Assembly: GCA_024734495.1 (NCBI GenBank)
Contig: JALMQS010000411.1
Span: 719,725 to 783,724, forward strand
DNA length: 64,000 nucleotides
Source: Forficula auricularia
Lineage: Eukaryota > Arthropoda > Insecta > Dermaptera > Forficulidae
Direction of reading: 5' to 3'
The notes under the pieces are model-generated. The model was not told where the DNA came from. It did not search any database and saw only the letters and a program-made list of their open reading frames with translations. Within the stretch, counting starts at the first letter, position 1. Each line of letters starts with the position of its first letter. The position numbers and the translations under genes are program-made. This document shows positions 1 through 64,000 of this stretch, one piece after another.

Positions 1-544
1 AACTTTTTCACACATGTAATACACAAATATTTTAGATATTTTAAGACATCATTTATACAATGATGTACTTATTTATACTTAGGCACTTTAGCCTTCTGTT
101 CAAAACTAAAACGGGATTTTATTACTATTGATATACCTTAGTCAGTCGGAAACTAAATAAGATGCAAACTTGAAATTTACAAGTTATATGTTTTATTCTG
201 AATCAAAAATTGTATTAAAATTTTAATCGAATGATTATTTTGGGGAAGTATGAATTTTTGGTGTGGTCGAAAATAAAGAACATTTTTTATCATGAGGGTG
301 TGAATTACATTCCCACGAATTCTCTCTTTATCAACATGAAATATAACGAATATGACATCTCAAGTATTTTAGAAGATACAGAAAAGCGAGTTAAGCTCGC
401 ACTTAGCCAGATTTTTTTATTTCGAGTCTCTACCTTGAATATAATAGGCATATTGGAAGTACCAATTTTTTCGATAACAAGTTTGAAGTTTCTTGGGTGT
501 TTAGAAGTGCATCAAGTCTAGAAGCGCCTCATTGAAACACTTCT
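1..544. other. No recognisable feature
   Basis: AT-rich sequence. The one modest open frame (231-521, plus) has low-complexity, AT-driven composition and no recognisable domain, so I do not call it a gene. Confidence 0.5.
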
Positions 545-558
545 AATTATTAGTAGTA

Positions 559-774
559 GGGAGTCTGGTTAGCTGAGCCGGCTAACGCACTGGCCTCGCT
601 TCGGCATCGATCGATTATGACGATGTTGGAGTGGAAGGCCGGGGTTCGATCCTGGCTGGCAAATAAAAATCTCTACCGGCTAAAAACTCGGCTCCCTCAC
701 TAACCCTACTAACACTTTACTTATGTGCTGTCTAAATGGGATTTGTTCCCGGTGACAATAAATAAATAAAAAAA
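559..774 (+). mobile_element. tRNA-derived SINE (copy 1) with target-site duplication
   Basis: The 5' part resembles a tRNA gene. It has an A-box-like TGGTTAGCTGAG and, about 70 bases on, a B-box-like GGTTCGATCC, the internal RNA polymerase III promoter elements. A short tRNA-unrelated body follows and ends in an AATAAATAAATAA-type tail. The unit is flanked by a perfect 14-bp direct repeat, AATTATTAGTAGTA, at 545-558 and 775-788, as expected from LINE-mediated retroposition. It is not a functional tRNA gene: the acceptor stem does not close and there is an insertion in the anticodon-arm region. The intact duplication suggests a fairly recent insertion. Confidence 0.85.
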
Positions 775-788
775 AATTATTAGTAGTA

Positions 789-3700
789 ATATAGGTTTAT
801 ACAAAGCCGTAGCGTGGGTGGTGCTAGCGGTGCCCCGGCACCAGGCGCAGAACGATAAAGGTGCTGGAAGACAAAGGCGCCGAACGATAAAAGTGGCGAA
901 CAATAGAGATGCCGTTTTAACCTTGAACATTTTTTTAGTAATACAGTAATGCATTTAATTTAGTATAATTTTTCAATATATTTCAAAGATGATTTTTCAG
1001 TTGAGCCTAGTACTCATATCAGTAGATTCACACAAATGAGAATACAATTTTGTTACATTTCACATTCCTTTTTTGAGAATATTTAAGTGTGTGAAAGTTA
1101 GAGTGAGTGGTTAAAGTGTAAAAATAATATATTCGTAGTTGTATAAAAATATATATCTACATTTATTTCTAAGTATCATTCAATTTATTTAAATAATTTT
1201 TATTACGTATAAAATGTATCGTTTAATATATTCTCTAATTTGTTTGTATGTAATTTCAAATTAGTTAAAAGTTAACATTTTTTTTATTGTAATAAAAAAT
1301 ATAAGAAAGGGCGCCGTAATATCACGCTACGGCCCTGGGTTTATATCTCTTTCCCACTTATAATCCACCATTAGGTACTTTCAAGTGTGTGTGATTTGAA
1401 AATCCCTTTATTCCTACTTAATACATCAATTACTATTTTGAGAAGGGCTTAATATAGAAGATGAATTTAAAAGAGTTCTATATTATTGATCGTGAATTGA
1501 CCAAGCTCCATGCCCAGCTGTGCCCTCCAATCAACCCCAATTGAAGTGAATGATGCGCAAACATTTCCATTCAATTTACGCCATACATAAACGAAGAACG
1601 CCTACCGAACAATTCAACCAAGTTATTTGATTATTTCGAGAAGCCACATAACAATCCAATAAAAAACGAACGACCATTTTACTTGTGGTCATTTAAAATC
1701 AGATGTTTAATGGGAAAATTACTCTTTCAATTGAAAGTAACAGAGTCTCTGATTTGCTTGTAAATAATGTTACGAGGAAAATAGATGACATCAGCGAAAA
1801 CGATTTATAAATATACATTAAAAAATTACATCATCAATATTATATAAACTATATTATTCGTTATTATGATTATTTTGATTGATTCATTTTCTAATAGATA
1901 CTAATCGACATTAAGAATTAATATATAGAAAGACAAAGCAAAAGAGTAGGGAGGTCTAAAAAAACAAATTTTTATTTCAGAATTTTAAAAGATATATCTA
2001 ATATTAGTCGGTACGAAGCCAAAGTAGCCGAATAGCCATGGTATTAAATTCACTCGAAATTTTATTTATTTTTATTTATTTAATTTTTTTTTATTTACTG
2101 TGATTTAAAAATGTCTGAAAGTTGGAGAAAATATTTTTAACCAGATTTTTTTTTTCTTTTTCTCTGACTGTCTGGAGGATTCCATTGCCCACGATAGGCC
2201 AAAAATGAACTCGTAAAAATTTTGTTTTGTCACCAAAATAATTTTATTTTCAATACCGAGAACTGATTAAATTTTGGTCTTTCTAGATTTTGAACCTCCA
2301 GTTCAAAAATGCAGTAAATGTCATTTTTAAAACATTTTATTGAGATTTTAAAGGGCATTGAAAATACAAACATTTCGGCACTTTCTAGATATGAGCCAGA
2401 GGCGATCTATAATAGAATAATAGTAAATCTAGCATTAACTAGCGATCTCGATTCTCTGGCCCATCGTAGAACCGTCTCCACTATTTTATTTTTCTAAAAT
2501 AAATACAACCATATTACGTTTGTTCTGACGAAATAAAATATATAAACAATTCCCCTAAAGCCTCATTTGCGTGAAACACACTAAAACATTCAAAATTCCT
2601 TCGCAATTAAATTAGATAGAAATCGAACAAAATGTTTTCTCCTTATGACTTCTAGATAATAGAACCATTTTCCCGTATTTCTCTTTCCAACACATATCCT
2701 ACAATTAAATAGCTTAAAACCCGGATCCACAAGATCAGATACCTTCAACTCCGACCCAATCCATGAAATTTTTTCTATTCTCCTTATTCTTTCAACCATT
2801 CAAGGGTGCACTTTAACCTATAGAGGGTGTACCTTCTTAGTAAATCTCCTTGCATAAATTTCATTAAAAACACTGGAAATCTTAAGAGTAAGAATAAAAT
2901 GCGTTCAGACTCATCTCATCTCTCAAAAGATTTGAGGTGAATTTGAGCTTTATATAGTAATGAGTTCAGATGGGCGTAAAATTGCGCCGGGCTTGAAAAT
3001 ACAGCCAAGTTTACACTCACCAGCTTTTGCTACTAAAGTAATCTAGTCATTTCAAGAGAGGTGGATCTTGAAGATTAGTAAAAATCTCAGATACTAATTT
3101 TTTCATGAAAACAAAATTCCATCGCTAAGCATTTAGAAACATTCGTTACTGTTTATTTTATAGTAATAGGTATAAATAAAATTACATCATCAATATTGTA
3201 TAAACTGTAATTCTTTATTAATATTATTTAGATTTATTAATTTCCAAAGAGGCTTTAATTGACACGCGGAAACATCAAAAGGCGAAATAAAAAGAGAACG
3301 AAGCTTATATATACCTATAAAAAACAAACTATTAATTTCTTATGTTAGATATTTAAAATATTATTTGTAATATTTTCATATTACGTAGCTCGTTATCAGA
3401 TTTGTAAATATTTACCTAATTATGAAATTCAAATGCCGTAATATTTATTAATCCAAGGGCGAAATTTTGGTGATATGCGTATTTAGATAATAATTCTGAA
3501 ATTATTTTCAGATTAAAATTCTTGATATTTTTGTAGAGTGCTGAAAGCCTGGTGCGTAGGACGCTGCAGGCTCTTAGGAGTTCAGTGGTCTGGAAATAGT
3601 TGTACGTTAATCTCTTTATATGATATTTAGCATCTATAATTGAAAGATTTTACATATAATTTAGATATGAAGAAATTTTTACTTTCACATTTATATTCAT

Positions 3701-3980
3701 AGAATATAATGGGGAAGTATTGCGATGGCCAGTCTGGGTCCTGACTCTTTGAGAGTATCTCAGAGATGAAAAAAGTTCATTTAATTTTGTAACTTCTAGG
3801 TGGAAGGAATCGATGCCCTTAATAGTTGAAAATCGAATTTAGGACATGAAACGAGAAATTCTGGTCCCCAGAGGTCAAAAAGGGGCCAAAAATCCATTGG
3901 TCAGTTCGTACTTATGTACCCAGCTGCGTTTCGCAACCATAAGTCTCAGAGCTACGAAATTTGAAGCTTAAGCTCGATAT
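789..3980. other. AT-rich stretch without a supported gene
   Basis: I see only short spurious frames. The 820-870 patch is more GC-rich but has no open frame or motif I recognise. The region probably holds decayed repeats that cannot be assigned by eye. Confidence 0.4.
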
Positions 3981-3989
3981 AGGCTAGAA

Positions 3990-4525
3990 GGAGCACAGTA
4001 AGCTTGAGTTGTTTACCAAAAAAGAATTTAGTCTTTTTGATTTTAAGTCGATTCTTCCACGTTTTCAGTAGAGGTTGCCATTAATAGTCAAAACATCAAA
4101 AATGGAATACAATAAGGTTATTCCTCTAGTAGTAGATAAGAATCGATCGTTATTTTTGATTTTAAGTCGATTCCTCCATGTCTTCAGCAATGGTTACCAA
4201 TAATAATCGAAACGTCAAAAATCCAATCTAGAATTGTTATTCCTCAAGTATTAGATGAGAATCGATGGCTATTTTTGATTTTAAGTCGATTCTTCCATGT
4301 CTTCAGCAATGGTTACTAATAATATCCGTAACGTCAAAAATCCAATGTAGAATGGTTATTCTCCGACTATTAAATGAGAATAGATCATTATTTTTGAATT
4401 AAAGTCAACATGACCTGCAAATCGCAAGTGATATCTGATTAATAATAAAGGAATAAACATATTGATATTTCAAATGAATTTGGATAAAGTTTAGCATCGA
4501 TCCGTTGCAGTTTATTTTTATATCT
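3990..4525 (+). repeat. 119-bp minisatellite element, locus 1 (~3.5 units)
   Basis: Three to four tandem units, each containing TTTTAAGTCGATTC, CTTCAGCAATGGTTACCAAT and a GAAACGTC-like piece. They are followed by a unique tail (about 4,410-4,525) containing GATCCGTTGCAGTTTATTTT. The same units and the same tail, in reverse orientation, occur at 36,476-36,965, so the array belongs to a dispersed mobile unit rather than a local expansion. Helitron-like elements with internal minisatellites and Penelope-like elements are possible parents; no diagnostic termini are visible. Confidence 0.7.
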
Positions 4526-5300
4526 CATATAAGTATAATAGATATTACTATTATTTTCTCAATATAATTTATCTTAAGAAGTTTTGAAATCAAAAATACT
4601 GACCCGAAACGTCATTTTAATTCTCATATTTTGATTGATTTTGACTCGGAGCCAAAAAAGCTTGACCGCACCTGATCTACACCTAGATATTTAATATATT
4701 AAGATTAAACACTATTTTTGAATTGTAATATTTTTCAAAATTCAATCTTCCCTTCGAGGTAGCCTACTGAAGAAAAATAAAAACAAAAAGCAAATCAAAG
4801 TTGCCAATGGATATGTCTAATTTATATTTCAAAAGGATTCAGCCTTTTGATACTTGAGTTCGACACCCGAGGAACTCTTCTGAACTCTAAATTAAACACT
4901 TTCATACTGCCTTTAAATTAATTTTAATTATAGCAGACAACTCTCTCGATGTGCAAGCTGCTGATAAGAAAATTAAATGTCGCAATGTAGTGTTTTGATT
5001 TATCAAAATAAATTACATAACTTTATTTACTTTTGATATAAATTCAAGCCGGAGGAAAATATGAAAAAATTTTCAAGCTTGGTACGCTTTCTGAAAATGT
5101 TAGTAAATTGGCAATGTTTTGGCAGCGAACTTTGATCATATGTGTAGTTTAAAATAAAGTCAATTTTCCGATAGCAGCAGAGTTTTGTTTTAATGAAAAA
5201 ATGAATCAGTTTCTTCTATTTAATCCGAAATTATATATATAATAGTAACAATAATAGTAGGGAACTGGATAAAATTAAAAACACAGTTTTTTTTATTAAA
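4526..5300. other. AT-rich stretch without a supported gene
   Basis: No coding region, RNA gene or clear repeat was recognised here. Confidence 0.4.
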
Positions 5301-5307
5301 TGGGCCA

Positions 5308-5339
5308 GACGTTTCGTCAGTTTATTCTGACTTGCTCAG
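5308..5339 (-). ncRNA. Hammerhead-ribozyme-like motif (strong stem I)
   Basis: On the minus strand the order is CTGAGCAA, a 5-bp stem II (GTCAG/CTGAC), GAAAC, GTC. The flanks TGGACCA and TGGCCCA (5,340-5,346 and 5,301-5,307) pair as stem I, with one mismatch, and pairing continues beyond. Hammerheads have CUGANGA, stem II, GAAA, stem III, then UH at the cleavage site. Here stem III is reduced to the palindrome ACGU, which cannot close within one molecule but could pair between two. The CUGANGA box is imperfect (CTGAGCA) with one extra base before stem II. The motif shape is clear; ribozyme activity is inferred. Confidence 0.5.
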
Positions 5340-5394
5340 TGGTCCATTTTATCACTCTGTCAAAAAACATTATAGACATTTATTTATGTGTATT

Positions 5395-5540
5395 GTGTAG
5401 AATAGCATAGGTATAGTATTTCAGATTAAGAAAGTCGCGAGAGATTGTCACCTAGTAAATCTGAGGTGTTAAGATAATTTTTATTATATGTCAGAAGGGT
5501 AGTACTAACTCTTTCGGAAATTGAATGAGTATAATAAGTC
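5395..5540 (+). repeat. Half copy of foldback family B
   Basis: This stretch, with GAGAGATTGTCACC and a TCAGAAGGGTAGTA segment, matches by eye the left arm of the palindromic element at 13,875-14,062. It is diverged and I see no matching right arm. Confidence 0.45.
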
Positions 5541-5544
5541 AAAT

Positions 5545-7215
5545 AAGAACCAACCTCTCAATCATTCGTAATTTTTTCATCACTATTACCTTTTGAGCAT
5601 AGGATTCTTCGCTTGTCTTACACGAATTATTTTTGAAAAATAGAAAAATAGAAAACATTGTACAATTTAATTTTTTTCCCATTTCATTTTTGTAAATGTT
5701 CAGGACATTATAAATTATATAAAAATATTTTATTCCTTTTAATTATTATTAATTACTTATTTCTTTAATTTACTTAATTTATAGACAATACTATATATCA
5801 ACATTTATAATTTAAACAATAAATATTTTATTGTATATCTTATTTAGCAAATCATCAAAACTTTCCTTTCACACCGAAAAATGAAAAAAAATTATTAAAT
5901 TTAAAAAAACGCAGAAGTAAAAAGTAGAAAATAGTTACAATTTTATTTATTTTAAATTTTAAAGTTAATAAATACTTTCGACTTTTATCAGCTGTTGAAT
6001 CAAGTCGATCCCGCCCCATTTCCTACTAAGTCACAAGAACACATACTTTTGAATCTTTATTATAAAAAATCTAATTCTTAATAAATAATATGACTTGCGA
6101 TTTGAATTATTCTATTTCTTCACCTTGAGGTACAAAAAAGTAAATTGTATAAAAATTTCATCTGAATAATCTCACCTCTTAGTTATCATTAAATTATAGG
6201 TGATAATAAAAACTTCCATTACTTTAAAATTAATAACATAGCTTTGCATTCTCTACTCCATAATATAATAAACAAATTTAACATAATAAAAACTTCAATA
6301 TTTTTTTTGGATTCCATTAGTGAATTTGATAAACCATAATATAAAATCCGGTCAACCAGGTGGTCTGGAATTCTTTCGAGCTCCAGGCAGCAGCTCCAGT
6401 TATTATTCCCGGCCTGCCCACATCTTCCCTTTCACAACACCCCTATAATTAGATGAATATTCATCGAGCTGCTTAACTAGGAAATCGCTACTAATTCAAT
6501 ATTATGTCTTGGGAGAATTAGATCTTGAATTTGATAGATCAAATGACGCAGCCTACTCTAGAATAGATATTAAGTGGATTAAATTTAAAGTAATGGAATT
6601 ATATCATGTTCACGTCCAGACAATATTATTACTTTGATAGAAATCGCTTAATCGACAATTCTGAAAGAGCCGTTCGTCTCTTGGGAAGTCATTTAAATTA
6701 TGAATTAAATAGCCATCTAATTTGGCAGCTCTCCTGGGCTTCCTATCTCTCGAGTAGGTGAATGGAAACCACTGGATCTCGAATGGAGTCGAGCTGTGCT
6801 TTATCTCTAATGACATTAATTATAATGAAAGGCTTTATATTAGAATATTTTATATGCATCATATAAATATTTTTAGATTCACAAAAGTTTATCATCATCA
6901 TATGGGCATAAAAAGAAAAGTTAGCGAAAAAAATTGCGAAATAAAAAAGCACACGTCGAAACACCGGATTTTATTGAGGGATAATTTTAGGATGAGATAA
7001 GAAAGAAAAGGTAAAAAGGAAGGCCTATATTAAGATCCCACTAAAAACATAAATGTGAAAAAATTAGCCAATTTCTATCTACCACTTGATTAAGTCATCA
7101 AAAGATTAGAAATCTAAACGGTCCTATAAATCTCAAAATCTAAAAAATATTTTTATAAAAAAAATAAAATCGAATTCGAAAAATTAAATGCAACAAATAA
7201 AATAATATACTTAAA
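5545..7215. other. AT-rich stretch with a small GC-richer island
   Basis: Mostly featureless. A GC-richer island at about 6,340-6,480 (CAGGCAGCAGCTCCAG, CGGCCTGCCCACATC) stands out but has no usable open frame with splice sites that I can defend. The open frames around 6,600-7,000 overlap on both strands and look like composition artefacts. Confidence 0.4.
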
Positions 7216-7219
7216 AATA

Positions 7220-8125
7220 AAATAAAATACACTAAAAGGTATAAAATAATTATTATCTTATTTAGTTACAAATAAACGATGAAATATTAACATGAAATTA
7301 CTTTTTGAAGTCGGTGCCAAACAAACTATACCTATAAGCGAGCGTACCCGCCAAACGTACTAAGATCCGTCGAGCGCGATTCATAAAATGTATATGTTTG
7401 ACACCGACTTCAAAAAGTAATTTCATGTTAATATTTCGTCGTTTATTTGTAACTAAATAAGATTCTAATTATTTTATACCTTTTAGTGTATTTTATTTGA
7501 TTTTTAAGTTATTATTATTTTGTTTGTTGCATCTAATTTTTTTGAAGTCGGTTTTATTTTTTTTATGAAAATTATTTTTATATTCTCTTTTTAGCGATGT
7601 TATTAATAGTGACTTAATATAATACCTTGCATGCATCTCGTAAGAGAAAGCGTCGAGCGAATGAATCAGAAAATAATAATTCAATTCATAAATATAGATA
7701 TTCTCTCGAAACGTTTGCGGGTTTTAAATGAATGTTTTCAGATTTTTTTTATAAAAGATTTTATTTATTATAATTTCGATTATTTGGTCATAAGAATTGG
7801 AGATTTTCGTTATTTCGTCGTTGATCATATCTTCAGAACTTGACCAAATTAATATGTTACCATCCCTAAGGTACCCTCTTTCCATTAAAAAAAGAATCAT
7901 TAAAATCGGTTCATAAACAGAGAAGTTATGCCTGAACAAACATATAAAAAAAAGTCCAATACCAATGAAAAAAACGGGACCAATCGGAAGCTAGACTGGA
8001 CCCAATGGAAAAAAATCATCAAAATCGGTTCATAATTGGCGGAGATATGAGGTAACATAGACAAAAAAAAATTCAGTCGAATAGAGAACCTTCTCCTTTT
8101 TTGAATTCGGTTAAAATGAGTTCTC
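7220..8125. repeat. GAAGTCGG-type dispersed repeat, copy 1
   Basis: This repeat is bounded and interrupted by TTTTTGAAGTCGG and its complement. It holds an inverted pair of arms (about 7,201-7,320 and 7,400-7,500) around a ~70-base loop, then a segment with ATCAAAATCGGTTCATAA and GGAGATATGAGGTAACATAG, ending near CTCCTTTTTTGAATTCGG. Repeats with a GAAGTCGGTT end and an 'AAAATCGGTTCA' body are widespread in insect genomes. A second copy lies at 10,365-11,080. No protein-coding part is present, so it is non-autonomous. Confidence 0.7.
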
Positions 8126-8610
8126 AACTTAAGATTAAATTTTAAATAAGTGACATTTTTTCAGGCAAATATTATACTTGCAATTTTTTTAGGCAAATAC
8201 CTTTCATAGATATTCAAGATGGTCAAGTCTAAACCTAAAGAGATAACACTTTTTTTACTTTATTTCAGAATTAATATTGAAAATCTTATTTTTGATTTTA
8301 GAATCGACATGAATCCTTGCATCGTTAGAAATTAGAAATTCTTTTTGTGCCTGAACAAAGTGGCAGAAGAGAATTTGGTTTAATTTTTTTTAGATACATT
8401 TTTAGTGAGATATCAAAACTGTATGTAGAATTGTTATTTTAGACGAACACGGGACAAGCAATACCGAAATGGCTTGAAACTAAATCTTAAATTTTTTACA
8501 GGATCATGAGCGACATATGTATTTTTCTTGTTAGAAGTGAAATGAGAAGCGTAGTTATATAGGTGGCAATAAGCGTTTATTTGAAAATATTTTGTTTTAA
8601 CGAGAGTAAC
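8126..8610. other. AT-rich stretch without a supported gene
   Basis: Nothing recognised between the preceding repeat and the dispersed repeat that begins near 8,615. Confidence 0.4.
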
Positions 8611-8675
8611 AAAGATGTTGATTCATGCTGTGGATGCTGTGCATCGCTAAAATTTCAAACATTTAGATTATTTTC

Positions 8676-9075
8676 GAAGGAGACAATAAAAGCGTGTGTT
8701 TCTGCTGGAATTATAAATTTTATTTATTTATAACGAGACTATAGTTTCGAGGCTTTGCCCTCCCATCAAATCTTATATGGATTCACAGGAATTAATTTAT
8801 GAATGAAAGGTTAAAATCTTTCATGTGATTAGGTTAAGAAATTGTACAGTGTGGGCAAGTTTCTTAACCTAATCACATGAAAGATTTTAACCTTTCATTC
8901 ATAAATTAATTCCTGTGAATCCATTGTAATAGACTGATGAAGAGGGCAAAACCCTCGAAACTATAGTCTCGTTATAAATAAATAAAATTTATAATTCCAG
9001 CAGAAGACATACCTTTTATTGTCTCCTTCAATATATAAAAATTCTGCTACTCTCGGCAAAAAAACTTTCAATTTA
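8676..9075 (+). mobile_element. Foldback element family A, copy A1
   Basis: This is a ~400-bp palindromic element. The left arm begins GAAGGAGACAATAAAAG; the right arm is its complement and extends about 45 bases further through CTGCTACTCTCGGCAAAAA to CTTTCAATTTA. That tail is absent from the left end. Flanks GATTATTTTC (8,666-8,675) and GAGTATTTTTC (9,076-9,086) look like an imperfect target duplication. The right arm carries a complete hammerhead-like motif (8,934-8,968); in the left arm the CTGATGA box is mutated. No coding sequence is present, so it depends on an autonomous partner, by architecture most likely a Penelope-like element. Confidence 0.75.
8934..8968 (+). ncRNA. Hammerhead-like motif in A1 right arm
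   Basis: CTGATGA is followed by one extra A, stem II GAGGG/CCCTC, GAAA, the palindromic mini stem III ACTATAGT (sharing the last A of GAAA), and C as the predicted cleavage-site base. Contiguous stem I pairing is short (AG/UC plus scattered pairs). All fixed core positions CUGANGA...GAAA...UC are present. Confidence 0.5.
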
Positions 9076-9545
9076 GAGTATTTTTCATTAATATATAAGG
9101 TCGACTTCAAAATTTCAGGAGTATCTTTAAATTTTCAAATTATTATTTCAAATGTTTCTATAAAAAACATTTTTTTGTTTTGAAAAGTAATATATTGGTT
9201 CTCGAAATGAAATAAAATTGTTGCATAGTTTCAAGGGGAAATTAAAATGAATGATTTTTCCTAAAAGGGTGCTGATAGAAGGTTTGAAGTCGCTGTCTTG
9301 TATATATTCCAGTTCAAGGTTGTCTGAGACAAGTCCTCACGAGTTTTACTCGAATAAAATTAGTTCTCGCTGAGGAATTATTAAAATAATAATAATACAA
9401 AAAAGGAATAAATAAAGATGATTCGAGAATTTCTGGACCAATCCATTTCTAAGAGCTCTTAATATATAAGATCGGAAATATCTAAGAGTGCTATTTAGAC
9501 AAGTCATAACTTGCTTATAGCAATAGAAATAGGAGAACGAGTATA

Positions 9546-10360
9546 GCCGGGCTTGTATGGGAAATCTGCCCCCCGGTCTTTTTCGATTTGCACTTGGGGG
9601 ATCGATTTGACATTAAATAAAAATAATTCAGCTAAATTTTTAGCTCTTTATCTCAAGCGTTTTTTGAGATTTTCAAAAAACAAACCTCTTTTTTGATTTA
9701 TCAAAATTAATGAATGGGGATTTTTTCTCCAATTTTTAGAAGTAAAAGGGATGAAAAAACACTTTCATTATGAATCTCAGGTGGAAAGCCGATTTTTAAG
9801 AACAGAAATAAAACTATAATCATTTTTTACCGTGTTATTTAAAAGTGTCCACCTACAAACTATGTCAGAAAATGTCTTCTATACTCCTTTACAATTAGGA
9901 ATTTTTTCATTTTTTTTGAAGTGGTGGAACATTATAAATAAATAAATATAAACTATTTTTTTTTCAAAATCTTGCGTTTGAACTCATTAAAACTCTTATA
10001 CTGCTAGAGAAATATATAGAAAATAATTTTTCAACTGAAAAAACACAACTTACTTACAAAAATACTTGTGCCCATAATTATGAAAGTGGACTAAGTCAAA
10101 AAATTAAAAAAATAGTTTTTTCATATTTTATGTTCCGTCCATTTAAAAAGTACAGTAATAAGATGTCGGTTTTGAAAAATCTCATAAAATTGGACCTGTT
10201 AAGTGTATTTCTAGTTGTCTCATTATACAGAATTCGAATCTTGTTTATTTTATAAAACTTTAAATATCTTGAAACTAACAATCAATGACTTAGACCACTT
10301 TCATAATTATGGGCACATATTTAAAAATTAAGAAATGCATTACTTCAAAAAATAATTTTT
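9546..10360. other. AT-rich stretch without a supported gene
   Basis: Nothing recognised. The minus-strand frame 10,096-10,281 is short and has no domain. Confidence 0.4.
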
Positions 10361-10364
10361 AAGA

Positions 10365-11080
10365 AAAAAATAAAACCGACTTCAAAAAAATTAAATGCAA
10401 CAAATAAAATACACTAAAAGATATAAAATAATTATTATTTTATTTAGTTACAACTAAACGACGAAATATTAACATGAAATTACTTTTTGAAGTCGGTGCC
10501 AAACATTACCTTTTATGAATCGCAGTCGACGGATCTTACTTAGTACGTTTGGCGGGTACGCTCGCTTATAGGCATAGTTTGTTTGGAACCTACTTCAAAA
10601 AGTAATTTCATGTTAATATTTCGTCGTTTAGTTGTAACTAAATAAGATTATAATTATTTTATACCTTTTAGTGTATTTTATTTGTTGCATTTTATTTTTG
10701 TGAAATCGGTTTTATTTTTTTCTTAAAAATTATTTTTATTTTTCTCTTTTTAGTGATGTTATTAATAGTGATCATATAATCAGAACTTGACCAATATATT
10801 AATTAATATATTAATATGGCACCTTCCCTAATATACCCCCTTTCCAATAAAAAAAGAATCATCGAAATCGGCCCATAAACAAAGAAGTTAGGCCTGAACA
10901 AACCTAACAAAAAAGGTCTAATACCAATGAAAAAAACGGGACCAATCGGAAGCTAGACTGAACCCAAAGTAATTTTTTTTTTCAAAATCGGTTCACAATT
11001 GGCGGAGGTATGAGGTAACATAGACACAAAAAAAAATCATTCGAATAGAGAACCTCCTCCTTTTTTGAAGTCGGTTAAAA
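10365..11080. repeat. GAAGTCGG-type dispersed repeat, copy 2
   Basis: It begins with an AAACCGACTTCAAAAAAATT-like end and closes with CTCCTTTTTTGAAGTCGG. Arms and body match copy 1 (7,220-8,125). The central ~75-base loop, with CGGATC and GGCGGGTACGCTCGC, is in the opposite orientation relative to the arms when compared with copy 1. Confidence 0.7.
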
Positions 11081-11084
11081 AAAT

Positions 11085-12350
11085 AAAGGACATTAAAATT
11101 TTTTGAATTGACGTTAAAAATTTTCTTTTTAAATTTCTAATCCATTCAAATATTAGTCCAATTTAAGTTTATGAATAAGCGAATAGTTGGTTCGCACAAA
11201 AAGAACACATAGTATGGTCCTTGATTTATATTTTCCCTCATAAAGAAGAAAATGAGATTTTGTATTTTTAGATAAATGAAATCAGATAAAGTCAAATAAA
11301 GCTGAACCAGACTTACGACTGATTCCCCTCTGATGATGATTATAATGATGATGATAAGGTCATCAGTCTGATGAGTGGTTTGACGCAACTCGCTTTCACC
11401 TCATTCTATTTCTAGCCAACGTTACATATCCCACTTAATCTTGGAAAACTAGTCTAATTAATCAAAGTCTTCCTACTTTACTCTGTATCTCTATCTCTCA
11501 ATAAATCCACGGCTTCTGAAAAACTCCCTTTAATCTTGAAATTCGCTATAAAGTTAAATGCAAAAATCATAAACGAAAGTATCAAGGAAGCTTAGAAGTT
11601 TCTTAAAATGGATGAACTTTCTGATAGACATCAGAGTATCAAAAACTCCAACAAAAACTTTTTTCATCTCTTCTATGTTAAAAGAGTTCTTTTCTCATTC
11701 TTGTAAATATTATATTCTTATGACATTCAGATACATGACTCTTGGGATTTGATAAAATATACAACACATCGAATTGTACTAAAATATTTATTTGGATTGA
11801 TCCTTTTCCATTCGTTTGTGTATTTTATTCGATGTATTTGTGTTTTCTTCTCTGTCGTGATCTTTCAGACTTTTAGACACACACATATATACAAACACAG
11901 TGACTATTTAATTGAATATGTCAATTTAAATAATGACAACAGAAATTGCGAATTAAATGACCAATAAACCAGGGTGGCTGTCACCGTTTGAGAGCCCCGA
12001 GAATTGATATTATCTCTCTGGATTCTTTCTCAATGGGATGACCTGCGGGGGCGGCCACCATGGGGCGTAGGCTTCCTCAGACCAGGCCACCCACGAGACC
12101 GAAACCCTTTCGTAAACGACAACAAAGTGTAACTTAATACTCTTTCGATACTTTAAACAAGATCGATATTTCTCAATAGGGTTGAATAGAAAACAGATAT
12201 TTTTTTTTTTGAAACTTAAAACCGAATTTCGCCGCCCCAGTACCTTCAAATAACAGCTTAATGAAACATTCACGAGGTATTGAGTATTCCTAATAAATAC
12301 GCTACTGACTATGAAATCAACTAATAAATGAAATATATTTTGAAGGGTCT
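11085..12350. other. Mostly AT-rich; GC-rich patch near 11,980-12,110
   Basis: The patch contains CCTGCGGGGGCGGCCACCA and CCTCAGACCAGGCCACCC, unlike its surroundings. On the minus strand it is open (within 12,010-12,273) but the peptide matches nothing I recognise. It may be a fragment of a retroelement untranslated region. The rest is featureless apart from a short ATGATG run at 11,331-11,356. Confidence 0.35.
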
Positions 12351-12364
12351 AAGTATGTGGGTGA

Positions 12365-12645
12365 GCCGACTGTGGGTCGGTGGGTAGAGTGTTGGCCCGC
12401 TGACTCGAAGATCGCTGGTTCGAGACCGAGTCTCGGCAGATAGATATTTGCAGTCGCCTCCTCTTGGAAAGTAATGGCAACCTGCCAAGAGTATAATTGC
12501 CTAGTAACCTCTCCAAATTAACCGTTCGGAACCGGCGTTAAAAAGTAGGTCCCGTATATCTGTGTAAAACAACTAAACACACTCAGCACAAGTATATGTG
12601 GAGAGGAGCCGACACCCGTTTTGGGTATGGCACTCGAAGAAGAAG
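12365..12645 (+). mobile_element. tRNA-derived SINE (copy 2, different family)
   Basis: The head has a GTGGGTCGGTGGGTAGAGTG segment resembling an A box and a consensus B box GGTTCGAGACC. A ~200-bp body follows and ends in a GAAGAAGAAG tail. Direct repeats AAGTATGTGGGTGA (12,351-12,364) and AAGTATGTGGATGA (12,646-12,659), with one mismatch, flank it. The body differs from the SINEs at 559 and 57,177, so this is a separate family. Confidence 0.85.
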
Positions 12646-13044
12646 AAGTATGTGGATGAATATTTCTTATTGTTTTTGCTTGATTGTATGAGTTTTGTTT
12701 TTTATTGAATTAATTTAAATTTAAACCTGGTTCGTTTTTTACCCGGATATATAATCTATACCCTGTAAATATATAAAAATAAAATAGATATACCTAGTGT
12801 ATAACTAAGTATATATACGTATCAGCATCTTATTTAATAACTAAAATAAATAAACTTTGAGAGTTAATTAAATTACTAGACTAGGTAGGTTTCATATAAA
12901 TAAAACAAATATATTTTATGAGTTTTTTCTCGATATATACACCTATTTGGGGTTATCATCTCATCTTCAGATACACTTTTTTGTATATTTTTAATAAATA
13001 TTTTAGTTTACGGCAAAAAATAGATTTTATTAGTATCGCACTTA

Positions 13045-13314
13045 AAGGCGACAATAAAATAGTTTGTCTTCTGGGGGATAAATAAATTTTTAAATTTATT
13101 TATAACGGGACCATAGTTTCGAGGGCTTTGCCCTCTTCATGAAAGTTTCACACATCAATTCTTGTGAATCAATTGAAATAGACTGATGAAGAGGGCAAAG
13201 CCTCGTTATAAAAATAAATTTAAAAAAATATTTTTCCACCAGAAGACATTATTTTATTGTCTCCTTCAATTTATAAAAATTTTGGTACTTTCGGCAAAAA
13301 GAAACTTTCAATTT
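13045..13314 (+). mobile_element. Foldback element family A, copy A5 (degenerate)
   Basis: Both arms and the one-sided tail (ending CTTTCAATTTA) are recognisable. Flanks ATCGCACTT (13,035-13,043) and ATCGTACTT (13,316-13,324) form a 9-bp duplication with one difference. The right-arm ribozyme-like motif starts with CTGATGA at 13,183 but has lost the GAAAC-to-GTC part. The left-arm motif has lost CTG and carries GGTCC at the site. This is the most decayed member and can no longer encode an intact motif. Confidence 0.7.
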
Positions 13315-13319
13315 AATCG

Positions 13320-13870
13320 TACTTGACGTCCATTAATTAACTTTCTTTTCTCAGAGGCAGCTCAAGAGTAATTCGTTTAATATATCTTTATGGACAAATT
13401 GAAAATCTCCACTTGAACATTTATTGAACAGCAAACAAAATCACTAGCCTATGAAAACTAATTTATCTTAAAAATATACCATTACAATAAATTAGTTACT
13501 ACTCTAATACTATAACTTAAACTAATTATGTAGGTACCTAAAAATAAATACAAACATGATATCCAAAAATAGATCCTCTCAGTAACAAATGATTCCCAGA
13601 TGTGGTGTCATTTTTTAAAGAGTTCCTCCCAGGAGTATAATCGACCATTGAAGTGAACCTCATTTACTCACACTCAACAAATCGTCGGGATTAATTCATA
13701 AAAAACATGCCAAGAGGGGATTCCAATAAATTTAACAACTTTAACATAACAAAAATAAATTCTCGGACAAAATAGAACATAAGTTGTGCTTTTTTAATCA
13801 TCATTAGCGATTTAATGGATTTAGCATGGTTATAATATTTAATTCCAAAAGTGAAATGCGGTAAAATACT
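13320..13870. other. AT-rich stretch without a supported gene
   Basis: Nothing recognised. Confidence 0.4.
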
Positions 13871-13874
13871 TAAT

Positions 13875-14062
13875 TATAGAAAATCAAGAGAGATGGTCAA
13901 CTAATAAATCCGAGATATTATGGATTATTTTTATTACGTTAGAAGGGTTGTTTCACCCCTTCAGTTTAAATTATTCAAGGGGTGAAACAATTTTTCTAAC
14001 ATGAAAAAAATAATTCATAAAACCTCGGATTTATTAGTAGACCATCTCTCTTGATTTACTAT
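13875..14062. repeat. Foldback element family B (~185 bp palindrome)
   Basis: Arms running from AAATCAAGAGAGATGGT to GGGTTGTTTCACCCC are complementary to AAGGGGTGAAACAA...ACCATCTCTCTTGATTT, with a few mismatches and a ~15-base loop. A half copy is at 5,395-5,540. It has no hammerhead core and no coding potential; it looks like a hairpin MITE. Confidence 0.7.
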
Positions 14063-14646
14063 AAAAATTTAACGCTATTACTATCGACATTTGTATTTTT
14101 TATTAAATACTTAATACTTCAATAATAGAAAATGAAATAAACCTTATATTAAAATATACAATTTCTCTAGAAATAGTATGGTAGGTGGTCTAAGCAGAAA
14201 AATATTTCTGAATAAAAAAATAAATCAACACCCCTGTCTCCCTCGTGTATTTAAAAGATATTTATTGTGGATTCTTTTCACATTGTGTTTGAAATATTTT
14301 CATAATGTAAGAAGGAGAGTGGGGGTTATTTAGTTTTTCATATTTTGACGTCAATCTATTAAGATCGTGTTACAGGATGTCAGACAAGCGAGGATCAAAA
14401 GCCTATATATAATATGTATGTATACTCGTATATGTATTTATATTAAGAAAAACAACATTCATCTTTCTGTTTTTAAATATTCTTTTAAAAAAAGTATTAG
14501 AAAATAAATAATTTTATTAAGAATTGAAATTTGATACAATTCTAAAATTTATTTGCCCTGGCATCTCCCTAGGTCTTGAAATAGAAATAATTCATTAACA
14601 TTTCTCCTCCGGGCATAATATGTAAAATTTGAAATAGTGAGTACCT

Positions 14647-14762
14647 GAGTAGCACAATGTTTTCAAACTATATAGTAATTATATAGTGCCTATATAGATT
14701 CTCCCGAAATCTCGTATAGGCACTATGTAGTTACTATGTAGTTTGAAACATTGTGATACTAG
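14647..14762. repeat. Short palindromic MITE-like element
   Basis: The segment from about GCACAATGTTTTCAAACTA to TAGTTTGAAACATTGTG is an imperfect inverted repeat of ~115 bp, with internal CTATATAGT/ACTATGTAG pairs and a CCCGAAATC centre. Only one copy is in the window, so its mobility is inferred from structure alone. Confidence 0.55.
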
Positions 14763-14769
14763 GATAATC

Positions 14770-17035
14770 TGGGTTAATAATTTTTCTTGCTTACTTGGGT
14801 GGTAAAACTGACAATCTCTAAGAGCCTTCCAGCGGGCTACTTATAATAAAAATATAAAATAAATTAAAATTATTTTGAACTAACTTGAAATCTTACTATG
14901 ATACTTTAAATATGTATTTAGTATTAGAAGCTGAAACGTTTTGAAACAGGCATTTTAATTTTTAATTTCATCTAGGGCAGTCCAACCAAAAATAATTTTA
15001 CAAATTAATTTGGTAAAATATCTTTTACATATAAACGATTTTTGTTTTTTGTTTTCGAAAAAGATGGTGACCTTTATCATTTATTAGTGAAAGAATTTGA
15101 TTGATATAGATTATGATTAGGATGGGTAAAAATTACGTTCAAAAAACGTCGACAGAGCAAAAAGATTGTTGTTAAACTTATAAAAATATTAACAATTAGA
15201 TTAGATTACATTTAATGAATAAAATAATGTAGACCTTCCATGATTAACTAATTTTTATTTATTACAAATACATTAAAATTATAAAATTTAGTAAAATAAT
15301 TAGACTCTAAACTAGGACTAAAAGTTCCTAAGTTAGGGCAGAAATTCAAATATTTTAATAACACTTCTTAGTGAGTCTTTTGATCTAAATATAGAAAAAT
15401 TATGACATTTTTGTTTTCCTTTTTTTAATCAACTAAACTTTAAATTTCGATTTATTCTCTTAAGCGCCTGTACGTCGGCAACCTGAAAGCACAAAGCTAA
15501 TTTTGCTTTCAGATTCCTCACTAGGATCGCTGCTAGTGATACCTAAGCATGATTTCTGGCTTTGTTTTGTAGTAAATTTACGTTTTTTATTTATTAATAC
15601 TTAAGTATTATTATACAATTTTCATTAAATACCTAAAAAAATATTTTCTCAAATCTTCAAAAGAAGAAATAATTTAAAAACAAATTATTCTTCCTTCATG
15701 TATATTGGGATCAAAAACAGAACACTTAGAATTCATTATTTAAATGTTTTTTTTCTTTTTTATGTTTCTTGATAATCTTTTGAATGCAAAAGACACTTTA
15801 TTCAGAATGTGTTTCTTTTCATTGATTTACACAAATCTCGTCACTTGCGAATTACCATAGAATACCTTTCCTTTATGTTCTTCGAAATGTTTGTTGTAGT
15901 TAGATAGACTTTTTTCTTTCTTCAACTACAATTGTTTATTTTAAATAAAAAAAAAATGAGGAATAAAATGCATTGTGAATGAAGATATCTTCTATCGGTT
16001 TGACTCGAAACAAATATACGCCCAAAGGTCGAATCTTATAGCTATAGATAGATGGAGATATACGAGTAGGTGGATCAAATGGGAGTTCCGCTGTAACTGT
16101 CAAAGTGCCTATCATGTTTAGATACTTAGTTGAAATTTTATGGGAAAAAAATAAAATTGTCGTTATTCGTGATATCTTCATTTACAAGGATTGTTTGAAA
16201 CGCCAGACTAGAAAGTTAAACATTCCTACTTCAAAGTGTCTCTAATTTATTTTATACAAATAGAGTTTCATAGGTAAAGTGAAATAAATGAAAACTTTTC
16301 AAAACTCCGTTTATCAGAAATTTTCGGTGATTTGGCGAATTTTGTCAGCGAAATGATATAACAAGTGAGACATAGAGGGTAGAGTTTACTGTCCACCAAA
16401 ATCCCAAAAGTTCACTACTTAGAACTGTACTATTTTCTATTTTTTCTAAGATGTTGCGCGAACGTAAAAAAGTATATTATTGATCAGAATTTAATTTATT
16501 TAGGTTATTTAAACCATAAAACAAGCATAAAATGTGTTTATTTTAAAAATTTTAACTAATAAAAAAAAATTAAAAAATATCGTGATTTTTGCAATTTTTC
16601 ATAAGTTTCAAATTCGATGAGCGAGCGGAAAAGATGTTAACCGATTTTATATTCTTTTATGCCGTTTTTCTTTTTATTGTAATAGGCAACTTTTCCGCTC
16701 TAAAGCGTTTTCGAAAAAAAATTTCAGTTTTTCGACCCATCCTACTGTACGGTTTCCCGTTCAGAAATTTGATTTTTTCTGAAATTCTACTTTTCAAACC
16801 AGAAGTTTTGAAGTTAAATAGACTAACTTTAATCAGTACTTCTTTGTTTTGGGAATACTAACAAACATTTTGCACCAGAACCAATTTTCTATGATGTTCA
16901 TTCTTGCTTGGGTTATCAAATAAATAAATAATAACTCATGAATATTAATTTTCTCCGCATTTTAATCAAAATAAACAGATGCATGCTCTCGTTGAATAAA
17001 ATTGTTATCACGGGGAGAAAAGTTCTTGATCAACG
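14770..17035. other. AT-rich stretch without a supported gene
   Basis: The frame at 16,589-16,861 (90 aa, plus) is rich in F, L, I and K and AT-biased, with no recognised domain. A weak inverted repeat (CTGAAAGC...GCTTTCAG) lies at 15,481-15,512. No gene is supported. Confidence 0.4.
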
Positions 17036-17040
17036 ATATC

Positions 17041-17575
17041 TGTTTGCCAATAGATTTCAGGGGGATGAATACCTAACAGTGATTTCTCCATGCCTAATTC
17101 TATATTTATTAAAAAGATGTCATCCCTTTTGTGATTTTCGCCAATTTAATTGTTTGCCAATAGATGTCAGAGGGTGAATCGCAGTGATTTCTCCATGCCT
17201 AATTCTATATGTATTAAAAAGATGTCGTCCCTATCGTGATTTTCGGCAATTCTATTGTTTGACAATAGATGTCAGGGGGTGAATCGTAGTGATTTCTCCA
17301 TGCCTAATTCTATATTTATTAAAAAGATGTCATCCCTTTTGTGATTTTCGCCAATTCTATTGTTTGCCAATAGATGTCAGAGGGTGAATCGCAGTGATTT
17401 CTCCATGCCTAATTCTATATGTATTAAAAAGATGCCGTCCCTATCGTGATTTTCGTCAATTCTATTGTTTGCCAATAGATGTCAGAGGGTGAATCGCAGT
17501 GATTTCTCGATGCCTTGTTAAAGTTCTATAAACATATATTGAATAGATATCGCCCCTATCGTGATTTTCACAAAT
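17041..17575 (+). repeat. 105-bp tandem repeat array, ~5 units
   Basis: Units begin with TGTTTGCCAATAGAT (one has GACAA) at about 17,041, 17,151, 17,256, 17,361 and 17,466, so spacing is 110 then 105, 105 and 105. Each unit carries GTGATTTCTCCATGCC and GATTTTCG. Units 2 and 4 resemble each other, as do 3 and 5, at some positions, hinting at a higher-order dimer. The last unit decays after about 17,530. The first unit is longer and more diverged. No other locus in the window contains it. Confidence 0.85.
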
Positions 17576-17579
17576 TGTA

Positions 17580-19660
17580 TATTTTGACTTATGAAATTAA
17601 TAAATTAAAAATAACATCATTTTAATTTTGGATTAATTTGGAATTTCCATTAGTATTGATTTTTCGGATTTTTTATCACATAAATCATAAATTATCTTGG
17701 CGTAAATACTGTTTTTAGCAGTCTTAGTGAAGAATAACCTTTTTTATAAAATTAATCTTAATATAGATTTTCTTGTAGTGAACCTGATCCAGGGAAACCG
17801 CTTAAAATTATATTTACAACTAAGTTACGAGCGTATATAATTAATAATATTTTCATTTTTTTATTATTTGTACTCGCGTTTATTGATAGTTATTTTTTCA
17901 CACCTTCTAATTAGCTGTGGGGCTTGTCTTTTTGTTTCTCTATTTTCTCTCTTTTTTGTTGCTTAATTAACAATAAAAGAATAAAGCACAAGCTGTCCTA
18001 GCGAATGAATGGAATCTTCACCGCACTGAGTGTTTCTCATCTATCACTTGGTTTAACAAGCCTAGCTTTGTTTCTTAGTATAATATATATTATTGTTTAC
18101 CTTTTGATATTGAATTAGGAGAGAAGTGTAAGGAACCATGAATCGAAGTAATTCAGACACTTAAGTGTTATAAAATATTTTTTTTATTTTTTTTTAATTA
18201 ATCCCTCATTAAAATTTGTCAAATAACTGTCGGCTAACTTAACATGCTGAATAAAATCCTTTTTTCTTTATCATACGAGATATAGTGAAGTATTGTAATG
18301 GCGCATAAAATATGATTTGTTTATTTCATTTTTTTTTTTTTACTTTGCTTAATATTTTTGAAATATCTAAAAAATGGCTAAAACTACTTTGATAAAAAAA
18401 AAAAAATTGATCCAATTCATAGCGTTTCAGTCCACAATATAACCTTATATAGTGAACATTAAACAATTTATATTTTAAAAGATATTAATTATTTTGTTAA
18501 CATGATTATTATTTAGTGGGTTAGTGCCTTGCTGTGTCAAATTTTGTGTACGCACTAGCTCAAAAACCAATAAAGATATCAAAACTAAATTTTATATTTA
18601 GATATTAATATTGGTATTAAGACCTGATTATAGATTTTCGATGAAATCAGTCTAAAAGTTAGTATTTAAAAATGTTAGCCCTTTTTCTGATTTGGATTAA
18701 ATTTTCCACAGCTACTCCTTAAAACCCCGTAAAACTATTGGATAAATAATATCTTTGATTTTTTATTTATTTTAATATTCAGTAGAGAGAAATTCATATG
18801 GTAAAGTTATGAGATTGCAACTTCACCCACACACACATATATATATATATATTATATATATATATATTAATGAACGGATAGGATTACAATTTTTAACCAA
18901 TACACAGTTTCCATTATTGGATAGTAGTTATGGTTTCAACAAATTTGTAATTTTATCTCTGATATGCTCCCTCAAACTCAACCTTAAATGGAGGTTAATT
19001 AGTAACAAACATAATTCTCATAATACCCATTAATTAGTCTAGAAAATATAGAGATGAAATCAATATTTACTATTCAATATTTGAAACTGAATATTGGGCT
19101 GTTTGATTGGAGGCCTTTGAAATGTGGCACTTTAGGAAAATGTTAAAGATTAATTAAGTAGATCGGATTAATATTTAGGTGGTTGAAGGAATCAATGAAG
19201 AGAGTTTTTTGAGGAAATATTTGGGGAAGGAACTTCTTCAAAGATGAAAAGAGTTTAGATGATAGAGACATGATGATTTCCTAATGGTTTATTTTATTTA
19301 TTTATTTAATTTTGAAGGGGACAGGAAGAAAATTAAATAAGATTATTTTCTTGAGTTATGAAGTATATGATTATTGGGCTTTTAGAAAAGTAAAAGTATT
19401 TGTTTAAAAATATGAAAAAATTTTCTTTCTGTGAGTAGCAAGACTGTCTATTTTCAAGCAGAAATAAATAAAAGGTTCTCCTCTGCTTAATACATATAGT
19501 GATATATTAAGATGCAAATTATCCAGTTCATGCGAAGTTACTCATACACAGAAAACAAATATAATATTTATATTTAATTGTTTGCATCTATAATCAAATA
19601 TTTAAAAGGATTGTAGGGCATTGGACCAGAATTTAAATCAAACGCAAAGTTTTTTAATTA
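17580..19660. other. AT-rich stretch with simple repeats
   Basis: No gene is supported. Simple sequence includes an ATATAT run at about 18,836-18,868 and long A or T tracts. Confidence 0.4.
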
Positions 19661-19669
19661 AATGTGCCA

Positions 19670-19701
19670 AACGTTTCGTCACTGATTAGCGACTTATTCA
19701 G
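19670..19701 (-). ncRNA. Hammerhead-ribozyme-like motif (strong stem I)
   Basis: On the minus strand: CTGAATAA, stem II GTCGC/GTGAC with one G-U pair, then GAAACGTT. Flanks GAGCCA and TGGCAC pair as stem I and pairing extends outward (CATGAGCCA with TGGCACATT, two mismatches). Same design as 5,308-5,339 but different sequence in every stem, so pairing is conserved while sequence is not. The CUGANGA box is imperfect (CTGAATA). Confidence 0.5.
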
Positions 19702-19921
19702 TGGCTCATGTTATAAACTTATTTGTCAGGTGTTATAACTACAAGAGAAAACATTCCAAAGAGTGTCTACACCGAATCATTCAATTTGTTATCAAGACAA
19801 TATAAAACATTAAAAAAATTATAACACTCTGGTCTCCCTTCAAGTCGAATATATCTTTCGCCTTTTACATAAAAATCAAAATTGAATAAAATCTTTCATC
19901 AAGCATTAAATCTATTTTAAA

Positions 19922-20086
19922 CGAGGGGTGAACTGCGACCTAATATCGTGTACACCTACTTCCACTTCCACTTTCATTTTCAAGTAGAAGACAATAGATG
20001 AAGGAGCATTATCTAATGAATTCCAAAATAATTCCAAATGATTCGAAAGACGTGTACACCTAATTCCAATCGCTATTCACCCCTCG
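19922..20086 (+). mobile_element. 165-bp TIR MITE, copy 1
   Basis: The terminal inverted repeats start CGAGGGGTGAAC and end GTTCACCCCTCG-like. Inside is a second inverted pair around GTGTACACC. An equal-length copy in reverse orientation is at 58,192-58,356. Flanks ATTTTAA (19,914-19,920) and ATTTTTAA (20,087 on) resemble a 7-8 bp target duplication. Length and duplication would suit a cut-and-paste DNA transposon derivative. It has no coding capacity. Confidence 0.75.
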
Positions 20087-20110
20087 ATTTTTAATATAAT
20101 ATTTATAAGA

Positions 20111-20145
20111 CTGAAGATGAAGAACAAGTCTTTGAAACTATTTCG
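20111..20145 (+). ncRNA. Weak hammerhead-like motif
   Basis: CTGAAGAT, stem II GAAGA/TCTTT with a 5-base loop, then GAAACTATTTC. Box order and spacing fit the other motifs, but the part after GAAA does not form a palindromic stem III and stem I is weak. Probably a decayed member. Confidence 0.3.
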
Positions 20146-20209
20146 AATAAAATTAAACCTATTTTCTTATAATATATAATATGTATATATGTGTGTGTGT
20201 GTGTTTATT

Positions 20210-22955
20210 TGTATCAAAAATAATATATTCTTATTGATTTTTTCTTTAAAAAAAAATCTTGGATCAATTGAGGCAAATTTTCTAATCAAAAACTAAGACT
20301 AATTTTAAATGTTAATGAAAGCCCCATTTACGAAAAATACGCTTTATGAAAACATCCGCTAGGTCTAATGAAGCTGATCGAGAAATCTTTTCCTCGTTGT
20401 GATTTTTTAATCCTTAACCTTAATGCGATTCTTCCCCTTTATTTTTTATCGGGTCTCCTATATTTCATTTTTACAAGAAGTCTATTATGAATCCGAACTT
20501 TTATTTGAATATTCTTCAAATTCAAGTATTTTCACTTTCTTTCTAAGATGCAAGAGTCATTCTTGACTTATAGGTGATGCACCTTTTCGCACTCTTATCA
20601 TTAAAATGAAATAAGAGTCCGGAAGCCCGATTCTGTGTTGTTTATTTAGGTGAATCGTATAAAGCAGACCTAATATAATCTGATAGAAAGAGTGTCGGAA
20701 GGGGTGGAGCTGAGTTGTATATAGCTGGATGTTTAATCGATTGCCAGTCAGCTCCCTTATCTTATCAGTGAGCGGTGAGGTGTAAGGGAAGGGGATATGG
20801 TTGAATTGATAGAATAGAATATAAAGGTTCTGGTGTGCTGGAGCTGCAGACTGGACTCAATCAGGTACATTCAGGTCATCCAACCTAATCTATACATAGA
20901 TGGGTAATTGTATTCTGTTTGTATTTGCAAAGCTATCTAATGGCCAATCGAGTGTTAAATGTTGTGGGTCTGATTCTATCGGGAACTATATGCCATATGC
21001 ATTGGATGCAAGGCATTTATATTGACTTCTGATAAGTCTATTTCAGTCATTTCAAATTTTTAGCTTTTCGACTACATTTTTTATAACGACAATCTCTCGT
21101 ATTACAGCCTTCCTTATTTTTTTACTATTCGATTATTCGAAGATTTTTTTGATAATTGTTTATTATTTCTTATGATTTTTAAATTAGCTAAATAATTAAA
21201 AAATACATTTCAAAAACTTTTGTGAAAAATCTCCTCGTTTCATAAACACTGGCCTTTCCATCACCAAAGAGAAAAAATAATCATTTTTAGGGTTCTATTC
21301 TAAAGCAAAATAGCGCCTTCTGTGTCTGTGTCTATCCTTATGTCTGATTTTTTTTAAGAAATCTGACGTATCCAATGCCATCTTTTTGTGCAAATATATT
21401 CCTTGACCTAAAGAATAATAAAATAAACTTGAAATTGTCTGTCAGAATATTGTAGCTCGTAAACTAAATAATCTAAAAAGTACAAAAAGTTATGTGTATT
21501 CAATTTTCCCAAAATAAAAAATTCATAGTACAATTTTAATCGAATTATTTTGGAAAGGGTTGAATTTTTTATAGATTACAAGAAAAAAATTATCATGGGG
21601 TTTCACGTATTCCTATAAAAATCTCGTAAGAAAAATTGGCTAAATTTTTTAATTAAATTTTTCTTAAAATAATGGTGTGAAACAACTCCAAATTTTATGT
21701 GACATGTGTATTGTTGGCCTTCAGAAGTGGCTTAATAATTGAAAATTATAAAAAAATCCCTCCAATTCTCTTAATTCTCTCCATATTAACGACAAATAAG
21801 AATATATTTGCTATTTCAAGTTTTTTGGAAGATATAAAGAAATAGGATGGAATGGAATCATTGGTATGCAGTCCGATTTGCACTTTACCGGTTTGGTTTC
21901 TTTGATATTTGATAATTCACCTTTTTTCAAACCACACTTAGTTTATTTTATTTAGGGTGTGTTTTCGTTAGAGTCTCGGTAAATGGCAAAAGCTAAGATA
22001 ATATCCAAGGGGAGAAAATTAAAGCATATTTTTTACAGGAAATATTTACATTGGAGCAACTACCAGAATCACCACGCTTTTTAACAGAGCAACAACAAAA
22101 GACAGTTCATAATCTTAGCATTATTTTTCTTAGCTCTTGTCGAGTATACAAAGCACCTTTTATTTCTGAAATTTATATCAAACTCTCTTTGTGATTTGCG
22201 GAACCAAAATACCAAAATAATCATGTTGTTATACCAAAGGTTTCTATGTTCATTCTGATATATTCTAAAAATTATTTTAACTTTAATATTTGACAATGAT
22301 TATGACAATTTTCAAATATAAGTATAAATAATTTTCGTGCGGGAAATGTACGCTTTGTTATACACTTTTAGTAATAGAATATTTTATCATTGAAAATTAT
22401 ATATTTCTTCTTCAAAATCATTCATGTTTTGATTAATTGGAAATAGGACATAGTTTTTATCGTTTATCACGCTCCAAATAATATTAATAACACCAAATAA
22501 TAAACTTGCCAAGTGTGAGGCGGACACGCATGCTAGGGACGACCGTACTTTATATCTTCCAAAATATCAAGTCCATTTTTATTTGGGTTTGATAAGGAGA
22601 GAATTAGAAAATTATTTTTTCTTAAGTTTAAGTTAAAGCTTCTTTTGAACGCCAGCTGGTACAAAAAGAACCTAAAATAGGTACTCTCTCACTTCTTTAT
22701 TTCAAAATAAATTAAAATAAAATTTATGTATATCTAACCTAATTCTAATTGAAAACTTCTTTAAAATAAATTAAGTTTAGAAAAAATTTAATTTAATTCA
22801 CCTTAAAAAGATCTTTAGAGGAATACCTAACTCTCCATGATAAAAAATATTTATTTTTTTCTTTCCATAAAAAATTCATTTGATTAAAACATGAATATGA
22901 TTTTAAAAATTAATTTATAATAGTATAGCTTGTAAAATGTAAGTTTATATATTAT
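20210..22955. other. No supported gene; GC-richer block at 20,620-20,900
   Basis: The block includes TATAAAG at 20,820-20,826 and an initiator-like TCAATCAGG about 40 bases downstream, so it could be a promoter. There is no adjoining open frame. The remainder is AT-rich without recognised features. Confidence 0.35.
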
Positions 22956-22959
22956 TTAG

Positions 22960-23605
22960 TTCGTGAGCTACATGTCTCATGCAGACAAACATACATACGG
23001 ACATAGAAACGATAATATCACGTTTTATTTTGAATCCATGATAAAAAATATTTTTTATTTTAATTCCATAAAACATTCATTTGATTAAAACATGATTTTT
23101 GGTTTTGGGAAAAATTAATTTATATAGCTTGTAAATAAAAAACTCCCAATTATGGAAAACGTTTCGGCTTTAATTAAATAATGCCATCATCAGTTCCTAA
23201 GAGAGTAAATATTAAGTTTATATAATTAAGTAATGGAGAGGATTCAGCCAATGGTAGCCTCTGCTGAATAAAAACTCCCAATTATGGAAAATGTTTCGGC
23301 TTTAATTAAATAATGCCATTAATTAATTAAAGCCGAAACGTTTTCCATAATTGGGAGTTTTTTATTCAGCAGAGGCTACCCATTGGCTGAATCCCTCTCC
23401 ATTACTTAATTATATAAACTTAAAATAAATGGCCATTGGCTGAATCCCTCTCCATTACTTAATTATATACATATACAGCCATCAAAATTGTATCAACTTT
23501 AAGTTTATATTTTATTTAGTTCATGAGCTACTACTTCTCAAGCAGACAAACATACAGACGGACACAGAAACGATAATATCACGTTTTACTTTTACCATAA
23601 TCCAT
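22960..23605. repeat. Complex of nested inverted and direct repeats
   Basis: GTTTATAT...TTAGTTCGTGAGCTAC followed by CAGACAAACATAC (from ~22,950) recurs at ~23,510-23,600, so the unit is directly duplicated. Between the copies lie palindromes sharing CTCCCAATTATGGAAAAC and CTGAATCC, two of which (23,272-23,365) meet head to head. The arrangement suggests repeated insertion or rearrangement of the same foldback family. Confidence 0.6.
23158..23193 (-). ncRNA. Hammerhead-like motif
   Basis: On the minus strand: CTGATGAT, a stem II opening GGC and closing GCC with an AT-rich inner part, GAAACGTT. Stem I AGGAA/TTCCA pairs. The CUGANGA box is exact; one extra base precedes stem II, as in the other families here. 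A second, truncated version lacking the CTGATGA part is in the palindrome at 23,272-23,365. Confidence 0.45.
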
Positions 23606-23609
23606 AAAA

Positions 23610-24475
23610 AAATCATTTCAGACTGCTTTTATTGCTGGTTTTGTCGTCACTCTTTTTGCTTGTCCTGGCTTCAACGTAATCGCGCTATAATTATTATTAT
23701 ATGTTTGAGAGGTACCTTTTGGGGTTTGTTTTATAAGGAATTAATTAGATTTATTAGATTATTATATTTAATCCCTTTCATTGATGTTGTTGTAGAAAGA
23801 ATCATTTAGAAAAGAAATAAATATTCGTAAATAATAACAGAGTTTAACAAACGAGAGGCCAATATTTTGAGAGGTGTTTGTCAAAAGAGGTCTTGTCCGC
23901 CCACTGGAATTGACCTTAAAAACGGATGTGGAAATCCATGTCTCTGATTTATTCAGGTCTCCCTCTCTCTATGAATGAATGGTCGAAAATGTTATTAAGT
24001 CACACGAAGTTTTTCAATTTACTTTTTATTACACGATCCTGGCTGGCTTCTACTTTAATGGAGAGGCAGGCGTGTTTTATTAGAAATAAAATCTAGAGCT
24101 TGTATGTCGGACAACAGATGTCGATCATCGCCTTTGCAACTAGTAGAAGTTGAACTTTTAACATCTTCTTTTATCTAATATCACATCTCTCTCAAAGACA
24201 TATGTTGAATGCTTTGTTTTCTATGTCTATTCTTTTGTAAATTTAAAGTTTGATGGTATTGATGATTTTTCGTAGGTTTCGGCCACACATGGTGTAAATT
24301 GAAAATTAAAGAGTTAAAGTTAAACTTTTTCAAGTTTTGGTATGTTCAGTGGCCAAGCCAGAAAATTTTCATGAGAGGGGTCAATCCTCAAACCAAAATA
24401 TTTAGTGGGAATTTTTTTATTAAAACAATTAGGTAGTTCAAGAAATTAAAAAAGTACATAATATTTGATTAAACA
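23610..24475. other. AT-rich stretch without a supported gene
   Basis: Nothing recognised. Confidence 0.4.
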
Positions 24476-24479
24476 TATT

Positions 24480-25351
24480 AGCCCAGTATTGTATATATAC
24501 AGTACTTATATGGGGCTTTCAGCTTACATCGGTAAATTTTTTTCTAGGATTGTTTGGTATGGTGTGATTATATCAAATCTAAGTTTGTGATCTCAAATTG
24601 TGGGGGACAACTTTTGGTGGCCGAAAAACCTCGAAATTTTTGGAATTTTTCCAGTTTTTCGCTTATAACTCGAAAACGGTCCACATTTTGTAAATAACCG
24701 TCCTATAGTAAATTATCAATAAAGTGGTCTAAGCAAAAGTTCATGTCAACAAAATCTCATAGAGAATGAGATAGAAATCTAGTTTCTAGGATTAGTAGTT
24801 TTCATTTTATGAAGGAAAAATTGCGATTTTTTGCAAAAATTTGCTGTTTTCCAAAACTTCAACCCCATTACGGCACGGGTTACCATTATCCGATTAAGAT
24901 GAAACTTTATTTGAATTGTAGAAAATTTAATCTAGATTAAAAATGTATAGAATGGTCTTTGTCGACAACGTGCTTCTTAATTGTCAAAATGGTAAAAAAT
25001 CGAAAAAAGTGCGAGTTTTGGGGATATTCAAAAGTGATCCAGGGAGCTGTTTTTTGATTCCCTTAAAAAATCGAACTACTTTTGCATTTTTTTAATCGTC
25101 GCGAAATGTTGTTCTCTTTAATTTACTATAGGACGGTTATTTATAAAATATGGACCGTTTTCGTGTTATAAAGGAAAAACTGGAAAAAATCCGAGGTTTT
25201 TCGGCAACCAAAAGTTGTCCCCCACACTTTCGAGGTCGCAAACTTAGATTTTACATACCCACACCATACCAAAAGATCCTAGAAAAAAATATTTTCCCGC
25301 AATTAATGCAAGCTGAACCACTTTTTGGATCCTCTACCTATATACTGGGCT
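24480..25351. mobile_element. Long inverted-repeat element (~870 bp)
   Basis: The ends AGCCCAGTAT (24,480) and ATACTGGGCT (to 25,351) are complementary. The arms match over several hundred bases with moderate divergence; for example ATAGTAAATT and AATTTACTAT, or TTGTGGGGGACAACTTTTGG and its counterpart near 25,215. A related decayed piece sits at 40,250-40,470. The open frame 25,150-25,368 is only the right arm and matches no protein family. A transcript would fold into a very long hairpin. Confidence 0.7.
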
Positions 25352-25635
25352 ATATGAAATATATTTAATTACGGTTAGTTTGCCATAAGAAACGGTTTAT
25401 CCTTGCCGTTACTCATCCCATGAGCCCCGCCCTTGGGGGGAGGGGGGTTCTGGAACTCCCCCCACCCATGGCTACGCCTTTGGGTATTTATATGTACAAT
25501 ATAATATTTAGTTAATAGATTTTTTATGGTAAATTGAAAGTTTTTGCCGAGAGTAGCAGAATTTTTATATATTGAAGGAGACAATAAAAGAGTGTGTCTT
25601 CTGCTGGAATTATAAATTTTATTTATTTATAACGA

Positions 25636-25670
25636 GACTATAGTTTCGAGGGCTTTGCCCTCTTCATCAG
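25636..25670 (-). ncRNA. Hammerhead-like motif in A2 left arm
   Basis: Minus strand: CTGATGA, extra A, stem II GAGGGC/GCCCTC with loop AAA, GAAA, palindrome ACTATAGT, then C at the predicted cleavage site. All fixed core positions are present. Confidence 0.5.
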
Positions 25671-25784
25671 TCTATTACAATGTATTCACAGGAATTAATT
25701 TATGAATGAAAGGTTAACATTTTTCATGTGGTTAGGTTAGAAATTACACAGGGTGGGCAAGTTAAGAATACATTGTAATAGACT

Positions 25785-25819
25785 GATGAAGAGGGCAAAG
25801 CCCTCGAAACTATAGTCTC
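25785..25819 (+). ncRNA. Hammerhead-like motif in A2 right arm
   Basis: Plus-strand counterpart of 25,636-25,670 with a perfect 6-bp stem II and the same short palindromic stem III. Transcription of the element from either strand would give one sense motif. Confidence 0.5.
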
Positions 25820-25891
25820 GTTATAAATAAATAAAATTTATAATTCCAGCAGAAGACACACTCTTTTATTGTCTCCTTCGATTTTTTATGG

Positions 25892-27835
25892 AATTTACTT
25901 CTGTGCGACGTTGATTTTTTTCATGTCAAAATCAAGGCCGTCCACCCACAGGTATTAAACCCCTGGAATAAACCATAACGTATATTAAAATAAGTGTTTC
26001 ACTAATAGAGAGCTTATGGCCTAAACATAGGATGGATTCACTACCTAAGTATTGAATTTTTAATTACAAGACAAACACACAAGATTATAGTTATTCCTCC
26101 AAATTGTTCCTGAAATAGATAATAAATCCCAGGGCAAAAAAGAATTACGGTTCTCAATTTGAATAAGCCAATATGTTATAAATTTGATTTACATCACGCG
26201 TGGGAAGTAACGCGAAATTCCATTGCCTATCGCTGAGCTCAATGTTGCGCTTCATGTACCACAAAGAGGGGGAATAGATTTAAATAATTTCCAATTTCAT
26301 TTCATAAATAACATTGAACTCGATTCGGAACAACACGAATCTTATTCCAAATTCATGGATATATTTTTAAAATAAAAAGTAGAAAAGAACGTGGAATAAA
26401 CGAACTGACTATTTACCATATGCCTGTGAATGTGTGAGGTCAAATTTTGTGTGCACTCTTCTCCTATCTTAAAAACCAATAAGAATTTCTTCTGATTAAT
26501 AATTTCATTAATTAGTTTTTTTCTTACTGTGTTTAAGAGATGAATATATTTTAATGGAAACGAATCAGTATAACCTGTGGTTTATTCTAATGCATTTTCT
26601 AAAATTGTTTATATATTAAGCTAACTTTTTTACCTACATCAGATTAGTTATTTGAAATAACAGACTATTTCTAAATAAAAGATACATTTTCATTTTTAAC
26701 TTTATATTATCTACGGTTGCAAAAGGAAGAAAAAGGATTGTTTGATCACAAGTCAATTTTGCATCCATTGTGTTGAGTGACAACAAGGGTGGGGCACCAT
26801 TTCGCCTTTTGTCTTTCTTTGCTTAAATTAAATAATTTGGTTCCTATCCAGATGAATTTGTGTGTGTGTTTAGGTCTAGACCTAGACAAACAACAAATAT
26901 GTCACTAATAAATATATTCCTTAAAGAACTCTATTCATAATTTTTTTTTCAGTTTGTATTCCCTTTTCTAATAAATATATCAGTTTATAAGTCTGAAAAC
27001 AAAATAAATTTCGGCAACGCTACTTGTTCTTTTAAAATAAGCCTTAATCAACAAACGATGTTTGTTTTCTCTTGACGTAAAAGTCGAAAGAGCGAGAATC
27101 CACAAATTATGTTGCCTGAGAAAACTTTCATCACATTTCTTTATTTACTAAACAAGGAACGGATTTTTATTCTAAAAAATTTACGGCTGAAACTTTCTTT
27201 CCATCCCCTTTGTTGATTTATAAAAAGCTGAGTTTTGGCTGATAAGAAAATATATTAAAATTCAGCTTTTTATATGGAAAATGTATGAATTTAAATGAAA
27301 AACAAATAACAATCTTAATCACTACTTTTTCTTCATTAAATGCATCTAGACTAAATTTAAATAGCATCTTTTTCTGGAGATAAGATCGTCATTATTATAT
27401 CCATCTGCTGATTATTGACAATACACTATAACCAAAACAACAACTCGAGGGTGCATAAATTAAAATTCTACTTTTTTGGACTATCTTGGCCAAATTTTAA
27501 ATAATTAGTCTTTAATAACACTCTAAAACTATTAGTGCATAATCAATTTCATGAAATAAAGTTTAATTGGTGCCAGGAAATATGTCCTATCCCTTGTAGA
27601 ACACTTTGTCTAGATGTTTTTCAGGCATTAGGAGATCTTTTAGACATCTTAAACATATCTTAAAGACAATAAGACCTTAATAAGTCATCTTCGAGAGCGA
27701 GTGTGCTATCTGGAATTAGGTCCTAATATTACTCATTTACTTAGAAACCTGTTAAATTATTAGCACAAAAATGAACTAACACAAAGATAAGATTAAAAAT
27801 TATAAAATAAAAATATATATATATATATCAGGGTC
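25892..27835. other. AT-rich stretch without a supported gene
   Basis: Nothing recognised apart from short simple repeats. Confidence 0.4.
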
Positions 27836-27839
27836 GTGA

Positions 27840-28350
27840 GGTCCATGGATGCTCTGGATGTGGAGCATCCCTAAAATTTCAAACGTTTAGAGGATTTTCA
27901 CAAATATCGTATATAAGGTCGACTTCAAAATTTCAAGAGGATCTTTAAATTTTCAAATTATTATTTGTTATTTCAAATATTTCTATAAAAAACATTTTTT
28001 GTTTTGAAAAGTATTTTGGTTCTTGAAATGAAATAAAATTGTTGCATAGTTTCATGGGGCAATTAAAATGAATGATTTTTACGAAAAGGGTGCTTATAGA
28101 AGGTTTGAAGTCCCTGCCTGTTATTTATTCCAGTTCAAGCTTGTCTGAGACAAGTCCAGACGAGTTTTAGTCGAATAAAAATTGTTCTCGCTGAGAAACT
28201 ATTGAAATAGAAATAATACAAAAAAGGAATAAATAAAGATGATTCGGGAATCTCTGGACTAATCCATTTCTAAGAACTACAAAATATAAGATCGAAAATA
28301 ACTAGAAGTACTATTTAGACAAGTCATAGCAATAGAATTAGGAGAAATTT
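27840..28350 (+). repeat. Dispersed ~500-bp repeat, copy 2 (uninterrupted)
   Basis: Collinear with 8,615-9,545 from GTGGAGCATCCC to TTTAGACAAGTCAT, but without the A1 insertion. It therefore defines the pre-insertion sequence (GAGGATTTTCACAAATATC) at that site. Confidence 0.7.
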
Positions 28351-28354
28351 AAGA

Positions 28355-30237
28355 TTTTCTTATAGGACAGTCTGATTCATTGTGGGTCGATTTCCATCTC
28401 AGGGACTGTGGAGATTAAGTCACAAGATTTAATTTCTGACTCCTACCCTTAATCACAGAAAGCTGTATCCGTTTGGGGCCAAGGTCCAAATATTTTTAAA
28501 AATATAATGTTAAATATGAAAAATAACGAAAATGATGCCGTATTTGATGAAATTTGCGAAAAACAAGCCAAGATTAAAATTTTTTTCAAAATATTAATGT
28601 TACTTTTTTTGGTCAGCATCTCCTGGTTGAAAAGTCACCAACCGCCACTGATAGATATATAAAAAAACTCTTTTTAAAAAAGATGCTGCACTAAAAAGAA
28701 GAAAATATTTTTATCTTTCATACTTTAAACATTTGCTTCTCAAAACAAGCTCCTCCCCCGCAGGTTTTTATTTATAATTATGTGAATAAAATTTTTCTTA
28801 GGGTATTAAAGAAAAATATATTTTCTGCTTTTTAGTGAATTTTGAGATAAAAGCGTGATTATTATTATTTTTTTGTATATTTTTTCATTAAAAATCTTTG
28901 ACGCTCTCATGATGTTATTTATTTATCCTAATTTCTTGAAAATTTTAATTTTAATTTTTACAATGTTTTGAATTAAAAAGAACATTTTCATTAAAAAAAT
29001 TAATCTAATCCTTTTGAACCTTTTTTACTATATTTGATTGAAAGTCAAATAAAAAAACACTCGAAAGTAATGATCTGAAATTTGTAATACTTAGATGTTT
29101 ATTATAATAAACATAATTTTTTGAACAGTTTTAATTTTCTCATTCAAATCCTTGATAACAAAATTTATCTAATCGTCGAAATCTGCAAGTCTTGGAAAAA
29201 GTTCAACATAGCGGAAATTGAATTCCAAAATATTAAAAATACTATATAATTTTTATATTATTTCTTAACGTTTGATTTTTTATAATTTAGTAATAATAAA
29301 AAAAAATTAAATATTCATAAATATTTTTTTATTTCTTCATTTACTTGCTGAAATCTCTTACGCATGTCCTTAATTAGCAAAGTAATGTATACTATATGTT
29401 TACATATTTGTAAAGCTATTAACGCAAGCATAAAGTATACACATACCAAGAATTTTTTAAATTAATACTTGCTGAATTGAATTTTAATCGAAAGAAGGCA
29501 CTTGAAATATTGTCGGACTTTTCTTGTTTTTCATGAAATAACACAATAACTTACCCCTGGTCCTGCAATAAGATCAAGAGTCCTGGTAAGCCTCCGACAT
29601 CAGACTGCCCTCAGATCGAGGTCATTTGAGATCACAGCCCCACGACTGTGGAACTCAATGCCCTCTGCCCTGAGACAACCATCCTCTTGCTGCCCGCTTT
29701 TTGCGTGGACTCACTGAAGCTTTATCATGCTAATACTATAGCCTCTAACTTATATTTTATATTTTTTAATATATATTTTGTATTTTTATTTTTGTATTTT
29801 TTATATTTTGGTTTTGTTTTTTGTATTTTTATATCTAATTTGTATTTTATTTTTCTTTATATTGTTAATCTCTATATTTGTCAGATTCTTTTTTTTTTTT
29901 GAATGTACACTATAAGGGTCTACTCTGACCTATGTACATAACATCATTAATAAATAAATAAATAAATAAACAACAACCCCTTAAAAGAAACGAATATATT
30001 ACAGCCGTTCTAGTTGAGTTATAGACTTTAACTTTGGCAGTTGGGACGGATTTAATATATTCTTTAATATTGGAATCGTTTGAATAAGTCAACGCTACAT
30101 TAAGTTTATCAATTACTATTCGAAAACTACAGTATCATAAACAGAAATGTTTTCACTATTAACTTTAATATATTATAATTATTATTTTAATTATTATTTT
30201 ATTATTATTTTTTTATTATTTTAATATATTTACTTTA
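28355..30237. other. AT-rich stretch without a supported gene
   Basis: A GC-richer patch at 29,560-29,700 is followed by a T-rich run giving an F/Y/I-rich frame (29,648-29,902) that has no recognised domain. An AATA tetranucleotide run sits at 29,949-29,970. No gene is supported. Confidence 0.4.
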
Positions 30238-30245
30238 TTATATAG

Positions 30246-31041
30246 CAAGAATTGCTACAGCGTGGCTCTGAGCCGCATGCGGCTCTTCAGTCAATCTCGT
30301 GCGGCTCTTGAACCTTCTTGAATAATACTGATTTTAAATAGTATAATAAATAAAATAAAAAAATAATAATACAAAAATTATAATTAATTTATGTTATGGA
30401 GGTAGTTCTAAAAATTGTTAATTACATTCTCTCAACTGCAAAGGCACACCGAGAGTTCAAATCCTTCATACAGTACTTGAATAATGACGAACTTTCTGAT
30501 TATGTATCTTGGTACTGTTTAGTGAGATGGCTATCGGTAAGCAATGTTCTTGCCAGATTTTTTCAATTACTTGCTGCAATTAAACAGTTTATGCAAGAAA
30601 AATAAAAATTCTTTCCTGAACTTGATGACCCCCAATGGTTGTTAGATTTGGCTTTTTTACCGATGTGGTTCAGCATTTACAAACGTTAAACATATCATTA
30701 CACGAAAGAGAAAAACTCATTTCTGATTTAGTGCAGAGTGTATTTAGCTTTTATGGCAAATTAAGACTCTTTCGAAAAGACCTTGAAGCTAAGACATTGG
30801 CTCACGTCAAATGTTTGAAGAAAATTATTGAAAACCACCCTCAGGGCAAACAGAAGATTATTTGTGCAAAATATCTGGTCTTGCTGAAGAAATAAATGAT
30901 AGATTTAATGATTTGAGAACACTCAAACCTTCGTGTGTCTTTTTTTAATAACCCATTAATTAATCTCCAAACAATGTGGCTCGCTTTGAAATAGTTTTAT
31001 AAATTTGCGGCTCTCAAAGTTAATGTTAGTGGGCACCCCTG
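30246..31041 (+). mobile_element. hAT transposon remnant with 8-bp target duplication
   Basis: A 796-bp unit flanked by TTATATAG at 30,238-30,245 and 31,042-31,049, the 8-bp duplication typical of hAT elements. The right end read inward is CAGGGGTGCCCAC, a usual hAT terminus; the left end CAAGAATTGCTAC resembles it after several transitions. Subterminal GAGCCGC motifs occur at both ends. It encloses a broken piece of transposase (30,396-30,950), so it is an internally deleted, inactive copy. Confidence 0.8.
30396..30950 (+). pseudogene. hAT transposase fragment (ZBED/GTF2IRD2-like class), frameshifted
   Basis: The first frame (to a stop at 30,603) contains AHREFKSFIQYL and WYCLVRWLSVSNVL, matching the conserved central block of hAT transposases related to ZBED5, SCAND3 and GTF2IRD2, where a VRWLS-type motif is typical. 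After the stop the match resumes as PELDDPQWLLDLAFL, then shifts frame near a T-run at about 30,654 and continues as DVVQHLQTLNISLHEREKL and DLVQSVFSFYGKLRL up to 30,893. A last related piece (GLAEEINDRFNDL) is in another frame. The N-terminal zinc finger and the C-terminal dimerisation domain are missing. It is a dead internal fragment of a cut-and-paste transposase. Confidence 0.75.
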
Positions 31042-31049
31042 TTATATAG

Positions 31050-32060
31050 GATATTTTTGATCGCAATAAACGTATTCTCTTTGTTGGACAAATTATATCA
31101 ACTTATCCAAGAAATTTGATTAAGTATACTTTGGAAAATATATAATTACCTAATTACATTACATTAGATATTTCCAAAAATAGTTTTGAAATGTATTCAT
31201 TAGAATAATACCTATCAATAGATAGCAGGAATTTCAAGGAGAAGAAATGTCATATAAGTTCACTTTGCACGATAATAGTAGAATAAAGAATTTTTTACAG
31301 AGTCCTTGTTGTTATGGATTCCCAGAAAGATTCTCTTTCAAGAGAAATTTGAAATCTAATAAAAATGATCCATGACAATACAAGATTCGTAATTATACAA
31401 AAAGAAGAGGAATGATCCATCCCCTTAAAAAATTTCTATAATTTGATTTTTTGAAATTTTTGTTAATTAAAAAAATATATATATATAAATATTTTTGTCA
31501 AAATATACCATATTACGCCTTTCTTAGGCCTATATTTTTATAGTCTCTGAATAAACCCTATAATATACACCCTATGAATAATAAAATACTCCAGTCTTTA
31601 TTTGTAATTGTAAGAAAATCTCAAAATTGTTAATTTTAGCTCCTTTTTACGGTTGGCTATGTATACGTAGTAAGGAGAGGGACAACCCCTTGCAGTGCAC
31701 CCCTACAAAACTCATAGTCCCCCTAGAAAAACTCCATTATTACGAGGCATCAAACTTATGTATTTCTCATTCAATTATTTCGTTACTTACAAAATTTGTC
31801 AATTCTACTAAAAAGTTGTTGAACTATAATCGGATTACCGAAATTGAAACCTTGTGGTGGTTAATCAGCTGACCGGCTGCCCTCCCTAAGAAAAGTCCCT
31901 AACTACACCAATGGTTGGCCATAAAAATATGATATTTTTACAACCAACCTTTTGGAACGGGTTTTTCAATATTTAAGATTCAAAAAGATTGACTGCCACT
32001 TACCAGTGTTATCAGTCCGACATTCAAGCTTTCATAAATTTCATTCACAGGGTCTAATTT
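31050..32060. other. AT-rich stretch without a supported gene
   Basis: The frame at 31,627-31,872 has mixed composition but no recognised domain or splice context. No other feature. Confidence 0.4.
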
Positions 32061-32061
32061 A

Positions 32062-32315
32062 TAATAATAAAACTTGAGTAAGATACGAGGTAGGTTTCAC
32101 AAAAAAGAAAATAAAACAAAATTGAGTTTTGAATTCGATATATTTGAAGTTAGCCCATCATCGAGTCTAAGAAAACTGATTATATATTGATTATATAATC
32201 AGTTTTCTTAGACTCCTGATGATGGACTAACTCTCGAAATATATCGAATTCAAAACTCAATTTTGTTTTATTTCTTTTTTGTGAAACCTACCTCGTATCT
32301 TACTCAAGTTTTATT
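32062..32315. repeat. Foldback element family E (~250 bp palindrome)
   Basis: Arms from AAAACTTGAGTAAGATACGA through GAATTCGATATATTTG meet a near-perfect complement around a TATATTGATTATATA centre. The right arm contains a weak hammerhead-like motif (32,216-32,245). The left-arm equivalent is damaged (CGATGATGGG where CTGATGATGG is expected). Confidence 0.7.
32216..32245 (+). ncRNA. Weak hammerhead-like motif in foldback E
   Basis: CTGATGAT, a short imperfect stem II (GGA/TCT), GAAA, palindromic ATATAT, then C. The core boxes are exact, but stem II is poor and stem I is interrupted. Confidence 0.3.
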
Positions 32316-32621
32316 ATTATATTAAAATGTTTTCACCTAGAACCAACACCGAACTCCTTAAAAGTTAGGTCTAATTTAAATGAAACGTTTCGAGAAAACA
32401 TGTTCACTTAAAAGAATACATATTTTTCCCAAAAATATAGATATTTCAATTAAAACTTTCAATTTGAGTGTTTTTACTTTGATTTCAAAAAAATTTTTCA
32501 TAAAATATATTAATATTTAATACTATAAACGATAAAATTAGCCATAAATATTAAATATAAACTTATACGCAGTTTCAAAATTCGAAACTCTAATTGAATT
32601 GAATTTGTTCTTCTTTTTTAG

Positions 32622-32812
32622 GTATAGCGTGGAGTTTTCGTTTTCCCTCGCTGACCGGTTCCTTGTCCCGCCGGGCGAATAAAATGCCTGGGGGCGTCGG
32701 TGGTCCAGGGGGTGCCATCCCCTACCGCCCTCATATGGAAATCCGCCAATGGCTCGCCGTCCTAGAACTACCCCAATATCAAGAACATTTCGATAGATTC
32801 AACGGCGTTGAA
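32622..32812 (+). CDS. SAM-domain protein, exon with first half of SAM domain
   Basis: The exon is preceded by a pyrimidine-rich acceptor (TTCTTTTTTAG) and ends GAA|GTAAGT in phase 0. An ATG at 32,684 starts a Gly-rich lead (MPGGVGGPGG) and then MEIRQWLAVLELPQYQEHF, the first helices of a sterile alpha motif, a protein-interaction (sometimes RNA-binding) domain. The frame is open upstream to the acceptor (WSFRFPSLTGSLSRRANK), so the exon may be fully internal with the start further upstream. GC content is well above the flanks. The residues do not show the RNA-binding signature of Smaug-type SAM domains, so an adaptor or signalling role is more likely; I cannot assign a specific family. Confidence 0.8.
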
Positions 32813-33226
32813 GTAAGTAGCTTTTAATTAAATTAACTCTATATAATTTTAAATTTATCTTAAAAAACAAACAAAAATTAATTATTAATTTAAGAGTGTA
32901 CTAATAATTAAATAATTAATATTTTCTCGTATAATTATTTTTATTTATATATTTTACAATTTATATTAGGAATATAGGACAGTGGTTTCCACCTAGTGTT
33001 GTACAACTCTTAAATACTAAATTTTTCTCAGTAATACTAAAGAAATTTCTCAAATAACTTGATATCAGAAATATCAAGTTAATTTCAGAAAATCTTAATT
33101 GTATTTCAGAATTCTCAAATGAATAATAGAAAGTTACAATTGTTTTTCAGAATTCTCAAATGAATACTAGAAAATCACAATTGTATTTCAGAAATCTCTA
33201 TTAAATTTCATAAAACCTCGATTGTA

Positions 33227-34480
33227 TTAGGTTGTTTCAAAAGTTTTGTCTGTTTTAATGTCATGTGTTTTTGTAGCTCCATATCTCAATAAATATTTAT
33301 TCTACTGTGTCGTGGTATATACTGATAGATAGAGAATTTTGTACTCTATACATTGCTGTTCATTTTTTTTCCAAATTTTAATTTTTTGCCTCTTTTCAGG
33401 TTATTACCATGTAATGTCGTTAAGCGATTTTCGTCCAATTTTTTTCTACGAATTCAAATTGAACCAAAGCGCTGCCGAAACAGCCCGAAAAATTAACCAG
33501 GGATTTGGCAATGATAGTGTTAATGAACGCACTGTTCAACGTTGGTTTGCGAAATTTCGTTCCGGAGATTTTAGCCTCGAAGATGAGCCCCGAAGTGGTC
33601 GACCAGTAATCCAGGACGAGGATTTGAGGACCCTGGTGGAGACTGACCCATCACAAACGGTGCGTGGGATGGCGGAAGAACTTGCCGTCAGCTCCCATGC
33701 GGTTTTTGATGGTTTAAAACGTATTGAAAAGGTCGAAAAGCTCGAAAAGTGGGTGCCCCACGATTTGAACGATCGACAGAAATTGTCACGTTTCGAGGTC
33801 TGTTCTTCTTTGCTTTTGCGCAACCAAAACGATCCTTTTTTGGATCGGATCGTCACGTGTGATGAAAAGTGGATCCTCTACGACAACAGGAGACGTCCAG
33901 GACAGTGGTTGAACACCGATGAGCCACCCAGGCACTTCACAAAGGCGAAAACCCACCAAAAAAAGACCATGGTTACTGTATGGTGGTCAACGGCTGGTGT
34001 GATTCACTATAACTTTCTGCAACTGGGCCAAATCATAACAGCAGAGTCCTATTGTGAGGAAATCGACTGAATGTACCGAAAATTTCGTCAGCTGCAGCGG
34101 CACTGGTCAACTGAAGAGGTCCGATCCTGCTCCACGACAACGCCGCACGTTTCACAAATCACCGTCCGAAAATTAAACGAATTGAGCGTCGAAGTTCTGC
34201 CTCACCCACCATACTCTCCAGACCTCTCGCCAGACCGACTACCATCTTTTCAAGCACTTCGATAACTTTCTCACCGGTAGAACCAGGACCAGGCAAAAAC
34301 GGACCTTGTCGACTTCATCGAATCCCGAGCACCCAATTTTTATGCCGACGGAATTAATAGACTTGTGTTACGTTGGGAAAAGTGCACTGATTCAAATGGC
34401 GCTTATTTCGATTAAATTGAATAAGTATTCAGTGAGATATTACAGTTTAAACTAGACTCATAGTTTGTTGTTTATATATG
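33227..34480 (+). mobile_element. Mariner element (cecropia/Hsmar1-type), inactive
   Basis: The left terminus TTAGGTTGTTTCAAAAG follows a TA dinucleotide, as for Tc1/mariner insertions. TTAGGTTG with a downstream CAAAAG is characteristic of this mariner group. I could not find a convincing right inverted repeat after the stop codon, so the right boundary is approximate. The transposase gene inside is frameshifted. Confidence 0.75.
33414..34415 (+). pseudogene. Mariner transposase, frameshifted
   Basis: From the ATG at 33,414 the reading frame shows the paired helix-turn-helix region ([38 protein letters not shown]), the linker WVPHDL and the first catalytic aspartate in [11 protein letters not shown] (about 33,857). 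The frame stops at 34,068. The second catalytic block (LLHDNA, near 34,130) and the YSPDLSP block (near 34,215) are in shifted frames, and the C-terminal end with NGAYFD-like residues ends at the TAA at 34,413. At least three frameshifts separate these parts. Total length (~1,000 bp) is near the ~345-codon family size, so decay is by small indels and not large deletions. The motifs place it with the cecropia/Hsmar1 mariners. Confidence 0.85.
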
Positions 34481-35040
34481 TTTATTTTCTGAATAATACA
34501 ATTGACATTTTCTGAAATTGAATTGAGATTTCTGAAATTCAATATTTAATGATTTTCTATTATTCAAATGAGAATTCACAAATACGTTACAATTGGGATT
34601 AAATTGATATTTTTTTAAATATAATTGGAAAAGGTTGTTTCCAGTTCACTGTGAAAATACAACAGATTTTATATTTTAGTTTCTTATTAAGAAAAACCTC
34701 AATATTTTTACATTAATAATAGATTTTATTCAAAATATTTAAATTATACAAAACTTGATAAAAAATAAATACTAGAATTAGAATACAGGATGATACCTAT
34801 ATGTTTTTCTTTTGTAGGATATTAGATAATAGTTAATAAGCACTTCAGATGATTAGATAGAGACAATGATTTGGCTAGGTATAAATAACATTGAAAATTT
34901 ATTAATAATTAATACACGTATATAAATTAATACATTTTTTCATTTCAAAATATTATTAACATAAAAAATAATAATAATATTTAATACATTTATTAAAACT
35001 TAATATTTATTACACCCATTTAATTCATTTTTTTTTTTAG

Positions 35041-35152
35041 GAATTACTTACATTTTCTGAAGCCGACATTAAAGATCTCGGAGTAAAAAATTCCGCTCAT
35101 CGAGCACGAATTGTCTCTAGTTTATTTGCTTTAAAGAGCAAATACGAAAATG
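35041..35152 (+). CDS. SAM-domain protein, exon with second half of SAM domain
   Basis: Acceptor TTTTTTTTTTAG and donor AATG|GTGAGT, 112 nt, entered in phase 0 and left with one base over. It encodes ELLTFSEADIKDLGVKN and SAHRARIVSSLFALKSKYEN, the last helices of the SAM fold; the L..L.EADI.DLGV...HR.RI pattern is diagnostic of the family. Together with the preceding exon it completes a ~65-residue domain. The split of the domain by a phase-0 intron and the clean join strongly support both exons. Confidence 0.85.
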
Positions 35153-35727
35153 GTGAGTTACCTTCCAATAAAAATATTTGAATATAATTTAGGGGTTCCA
35201 ATCGATGTTGCGCTGCGCTCCTACAGCCAGCGCACTCTTTCGAGTTCACCCTTAACTAACAAATATTTAGCCACACGTTAACGCCACCCAATGGCAGAAG
35301 CAAGCATTAGGGCGAAAATTTGTACTATGATATTTAAGCAAATTTCAAAAATAAATAAATAAATAGTTATTTAATACGACCAGAGATATTGATACATCCC
35401 AAAAGAATTTTCTTTTCTTATCCTTGTTTAGAAATATTTTAGACGTGAATAATATTCTTCTTTCTTTCTGTCTCTGAGTTTGTGCCTCTATCTGGATTTA
35501 GATACTCAAGAGCGGAAAAATTTATTGAACTGATTAGATTTTGGGATTTCTATCTTCAGATGTTCCAGGTGAAAATGTAATAATTAAAAAAAATCAAATT
35601 GTGTTATTTAACAATTATAGATATAAATTAAATTGAAAATTTTTGTGCCGAGGGTAGCAGAATTTTTATATATTGAAGGAGACAATAAAAGAGTGTGTCT
35701 TTTGCTGGAATTATAAATTTATAACGA

Positions 35728-35762
35728 GACTATAGTTTCGAGGGCCTTGCCCTCTTCATCAG
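35728..35762 (-). ncRNA. Hammerhead-like motif in A3 left arm
   Basis: Minus strand: CTGATGA, A, stem II GAGGGC/GCCCTC with a changed loop (AAG), GAAA, ACTATAGT, C. Core complete. Confidence 0.5.
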
Positions 35763-35839
35763 TCTATTACAATTGATTTCCACGTGGAAATTTCTGCTTT
35801 CCATTCATACATTAATTCCTGCGAATCAATTGTAATAGA

Positions 35840-35874
35840 CTGATGAAGAGTGTAAAGCCCTCGAAACTATAGTC
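35840..35874 (+). ncRNA. Hammerhead-like motif in A3 right arm
   Basis: CTGATGA, A, stem II GAGTGT/GCCCTC (two mismatches relative to other copies), GAAA, ACTATAGT, C. This copy is in the sense orientation of the SAM gene. Confidence 0.45.
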
Positions 35875-36475
35875 TCGTTATAAATAAAATTTATAATTCC
35901 AGTAGAAGACACACTCTTTTATTGTCTCCTTAAATTATAGATATAGCTAAAATTAGCAGCAATGAATTGTATTATTAAGCTGCATTTTAAGCTAGGTCAA
36001 ACCGTATGCTGTAAAAAATTGCTAACTCAGTTAAATTTGTAAAGCAAAACGTGTTTTGAATTTTTTTTCGCTTTTTCCTCCATTCTGATAACTATTTCAA
36101 AGATTCTGTCTTGATTATCAGTTAAATATAAATCCCGGTCAAGTTGCTAGCTTATCTTAATAGGTACATTAAATTTTATTCCGGTTTTAAACAATTTTTT
36201 TTTAAGTTTTCAAAATATCTGTTTCTCTGCTTTTAAAGAAAATAATGCTATAATGAATTTATTATTGAAAAAATAATTAAATCAAAAGAAACTGTTTCGC
36301 TAAAAATTAATTCTTCTCACGAAAATACACTAAAAATAATTTTAATTGTAATGAGTATTACCCGGGTGTTCTCGCTGGAGGCAAAACATTTAAATTTACA
36401 CGAAAATTAAATTTTTTCTGCAAATTCGTTTTTCGAAATATTTGGACCGTTTATTTTGAAAGTGGGTATGTTCAA

Positions 36476-38010
36476 TTAAAATAAACTGCAACGGATCGTT
36501 GCTAAACTTTATCCAAATTCATTTGAAATATTAATATGTTTGTTCCTTTATTATTAATCACATTTCACTTGCAATTTGTAGTTCATATTGACATTAATTC
36601 AAAAATAATTCTCATTTAATAGTTGAGGAATAACCATTCTACGTTTGATTTTTGACATTTCGGTTTTTATTGGTAACCATTGCTGAAGACATGGAGGAAT
36701 CGACTTAAAATCAAAAATAGCCATCGATTCTCATCTAATACTTGAGGAATAACAATTCTACATTAGGTTTTTTGATGTTTCGATTATTATTGGTAACTAT
36801 TGCTGAAGGCACGGAGGAATCGACTTAAAATCAAAAATAACGATCGATTCTTATCTAATACTAGAGGAATAACCTTATTGCATTCCATTTTTGATGTTTG
36901 ACTATTAATGGCAACCTCTACTGAAAACGTGGAAGAATAGACTTAAAATCAAAAAGACTAAATTCTTTTATGGCAAACAACTCAAGCATGAGTTGTTTAC
37001 CAAAAAAGATTTTAGTCTTTTTGATTTTAAGTCTATTCTTCCACGTTTTCAGTAGAGGTTGCCATTAATAGTCAAAACATCAAAAATGGAATGCAATAAG
37101 GTTATTCCTCTAGTATTAGATATGAATCGATCGTTATTTTTGATTTTAAGTCGATTCCTCCATGTCTTCAGCACTGGTTACCAATAATAATCGAAACGTC
37201 AAAAACCTAATGTAGAATTGTTATTCCTCAAGTATTAGATGAGAATCGATGGCTATTTTTGATTTTAAGTCGATTCCTCCATGTCTTCAGCAATGGTTAT
37301 CAATAAAAACCGAAACCTCAAAAATCCAATATAAAATGGTTATTCCTCAAGTACTAGATGAGAATCAATCGCTATTTTTGGTTTAAAGTCGATACCTCTA
37401 TGTCTTCAGCAATGGTTACCAATTAAAACCGAAACGTCAAAAATCCAATATAGAATGGTTATTTCTCAAGTATTTGATGAGACTCAATCGCTATTTTTGG
37501 TTTAAAGTCGATTCCTCTATGTCTTCAGAAATGGTGACCAATAAAACCGAAACGTCAAAAATCCAATATAGAATGGTTATTCCTCAAGTACTATATGAGA
37601 ATCAATCGCTATTTTTGGATTAAAGTCGATTCCTCTATGTCTTCAGCAATGGTTACCAATAAAAACCGAAACGTCAAAAATCCAATATAGAATGGTTATT
37701 CCTCAAGTATTTGATGAGAATCAATCGCTATTTTTGGTTTAAAGTCGATTTCTCTATGTCTTCAGCAATGGTCACCAATAAATACCGAAACGTCAAAAAT
37801 CCAATATAGAATGGTTATTCCTCAAGTATTTGATGAGAATCAATCGCTATTTTTGGTTTAAAGTCGATTCATCTATGTCCTCAGCAATGGTCACCAATAA
37901 AAACCGAAACGTCAAAAATCCAATATAGAATGGTTATTCCTCAAGTATTTGATGAGAATCAATCGCTATTTTTGGTTTAAAGTCGGTTCCTCTATGTCTT
38001 CTGCAAAGGT
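36476..38010. repeat. 119-bp minisatellite element, locus 2 (inverted then direct)
   Basis: About four reverse-oriented units (36,476-36,965, preceded by the unique tail seen at 4,410-4,525) meet about eight direct units (37,000-38,010) at a palindromic junction near 36,975 (CAAACAACTCAAGCATGAG). Measured spacing of the CCTCAAGTA landmark in the direct part is 119, 119, 118, 119, 119 and 119. Units share AAGTCGATTCCTC, TCTTCAGCAATGGTTACCAA and CCGAAACGTCAAAAATCC. The last direct units are nearly identical, pointing to recent expansion on that side. Confidence 0.85.
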
Positions 38011-38339
38011 AAGGGATAAGAAAACAACGCAGTTGCTATGGTTACTTATAAAATTTCCTCCCAAATTTTTAGCATTTCACAGAGAGAAGCCTATCCATTC
38101 TTATTTAAGCAAGGCTAAATGAGCTATATTAAAAGGTTCAAATGAATAAATTTTAAAGAATTAAAAAATTAAAAAAGTACTCTCTTACTCTAGAGTAAAG
38201 TACTTTAAAATATAATTTTACTAAAAACTTTATTTATCCTTTTTTGTGGTCCCCAAGGTACTTAATTAGGATATTAAATTTCATCAAAATTGGTTAAGTC
38301 ATTTTCAAGATATTTAGAAAAAACTAAAAAAGTACTGAA

Positions 38340-38780
38340 ATAAAGTACTAATGTTTGTGGGTCGATATGTACCAAAATCTAATCAGCGCTTCATTTTGTT
38401 CAAAGAATGCTAGGTTTTCAATTTCATTTCAATCGGTGCAACGGTGTGGAAAAAATCGTGGGCCAAAAAAACGATAACATACATCCATCCATACATACAT
38501 ACATACATCCGCACGCACTAAATGAAAAAATGGCACTTTTTGGCCTCTCGACGAGACCCCATGTAATTTTTGGCAAAACCGTCACGTGCTAAAATTCAAC
38601 CTAATTGAATACTACAATTTGTGACTTTAATTTAGTCCATGGGTTCCGTAGTCTTTACCTGAGGACCCTTTGAAGCCACGCTTGCCCCGAGAGCGATTGC
38701 AATACTTTACCCATGCTTTGCATTGGATAAAGTAAAAAAAGAGTTAATGTCACTTTTAGTTAGACATAGATGTCTATCAT
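38340..38780 (+). repeat. Dispersed repeat family C, copy 1
   Basis: Contains GGGTCGATATGTACCAAAATC, a CATACATACATAC run, and TTAGACATAGATGTCTA. Parts recur at 56,550-57,000 and 61,560-61,930. Phrases such as AAATTTCATCAAAATTGGTT are typical of insect RTE-like retroposon tails, but I cannot name the family. Confidence 0.5.
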
Positions 38781-38898
38781 AAACAAACTTTTAATTCAAT
38801 TTGTTCTGTATCTAATGCAAAAATATTTTAATTAATTAACCCAACTAAATTATTCTTCATTTTTCTTTCTCTAAACTGATGTGAATCTTTTATTTTAG

Positions 38899-38977
38899 GT
38901 ACTAAAAGACGCGAGAAGCCTCAACGACATAGTGTTGCTGTTGATAGCAGAGTGGCACACCGAAATTGTGTCGTTGC
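38899..38977 (+). CDS. SAM-domain protein, basic linker exon
   Basis: Acceptor TTTTATTTTAG, donor TTGC|GTAAGT, 79 nt, entered after one base and left with two bases over. In the phase set by the preceding exon it reads TKRREKPQRHSVAVDSRVAHR and ends NCVV plus a split codon. It is basic, with a possible phosphorylation site (RHSV). Composition and phase agreement support it; no domain is recognised. Confidence 0.75.
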
Positions 38978-38999
38978 GTAAGTACTTTTCTTATATTTC

Positions 39000-41900
39000 A
39001 ATTGAGAATTTTTTCAACAGTTAGCTATTATTTCATATCTTCTTAAAATCACATTATTTTTATTATATAATATTATATAATTATTTTATAAATGTAACAA
39101 CTAAAAAGAATAAGTGAAATTTATGTGGTATCCATTTTAGTTTATTTAACATACAAAGTTTTCCAATATGCAACGATTTATTGTCCTGAGCGCCTGTTTA
39201 TAGGCCACCACATTGACGAAATTTAGTACATTCATTTCCCACAAGGATCGCTACCATCCATATCAAATTCCACGATTGCAATTAAAAATCTCTTTCTTCA
39301 GACTTGACTATCTGACCAAGTTTAGTGTTTTATAGAAAATTAATTTCGAAAACAATTATTGATTAATTATTTATTCGTAGTATTTTTTAGTTGATTCAGC
39401 TGGGAAAAACATTAAATACAAATTACAATTTATCTAACATTAATTAAGTACAATAAAATTAAAAAAAATCGACTTTTCACTATTTTTGAGTTATTGTTAC
39501 CTCAAATATTTTACATATTTCTATTCTCAGTCTCCGACTATTGATGTAAATACGAATAGAGCTGATTTTTAAAAGTTTATTCACTTTGGGACCTTGAATT
39601 TGAATTTTCTGAACCAATTCATCCATCATTATTTTAACTTATTATAAACATAAATAAATTAAAATAAAATATTAAATATATAATAATACATAATTAATAG
39701 TCTAATAATATTCCAATAATTACCTGTCCACATCCAGAAATTATTCTTGTATTCCTCAAAATTTGAAAAAATATGAAAAATTTATTTGATTTAAAAAATT
39801 AATAATTAAAATAGAATAAGTTTAATTATAACCTCGGCCCTCTAACTCCCTCCCCCCTTACAAAAAAGAAAACTTGATTTGATTGAAAAAAATATATTTC
39901 AATGAAAGAAATTGAAGTATAGTTGCATTAATAAATAGGTATATATATTCTAAAGGTCTGTGTCTGTATTTTCTAAATACCATTGAAATAAAAACTCCAT
40001 ATAATTGTTGACATCGCAAATTCGATACTTTTTACTATTTTATAATATAGTTCTACTTCTTTTTTTTTTAATCAAACTCCACACCAATTTTTAGCTAGAC
40101 TATCATGAATGAGGCGATCAGCAAACCACTGTATAACTTTCGGTTCATATTAACTTTTTCTTAGTACAGCTGGTATATTACGAAAGTATCTATTTTTACA
40201 TTATTAACATTATAATACAATAAAAGATATACAGACTATGTTTCTCATTTTATGAAGGAAAAACTGCAATTTTTTGAAAAAAAAACGGATCCTTTCCTGT
40301 CATAGAAAATGCTGGAAATCTCTAAATCTAAGAAATTTATCAAAAAAGTGGCCAAGTAAACGTTCAAGTCAACAAAATTTCCTAGATAATGAGATAGAAA
40401 TCAAGTTTCTAGAATGAGTGGTTTTCATTTTATGAAGGAAACACTACCTATATATTGTTTTATTGTTTAAAATGAGAAAATACAATTTTGGAAAATTTGG
40501 TGCTTTAATTTATCAATATAAGATCTACTGGATAAAAACTGTTAAAATTCATTATTAATTAGTGGCGAAGTAAAATAAAATGTAACAACTACGTAGCTAG
40601 AATAATGTCTTCCACACCAATGTTTTTTTCAAAATATATCTCCCATTACTTAGGGAATAATATCGATTGTGTCCCATATGTTTTTTCTTAACTGCACAAA
40701 AGAATGTTCCAATAAAAATAACAGCTTTATAAAAAGAATAAACTTTTTATTTCTAATAAATTTAATTTGTCAAAATATATATGTTATAGTCTGCAATGTT
40801 AAAGCATCAGTTTACGCTTACGTGATCTGGTTAGTGATGTGAAATTTTTTCGGGTTTTGGTATCCAAGGTGTAAATAAAAAATAAATTGGCATTTCCTTT
40901 GAAATAAATTACGATTTCTGGAGCCGTTCATCTGATTGATGCGGCGAAAATAAATCAATCAAGGGAGGGCATTCCTGTATCAAAATTTATTGAATAAAAG
41001 TGACCAGACTTAATAGAAAATTGTAGGTATTTGAAATCAGATTCACACATCGGGTGGTCCCAGCAAAAAAAAAATCTTCCAGTTAATAAAATTAAGCTTT
41101 GATGCAACACCACTTTTTTCCATCTTTGAAGGCTTATATCGTCGGTCTCATAAGAAAACCTTTTAACTGCCAATTTTATCGAAATTTAGATTATACTGCA
41201 ATCTGTTAGCTTAGTAGTGAACTATTCGTTGAATAAAACGTTTTATCTTCCAAATAAGTTCAACTCAGTTATAATTAACGTTGTTTTAAAACTCGTAACT
41301 CCACTTCAAACAGAGGTCACAGAAAACTTTTATGAAGCCGACGATATGTAAATATATTACAGAAAATTTGTTTATTTAAAAATTATGAGTTTGTGAAAAA
41401 TTTAAACTCCACTTCAGAGGGATGAAATTTTACACACCCTAAAAATAATGCTGTCAAACTTTTATGAAAAGATTTGAAAAAGATTTAAATCTGGAAACCT
41501 CCCTATAAAAAGTTTTCTGTCTTAAAAAGGATTTCCATGTCAATGTCGAAACTTCAAGATTTTTTATTTTTTTCGCCCTTTTTTCCTAAACAGTATTTCA
41601 AAACGTGAATAAAATTTTATTGAAAACGGATAAATTTGAAAAAAAAGACATCATGTATAAATCTATAAGATTTCGTATGATATGAAAATTTAACGCGTTA
41701 CAAATGATTGTCACAGATTTCAGTTATTTTTGCTTTACCTAATGAAGTGTATTGCAATCGAGCATGAAAAAAGTACTTTTTCTCTTAATTTTAGGGGGAA
41801 TTTCTCAATCATTCGATTTGGATAAAAAAATCTCTAAATACAAGACCTACAAAAAAGTGTTGTCAAAGTAAGATTTTCGGAGTTATTAATTACTAATTGC

Positions 41901-42075
41901 AATATCTGATAGTGGATTTATCGAATCCAATAGAATGAGTGCTTCAATAAATTACAGCCTTTATATCGAAAGATTCAAGGAGAAATTGATAAAACGAAAA
42001 GTTAAAGACGTCGGTATTTATGCACTCGGGTTTTGAAGGTTTGAAGGTTATAAGTGTCTGGAAAGACCGAGGCCG
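39000..42075. other. AT-rich stretch, one decayed repeat piece
   Basis: A segment at 40,250-40,470 resembles the arm of the long inverted repeat at 24,480-25,351 (shared TTTTCATTTTATGAAGGAAA and AATGAGATAGAAATC). No gene is supported. Confidence 0.45.
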
Positions 42076-42079
42076 GGAG

Positions 42080-42530
42080 AGATTCCAGTTCCTTGAAATC
42101 ATAGGGACAAACGTATTGGCGAATGACCAAACCTTCGAAACTATAGTCTCAAACAAATACATTACACATATAGGTACAAATTTATATTTGAAATATTCAT
42201 GTATATTAAAGGAGATAATCAAAGAGTGTGTCTTCTGCTGGAAAAATAAATTTTTATTTTGTTATAACGAGACTATAGTTTCGAGGGCTTTGCCCTCTTC
42301 ATCAGTCTATTACAATTGATTCACATGAATCGACTTTCAATTTAATATATGTTTATTTGCATCAAGCAGAGGACAGCCTTATTGATTTTTCTCTTTATAT
42401 ATACCTACATATATTTATTATATTTAGATTCCAGTTCCTTGAAATCATAGGGACAAACATATTGGCGATTGATCAAATCTTCGAAACTATAGTCTCAAAC
42501 AAATAAATTATACATATGCATTATTTTAAA
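42080..42530. repeat. Foldback family H fragments and family A copy A7
   Basis: Two direct copies of CCAGTTCCTTGAAATCATAG...CGAAACTATAGTCTC (42,080-42,175 and 42,428-42,510) flank a single-arm family A copy (about 42,199-42,341). The family H pieces retain GAAACTATAGTC but have lost a proper CTGANGA. GCATCAAGCAGAGGACAGCC at 42,358 matches the arms of the H element at 60,426. Confidence 0.6.
42271..42305 (-). ncRNA. Hammerhead-like motif in A7 (single arm)
   Basis: Minus strand: CTGATGA, A, stem II GAGGGC/GCCCTC, GAAA, ACTATAGT, C. Core complete although the element has only one arm. Confidence 0.5.
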
Positions 42531-43209
42531 TATATATATATATATATATATGAGCTTTTCGTGCGTGCTCTTCGGCCCGCCCTCGAAGCTTTCGGCCCTC
42601 CGGGCTGGAGCCCTGTCGGGCAGCATCTCGGTCCAAAAATTTTATTCCTCTTTAAAAACCACACTCCAAATGTATACCCGTACTACCGAAAATACATCGT
42701 CTCTTAAAAGTTTCGCCTCTTTAATTTTTGAGTGGCGGGGGGGGGGGGAATAATTATGAATATATTTAAATTTAAAATTTAAATTTAAATTTCATTTTTC
42801 CTTTTCAAAACAAAAATAATGAAATGATTTATGAACTGCAAAAAATTCGCAGGCTGAATCATGGAAATTATTCAAATTTACGCGGTTCAATTAATTTAAT
42901 TAATTACAAAAAATATATTTAATGTTTCTTAATTTAAAATGAATTGGAGTCTTTCATTTCAAAATTACAATTATATTTCAAATTTGCCTGGTTAATGAAA
43001 ATCGATTGGAGCCATCAGTTTAAAATCCGAGCTGATAATTATATTTCGAATTTGCCTCGTTAATTAATATATATTTAATGTTTCTTAATTTAAAATGTTT
43101 TTTCATTTTCATTCGAGTTCAAATGAATACAATATTATCTCGACACAGTCTAAATCAAAAATATATAGTTTTAGTAACAGAAATCAAGGTATAATTATTA
43201 ATGTTTCAA

Positions 43210-43275
43210 TGCTGTAATGGCTAGAGCTAATGCCCTTAGTTCAAGAGTTCGTCGGTTCAATTCTAGGCAAGACGG
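43210..43275 (+). pseudogene. tRNA-like SINE head or tRNA pseudogene
   Basis: TGGCTAGAGCTAATG resembles an A box and GGTTCAATTC a B box with suitable spacing. The stems do not form a full cloverleaf, and no tail or target duplication is clear. Confidence 0.4.
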
Positions 43276-43388
43276 TAATTTTTTAGAGAAATTTCTCTAA
43301 GCGTTGTTACAAATTAATCTAGACAAATATATATATGCTTATTTGCATCAAGCAGAGTACAGCCTCATTGATTTCTCTTTATTTATAC

Positions 43389-43935
43389 ACTAGCTGCAAG
43401 GCCCGCCTTCGGCGGCCCTCTTGCTGCCCAGGGGGCACGCACCCTGGACCCCCATCCCTCGAACCCCAACCTCATCCCCACTCCCACCCACCACACCCCC
43501 CGAAACCCACCCTGGGAGGTTTTTTGGGGAAATTTTTTAAACAAAAGTTGTCAGAAATCACATCCCCTACAACTTTGTTTATTATAAAATTTGCTGTAGG
43601 GTTAATAGTTTAGGAGTTATTTGATAATTTTGATTCGTGCGCCCCCCAAACCCCCTTCTGGGGTCAAAATATCAAAACGTTATATAGCTAAAAACGTAAG
43701 TTAGAAGACATCTGATGTAAATATGAAATTTCATAATAATCCCTTCAGCTGTTTTTACGTGAATCGTGAGTAACTTTTCGGAAACCACTGAAACAGACAT
43801 ACATACAGACATACATACAGACAGGAATTTTGTTGAGGCTGTTTTCGTTCATAACTTTGCTTGAAACGTGTGCAACCAAAATTTGGCGTGGTTTGGAGCA
43901 ATGTACAGACAAAACCTTAATTTTATATATATAGA
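43389..43935 (+). mobile_element. CTAGCTGCAAGG-type retroposon, copy 1
   Basis: Starts ACTAGCTGCAAGGCCCGCC, continues through a very C-rich segment, and ends with CAATGTACAGACAAAACC and a TATATATAGAT tail. ACTAGCTG starts and TATA-type tails are common among insect RTE-related SINE-like retroposons. No reverse transcriptase is present. The 92-aa frame at 43,335-43,613 reflects the C-rich composition and is not a gene. Confidence 0.6.
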
Positions 43936-43939
43936 TAAT

Positions 43940-45085
43940 ATTTATTTTATTTCTTAATTTTGAAACATAAAATGATTAAACCATTTATTTAATAAAACCA
44001 AATTAAAATATACGAAATTCCCTTTTTTCGTTTATAACCCTTGAGTAATTATTTAAATTTAAACTCCTCATAAGAAATTGAAATTCTTAAATCTCTCCTT
44101 TTATTTTCTTTCATTTTTTTTTTGTCTTTCCTTAACACCCTTAACTTTTTGCCTTTTATAGCCTCTGAATGAGCTCTTGGCTCGCTTGTCTTGGCGCTCT
44201 TAAGATTCTCTCTCATTACAATCCCCCTAAATGTCCCTTAAGAGCAACGCTACGTTGATTCTCATCCAATTTCGTGCACCCCTCTTTTCACACCCCTTTG
44301 TGCAAATAAGATTTATTCTTCTAAATTTTTCAAACTAAACCTTAGTTGACTTCCCCCTCATCTTGGAAACCAATTCAATTCTTTTTGTTCCAAAAAGTTT
44401 TCGAGTTTTCGATTATACCTCTTATTCGAATTTAAAATGAATTGTATGCAGTAAACTTCAAATAGACATTATTATCTGTTCAAAACACTCTTTTTTCAAT
44501 CCCCTAGGCTTAGGCCAAATAACATTCAAATACACACTCAAAATAAAAAAAGAGACACTTGAAAATGTTTAAAATAAAATCAATTAAATCCATTTTTCAC
44601 AAACAATTTTTTGTTTATATATTTTGAATTCTTACGTGACTGTGTCAAATTTTTTAAATATTATTTTTATTTTATAGTCAAATTTAATTAAAAAAGCGGC
44701 TAGATGTGATTGGAATTTATATTTTAAGAGTTAGCAGCTTATTTTGCATCGTGAAAATAAGGAGAATAGAAATAAATTTCACAGATCTGATCGGAGCTGA
44801 AGGTACCTATAAATGCTGGAATTGAAAGAGCTAAGGTTATATATGCCACCGGAACGTTGGATGCCGGAAGATAGCTTTAGTCTTTAGAAGTTATAGAGAT
44901 AAACAAGCTTGCCGAATACGTTTTTTCGGTTACTATTTAAGTTGATTGCGAAGGGGTGTTAAATGTTTGAAAATCGTGTATTTCACGGAAATTATACATT
45001 TAGAGGGGCTATTGATTTTATCTCGTCAGAACAAACGCCATAGAAAAGGAAAATGAAAGTGTGGAGACGCTTCTACGATGAAGCC
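43940..45085. other. AT-rich stretch; possible degraded LINE start near 45,000
   Basis: No feature until about 44,960, where GC content rises. This may be a degraded 5' extension of the LINE fragment that follows. Confidence 0.35.
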
Positions 45086-45089
45086 GAGG

Positions 45090-45710
45090 ATCGCGGGAGC
45101 TAATTTTCATCGTGGATTTTCTATCTAGGAAGTAAAATCACATGGGATGGGGGGAGCGAAAACGAAATTAAATCAAGAATTGCCCAAGTAAAAATGGGGT
45201 TTAATTCAAAACAACACTGTTATGCTCCTCCTCAATCAGCTTAGAAAACGGGAAGATGCTATTGAAGACATATGTATGGAGCATAGCCATGTACGGGTGT
45301 TAAACCTGTACAATTGGAGTAGCGGAGAGAAAAAGACTGGAAGCTTTCAAAATGTGGTGCTACAGAAGAATGATGAATATCAAACGGATGGATAGAATTA
45401 CAAATGAAGAAGTTCTTGGAAGAATCGGAGAAAGAAGAACCCTGTGGAAGAGTCTGAGGAAGAGAAGAGGTCAGATGATGGGGCACACACTGAGACATAG
45501 AGGATTGTTTAGGGATATCTTAGAGGGGGAGGTGGGAAAGAAAAGTGGAAGGCCCAGATTAGAAAATATTTCGAGCAAATAATTAGGGATATGGGATGCG
45601 AGATATTTAGAGAGGTCAAACAGCTGGCGGGGGACAGAGCCGAGTGGAGACGGGTGGTTGCGTCAAACCAGTCTTAGGACTGTATACTCAATGATGATGA
45701 TAATAGGTAG
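45090..45710 (+). pseudogene. Non-LTR retrotransposon 3' fragment (RT C-terminal end)
   Basis: The sequence encodes YLGSKITWDG and NEIKSRIAQVKMGF, from the end of a LINE reverse transcriptase, then, after frame breaks, MWCYRRMMNIKRMDRITNEE, LWKSLRKRRGQMMGHTLRH, LEGEVGKKSGRPRLE and a C-terminal EWRRVVASNQS-like end in another frame. The 3' end is an ATGATGATGATAAT repeat tail. It is 5' truncated and has at least two frameshifts. The matching fragment on the other strand is 50,340-50,835. The family resembles insect 'endonuclease-reverse transcriptase' LINEs; I cannot choose a clade safely. Confidence 0.8.
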
Positions 45711-45714
45711 TCTC

Positions 45715-46585
45715 TGAATTGCCACTAATAGGGTCCAGTTTTTCTTTATAAAATGAACCCAAATAATTAAGAATAGAAGGTATAAAAATATAAAGATAAA
45801 AACAATTTATTTGACGAATACCCCTGAGCCCTGACTCGAGGCATCTGCTTCAGAAATTTCTCAAAGATCTTTTAATTAAGAATAAAATAATGGATGGCTA
45901 TTCAAAATGTAATCAATTCACCCTCAATGAGTTTCGTCTTCTTTTGACAAAATGCTAAAAGTCAAAGTCTTCTGAACAATACTGATCGCAATCACCTCTT
46001 TGTTTTTGCTCCCTTTAGTGAAAAGCAGGGAGAAGTGATTAGTTAAAATGAAAACTTTTGATATGTCTTCAAAATAAGACAGAGATAAGATTCAGGGAAC
46101 TTTTCAAGTATTTTCTCATCGCTTATTCTAATTTCAATTACTGTCACCGATATAAGAATAATGAAATTCTTTTATACAATCAAAACAGAAGGAAAAAGAG
46201 GCAAAACTTAATTTAAGAGTTTGATTATAAAATGTAGTAAAAACATAAATTAAACAAATTTGGAATCTCGTTCTAAATTTCCCAGGTACCCTTTTTATTT
46301 AATTGTTTATATGAATACAGTTGACAATTTCAATTCATCATAATTTTCATTCATCATAGTGGATATCTGCACTAAATCAAATTAAGAAAAAACCAATGAA
46401 GAGTCCTTTTCTTGATGCTAATAACAAACACCTATACGTATACAAATAAATAAATATTTATCCAGCTATAGCACCCACATTTAAAACAACTTTTTTAAAA
46501 AATCAGTTCAATAGACTCACGTGATTATTATGTCGAGCTTTATCTACCTGCCAGATGTTGCATGTAATACCAGAGCTTTAGCTTA
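45715..46585. other. AT-rich stretch without a supported gene
   Basis: Nothing recognised. Confidence 0.4.
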
Positions 46586-46595
46586 GCCTCTAAAT

Positions 46596-47090
46596 CAGCC
46601 ATACTCAACCTTTTTTTTCTACGGGCCACATATATATTTTTGCTAAGTTACGCTGGTCGCAACATTATACACCATGTGGGAAAATGGTTTTACAGATCCC
46701 AGATCCCCCCCCCCCCATGTAATAAATAAAACACAAAACATAAATAGATCCAAACGTTTATTTAAAAATTAGTGTGATACTTGATATTGACACAAATTCT
46801 TTACTATTTTAGACAAATCAGGTTTATAATTACTACATGCTACCCTCAATACGTCATCAAGGTGAGAATCTGTAAGTCGATTTCTATATACGTTTTTTGC
46901 GTATTTCATTTTGGAATAGGATGATTCACAGAGATAAGTTGATGCGAACAACGTGAGAAGCAGGTGGGCACATTTTTGTAGAGTCTTGTATTTTTCTGGT
47001 ACAAATTTCCAAAATTTAGAGTCTAAATCATCTGACAAATCTGACTGTTGTGTTTCTGATTATAAGAATGCTATATTTCAGAAACCACTG
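46596..47090 (-). mobile_element. hAT transposon remnant 2
   Basis: Ends CAGCCATACTCAACC (left) and CAGTGGTTTCTGAAATA (right, read inward) are diverged hAT-type inverted repeats. The flanks are CTCTAAAT (46,588-46,595) and CTGTAAAT (47,091-47,098), an 8-bp duplication with one difference. The element is about 495 bp and encloses only the 3' end of a transposase, so it is an internal deletion derivative. Confidence 0.7.
46769..47043 (-). pseudogene. hAT transposase C-terminal dimerisation domain
   Basis: The frame reads FWKFVPEKYKTLQKCAHLL, LFASTYLCESSYSKMKYAKN and YRNRLTDSHLDDVLRVACSN. The STYLCESSYSKMK and RNRLTDSHL blocks are the hallmark of the hAT C-terminal dimerisation domain in the ZBED/SCAND3/GTF2IRD2 class. 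It ends with a natural stop at 46,769. An AATAAA-like signal on the minus strand (46,758 region) lies just beyond. The catalytic centre and zinc finger are absent. It may come from the same class as the fragment at 30,396 but covers a different part. Confidence 0.85.
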
Positions 47091-47159
47091 CTGTAAATGT
47101 TTAGAAATTGTACTTAACACCTGTGGGACCTATAGCATCGTTATTATATGAAGATGTTG

Positions 47160-47569
47160 CAGTATAAACCCGTTTTTTAGTAAGAACAGGTTCTTCCTAG
47201 TTAAAACGCGTTTCATTGAATACCTTTGTGTGACAACTAGAATTTTCTGATTGTTGTTTGAGTTAGGTTCAAAGGTCTAGAATTTTCATTTTTGACCTTT
47301 CGCTTCATTTTGAGTGTTTATTTTCAAAAATTTTTAAACCAAAATTTCAAAAATTAGAAGCAAAGTTGTAAATGATATAATTTTTGAGATTTTTGTTTAA
47401 AAATTTTTGAAAATAAACACCCACAATGAGGCGGAAGGTCAAAAATGTAGAATCTAGAACTTTGAGTCAAACTCAACCAACATCAGTAAATTCTAGTTGC
47501 CACAAAGGTATTCAATGAAAGGCGTTTAACTAGTAAGAACCCGTTTTTACTAAAAAATGGATTTTACTG
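47160..47569. mobile_element. Foldback/TIR element (~410 bp)
   Basis: CAGTATAAACCCG...AGTAAGAAC at the left is complementary to the right end ACTAAAAAATGGATTTTACTG. The arms also share ATTGAATACCTTTGTG, CTAGAATTTTC and TTTTGACCTTTC with their complements, around an AT-rich centre. No coding part and no clear target duplication. Confidence 0.65.
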
Positions 47570-47574
47570 TAACA

Positions 47575-48465
47575 TAGATATAACATGCCCGCACTGGCCA
47601 TTTATTTTTTACTCAAATCGGGATATCTAGTAAGTTTTAGGTAATAGTATCTGAATTCAAGAAAACGCATATTCCTTAATATTTTTTTTATTAGTGAAAA
47701 GAACAGGAATGAGCATGTGAAAATAAATAATTTATGTGGTTTTATATATATTTTGAAGAAGAAGAAATTTGTCTAAGTAGGTATTTAGTGTTGATTTCAA
47801 ATAAGAATAAGATTCTTGACAAGATTTCTTAAAATTTACTTTAGTAATTTAACATTGCTTTAAGAACTGCGACTTGCAAATGAGTATTTGCTCTCGTCCA
47901 TAACTTATTCATAAGAGAAGGGGTGCTAGTACCGGGCAGACATATTCAATAATAATTATACGAAAATTCATAAGATTCAAATTATTGATGTGAAAGTGTT
48001 TAATTAATTTCACCCAACAACTATTGGCTAAAACATTTCCAGTGTACCATGCTATAATTTTTTGAGGTTTAATATAATGCTAAAATGTTTGTATTTCCAA
48101 TGAGGAGGGCTAATTAGATTTTGAGCTTTCTAGTTTCAGAACTTCTGGTTTCAAAATTTTATTTTTTGAAAGATTTTATTGAGATTTTTAAGGTAATGTT
48201 ATAATATAAGTATAAATGAACAATTTTTGATTTAAGCTTATTTTTAATTAGTTTTATGGGCTTCTCGAGCGTAAATAAGCTATCGCTTTTTTTTGTTATT
48301 TAATAAAAATGTGCGGGTGAGCGATTCTTTTATTATAATCTAATATCTAATCGAAGAAAATTGCTAAAAGGGTGTGGATAGAATGATCTCTCTTCCTTTA
48401 AAGCAAAGGAATTACTATAGGGTGCCAAATACAAGTCCAGACATGTTTCAGATTATTATTAGAGA
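47575..48465. other. AT-rich stretch without a supported gene
   Basis: Nothing recognised. Confidence 0.4.
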
Positions 48466-48469
48466 CTAG

Positions 48470-48830
48470 CTGCAAGGCCCGCCTTCGCCGGCCCTCTTGA
48501 TAGCCAGGGGCTTGCCCCCTGGACTCCCACACCGAAGCCCACTCAGCACCCCCACGCACCCCACCACCTCAATGTACAGACAAAACCTTAATTTAATATA
48601 TATAGATTTCATTTAAATTAGTAACCATGACGACCCCTGGACCCCCCGCCCCCGAAACCCACCCACACCACCACCCCAATGTACAGACAAAACCTTAATT
48701 TTACATATATAAATAATTTCATTTAAATTGGTAACTATGACGACTGTTTTTGTTGCGGGACGGACATACATAGATAGATAGGTTGATACAGAGGCACAAA
48801 TACACTTTAGTAGTATAGGATTAATTTCTT
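48470..48830 (+). mobile_element. CTAGCTGCAAGG-type retroposon, copy 2 (shortened, tail duplicated)
   Basis: Starts GACTAGCTGCAAGGCCCGCC. The segment from CCCCTGGACCCC through CAATGTACAGACAAAACCTT and a TATATATAG run occurs twice in tandem (ends near 48,606 and 48,712). Most of the middle found in copy 1 (43,389) is missing. It closes with TTTAGTAGTATAGGA, as in other RTE-type retroposon tails. Confidence 0.6.
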
Positions 48831-49057
48831 AATTTCTCATATTCTAGCAGCGGCCTTTTGACTCTGGGTAAGAAAATATTAAATTGAAATGAATAACAGA
48901 TTTACCTAGATATTCATCATTTAAAATTGATTAGATATGTACCTGTTAAATCTTGTATTTTTGTGATTAAATTTATTAAGAGTTGTAAATTTCTTCAAAT
49001 GACACATAATTAATTATAATTATTTATTGACCACAAACAAATAATATAAATAACTAC

Positions 49058-49095
49058 GACGTTTCGATTGGGTTATTCTGCGATCGTTCTCAAGT
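49058..49095 (-). ncRNA. Weak hammerhead-like motif
   Basis: Minus strand: CTTGAGAACGATCG...CAATCGAAACGTC. The GAAACGTC box and a short GAT/ATC stem II are present, but CUGANGA is replaced by CTTGAGAA. TAC/GTA can pair as stem I. Likely a diverged or non-functional relative. Confidence 0.25.
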
Positions 49096-49154
49096 ATGAG
49101 CTCCACAACTCCGATTTTACGTTAATTGAGCTTGCTGAGTTATTGTCCACTTAT

Positions 49155-49986
49155 ATACTAGTATATGGAGCATTCATTCCACGCCAAATCGGACTGGTTG
49201 AAAAATTTTAATTTTTGATTTCCTTCATTTTTTGTCATTTTTTAGTACCCATCAAAAAACTTTTCCTGGAAAATTTTGAAATTTTTTTGATTATCGTTTT
49301 AAAAGATATCGAATTTCGGTTTTTCGCTCATAACAATGGTCCAAATTCAAATATTTTTTTGAATTTTTTTTTTTACAAACTTTTTAGAAAAAACAAAAAC
49401 AAAAAATTGTTTAAATTGTTTTTATATGCGATTTGTTAACGATAAAAATCAATTCAAAATAACTAAAAAAAAGAGAACTCAATAGAAAAAAGTGATTTTA
49501 ACAATGGTTAATAGCGAATAAATTTTTTTCGAAATTTTCAAAAATCGAAAAAAATAGTAGTTATCATAAGACCACTATCAATATGGTTTTCAAATTTGTT
49601 TAAAGTTTAAGTTTAAAATAAAAAATTATCAAAAAACTCGGAGACTAGGTACCTACATACAGTTTCAAAAACAAGATTAAAATTTTCAAACTCAAAAATC
49701 ACATATAAAAACAATTTAAATGATTATTTTCTATTTTTTTCTAAAAAGAATGTAAAAAAACAAAAATTTCAAAAAAAAATATATTTGAATTTGGACCATT
49801 TTTGAAGAAATTATGAGTGAAAAACCGAAATTCGATATTTTATAAACTGGAGATCAAAGCAATTTGAAAATTTACCAGGAAGAATTTTTTGATGGGTACT
49901 AAAAAATGTCAAAAAATGAAGGAAATCAAAAATTAAATTTTTTCAAACTGTCAGGTTTGGTTTGGAATGTCTCATTATAAACTGGG
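49155..49986. mobile_element. Long inverted-repeat element (~830 bp)
   Basis: Left sequence including TTCATTCCACGCCAAATC, TTTTTAGTACCCATCAAAAA and TATCGAATTTCGGTTTTTCGC is complementary to the right half (GAATTTTTTGATGGGTACT, AAAACCGAAATTCGATAT). The ends resemble each other (AGTATATGGAGCATTC and AGTTTATAATGAGACATTC). It has no protein-coding content. Organisation is like the element at 24,480, but sequence is not obviously shared. Confidence 0.65.
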
Positions 49987-50339
49987 GGTATGTTAAAGTC
50001 AGAAACTTAGGTCACTAACGAGATCAGTAACCCTTATGTCGGATTGAGTATTAGATGATGATAAATCCATTAAGTGAAAAATATTGACAAATTAATAATA
50101 AAAACATTCATAATTGATTTATCAAGATTCCCGTATGGAAATAAATAGATTTTCGAAATATGTTTTTTTTTTATATATTTGTTGAAAATATATTCAAAAT
50201 ATAAAATTTTTGTGTTAAATTTATATAAAATTTATACTAGAGCAACATAAAAATAATTTTATTTTAGGAATATATAGAAAACATAAATTTTATATAAATT
50301 TAACAGAAACATTTTATATATTTAATGTTTTCAAAAATA

Positions 50340-50835
50340 TATCATCATCATTGAGTATCATCATTGAGTATACAGTCCTAAGACTGGTTTGATGCAACAA
50401 TCCGTCTCCACTCGACTCTGTCCCCCGCCAGCTGTTGGACCTCTCTAAATGTCTGGCATCCCATATCCCCAATTATTTGGTTGAAATATTCTAATCTGGG
50501 TCTTCCCCTTTTCTTTCCCACCTCCCCCTCCAAGATATCCCTAAGCAGTCCCCCATGTCTCAGTGTGTGCCCCATCATCTGACCTTTTCTCTTCTTCAGA
50601 CTCTTCCACAAGGTTCTTCTTTCTCCGATTCTTCAAAGAACCTCTTCATTTGTAATTTTATCCATCAATTTGATTTTCATCATTCTTCTGTAGCACCACA
50701 TTTCGAAAGCATCTAATCTCTTTCTCTCCTCTTCTCTAATTGTTCAGGTTTCACACCCGTACATGGCTATATGCTCCATACATATGTCTTCAATAGCAAC
50801 TTCCTGTTTTCTAAGCTGATTGAGGAGGAGCATAG
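50340..50835 (-). pseudogene. Non-LTR retrotransposon 3' fragment, cut by copia
   Basis: Same LINE as 45,090-45,710, in opposite orientation. The terminal part is better preserved: LWKSLKKRKGQMMGHTLRHG, LEGEVGKKRGRPRLEYFNQ and VEWRRIVASNQS with its stop at 50,378, followed by an ATGATG tail. Its 5' side ends abruptly at the copia left LTR (50,836), within a GAGGAGGAGCATA motif that continues differently in the intact copy. Confidence 0.8.
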
Positions 50836-51057
50836 TGTTAATATTTAGAATAAAACGCTTTAGAATAAAACGCAGATTCCTTATTTATATATTTATTATT
50901 AATTACAATTATATTACAGCGATACTAAGATCTCCACAACAAGATGAGCACTAGAACACTTCTCATTCCGTCACAACAACTTAACAAAACTAAATCCTCT
51001 AGGTCACAGACCTAAATAAAGAGAGCGGTATATCGAAATACATTTATTATTTCAACA
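50836..51057 (-). repeat. Copia 3' LTR (left)
   Basis: 222 bp, bounded by TGTTAAT and TTCAACA (TG...CA form). It differs from the other LTR by one substitution near the edge and by a 15-bp tandem duplication of TTAGAATAAAACGCT-like sequence at 50,842-50,872. It should carry the polyadenylation region of the element. Confidence 0.9.
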
Positions 51058-51075
51058 CCCTCTCTTAACACTCTC
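51058..51075 (-). other. Copia polypurine tract
   Basis: Read on the minus strand, GTTAAGAGAGGG abuts the 3' LTR, as expected for the plus-strand DNA primer. Confidence 0.75.
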
Positions 51076-51357
51076 TTTATTTTCATTAAAACATATAATG
51101 ATTAAATTCTAAATATAATACATATAATGATAAAAACAATAAAGTAAAAATTAATTAAAATACAACAAATAATAATGGAGCTTAATAATAACAAAAAAAA
51201 AAAAAATACTTCATGTGCTCACCCTCTCTGGAATAAATGATACATTAAACCGAAATATATATATATAAATGAAATTTAACTTGAAACATAGTAACTAATA
51301 AATTTTAATATATGCCCAGTGTCCACCCTCTCTGAATCAAATGAGTTTACATAGATT

Positions 51358-52647
51358 TTAAGGAGAAAGTTTACATAGACCTAATTTTGAACATAAATAT
51401 TCAAATTTACATTTTACTAATCCCTTAGTGAATATATCGGCCTCTTGATTATTTGATTCAATATATTCCAATCTAATGGAACCTTCCTTCAATTTATCGC
51501 AGACAAAATGGTATTTAAGGTCTATATGTTTTACTCTTTTATTATTTTCAGGTGTTTTTATTAAGGAAATGCATCCCTGATTGTCCTCGTAAATTAAGAT
51601 CTCTTGAGTTTTCATGTTGAAATCAAGCAAGATTTTCTGAGTCCATAGACTTTCTTGTACTGAATTACATAGTGCTATAAGTTCTGCTTCAGTGCTTGAT
51701 AGAGCAATACAGTTTTGTTTTTTAGTTCCCCACGAGATAATATTACCAAACACCTTAATACAATATCCACTTACCGATTTTCTATCGTGAATATCCCCAC
51801 CCCAATCGGCATCTACAAAACAAGATAATGGCTGTTCAATAGATTGCCTGTGATAAATTAAATTTAGGTCCATTGTACCCTTTAAATATCTTAGGACTCT
51901 TTTTAAATAAGTCCACACATCCTGATTATTTTTATCTTGATATCGACAAAAATAATTAAGCGCATAACTTATATCAGGCCTAGTTCCCAGCATTAAATAC
52001 ATTAAACATCCAATTAATTCTTTCACCGGTTTATCTGCAACAGAACTTCTTGGTGTCAATTGTAGTTTAGGGTCAATGGGTGTAGAACAGGGGTTACATG
52101 ATGCCATATTGAACCTCTTTAGTAAACTTAAAATATATGTTCTTTGGTTAATTTTCAAAATTCCATTACTTCTGTCATAGTTTATTTCTAGACCCAAAAA
52201 ATTATTTAATTCTCCCTTATCTTTCAAGTCAAACTCACTGGATAACATTTCTTTATATTTTTTAATTATTTCTAAATTTGGGCCACAAATAATTATATCA
52301 TCAACGTAAATTAAAATATAAATTGAATACTCATTAGTATTTTTAAAATACAAACAATAATCATTTTCGGACCTGGAAAATTCTAATTTTAACAAAAGGT
52401 TATTAATTTTATCATTCCAGCATTTTGCTGCTTGTTTTAAACCGTATAATGACTTATTTAATTTTAAAACATACTTTTCTTCACACGTGATTCCTTTTGG
52501 AGGTGTTATATATACGGGTTCACTAAGTTCGCCATTCAGAAACGCAGACTTTACATCAAGCTGTGAAAAAAAAATTTTTTTGGTTACCAACAGAAAGTAG
52601 TGTTCGAATTGTAGATAATCTTGCGACAGGAGAATATATATTATCAA
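51358..52647 (-). pseudogene. Copia pol, part 3: reverse transcriptase and RNase H
   Basis: Shows QLDVKSAFLNGEL, LNKSLYGLKQA, the catalytic LIYVDDIIICG, LKDKGELNNFLGLEI, then the RNase H motifs DADWGGD, ALSSTEAELIAL and KHIDLKYHFVCD, ending with a natural stop. The first ~30 residues of the open frame (before SQLDVK) are not part of the protein; they are the out-of-frame end of part 2. It would copy element RNA into DNA inside virus-like particles. It is listed as a pseudogene because the preceding frame is shifted; each motif is itself intact. Confidence 0.85.
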
Positions 52648-53536
52648 AATCGAAATTCTTTTGCAAGAATCCTCTCGCGACTAACCTAGCTTTATATCTA
52701 TCTTCTACGCTCCCCTCTAAAGGTTTATAAGAAAAAACCCATTTTGTATCAATAATTTCGACATTTTCAGGTTTAAGAATTTTTTCCCAAGTTTGATTTT
52801 TCTTTATGGAATCTATTTCTTTCTCTATGGCCTTTAGCCACAAATCTTTATCTTCTCTATTATTTATGGATTCAAATTCAGTTGGCACTTGATCAACATA
52901 TGACATAGCATCAAATGCCATATACATTTCAAAATCATTAAATTTCTCTGGTAATTTTGGATTCCGTTTAGGCCTAGTATTATAACTTATATCATTACTT
53001 AAATTATTTAGGTTTTCCTCATTACTCTCGTTTACATTATTTTCGCTTCCCTGTTCATTACTTTCATTATAAATTTCATTACTTTCATTATAAATTTCAA
53101 GAAGCTCCCCACTATTAATTTTATGGTCATTAAAATAGAAATTATTTTCATCAAATGAAACATTTCTAGATGATATAATTTTTCTGTCTTCGATATTCCA
53201 TAAACGATAGCCTCCCGGAGCATAGCCTAACATAATACATTTATTTGTTTTCTTATCAAATTTGTTTCTGAATGCATTTGGAATATGTGCATAAGCGGTG
53301 CAACCAAAAACTCTTAGATTACTAACGTTAGGCTTTCTTCCAGACCAAATCTCGGCTGGCGTTGTATCGTTTAAATTTGAACACGGGCTTCTATTAATTA
53401 GATAAGTTGCGTTTAAAATGGCTTCATCCCAAAATATTTTTGGAACGCCTGATTCATTCAACATAGTCCTAGCTTTTTCTACTACTGTTCTATTAAACCT
53501 CTCAGATTTCCCATTTTGTTGGGGTGTATACGGCAT
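52556..53536 (-). pseudogene. Copia pol, part 2: integrase C-terminus and start of reverse transcriptase
   Basis: Opens in the integrase core with TPQQNGKSERFNRT, which carries the last acidic residue of the DDE triad, and continues with FWDEAILNATYLINRSP and LRVFGCTAYAH. A low-complexity acidic and Asn-rich linker with a repeated IYNESNE follows, then TKWVFSYK and YKARLVARGF from the start of the reverse transcriptase. It stops shortly after STIRTLLSVGNQ at the A/T homopolymer. Confidence 0.85.
52566..52581 (-). other. Frame break 2 in copia pol
   Basis: An A9T7 tract on the plus strand (T run then A run in the sense direction) is the point at which the conserved reverse transcriptase motif passes from one frame to another. 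A one-base length difference would explain it. Confidence 0.7.
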
Positions 53537-55359
53537 TGTGTAATTAATAATTGTCCCATTTTCTTTGCAGAAATTTTTAAAATTATTTGAAATATATTCC
53601 CCCCATTATCACAAATTAACATTCCAACTTTTCTCTGGAACTTAGTTTGCACGATATTTATATATTCTTTAAAATAATCGATGACTTGACTTTTTTCTTT
53701 TAAAATATAAACATAAGTGAAATGAGAAAAGTCATCTATGAAAGTGACAAAATAGTTTCCTCCGAGATTAGAGTTGGGTTTTATTGGTCCGCATACATCT
53801 GAATGGATGATTTCTAGAATATTTTTACTGTGAGTTCTTGTTCCGAATGGCAAAATACTCATTTTACCATTTACACATGGTTCACAAAAATTAGGTTTGC
53901 TGAATTTAAAACTTTCTATGCCATCAACCATTCTTTTATTTTTCAATTTTTCTAAGCCTGAAAATCCAATGTGCCCGAATCTACGATGCCAAAGATTTGT
54001 TTCATTTTCCGTTTGATTAAGTTGACATTCTTTATTATTTAATTGAAATTTAATTTTGTACAAATTTTCCCTTATTCCGATACCAATTAATCTTTCATTA
54101 TTATATATTTTTGTCTCTCCGTTTTTAAAAGTTATTGTCATTCCTGCCATATCCAATTTTTTAACTGATAGTAAATTTTTTCTTAAATTAGGAACATATA
54201 ATACGTTTTTCATAATATAATTTACGCCATTTATACTTTTAATTAAAATATTTCCTACACCTAAAGCAGTTAAATAATCTCCATCTTTTGCAATAGCAAT
54301 TTTTAAAGGATCTTTTAAAATCATCATGTCTGAAAAATATGCTTTATTATTAACTAAGTGGTCGGTACAACCTGAATCTATACAAAATAATATCTCACCA
54401 TCTCGTTCAAACATTGGTTCCTCTTGAAATGTGTTAAGTGTTTCTGGTTCCTCTTCTTGTTCCATAAAATCAGTTTGATATTCATTTTCTTGGTGCTGGA
54501 ATGATCCGCGGCTGGGGCCTTGCTGCCATTGTAATCCTCCTGGATTATATCTTTGTTGCCGGTATGTAGGTTGATTGCTACCTCGTTGAAATCGGCCACG
54601 TGATCTTGGATTATATCCTTGTTGGATTGGAAGTTGATGCTGAAGATTTCTCCCTCTTTGGCCGACGCCTCGATTGCTTCCTTGATTTTGGCAAAATCTT
54701 AGAATATGACCCTGGATTCCACATCCATAGCATATTATCGGTCTCCTACTTGATATCATAGCTGCGTTATTGATACCTGTGCTTGTTGCATCCTGAGGAG
54801 AAGTATTTATTCCCGAATCGGTATTCGATCGTTTCTCCTCGATGAGCAATCTCGCTGTTAAGTTGAGAATATTTTTATTTTCGGCATTCACGGATTCCCA
54901 TGCAGAAATGAAAAATCGATATTTATTTGGTAATGAAGAAAGAATTTTCGTCATTACCATCTGATCAGATATTTCTTGATCCTGTTTTGCCATTTGGTCA
55001 GCCATATTCTCAATTTCACAAATATGATGACTTATTCCTTTATCAGCATACTTGTAATCAAAGAATCTTACCTGCAAGAGATATGCGGAGAGATCAGATT
55101 TTTGATCAAAAAGCACATGGAGCTTTTTCCACATCTCTGCTGCAGATTTGCATCTCATTATATGCTTAATGAGTTTTTCATCCACCATAGAGACGATGCA
55201 GGCTTGAGTTTTCGTGTCATTTTTGTCGAGCGTTTCGTGCGTTTCTAGGGCATTCGTGTACCCTCTGTTTTTTAAATTCACCTGCATTTGAAATTTCCAT
55301 TCTTCCCAATTATCTTGGCCTCTCAATTTTCCAAAGGCAAATTCTTGGAATCGATCCAT
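53482..55359 (-). pseudogene. Copia gag-pol, part 1: Gag, protease, integrase N-terminus
   Basis: 625 codons from an ATG preceded by a poly-A tract (sense). Residues 1-200 form the copia-type Gag; residues 210-223 are the zinc knuckle CYGCGIQGHILRFC. A Gly/Gln/Arg-rich stretch follows. The aspartic protease motif CIDSGCTDHLV is at about 326-336. The integrase zinc region has WHRRFGH and CEPC (457-495), and the integrase core has HSDVCGP (519 on), FIDDFSH (540) and CDNGG (583). After residue ~587 the frame is shifted relative to the family and the last ~38 residues are unrelated. Gag forms the particle, protease processes the polyprotein and integrase inserts the DNA copy. Confidence 0.9.
53599..53604 (-). 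other. Frame break 1 in copia pol
   Basis: A run of six C (six G in sense) follows the integrase CDNGG motif. Downstream of it the conserved integrase sequence is in a different frame, consistent with a one-base length difference in the run. Confidence 0.7.
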
Positions 55360-55466
55360 TTTTTTTTTTTTTTTTTTTTCAAATATTTAATACACTTTCT
55401 CACTTACTCAAAACAAACAAACAAATGAAAACAAATTAAAATCAATGCGCACTGGTTCATGTGTGT

Positions 55467-55480
55467 CTGGGCCCATAACC
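55467..55480 (-). other. Copia primer-binding site (initiator tRNA-Met)
   Basis: GGTTATGGGCCCAG on the minus strand directly follows the 5' LTR. This is the copia-class site, complementary to an internal part of initiator tRNA(Met), which primes from a cleaved half-tRNA and not the 3' end. Confidence 0.85.
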
Positions 55481-55687
55481 TGTTAATGTTTAGAATAAAA
55501 CGCAGATTCCTTATTTATATATTTATTATTAATTACAATTATATTACAGCGATACTAAGATCTCCACAACAAGATGAGCACTAGAACACTTCTCATTCCG
55601 TCACAACAACTTAACAAAACTAAATCCTCTAGGTCACAGACCTAAATAAAGAGAGCGGTATATCGAAATACATTTATTATTTCAACA
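55481..55687 (-). repeat. Copia 5' LTR (right)
   Basis: 207 bp. By eye identical to the left LTR over the body (CAGATTCC... to ...TTCAACA) apart from one substitution and the 15-bp duplication in the left copy. It should hold the promoter of the element. Confidence 0.9.
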
Positions 55688-55843
55688 CAACTTCATTTCA
55701 AATCTAGTGGGAGAATAATTATGTAAAAAATTTACCATAAGGTTATTAATTTTCAATCTAACCTGATTTCGACTTACTTCCGGAACTACTCTTTTAAGAT
55801 GTTTTTCGGTTTCACATATCAAATTTAAATAAATTTTTATAGA

Positions 55844-55876
55844 CTGAAGATGGCATTGAGTTAATGCCGAAACGTC
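55844..55876 (+). ncRNA. Hammerhead-like motif
   Basis: CTGAAGAT, perfect 6-bp stem II GGCATT/AATGCC with loop GAGTT, GAAACGTC. Flanks AGA/TCT give a 3-bp stem I. The CUGANGA box is exact (N=A), with one extra base before stem II. It is a single copy next to copia, in a sequence not otherwise repeated here. Confidence 0.5.
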
Positions 55877-55879
55877 TCT

Positions 55880-56545
55880 TGTTTCAAATAAAATTAAATT
55901 ATAAACCCTGATGAAATTTTTTTATTGAAAAAAAGAAAAAATAACCATCATTCTATAAGGACTCGATCTTCCTACTGTGATTCAAAAAGCCTTGTTCCTG
56001 AATATAAAAATATTATAAGAATCAAATAATTACTATTCTTGAATTTTGATTATAATTTTAATTTATAGATATTGTTAAGGTTCAATATGTATTAATATAT
56101 ATGTAAACTGTGTATGTAAACTGAGCCAAATAATTAAATAAATAATTAATAATAATAATAATAATAAAATTCCATATGCTTAGAAATCTACGCATCCAGG
56201 GTAGACAAAGTAAGTTATTAAATAAATTAACTCCAGATGGAAATTTAAAATAATTAAAAGTTAATTTTTAATCAATATGATAAAAAAAATAAAAGTCATG
56301 AAGTTTTATGAGCCTAAGTTAAGCGATATAAATAAAAAAATGAAATCAAAATCGGATCTGCGTAGTTTTCTACGCAAGGATCAGACTAGAGAAAACTTAG
56401 AATTGAATTTATTGAGATTAATTAGTTTTCTCACATTGGGAATTTAAAATGGGAGTTATATTAATATAAATTATTCTATTTCTTAAATGAATCGACCAAT
56501 ATGAGCCGTTTATTTTGAAAGTGACCTAAGTTCAATTTTGAAAAA
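55880..56545. other. AT-rich stretch without a supported gene
   Basis: An AAT trinucleotide run lies near 56,148-56,168. Nothing else recognised. Confidence 0.4.
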
Positions 56546-56549
56546 AAAA

Positions 56550-57005
56550 TATTAATGCCAGTTTTACTTAGGCATAGATGTCTACTTTTCATGTTTATAA
56601 TACCCCAGTCAATGGAGTACAATACCCTCATGAATTTGTCAAAATATATACGTAAAAATAATTATTTGTAAAAATATAAATATCTCGAAATAACAACATT
56701 CTTTTGAAAAATATCATTTATTCAATTATTTTTTATACATACACTATATAATTCGATTATTTATACTTATACATATCATATTCAAAAGTTTTCTTGAAGA
56801 TGATCAGTGTTTCGAAAAATATAGTTTTTTCGATGTTCACTTATTAGAGCTTTTTGTAAACCAAATTGCCATGGTTTTGCCCAATTTCTTTTATCAAAAT
56901 AGTTTCAGGCGTTTTTTAGATATTTAGAAAAAAGAAGCAAAAAACACTTTATTCATGCACGATTACAATACTTGACCATACCCTGTATGGTAAAGTAAAA
57001 AGAAG
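56550..57005 (+). repeat. Dispersed repeat family C, copy 2
   Basis: Shares TTTACTTAGGCATAGATGTC with 38,760 and, from TTTTTTCGATGTTCACTTAT to CTTGACCATACCCTGTAT, matches 61,770-61,948. Confidence 0.6.
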
Positions 57006-57176
57006 AAAAAAATGAATTTATTAATTGTGGAGGTGGATGTGGGGGTCCGGGGTGTGGCGAAGTGCGGGATTTCAGGGGCAGGGGGAGGGGCTTGTACTAT
57101 TTATACCTTATACCTTGTACCTATTTGTATTTTTATCAGAATTTTAAATTAAAATAATATTAATATATAGCTTTTA

Positions 57177-57362
57177 TGGGGGTCAGATAGGCTAGGCGGT
57201 AGCGTGACAGCGAGCTAACCAGGGGACCCGGGTTCGAATCCGACTCGAGGCATCCAGCTAAAATCTGACCCCGGGGGTAGAGACAAATTTTAAAAAAATA
57301 ATAACTAGTATCGTAATTAGGCTTATGGCTAGAAAGGCCGAAAAGCCAAAAAAAAAAAAAAA
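57177..57362 (+). mobile_element. tRNA-derived SINE (copy 3, third family)
   Basis: Head with TCAGATAGGCTAGGCGGTAG and a clear B box GGGTTCGAATCCGACTC; short body; poly-A tail. Perfect 15-bp duplication AATATATAGCTTTTA at 57,162-57,176 and 57,363-57,377. Sequence differs from the two SINEs upstream. Confidence 0.9.
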
Positions 57363-57419
57363 AATATATAGCTTTTAACTGAAGCAAAAAGTTACCGAGC
57401 ATCGGTCGGTACTATATAA

Positions 57420-58190
57420 TTATGTGAGTATTTATTGATATAAAAATATCGGAATGAAAAATTAAACATTCATTTTTTGAGCTCTTATCCACTATATTTA
57501 TTAAATCACAAGAGCAGGAACATACTCATATATTTTTTTCGGGAGAAAGCTTCAAAGTAAAAAAAATGTATTAATTGTGTCCATTGGTATAAATAAATTG
57601 GAATAAAAACTTTTTTAAATAAAATTTTAAGCATATTTTATTTTAGATTTTTATTAAATTACTTTTACATTTAGTGTAAAACTGTGAGTTTCTGGGAGCC
57701 CCCCCCCCCACCGGCTGGTAGGCCCCAAATACTTTTTCTATGTATAGGTCCCCTGGGTACGTCGCTGCCCCTAGTATACCATATATAGTATGATTGTGAG
57801 TTCTAGTCCGAGCGTTAAGTGAGTGAGAGAGTAAGAATTCTATCTAAATAAATATTATTTTAAAAATTACAAATGGCTTTATTAAATATCCATCAAATAA
57901 GGATCATCTTTAGATTTTAACCACCAAAGATAATATATGACTCGAAAGCCTATTTGCTTATTGTAAGTAAAATAATTATATTTTACAATTCGAATTTTAC
58001 TTTTCTGTCTGTTGAAATTAACGAAAATGTTTTCTAAATATTAATATGATTTGTTAAATACAATAACATCTCTCGGGTGATTTTGTGTATGTGCTTGAAA
58101 ATATGTTACTGGTATAATTATATTTTATTTTGTAATTATATGGAAAATTAAGCATTCATTTTTGAGCTCTTAGCCTAAATTTTATTAAAG
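57420..58190 (+). repeat. Dispersed repeat family D, copy 1
   Basis: The segment from ATTACAAATGGCTTTATTAA through TTTTGTGTATGTGCTTGAAA to CATTTTTGAGCTCTTA is matched at 63,320-63,740. An internal part (TTTTATTTTAGATTTTTATT to GGTCCCCTGGGTACGTCGCT) recurs at 58,465-58,590. No coding sequence. Confidence 0.65.
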
Positions 58191-58191
58191 C

Positions 58192-58356
58192 CGAGGGGTG
58201 AACCGCGATTGGAATTAGGTGTACACCGTCTTTGGAATTATGTGGAATTATTTTGGAATTCATTATATAATGCCCCTTCATCTATTGTCTTCTACTTGGA
58301 AATGAAAGTGGAAGTGGAAGTAGGTGTACACGATATTAGGTCGCGGTTCACCCCTC
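58192..58356 (-). mobile_element. 165-bp TIR MITE, copy 2
   Basis: Same length as 19,922-20,086 and in reverse orientation. ATTAAAG occurs on both sides (58,184-58,190 and 58,357-58,363), with one extra C before the left terminus, so the target duplication is 7-8 bp. Confidence 0.8.
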
Positions 58357-58359
58357 GAT

Positions 58360-59600
58360 TAAAGTACAAGCCAGGCATGTAGTCAATTTTTTCGACAGAG
58401 AGCACCAAAGTATTAAGAAAAAAGAATTTGATAAAATTATGTAGATATTTATTGAATAAAATTTGGAATATATTTTATTTTAGATTTTTCTTAATTAATT
58501 TTACAATCAGTGTCAACCAGAGAGTTTCAGAAGGGGGGGGGGCTGACAGTTTTTTATGTATAAGTCCCCTGGGCACGTTCCTACCCCAAGAATCTAGAAT
58601 ATAATGTACGAGCTGTAGAGGGCGTGCCGAATGGCCCTGGCAGGCGGCGTCTCGGCATGTGATTATTAGGTCTGTAATATAAATTTGTAATATTTTGCCT
58701 CCTCTTTCGCCCACACGCACTCATTTTGGCTATTGATTTTTACAGCATACATTTTATATAGTCTTAAAAACTAACATTACAAAATTTGATCTATATCGGA
58801 GAGAGTATTAATTTTTTGCCCCACTCACATTTTGGGAGGTTGAAATATTTAGATATTTGCAAATAAATAACTCTCAGTTTTCTAAAGAGTAAATGTACAA
58901 AAAAGCTAAAAATTTCTATATTTTGCCCCCCCCCCCCTTCGCCCCAAAATCAACTATAAAAATTGACTGTATGGCGATACAGTCAATTTTGATAGTTGAT
59001 TTTTACAGGAATAGTTTCTTAAAGTAATAAAAAATAACTCTACAAAATTTGATCAAGATCGGAGAGAGTTTTAATTTTTGCCCCCACTCACATCTTGGAT
59101 AGTTGAGAGTCGAATTTCAAAAAATCCTGAAATTACTTTTTAGATATTTGTATTTAGAATTTTATTAAGTAAAAATCAAGTAGATATCTTATCGTTCTTA
59201 ATTGAAAATGCATAATTAGTGTAAACACATTGCAAATATATTTTTCCCCTTTTGACCCCTTTAGGGGTCGAATTTCAAAAAATCCTTTCTTAGTGACCCC
59301 CTATGTCATAGATGTAATATCCTCTCCAAATTTCATGTTTCTATGCCCAGTGGTTCTGGCTGTTTTGATGATGATGAGTGAGTGAGTGAGTAAGTGAATT
59401 GTGAGTGTATCGGGCAAAGAATTTTATATATATATGAGTAGATGAGCGTGAGATCTAATCCCGAGACTGAGTGCGAGTGAGAGGGTAGGAACTTCTATCC
59501 CTCTCTCTTTCTCTCTTATTAGATATCTCCAAGCGTATATATATGTGTGTGTGTGTGTGTGTGAATTAAATATATTTCTGATATTATATTATTTTATTCG
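58360..59600. other. Repeat-derived stretch, no gene
   Basis: A family D fragment occupies 58,465-58,590. Two related ~170-bp stretches (58,780-58,960 and 59,035-59,110) share GATCTATATCGGAGAGAGT-like text. A GAGT-rich run lies near 59,375 and a GTGTGT run at 59,541-59,563. Confidence 0.45.
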
Positions 59601-59602
59601 CT

Positions 59603-59630
59603 TATATAGGTGTGACGTCACCATCAGACT
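59603..59630 (+). promoter_or_regulatory. Possible core promoter: TATA-like box and CRE
   Basis: TTATATAG at 59,602-59,609, the palindromic cAMP-response element TGACGTCA at 59,613-59,620, and an initiator-like ATCAGAC at 59,623-59,629. The TATA-to-initiator distance (~22) is slightly short. The same TATATAG can be read as a splice acceptor for the exon at 59,610. Confidence 0.3.
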
Positions 59631-59774
59631 AGTCTGGACATGTCGAGGCGCCCCCGGTGCTTATCCAGGCAAATCACCTATCAGTACAGCAGTGTCCATC
59701 ATACTCGTAATTACTCGGTCTAATCATCTAAAGAATTTTTGCATCCGATCGACGATTTATCATCTCAAATACAG
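59610..59774 (+). CDS. Candidate cassette exon of SAM gene, or 5' exon of another transcript
   Basis: Ends TACAG|GTGAGT. GC content is clearly above that of the surroundings. With an acceptor at 59,609 it is 165 nt, a multiple of three, and is open in the one phase demanded by the exon at 38,899-38,977 (reading CDVTIRLVWTCRGAPGAYPG...). Skipping it would also keep the frame. By rough estimate a random 55-codon frame is open about 7% of the time, so this is suggestive only. The peptide has no recognised domain. The alternative is a 5' untranslated first exon starting near 59,626. Confidence 0.4.
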
Positions 59775-60326
59775 GTGAGTTACAATATATCTATTATATT
59801 ATAGCTAGAGAAATATTTGTAATGATATTTTCAATTTGTATTTTCGAAATATTCCAATATTTGTGGATTTTCATGCAAATCGGGATCTTCGACGCCACGC
59901 CAATTTGCTTGAAAATCTGTCCTCATATTTTAAGAGATTTCGTTATTTTGATTTAACTTTTAAATTGCATTGTTTTTTTTATGTTTTGGGTTACAAGATC
60001 CATTTAGTCAGATTCTCTGTGATTATTATTTTCTATTAATTTATATGTTATATGTGAGTTCAAGTGTGTTCAAATTAGTGTAGGACTCCTACTCATTAAT
60101 AAAATACAATTATGCTTAGGTAATTTCACAAAGCAAGGTAATAAATAAACAGCAATCTTTGGAAAAAAAGCCCATTTAGACAGATCCTATGTGATTTTTA
60201 TTTTTTTATATTATATTCAGTCAAATATTTGCATTGAGTTTGAGTTTGAATACCGACTACCTGCTGAAGGAAGTAAATATATATTCATTATTTATTTGAG
60301 TTATTAATCCTGATTTTATTTTTTAG

Positions 60327-60393
60327 AGATCAGCTGATCAGTGAGCCAGAGCAGTCGGAACATAGTGTATACTCGCCATGGCATCCAGTCAAT
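60327..60393 (+). CDS. Candidate exon: SAM gene continuation or start-codon exon
   Basis: Acceptor TTTTATTTTTTAG and donor CAAT|GTGAGT. In the phase left by either 38,899-38,977 or 59,610-59,774 it reads DQLISEPEQSEHSVYSPWHP and leaves in phase 0; the acidic, Ser/Pro-containing peptide looks like real linker sequence. In another frame it contains ATG at 60,378 in the context CTCGCCATGG, reading MASSQ and leaving after one base, which would suit the first coding exon of a separate gene or isoform. The splice signals are good; the frame is undecided. Confidence 0.55.
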
Positions 60394-60425
60394 GTGAGTT
60401 TCAATCTATTATCTATATTTTATAT

Positions 60426-60655
60426 ATTGAGAGAAACAAAGAGGTTGTCCTCTGCTTGATGCTGTTCCCGTGAAAAATAATATTTATAATTAAAAAGACT
60501 GATGATGAGGGCCAAGCCTTCGAAACTATAGTCTCAAACAAATAAATAATATATATGTGTGTATGTTTATTTGTATCAAGCAGAGGTCAACCTCTTTGTT
60601 TCTCTCTATGAATTAACAACTCTGGTATTCTCGGCAAAATAAAAAACTTTTCAAT
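60426..60655 (+). mobile_element. Foldback family H element
   Basis: Arms AACAAAGAGGTTGTCCTCTGC and GCAGAGGTCAACCTCTTTGTT enclose a hammerhead-like motif. A one-sided tail (GGTATTCTCGGCAAAATAA...CTTTTCAATTA) is clearly related to the tail of family A although the arms are different. TATATTTTATAT at 60,414-60,425 and 60,656-60,667 is a 12-bp target duplication. It starts only ~32 bases after a splice donor. Confidence 0.75.
60499..60533 (+). ncRNA. Hammerhead-like motif in family H
   Basis: CTGATGA, extra T, stem II GAGGGC/GCCTTC with one G-U pair and loop CAA, GAAA, ACTATAGT, C. The stem II change relative to family A (CCCTC to CCTTC) keeps pairing. Confidence 0.5.
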
Positions 60656-60781
60656 TATATTTTATATCATTAAAAATATTTCGAATGAAACTGATGCCTT
60701 TTTATTAATGTATATTCTTGAAGGAGACAATAAAAGAGTGTGTCTTCTGCTGGAATTATAAATTTTATTTATTTATAACGA

Positions 60782-60816
60782 GACTATAGTTTCGATGGCT
60801 TTGCCCTCTTCATCAG
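60782..60816 (-). ncRNA. Hammerhead-like motif in A4 left arm
   Basis: Minus strand: CTGATGA, A, stem II GAGGGC/GCCATC with one mismatch, GAAA, ACTATAGT, C. Confidence 0.4.
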
Positions 60817-60890
60817 TCTATTACAAAGGATTCACAGGAATTAATCTATGATATATATAAATTAATTCCTGTGAATCCTTTGTAATGGAG

Positions 60891-60926
60891 CTGATGAAGA
60901 GAGCAAAAGCCATCGAAACTATAGTC
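60891..60926 (+). ncRNA. Hammerhead-like motif in A4 right arm
   Basis: CTGATGA, A, a weakened stem II (GAGAGC/GCCATC), GAAA, ACTATAGT, C. The base before CTGATGA is also altered (GGAG), so stem I is probably lost. Confidence 0.35.
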
Positions 60927-61045
60927 TCGTTATAAATAAATAAAATTTATAATTCCAGCAGAAGATCACACTCTTTTATTGTCTCCTTCAATATATAAAA
61001 ATTCTGCTACTCTCGGCAAAAAACTTTCAATTTAATTTATATTCT

Positions 61046-61555
61046 GATTGGAATATTTTTTCGTTTGTCTATTTGTATTATAAAATAATATGTATAGGGA
61101 TTTTGCATGTTTTAATATTTTATTTAAAATATCTTAGTATTTTTATTATCTTTGAATAAAAGATAATAAAACGTTTTGGGCGATTCTTATTACAGCACCC
61201 GATCGGTTGCTTCACATGCTATGCACATTGCCTTGGCAGAGATAAATTGTTTACTTTAATCGATCCAATTTTGATTCTTTGAATTTTTTTATTTTAAATT
61301 TTAATCAAATTTTTTAATAAATAGAAATATATACTATTAATTATTCTATTTTTTCGAATAAAATAAAGGACTCATTTCTCGAAATTCAGTATCGAACTGG
61401 CCCCTCACTTTTATTTAATATTTAATAAAATTATTTATAATCATGTAGGGGAGGGGGTTAGTTTTTTAGATTTCTGGGGGCTCACTGATTATGTATACAA
61501 AATTTGGTTGAGTTAGCTCAAATGGCCTAGATTTTTAATTTTTAACCCCCTCCAG
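61046..61555. other. AT-rich intronic or intergenic stretch
   Basis: A CTTATTACAG followed by a GC-richer CACCCGATCGGTTGCTTCAC at 61,185-61,240 resembles an acceptor plus exon but has no donor; see rejected items. Nothing else. Confidence 0.35.
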
Positions 61556-61559
61556 CCCC

Positions 61560-61948
61560 CTTAATTTTGAGTCGATATGCACCAAAAATCTAATCAGCTC
61601 TTAATATCAATGGACCAAAACTACGTGTGAAATTTTGTTTAGATATTCACACTAGTTTTTGAGCTAGCTTAGCTCGTCCACAAAAATTTGGTAACGCACA
61701 GACTAACAGAAAATCAGACAACCAGACAGAATAACAGACATTTTGACAAAACAATTATTATCTCAAAAAATAAAAAATTTTTTCGATGTTCACTTATTAG
61801 AGCTTTTTTGTAGAGCGAAATGCCATGGTTTTGCTCAATTTTTCTAATCAAAATAGTTTCAGCCGTTTTTCAGATATTTCGAAAAAAAGAAAGAAAAAAA
61901 CCCACTTTTTTCATGCACGATTACAATACTTGACCATACCCTGTATTA
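61560..61948 (+). repeat. Dispersed repeat family C, copy 3
   Basis: Shares GTCGATATGCACCAAAAATC with 38,357 and the TTTCGATGTTCACTTATTAG to ACCATACCCTGTAT block with 56,812-56,990. Confidence 0.65.
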
Positions 61949-62135
61949 TTTATAATTCATAAATTAATTCCTGTGAATCCATTGTAATAGACTGATGAAG
62001 AGGGCAAAGCCCTCGAAACTATAGTCTCGTTATAAATAAATAAAATTTATAATTCCAGCAGAAGACACACTCTTTTATTGTCTCCTTCAATATATAAAAA
62101 TTCTGCTACTCTCGGCAAAAACTTTCATTTTAAAA
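61949..62135 (+). mobile_element. Foldback element family A, copy A6 (single arm)
   Basis: Only the right arm and tail are present (AATTCATAAATTAATTCCTG to GGCAAAAACTTTCA). This is a 5'-truncated form, as often produced by target-primed reverse transcription. Confidence 0.7.
61992..62026 (+). ncRNA. Hammerhead-like motif in A6
   Basis: CTGATGA, A, perfect stem II GAGGGC/GCCCTC with loop AAA, GAAA, ACTATAGT, C: identical to the A2 motifs. Confidence 0.5.
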
Positions 62136-62139
62136 CAAA

Positions 62140-63300
62140 TAGGTTGTCCTCTGCTTGATGGAAATAAACATACACATATCTTAATATAAATCAAAATAGA
62201 AGGTTATGTTTCATTCATCTATCAACAGACAGCCTAAACCGCTTGACCTAGAAAGATGAAATCTGGAGTGTAAATTCTTTCAATGATTTATGGGTGTGCT
62301 AAGAAGGTATTTTTTGAAATTCGAACCCTAAAGGGGGAAAAGGGCCCCAAAATTTGTTTTCAGAGTGTTTCAAGATCTCTTAAACCAGAAAAGATATCGA
62401 TATGGGTTTAGTTTAGAAAGGTGAAGCATTGAAATACAAAAAACATATTTGAGTATTTTGCTCTATTTGTCCCCGAAAGGGAAATATAGTCATTTTGGGG
62501 TAAATTTTTGAAATTTTTAAAGTGCTCTATCTCCTCGAGTGTCTAAGTTTTAGAATTCAAATTTGGTACATAGGTTTATTCATGATAAATCTCGGGAATA
62601 TTTTTATTTTTTGAAATTTGACCCCTGTTTTGAAAAATGGGGGATTTTTGATTTTCTGGTCTAAAACAAAAAGACTTCGTATCTATCTTGCCCTTCGACC
62701 AAACTCAACCAAATTTTGTATACATAATCTGGGAACCACTAGAAGGCTAGAAATGCAAAAACTAACCACCCAAAATGGGGGACAAAAATGAAAATTCTTG
62801 CCTTTGGAGCAAACTCAACAAAATTTTGTATACATAATCTGTGGGCCTCTAGGGAGGTAGAAATGCAAAAACTGGGTGCGGAAGTGTGGTACGGGGTGGG
62901 GTGAAGGGCTGGAATGCAGGGGTGGGGTGCAGCCCCCTTGGCTTTCAAGCTATGATTTTTTGAAATATTTTTGAAAAATACCTATTGTTTTTAATTTAAC
63001 TTTTTAGATAAATACAATTTATTTATTTTTCTTCATTTGTATTAAAATATTTATATAATTAGAACTTTATTTAATAAATTTTAACTTATTTATTATACAT
63101 ATATATTGAGATTTTACTGAACCGCCTGGGAAAATTCCTGCGACCCCATACACAGTGCATAGTAGATATGTTGGTGTTTTTGATAGACAAGATTCAAATT
63201 CGAATTTGAAATCGATTAACAATTCGAGGCGCCGGTGGCGCCTCCTTAACAAAGCCCCTAACAAAGAGAGCTTCCATTCTAAAATAAATTTAGATTTTCG
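62140..63300. other. Repeat-derived stretch, no gene
   Basis: AAATTTTGTATACATAATCTG recurs at about 62,712 and 62,819 within a ~107-bp imperfect tandem duplication that ends in a G-rich run (62,870-62,940). The minus-strand frames here reflect that composition. GGTTGTCCTCTGCTTGATGG at 62,142 is a family H arm fragment. Confidence 0.45.
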
Positions 63301-63740
63301 CCAGATATTTGGACTTATTTCGAAATAAAATTTATTTTAAAGATTACAAATGGATTTCTTATATATCCATCAAATAAGGGTCATCTTTAGATCTAAACCA
63401 CCATAGAGAGCAAATAATATAATGGATCGAAAGCCTAATTCCTTTGTGAATTAAAAAGGGGATGAAAGTTATCAAAACAATTTAATTTTAGTAAGTAAAC
63501 GATTACATTTATTTTATTTTTACATTTCGAGTTTTACTTACCTGTCTGTTAATATTATGTTAGGTAACGAAAATGTTTTATAATAATTTTAATATGATTT
63601 GTTTAATATAACATCCTACGGGTTATTTTGTGTATGTGCGTGAAAATATGTTCCTGATATAATTATATTTTATTTTTCAATTACATATAGGTATTCAATT
63701 TTTGAGTCCTTATGCCATAATTTTATTAACTCTATGGAAA
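63300..63740 (+). repeat. Dispersed repeat family D, copy 2
   Basis: Collinear with 57,845-58,190: ATTACAAATGG, ATCCATCAAATAAGG, TCATCTTTAGAT, TTTTGTGTATGTGCGTGAAA. Confidence 0.65.
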
Positions 63741-63744
63741 GAAT

Positions 63745-64000
63745 AGTTAGATGTAGTTACAAAACAAACAAAGAAAAAACACATGAATACTTTTATAAAA
63801 AGTTCTCGTACGGTTGGATCTAATGAGCTGAAAGATGCCCCGATATTACATATGGTTTAATAAACTCAACGCCAAGTTTCAATTTTCTAGCCAAACAACT
63901 CTAAGTAATAAATAAGCTGACGTGTTCTGATGTGGCCATCCAATTGACTTTACCATACAACTTGGCCCCTAAAATTATTTCATAATCATGTGGGGGGGGG
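63745..64000. other. No recognisable feature; ends in a G run
   Basis: AT-rich sequence without a gene. The window stops in GTGGGGGGGG. Confidence 0.4.

Follow-up and report, generated by a model that had tools for sequence, protein, structure and literature searches.

Palindromic Penelope-like inserts with a variant hammerhead motif in Forficula auricularia, and an excess of insert ends at the predicted cleavage site

Introduction

The window analysed here, a 64,000-nt stretch of the Forficula auricularia genome, contains several short palindromic repeats whose arms carry a motif resembling the hammerhead ribozyme. The locus thereby raises the question of which element gave rise to the repeats, how closely the motif follows the hammerhead, and whether its activity has left a trace in the genome. 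Hammerheads have been known in Penelope-like elements (PLEs) for about a decade, and small hammerhead variants of PLEs were reportedly described by Cervera and de la Pena in 2014 and by Lunse, Weinberg and Breaker in 2017. Whether PLE hammerheads cut in vivo, and to what purpose, is a standing question. According to the accessible part of one account, all PLE sequences available at its time had minimal hammerheads lacking helix III (PMC6155905). In Poseidon of Anolis carolinensis (PAc), cleavage was protein-dependent in vitro and dispensable for insertion, and RNA-seq yielded no ends at the cut (PMC11167929). The new observation of the present work, a pile-up of inner insert ends at the predicted cleavage site in two element families, addresses this standing question.

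Hammerhead-type motifs in the window

The hammerhead-type motif in the window is real and above chance: searches for CTGATGA-N16-GAAA with at most one mismatch returned 13 matches, nine of them exact, against 1.88 +/- 1.49 in shuffled sequence. Re-reading confirmed all nine sites of the initial annotation (8934, 25636(-), 25783, 35728(-), 35840, 42271(-), 60782(-), 60891 and 61992), whose coordinates refer to C3 for plus-strand copies and to C17 for minus-strand copies; the copy that it had placed at 25,785 is genuine, with its true start at 25,783. Its description of stem II, the extra base, the ACTATAGT palindrome and C17 was likewise accurate, as was the placement of the motif in both arms of the palindrome, where 25574-25682 and 25771-25879 are complementary over 109 nt with zero gaps or mismatches. 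Stem II is imperfect in the copies at 35840, 60782 and 60891. To these sites we add a tenth copy from a sister family at 60499 (+), damaged copies at 13109(-) and 8737(-), and two copies, at 42137 and 42483, that retain the 3' half only (GAAACTATAGTC). The motif-bearing features, assigned to PLE families A and B, are as follows.

8676..9062: family-A head-to-head palindrome (A1); plus-strand motif intact at 8934-8968, minus-strand motif damaged near 8737; tail on the right arm
13042..13300: decayed family-A palindrome; minus-strand motif damaged, C17 at 13109; tail on the right arm
25535..25882: family-A palindrome (A2), the copy under study; tail on the left arm
25636..25670, minus strand: hammerhead-type motif in the left arm of A2, C17 at 25636
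25783..25817, plus strand: hammerhead-type motif in the right arm of A2, C17 at 25817
35642..35936: family-A palindrome; motifs at 35728-35762 (minus) and 35840-35874 (plus); tail on the left arm
42080..42171, plus strand: family-B motif fragment, 3' half only, GAAA at 42137
42195..42330, minus strand: single family-A arm for which no partner was found; motif at 42271-42305
42426..42517, plus strand: second copy of the family-B 3'-half fragment, GAAA at 42483
60434..60639, plus strand: family-B fragment with a tail-like end; motif at 60499-60533, stem II GAGGGC/GCCTTC
60718..61029: family-A palindrome; motifs at 60782-60816 (minus) and 60891-60926 (plus), both of the variant ending in CCATC; tail on the right arm
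61955..62127, plus strand: single family-A arm with a tail; motif at 61992-62026, predicted cut 62026|62027

Other repeats in the window include a GC-rich palindromic repeat (GGGGGGTTCTGGAACTCCCCCC) at 25430-25490, just left of A2, and two elements named from their translations: a copia-like LTR retrotransposon with three overlapping or adjacent ORFs (51358-55359, minus strand) and a mariner-like transposase fragment (33339-34070, plus strand).

The core of the motif comprises CUGANGA and GAAA, and its predicted cut site is GUC, a form of NUH. An extra base lies between CUGANGA and stem II, the position at which a canonical hammerhead has stem II directly after A9. In our base-pair reading, stem III spans 2 bp in a monomer and 8 bp in a dimer, and stem I has 2 bp, with a possible 6-bp outer helix in family A. 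The covariance-model check that had been proposed for the window produced no Rfam hammerhead match at gathering score, and none of the nine matches obtained in 25500-25950 at E values up to 10 was a hammerhead; those near the motif were low-score microRNA, sRNA and other matches, all under their gathering scores. Because of the extra base before stem II and the lack of an Rfam match, we class the motif, as judged from its sequence, as a variant rather than a canonical hammerhead. Among viral contigs, the core pattern had two matches, both judged on reading to be chance.

Linkage of the motif to Penelope-like elements

A search of the genome for GIY-YIG domains gave at least 150 matches (the best 150 of 3,423 candidates were scored, and all 150 matched). 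In 18 of 30 GIY-YIG loci a GAAACTATAGTC-type motif is present when a single mismatch is allowed, counting one locus with the motif on the opposite strand (L051) and one in which C3 is changed (L049). A structure scan of the 30 loci that left the extra base optional recovered CTGANGA-stem-GAAA with a stem of at least 5 bp in 23 loci (28 matches); the extra base was present in all 28 and lacking in five weaker matches with stems of 3-4 bp.

The fullest context for family B comes from L061, a tandem PLE array with a 2,909-bp period, pseudo-LTRs and 858-codon open frames, in which the family-B motif follows each ORF and thus lies between ORFs. The protein of this array (P0005) joins a reverse transcriptase domain (RVT_1, 1.6e-16) to a GIY-YIG domain (8e-6), the combination expected of a PLE. 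Among the best 7,994 candidates scored, it has at least 111 relatives at E <= 1e-10, those named coming from insects, flukes, frogs, a fish, Hydra, rotifers and a springtail; comparison with solved structures returned distant reverse transcriptases only. In family A, the window's own motif form and 3'UTR lie downstream of a GIY-YIG ORF in L046 and L057, the family-A ORFs seen being C-terminal GIY-YIG pieces alone. Proteins of the two families share 48.75% identity over 160 aa, and within 450 nt around the motif clear plus-strand DNA similarity is limited to two blocks, the motif itself (72 columns, 79%) and the 3'-end region (67 columns, 75%).

The linked GIY-YIG/RT ORFs and the 3'UTR shared with L046 and L057 bear out the Penelope-like origin put forward in the initial annotation, and a reduced stem III together with PLE association is what characterizes the small hammerheads of PLEs. 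The palindromes of the window are evidently pairs of 5'-truncated PLE 3' ends joined head to head, and the copies in the window have the look of inactive 3' remnants.

Genome-wide abundance and covariation in stem II

The exact family-A motif has 6,369 copies in the 1.06-Gb genome (3,128 + 3,241 by strand), against 0 matches for the reversed pattern. A third type, CTGANGA-N-G...CGAAACGTC, gave 1,022 matches (reversed control 0) with a search pattern that itself imposes the extra base. Dropping the extra base from the search pattern yielded 218 matches but not a clean control: on visual reading, the 100 matches listed seem to be members of the same family in which the extra base is G or indels are present. 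Among 100 listed motifs, neighbours within 1 kb are arranged head to head in 15 cases, on the same strand in three and tail to tail in none.

Stem II carries paired changes across elements, reading GAGGGC/GCCCTC in family A, GAGTGC/GCACTC in L057, GAGGAC/GTCCTC in L051 and GAAGAC/GTCTTC in family B. For the CGAAACGTC type, the 63 distinct sequences found in 100 matches listed out of 1,022 contain 41 double-change cells against 16.4 +/- 4.2 after shuffling (0/500 as high), and their covariation score is 0.402, compared with 0.192 when shuffled (0/500) and 0.065-0.340 when slid. Stem II is thus kept by compensatory change. The initial annotation had staked its reading on covariation of this stem among genome copies, and such covariation is present. 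Its wider claim that the elements encode PLE-type hammerheads is partly supported, by PLE origin, stem II covariation and the pile-up of ends described below. For the dimer pairing that it envisaged, what the sequence shows is a self-complementary stem III strand.

Anatomy and origin of the palindromes

Arms were aligned to L046 (C3 at 301, C17 at 335), counting those in the window and in the loci used that reach position 390 or beyond, with L007 and L010 left out as overlaps. The resulting 82 arms comprise 66 in 33 head-to-head pairs and 16 unpaired. Exactly one arm is tailed in 32 of the 33 pairs, one arm ending near 400 and the other near 441, and in the remaining pair neither arm has a tail. 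On the outer side, 13 of the 33 pairs have exact repeats of 12-15 bp; at the five window pairs no exact outer repeat of 12 bp or more was found. A tail on one of two inverted pseudo-LTRs together with a target-site duplication is the anatomy of PLE inserts. The inner ends of paired arms are variable and unequal. Mean divergence within pairs is 0.043, compared with 0.053 for random pairs, and none of 2000 shuffles was as low (22 pairs).

Priming on both target strands is the best reading of these palindromes in our analysis, preferred because, in vitro, both target strands are extended by the PLE protein of Anolis, and because two internal RT start sites delimit the tail of PAc (PMC11167929). 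The alternative is snap-back self-priming of one cDNA, as proposed for Adineta vaga PLEs in the accessible part of that report (PMC3846280). The closer likeness of paired arms than of random pairs is in keeping with it, although a similar likeness is expected of arms copied from two units in the same tandem RNA; a snapped-back copy should, moreover, end like its model, yet the ends differ in 32/33 pairs. We therefore regard snap-back priming as improbable. Foldback- or MITE-type DNA transposons that resemble hammerheads by chance could account for the long near-perfect inverted repeats and for the direct repeats at their outer ends. Such elements would be at odds with the unequal inner ends and the covariation of stem II, and they are contradicted outright by PLE ORFs linked to the same 3'UTR and by the single tail per pair; this candidate was rejected as hardly credible. 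With two-strand priming as the preferred reading, the one-tail rule (32/33) constrains how two target strands pick RT start sites.

Predicted RNA folding

Since a palindrome has one motif on each strand, a transcript holds a single sense copy, which could pair with its own antisense arm. Two sense copies in one RNA would need tandem PLE arrays such as L061. A cis-acting ribozyme inside the palindromic copies was considered and rejected. The window copies are brief pieces in which one arm pairs with the other, and we do not take them to cut. For a dimer, nearest-neighbour energies computed with stem I scored as nested favour an AGACU/AGUCU helix over a double hammerhead, at -44.1 vs -29.4 kcal/mol in family A and -26.5 vs -15.8 kcal/mol in family B. 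In these predictions, the AGACU/AGUCU helix would block the ribozyme core.

Insert ends at the predicted cleavage site

Should the ribozyme cut, cDNA copied from the severed RNA is bound to begin at TCGTT in family A and at TCAAAC in family B. Junction patterns accepting any inner junction between 326 and 338 (L046 numbering) matched 1,351 sites in family A (reversed control 7) and 634 in family B (control 1). Junction positions were read from 100 listed matches per family, taken first in contig order, and clean counts were obtained by setting aside 24 (A) and 22 (B) rows resembling indels of the intact motif. Among the matches listed, the junction falls at 335|336 (GTC|TC) in 33/100 raw and 29/76 clean rows of family A, and at GTC|TC in 28/100 raw and 26/78 clean rows of family B; every other junction position listed has at most nine clean rows in both families. 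A simulated null with AT-rich flanks places about 9-10% at the cut site, giving p of about 1e-8 or less. After merging by eye the arms of the same palindrome, about 25 cut-site junctions are left per family; of the 29 family-A cut-site rows, 9 have an opposite arm that begins there as well.

Genome-wide counts, which required four mismatches upstream and compared positions 335 and 331 only, gave 274 junctions at 335 vs 86 four bases upstream at 331, a 3.2-fold excess set against a null ratio of about 1.2. This contrast is weaker than in the 100-row lists, and some 10 of the 86 junctions at 331 are, by eye, one-base deletions of the intact motif. Exact 12-17-bp flanking repeats were found at six of 12 loci with a 335 junction. 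At 331, the recurrent joints TATG, TATA and AAGA before AGTCTCG form a second preferred junction class.

The pile-up of inner ends is indirect evidence for cutting by the ribozyme in vivo and for reverse transcription of the cut RNA. The motif could instead be a relic that no longer cuts; reverse transcriptase that halts at stable RNA structure, or a preference in joining, would then produce the GUC|UC pile-up. A competing stable fold is predicted, as noted above, and a reverse transcriptase that pauses at structured RNA might imitate some of the pile-up; joints recur elsewhere too (TATG, TATA and AAGA before AGTC, and GGAA rows at 338|339), and the published PLE hammerhead is without RNA-seq ends at its cut (PMC11167929). 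However, the excess coincides to the nucleotide with the cut that the initial annotation had forecast, and does so in two families whose 3' flanks differ; in family A, the first helix of the competing fold would lie farther downstream, at about position 344. The maintenance of stem II by compensation also argues against a relic, an explanation that we consider rather unlikely.

On balance, we lean towards a reading in which PLE hammerheads cut in vivo and cut RNA is a regular template for reverse transcription, so that the genome would hold a nucleotide-exact record of cleavage. The ribozyme would then help decide where copies start while being dispensable for insertion, and the one-base-longer core would be normal for these PLEs. 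Most inserts span the cut site; cutting is therefore dispensable for insertion and the template is chiefly uncut RNA, which agrees with the Anolis work (PMC11167929). The thousands of inserts amount to a natural experiment in which the 5' ends of templates are readable at single-base resolution without an RNA sample, and the same readout could apply to any PLE-rich genome.

A model for insert formation and comparison with known elements

The overall explanation that we consider likely starts from the observed anatomy, PLE linkage, covariation and end pile-up. The repeats would be inserts of a Penelope-like element, family A, whose 3'UTR/pseudo-LTR carries a self-cleaving hammerhead variant after the RT/GIY-YIG ORF. 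This variant would consist of CUGAUGA, one extra base, a 6-bp stem II, GAAA and the self-complementary ACUAUAGU in place of stem III, with the cut after C17 of GUC. It lies some 65 and 105 nt upstream of two insert 3' ends, which we take to be two reverse-transcription start sites. Uncut RNA would serve as the main template, most inserts reading through the ribozyme, and a sizeable minority begin precisely at the cut, for which an already-cut RNA would have been the template, the cDNA having run off its new 5' end. Both target strands would be primed, and the joining of two truncated cDNAs head to head would yield a singly tailed palindrome accompanied by a target-site duplication. Within this explanation, we infer self-cleavage as the cause of the pile-up, priming on two strands, and any role of a dimer or a protein.

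As far as the accessible parts of published descriptions extend, family A resembles the small hammerheads of PLEs in its location in the pseudo-LTR, its minimal stem III, and its succession of CUGANGA, stem II and GAAA. It differs in the extra base, which the published consensus may share, and in the 8-nt self-complementary strand of stem III. Like the elements described here, PAc is a tandem PLE with a hammerhead at the pseudo-LTR/ORF junction and internal RT starts bounding its tail; in contrast to the paired arms here, which end at different sites, it has no strand difference in RT start site (PMC11167929). The accessible part of the report on Penelope families of Adineta vaga describes head-to-head inverted pseudo-LTRs, one 31-bp tail and palindromic junctions, as here, along with target-site duplications of 8-10 bp. 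The families there have few copies, the paper nowhere uses the word hammerhead, and its accessible part does not compare inner ends to a ribozyme site (PMC3846280). Metazoan retrozymes, in the part of their description available to us, are likewise non-coding repeats with type I hammerheads and cleave as dimers where stem III is weak; they are tandem direct repeats (PMC7229834), whereas the copies in the window come from the 3' ends of a coding PLE and are inverted. Our search for earlier reports of insert ends at a PLE ribozyme site, which covered titles and abstract openings with subscription journals mostly outside its scope, found none.

Related arrays and lineages

Two further occurrences of such motifs were recovered elsewhere in the genome. 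At L011, positions 3985-5972 hold a family-A motif in each of five units repeated with a 422-bp period; the spacer is unlike the PLE 3'UTR and the array ends in a palindrome, so that it looks like a retrozyme-like tandem array. A further PLE lineage (L033, L034, L041, L047, L048 and L056) carries CTGAAGA-A-GCTGC...GTGGC-GAAACGTT downstream of GIY-YIG.
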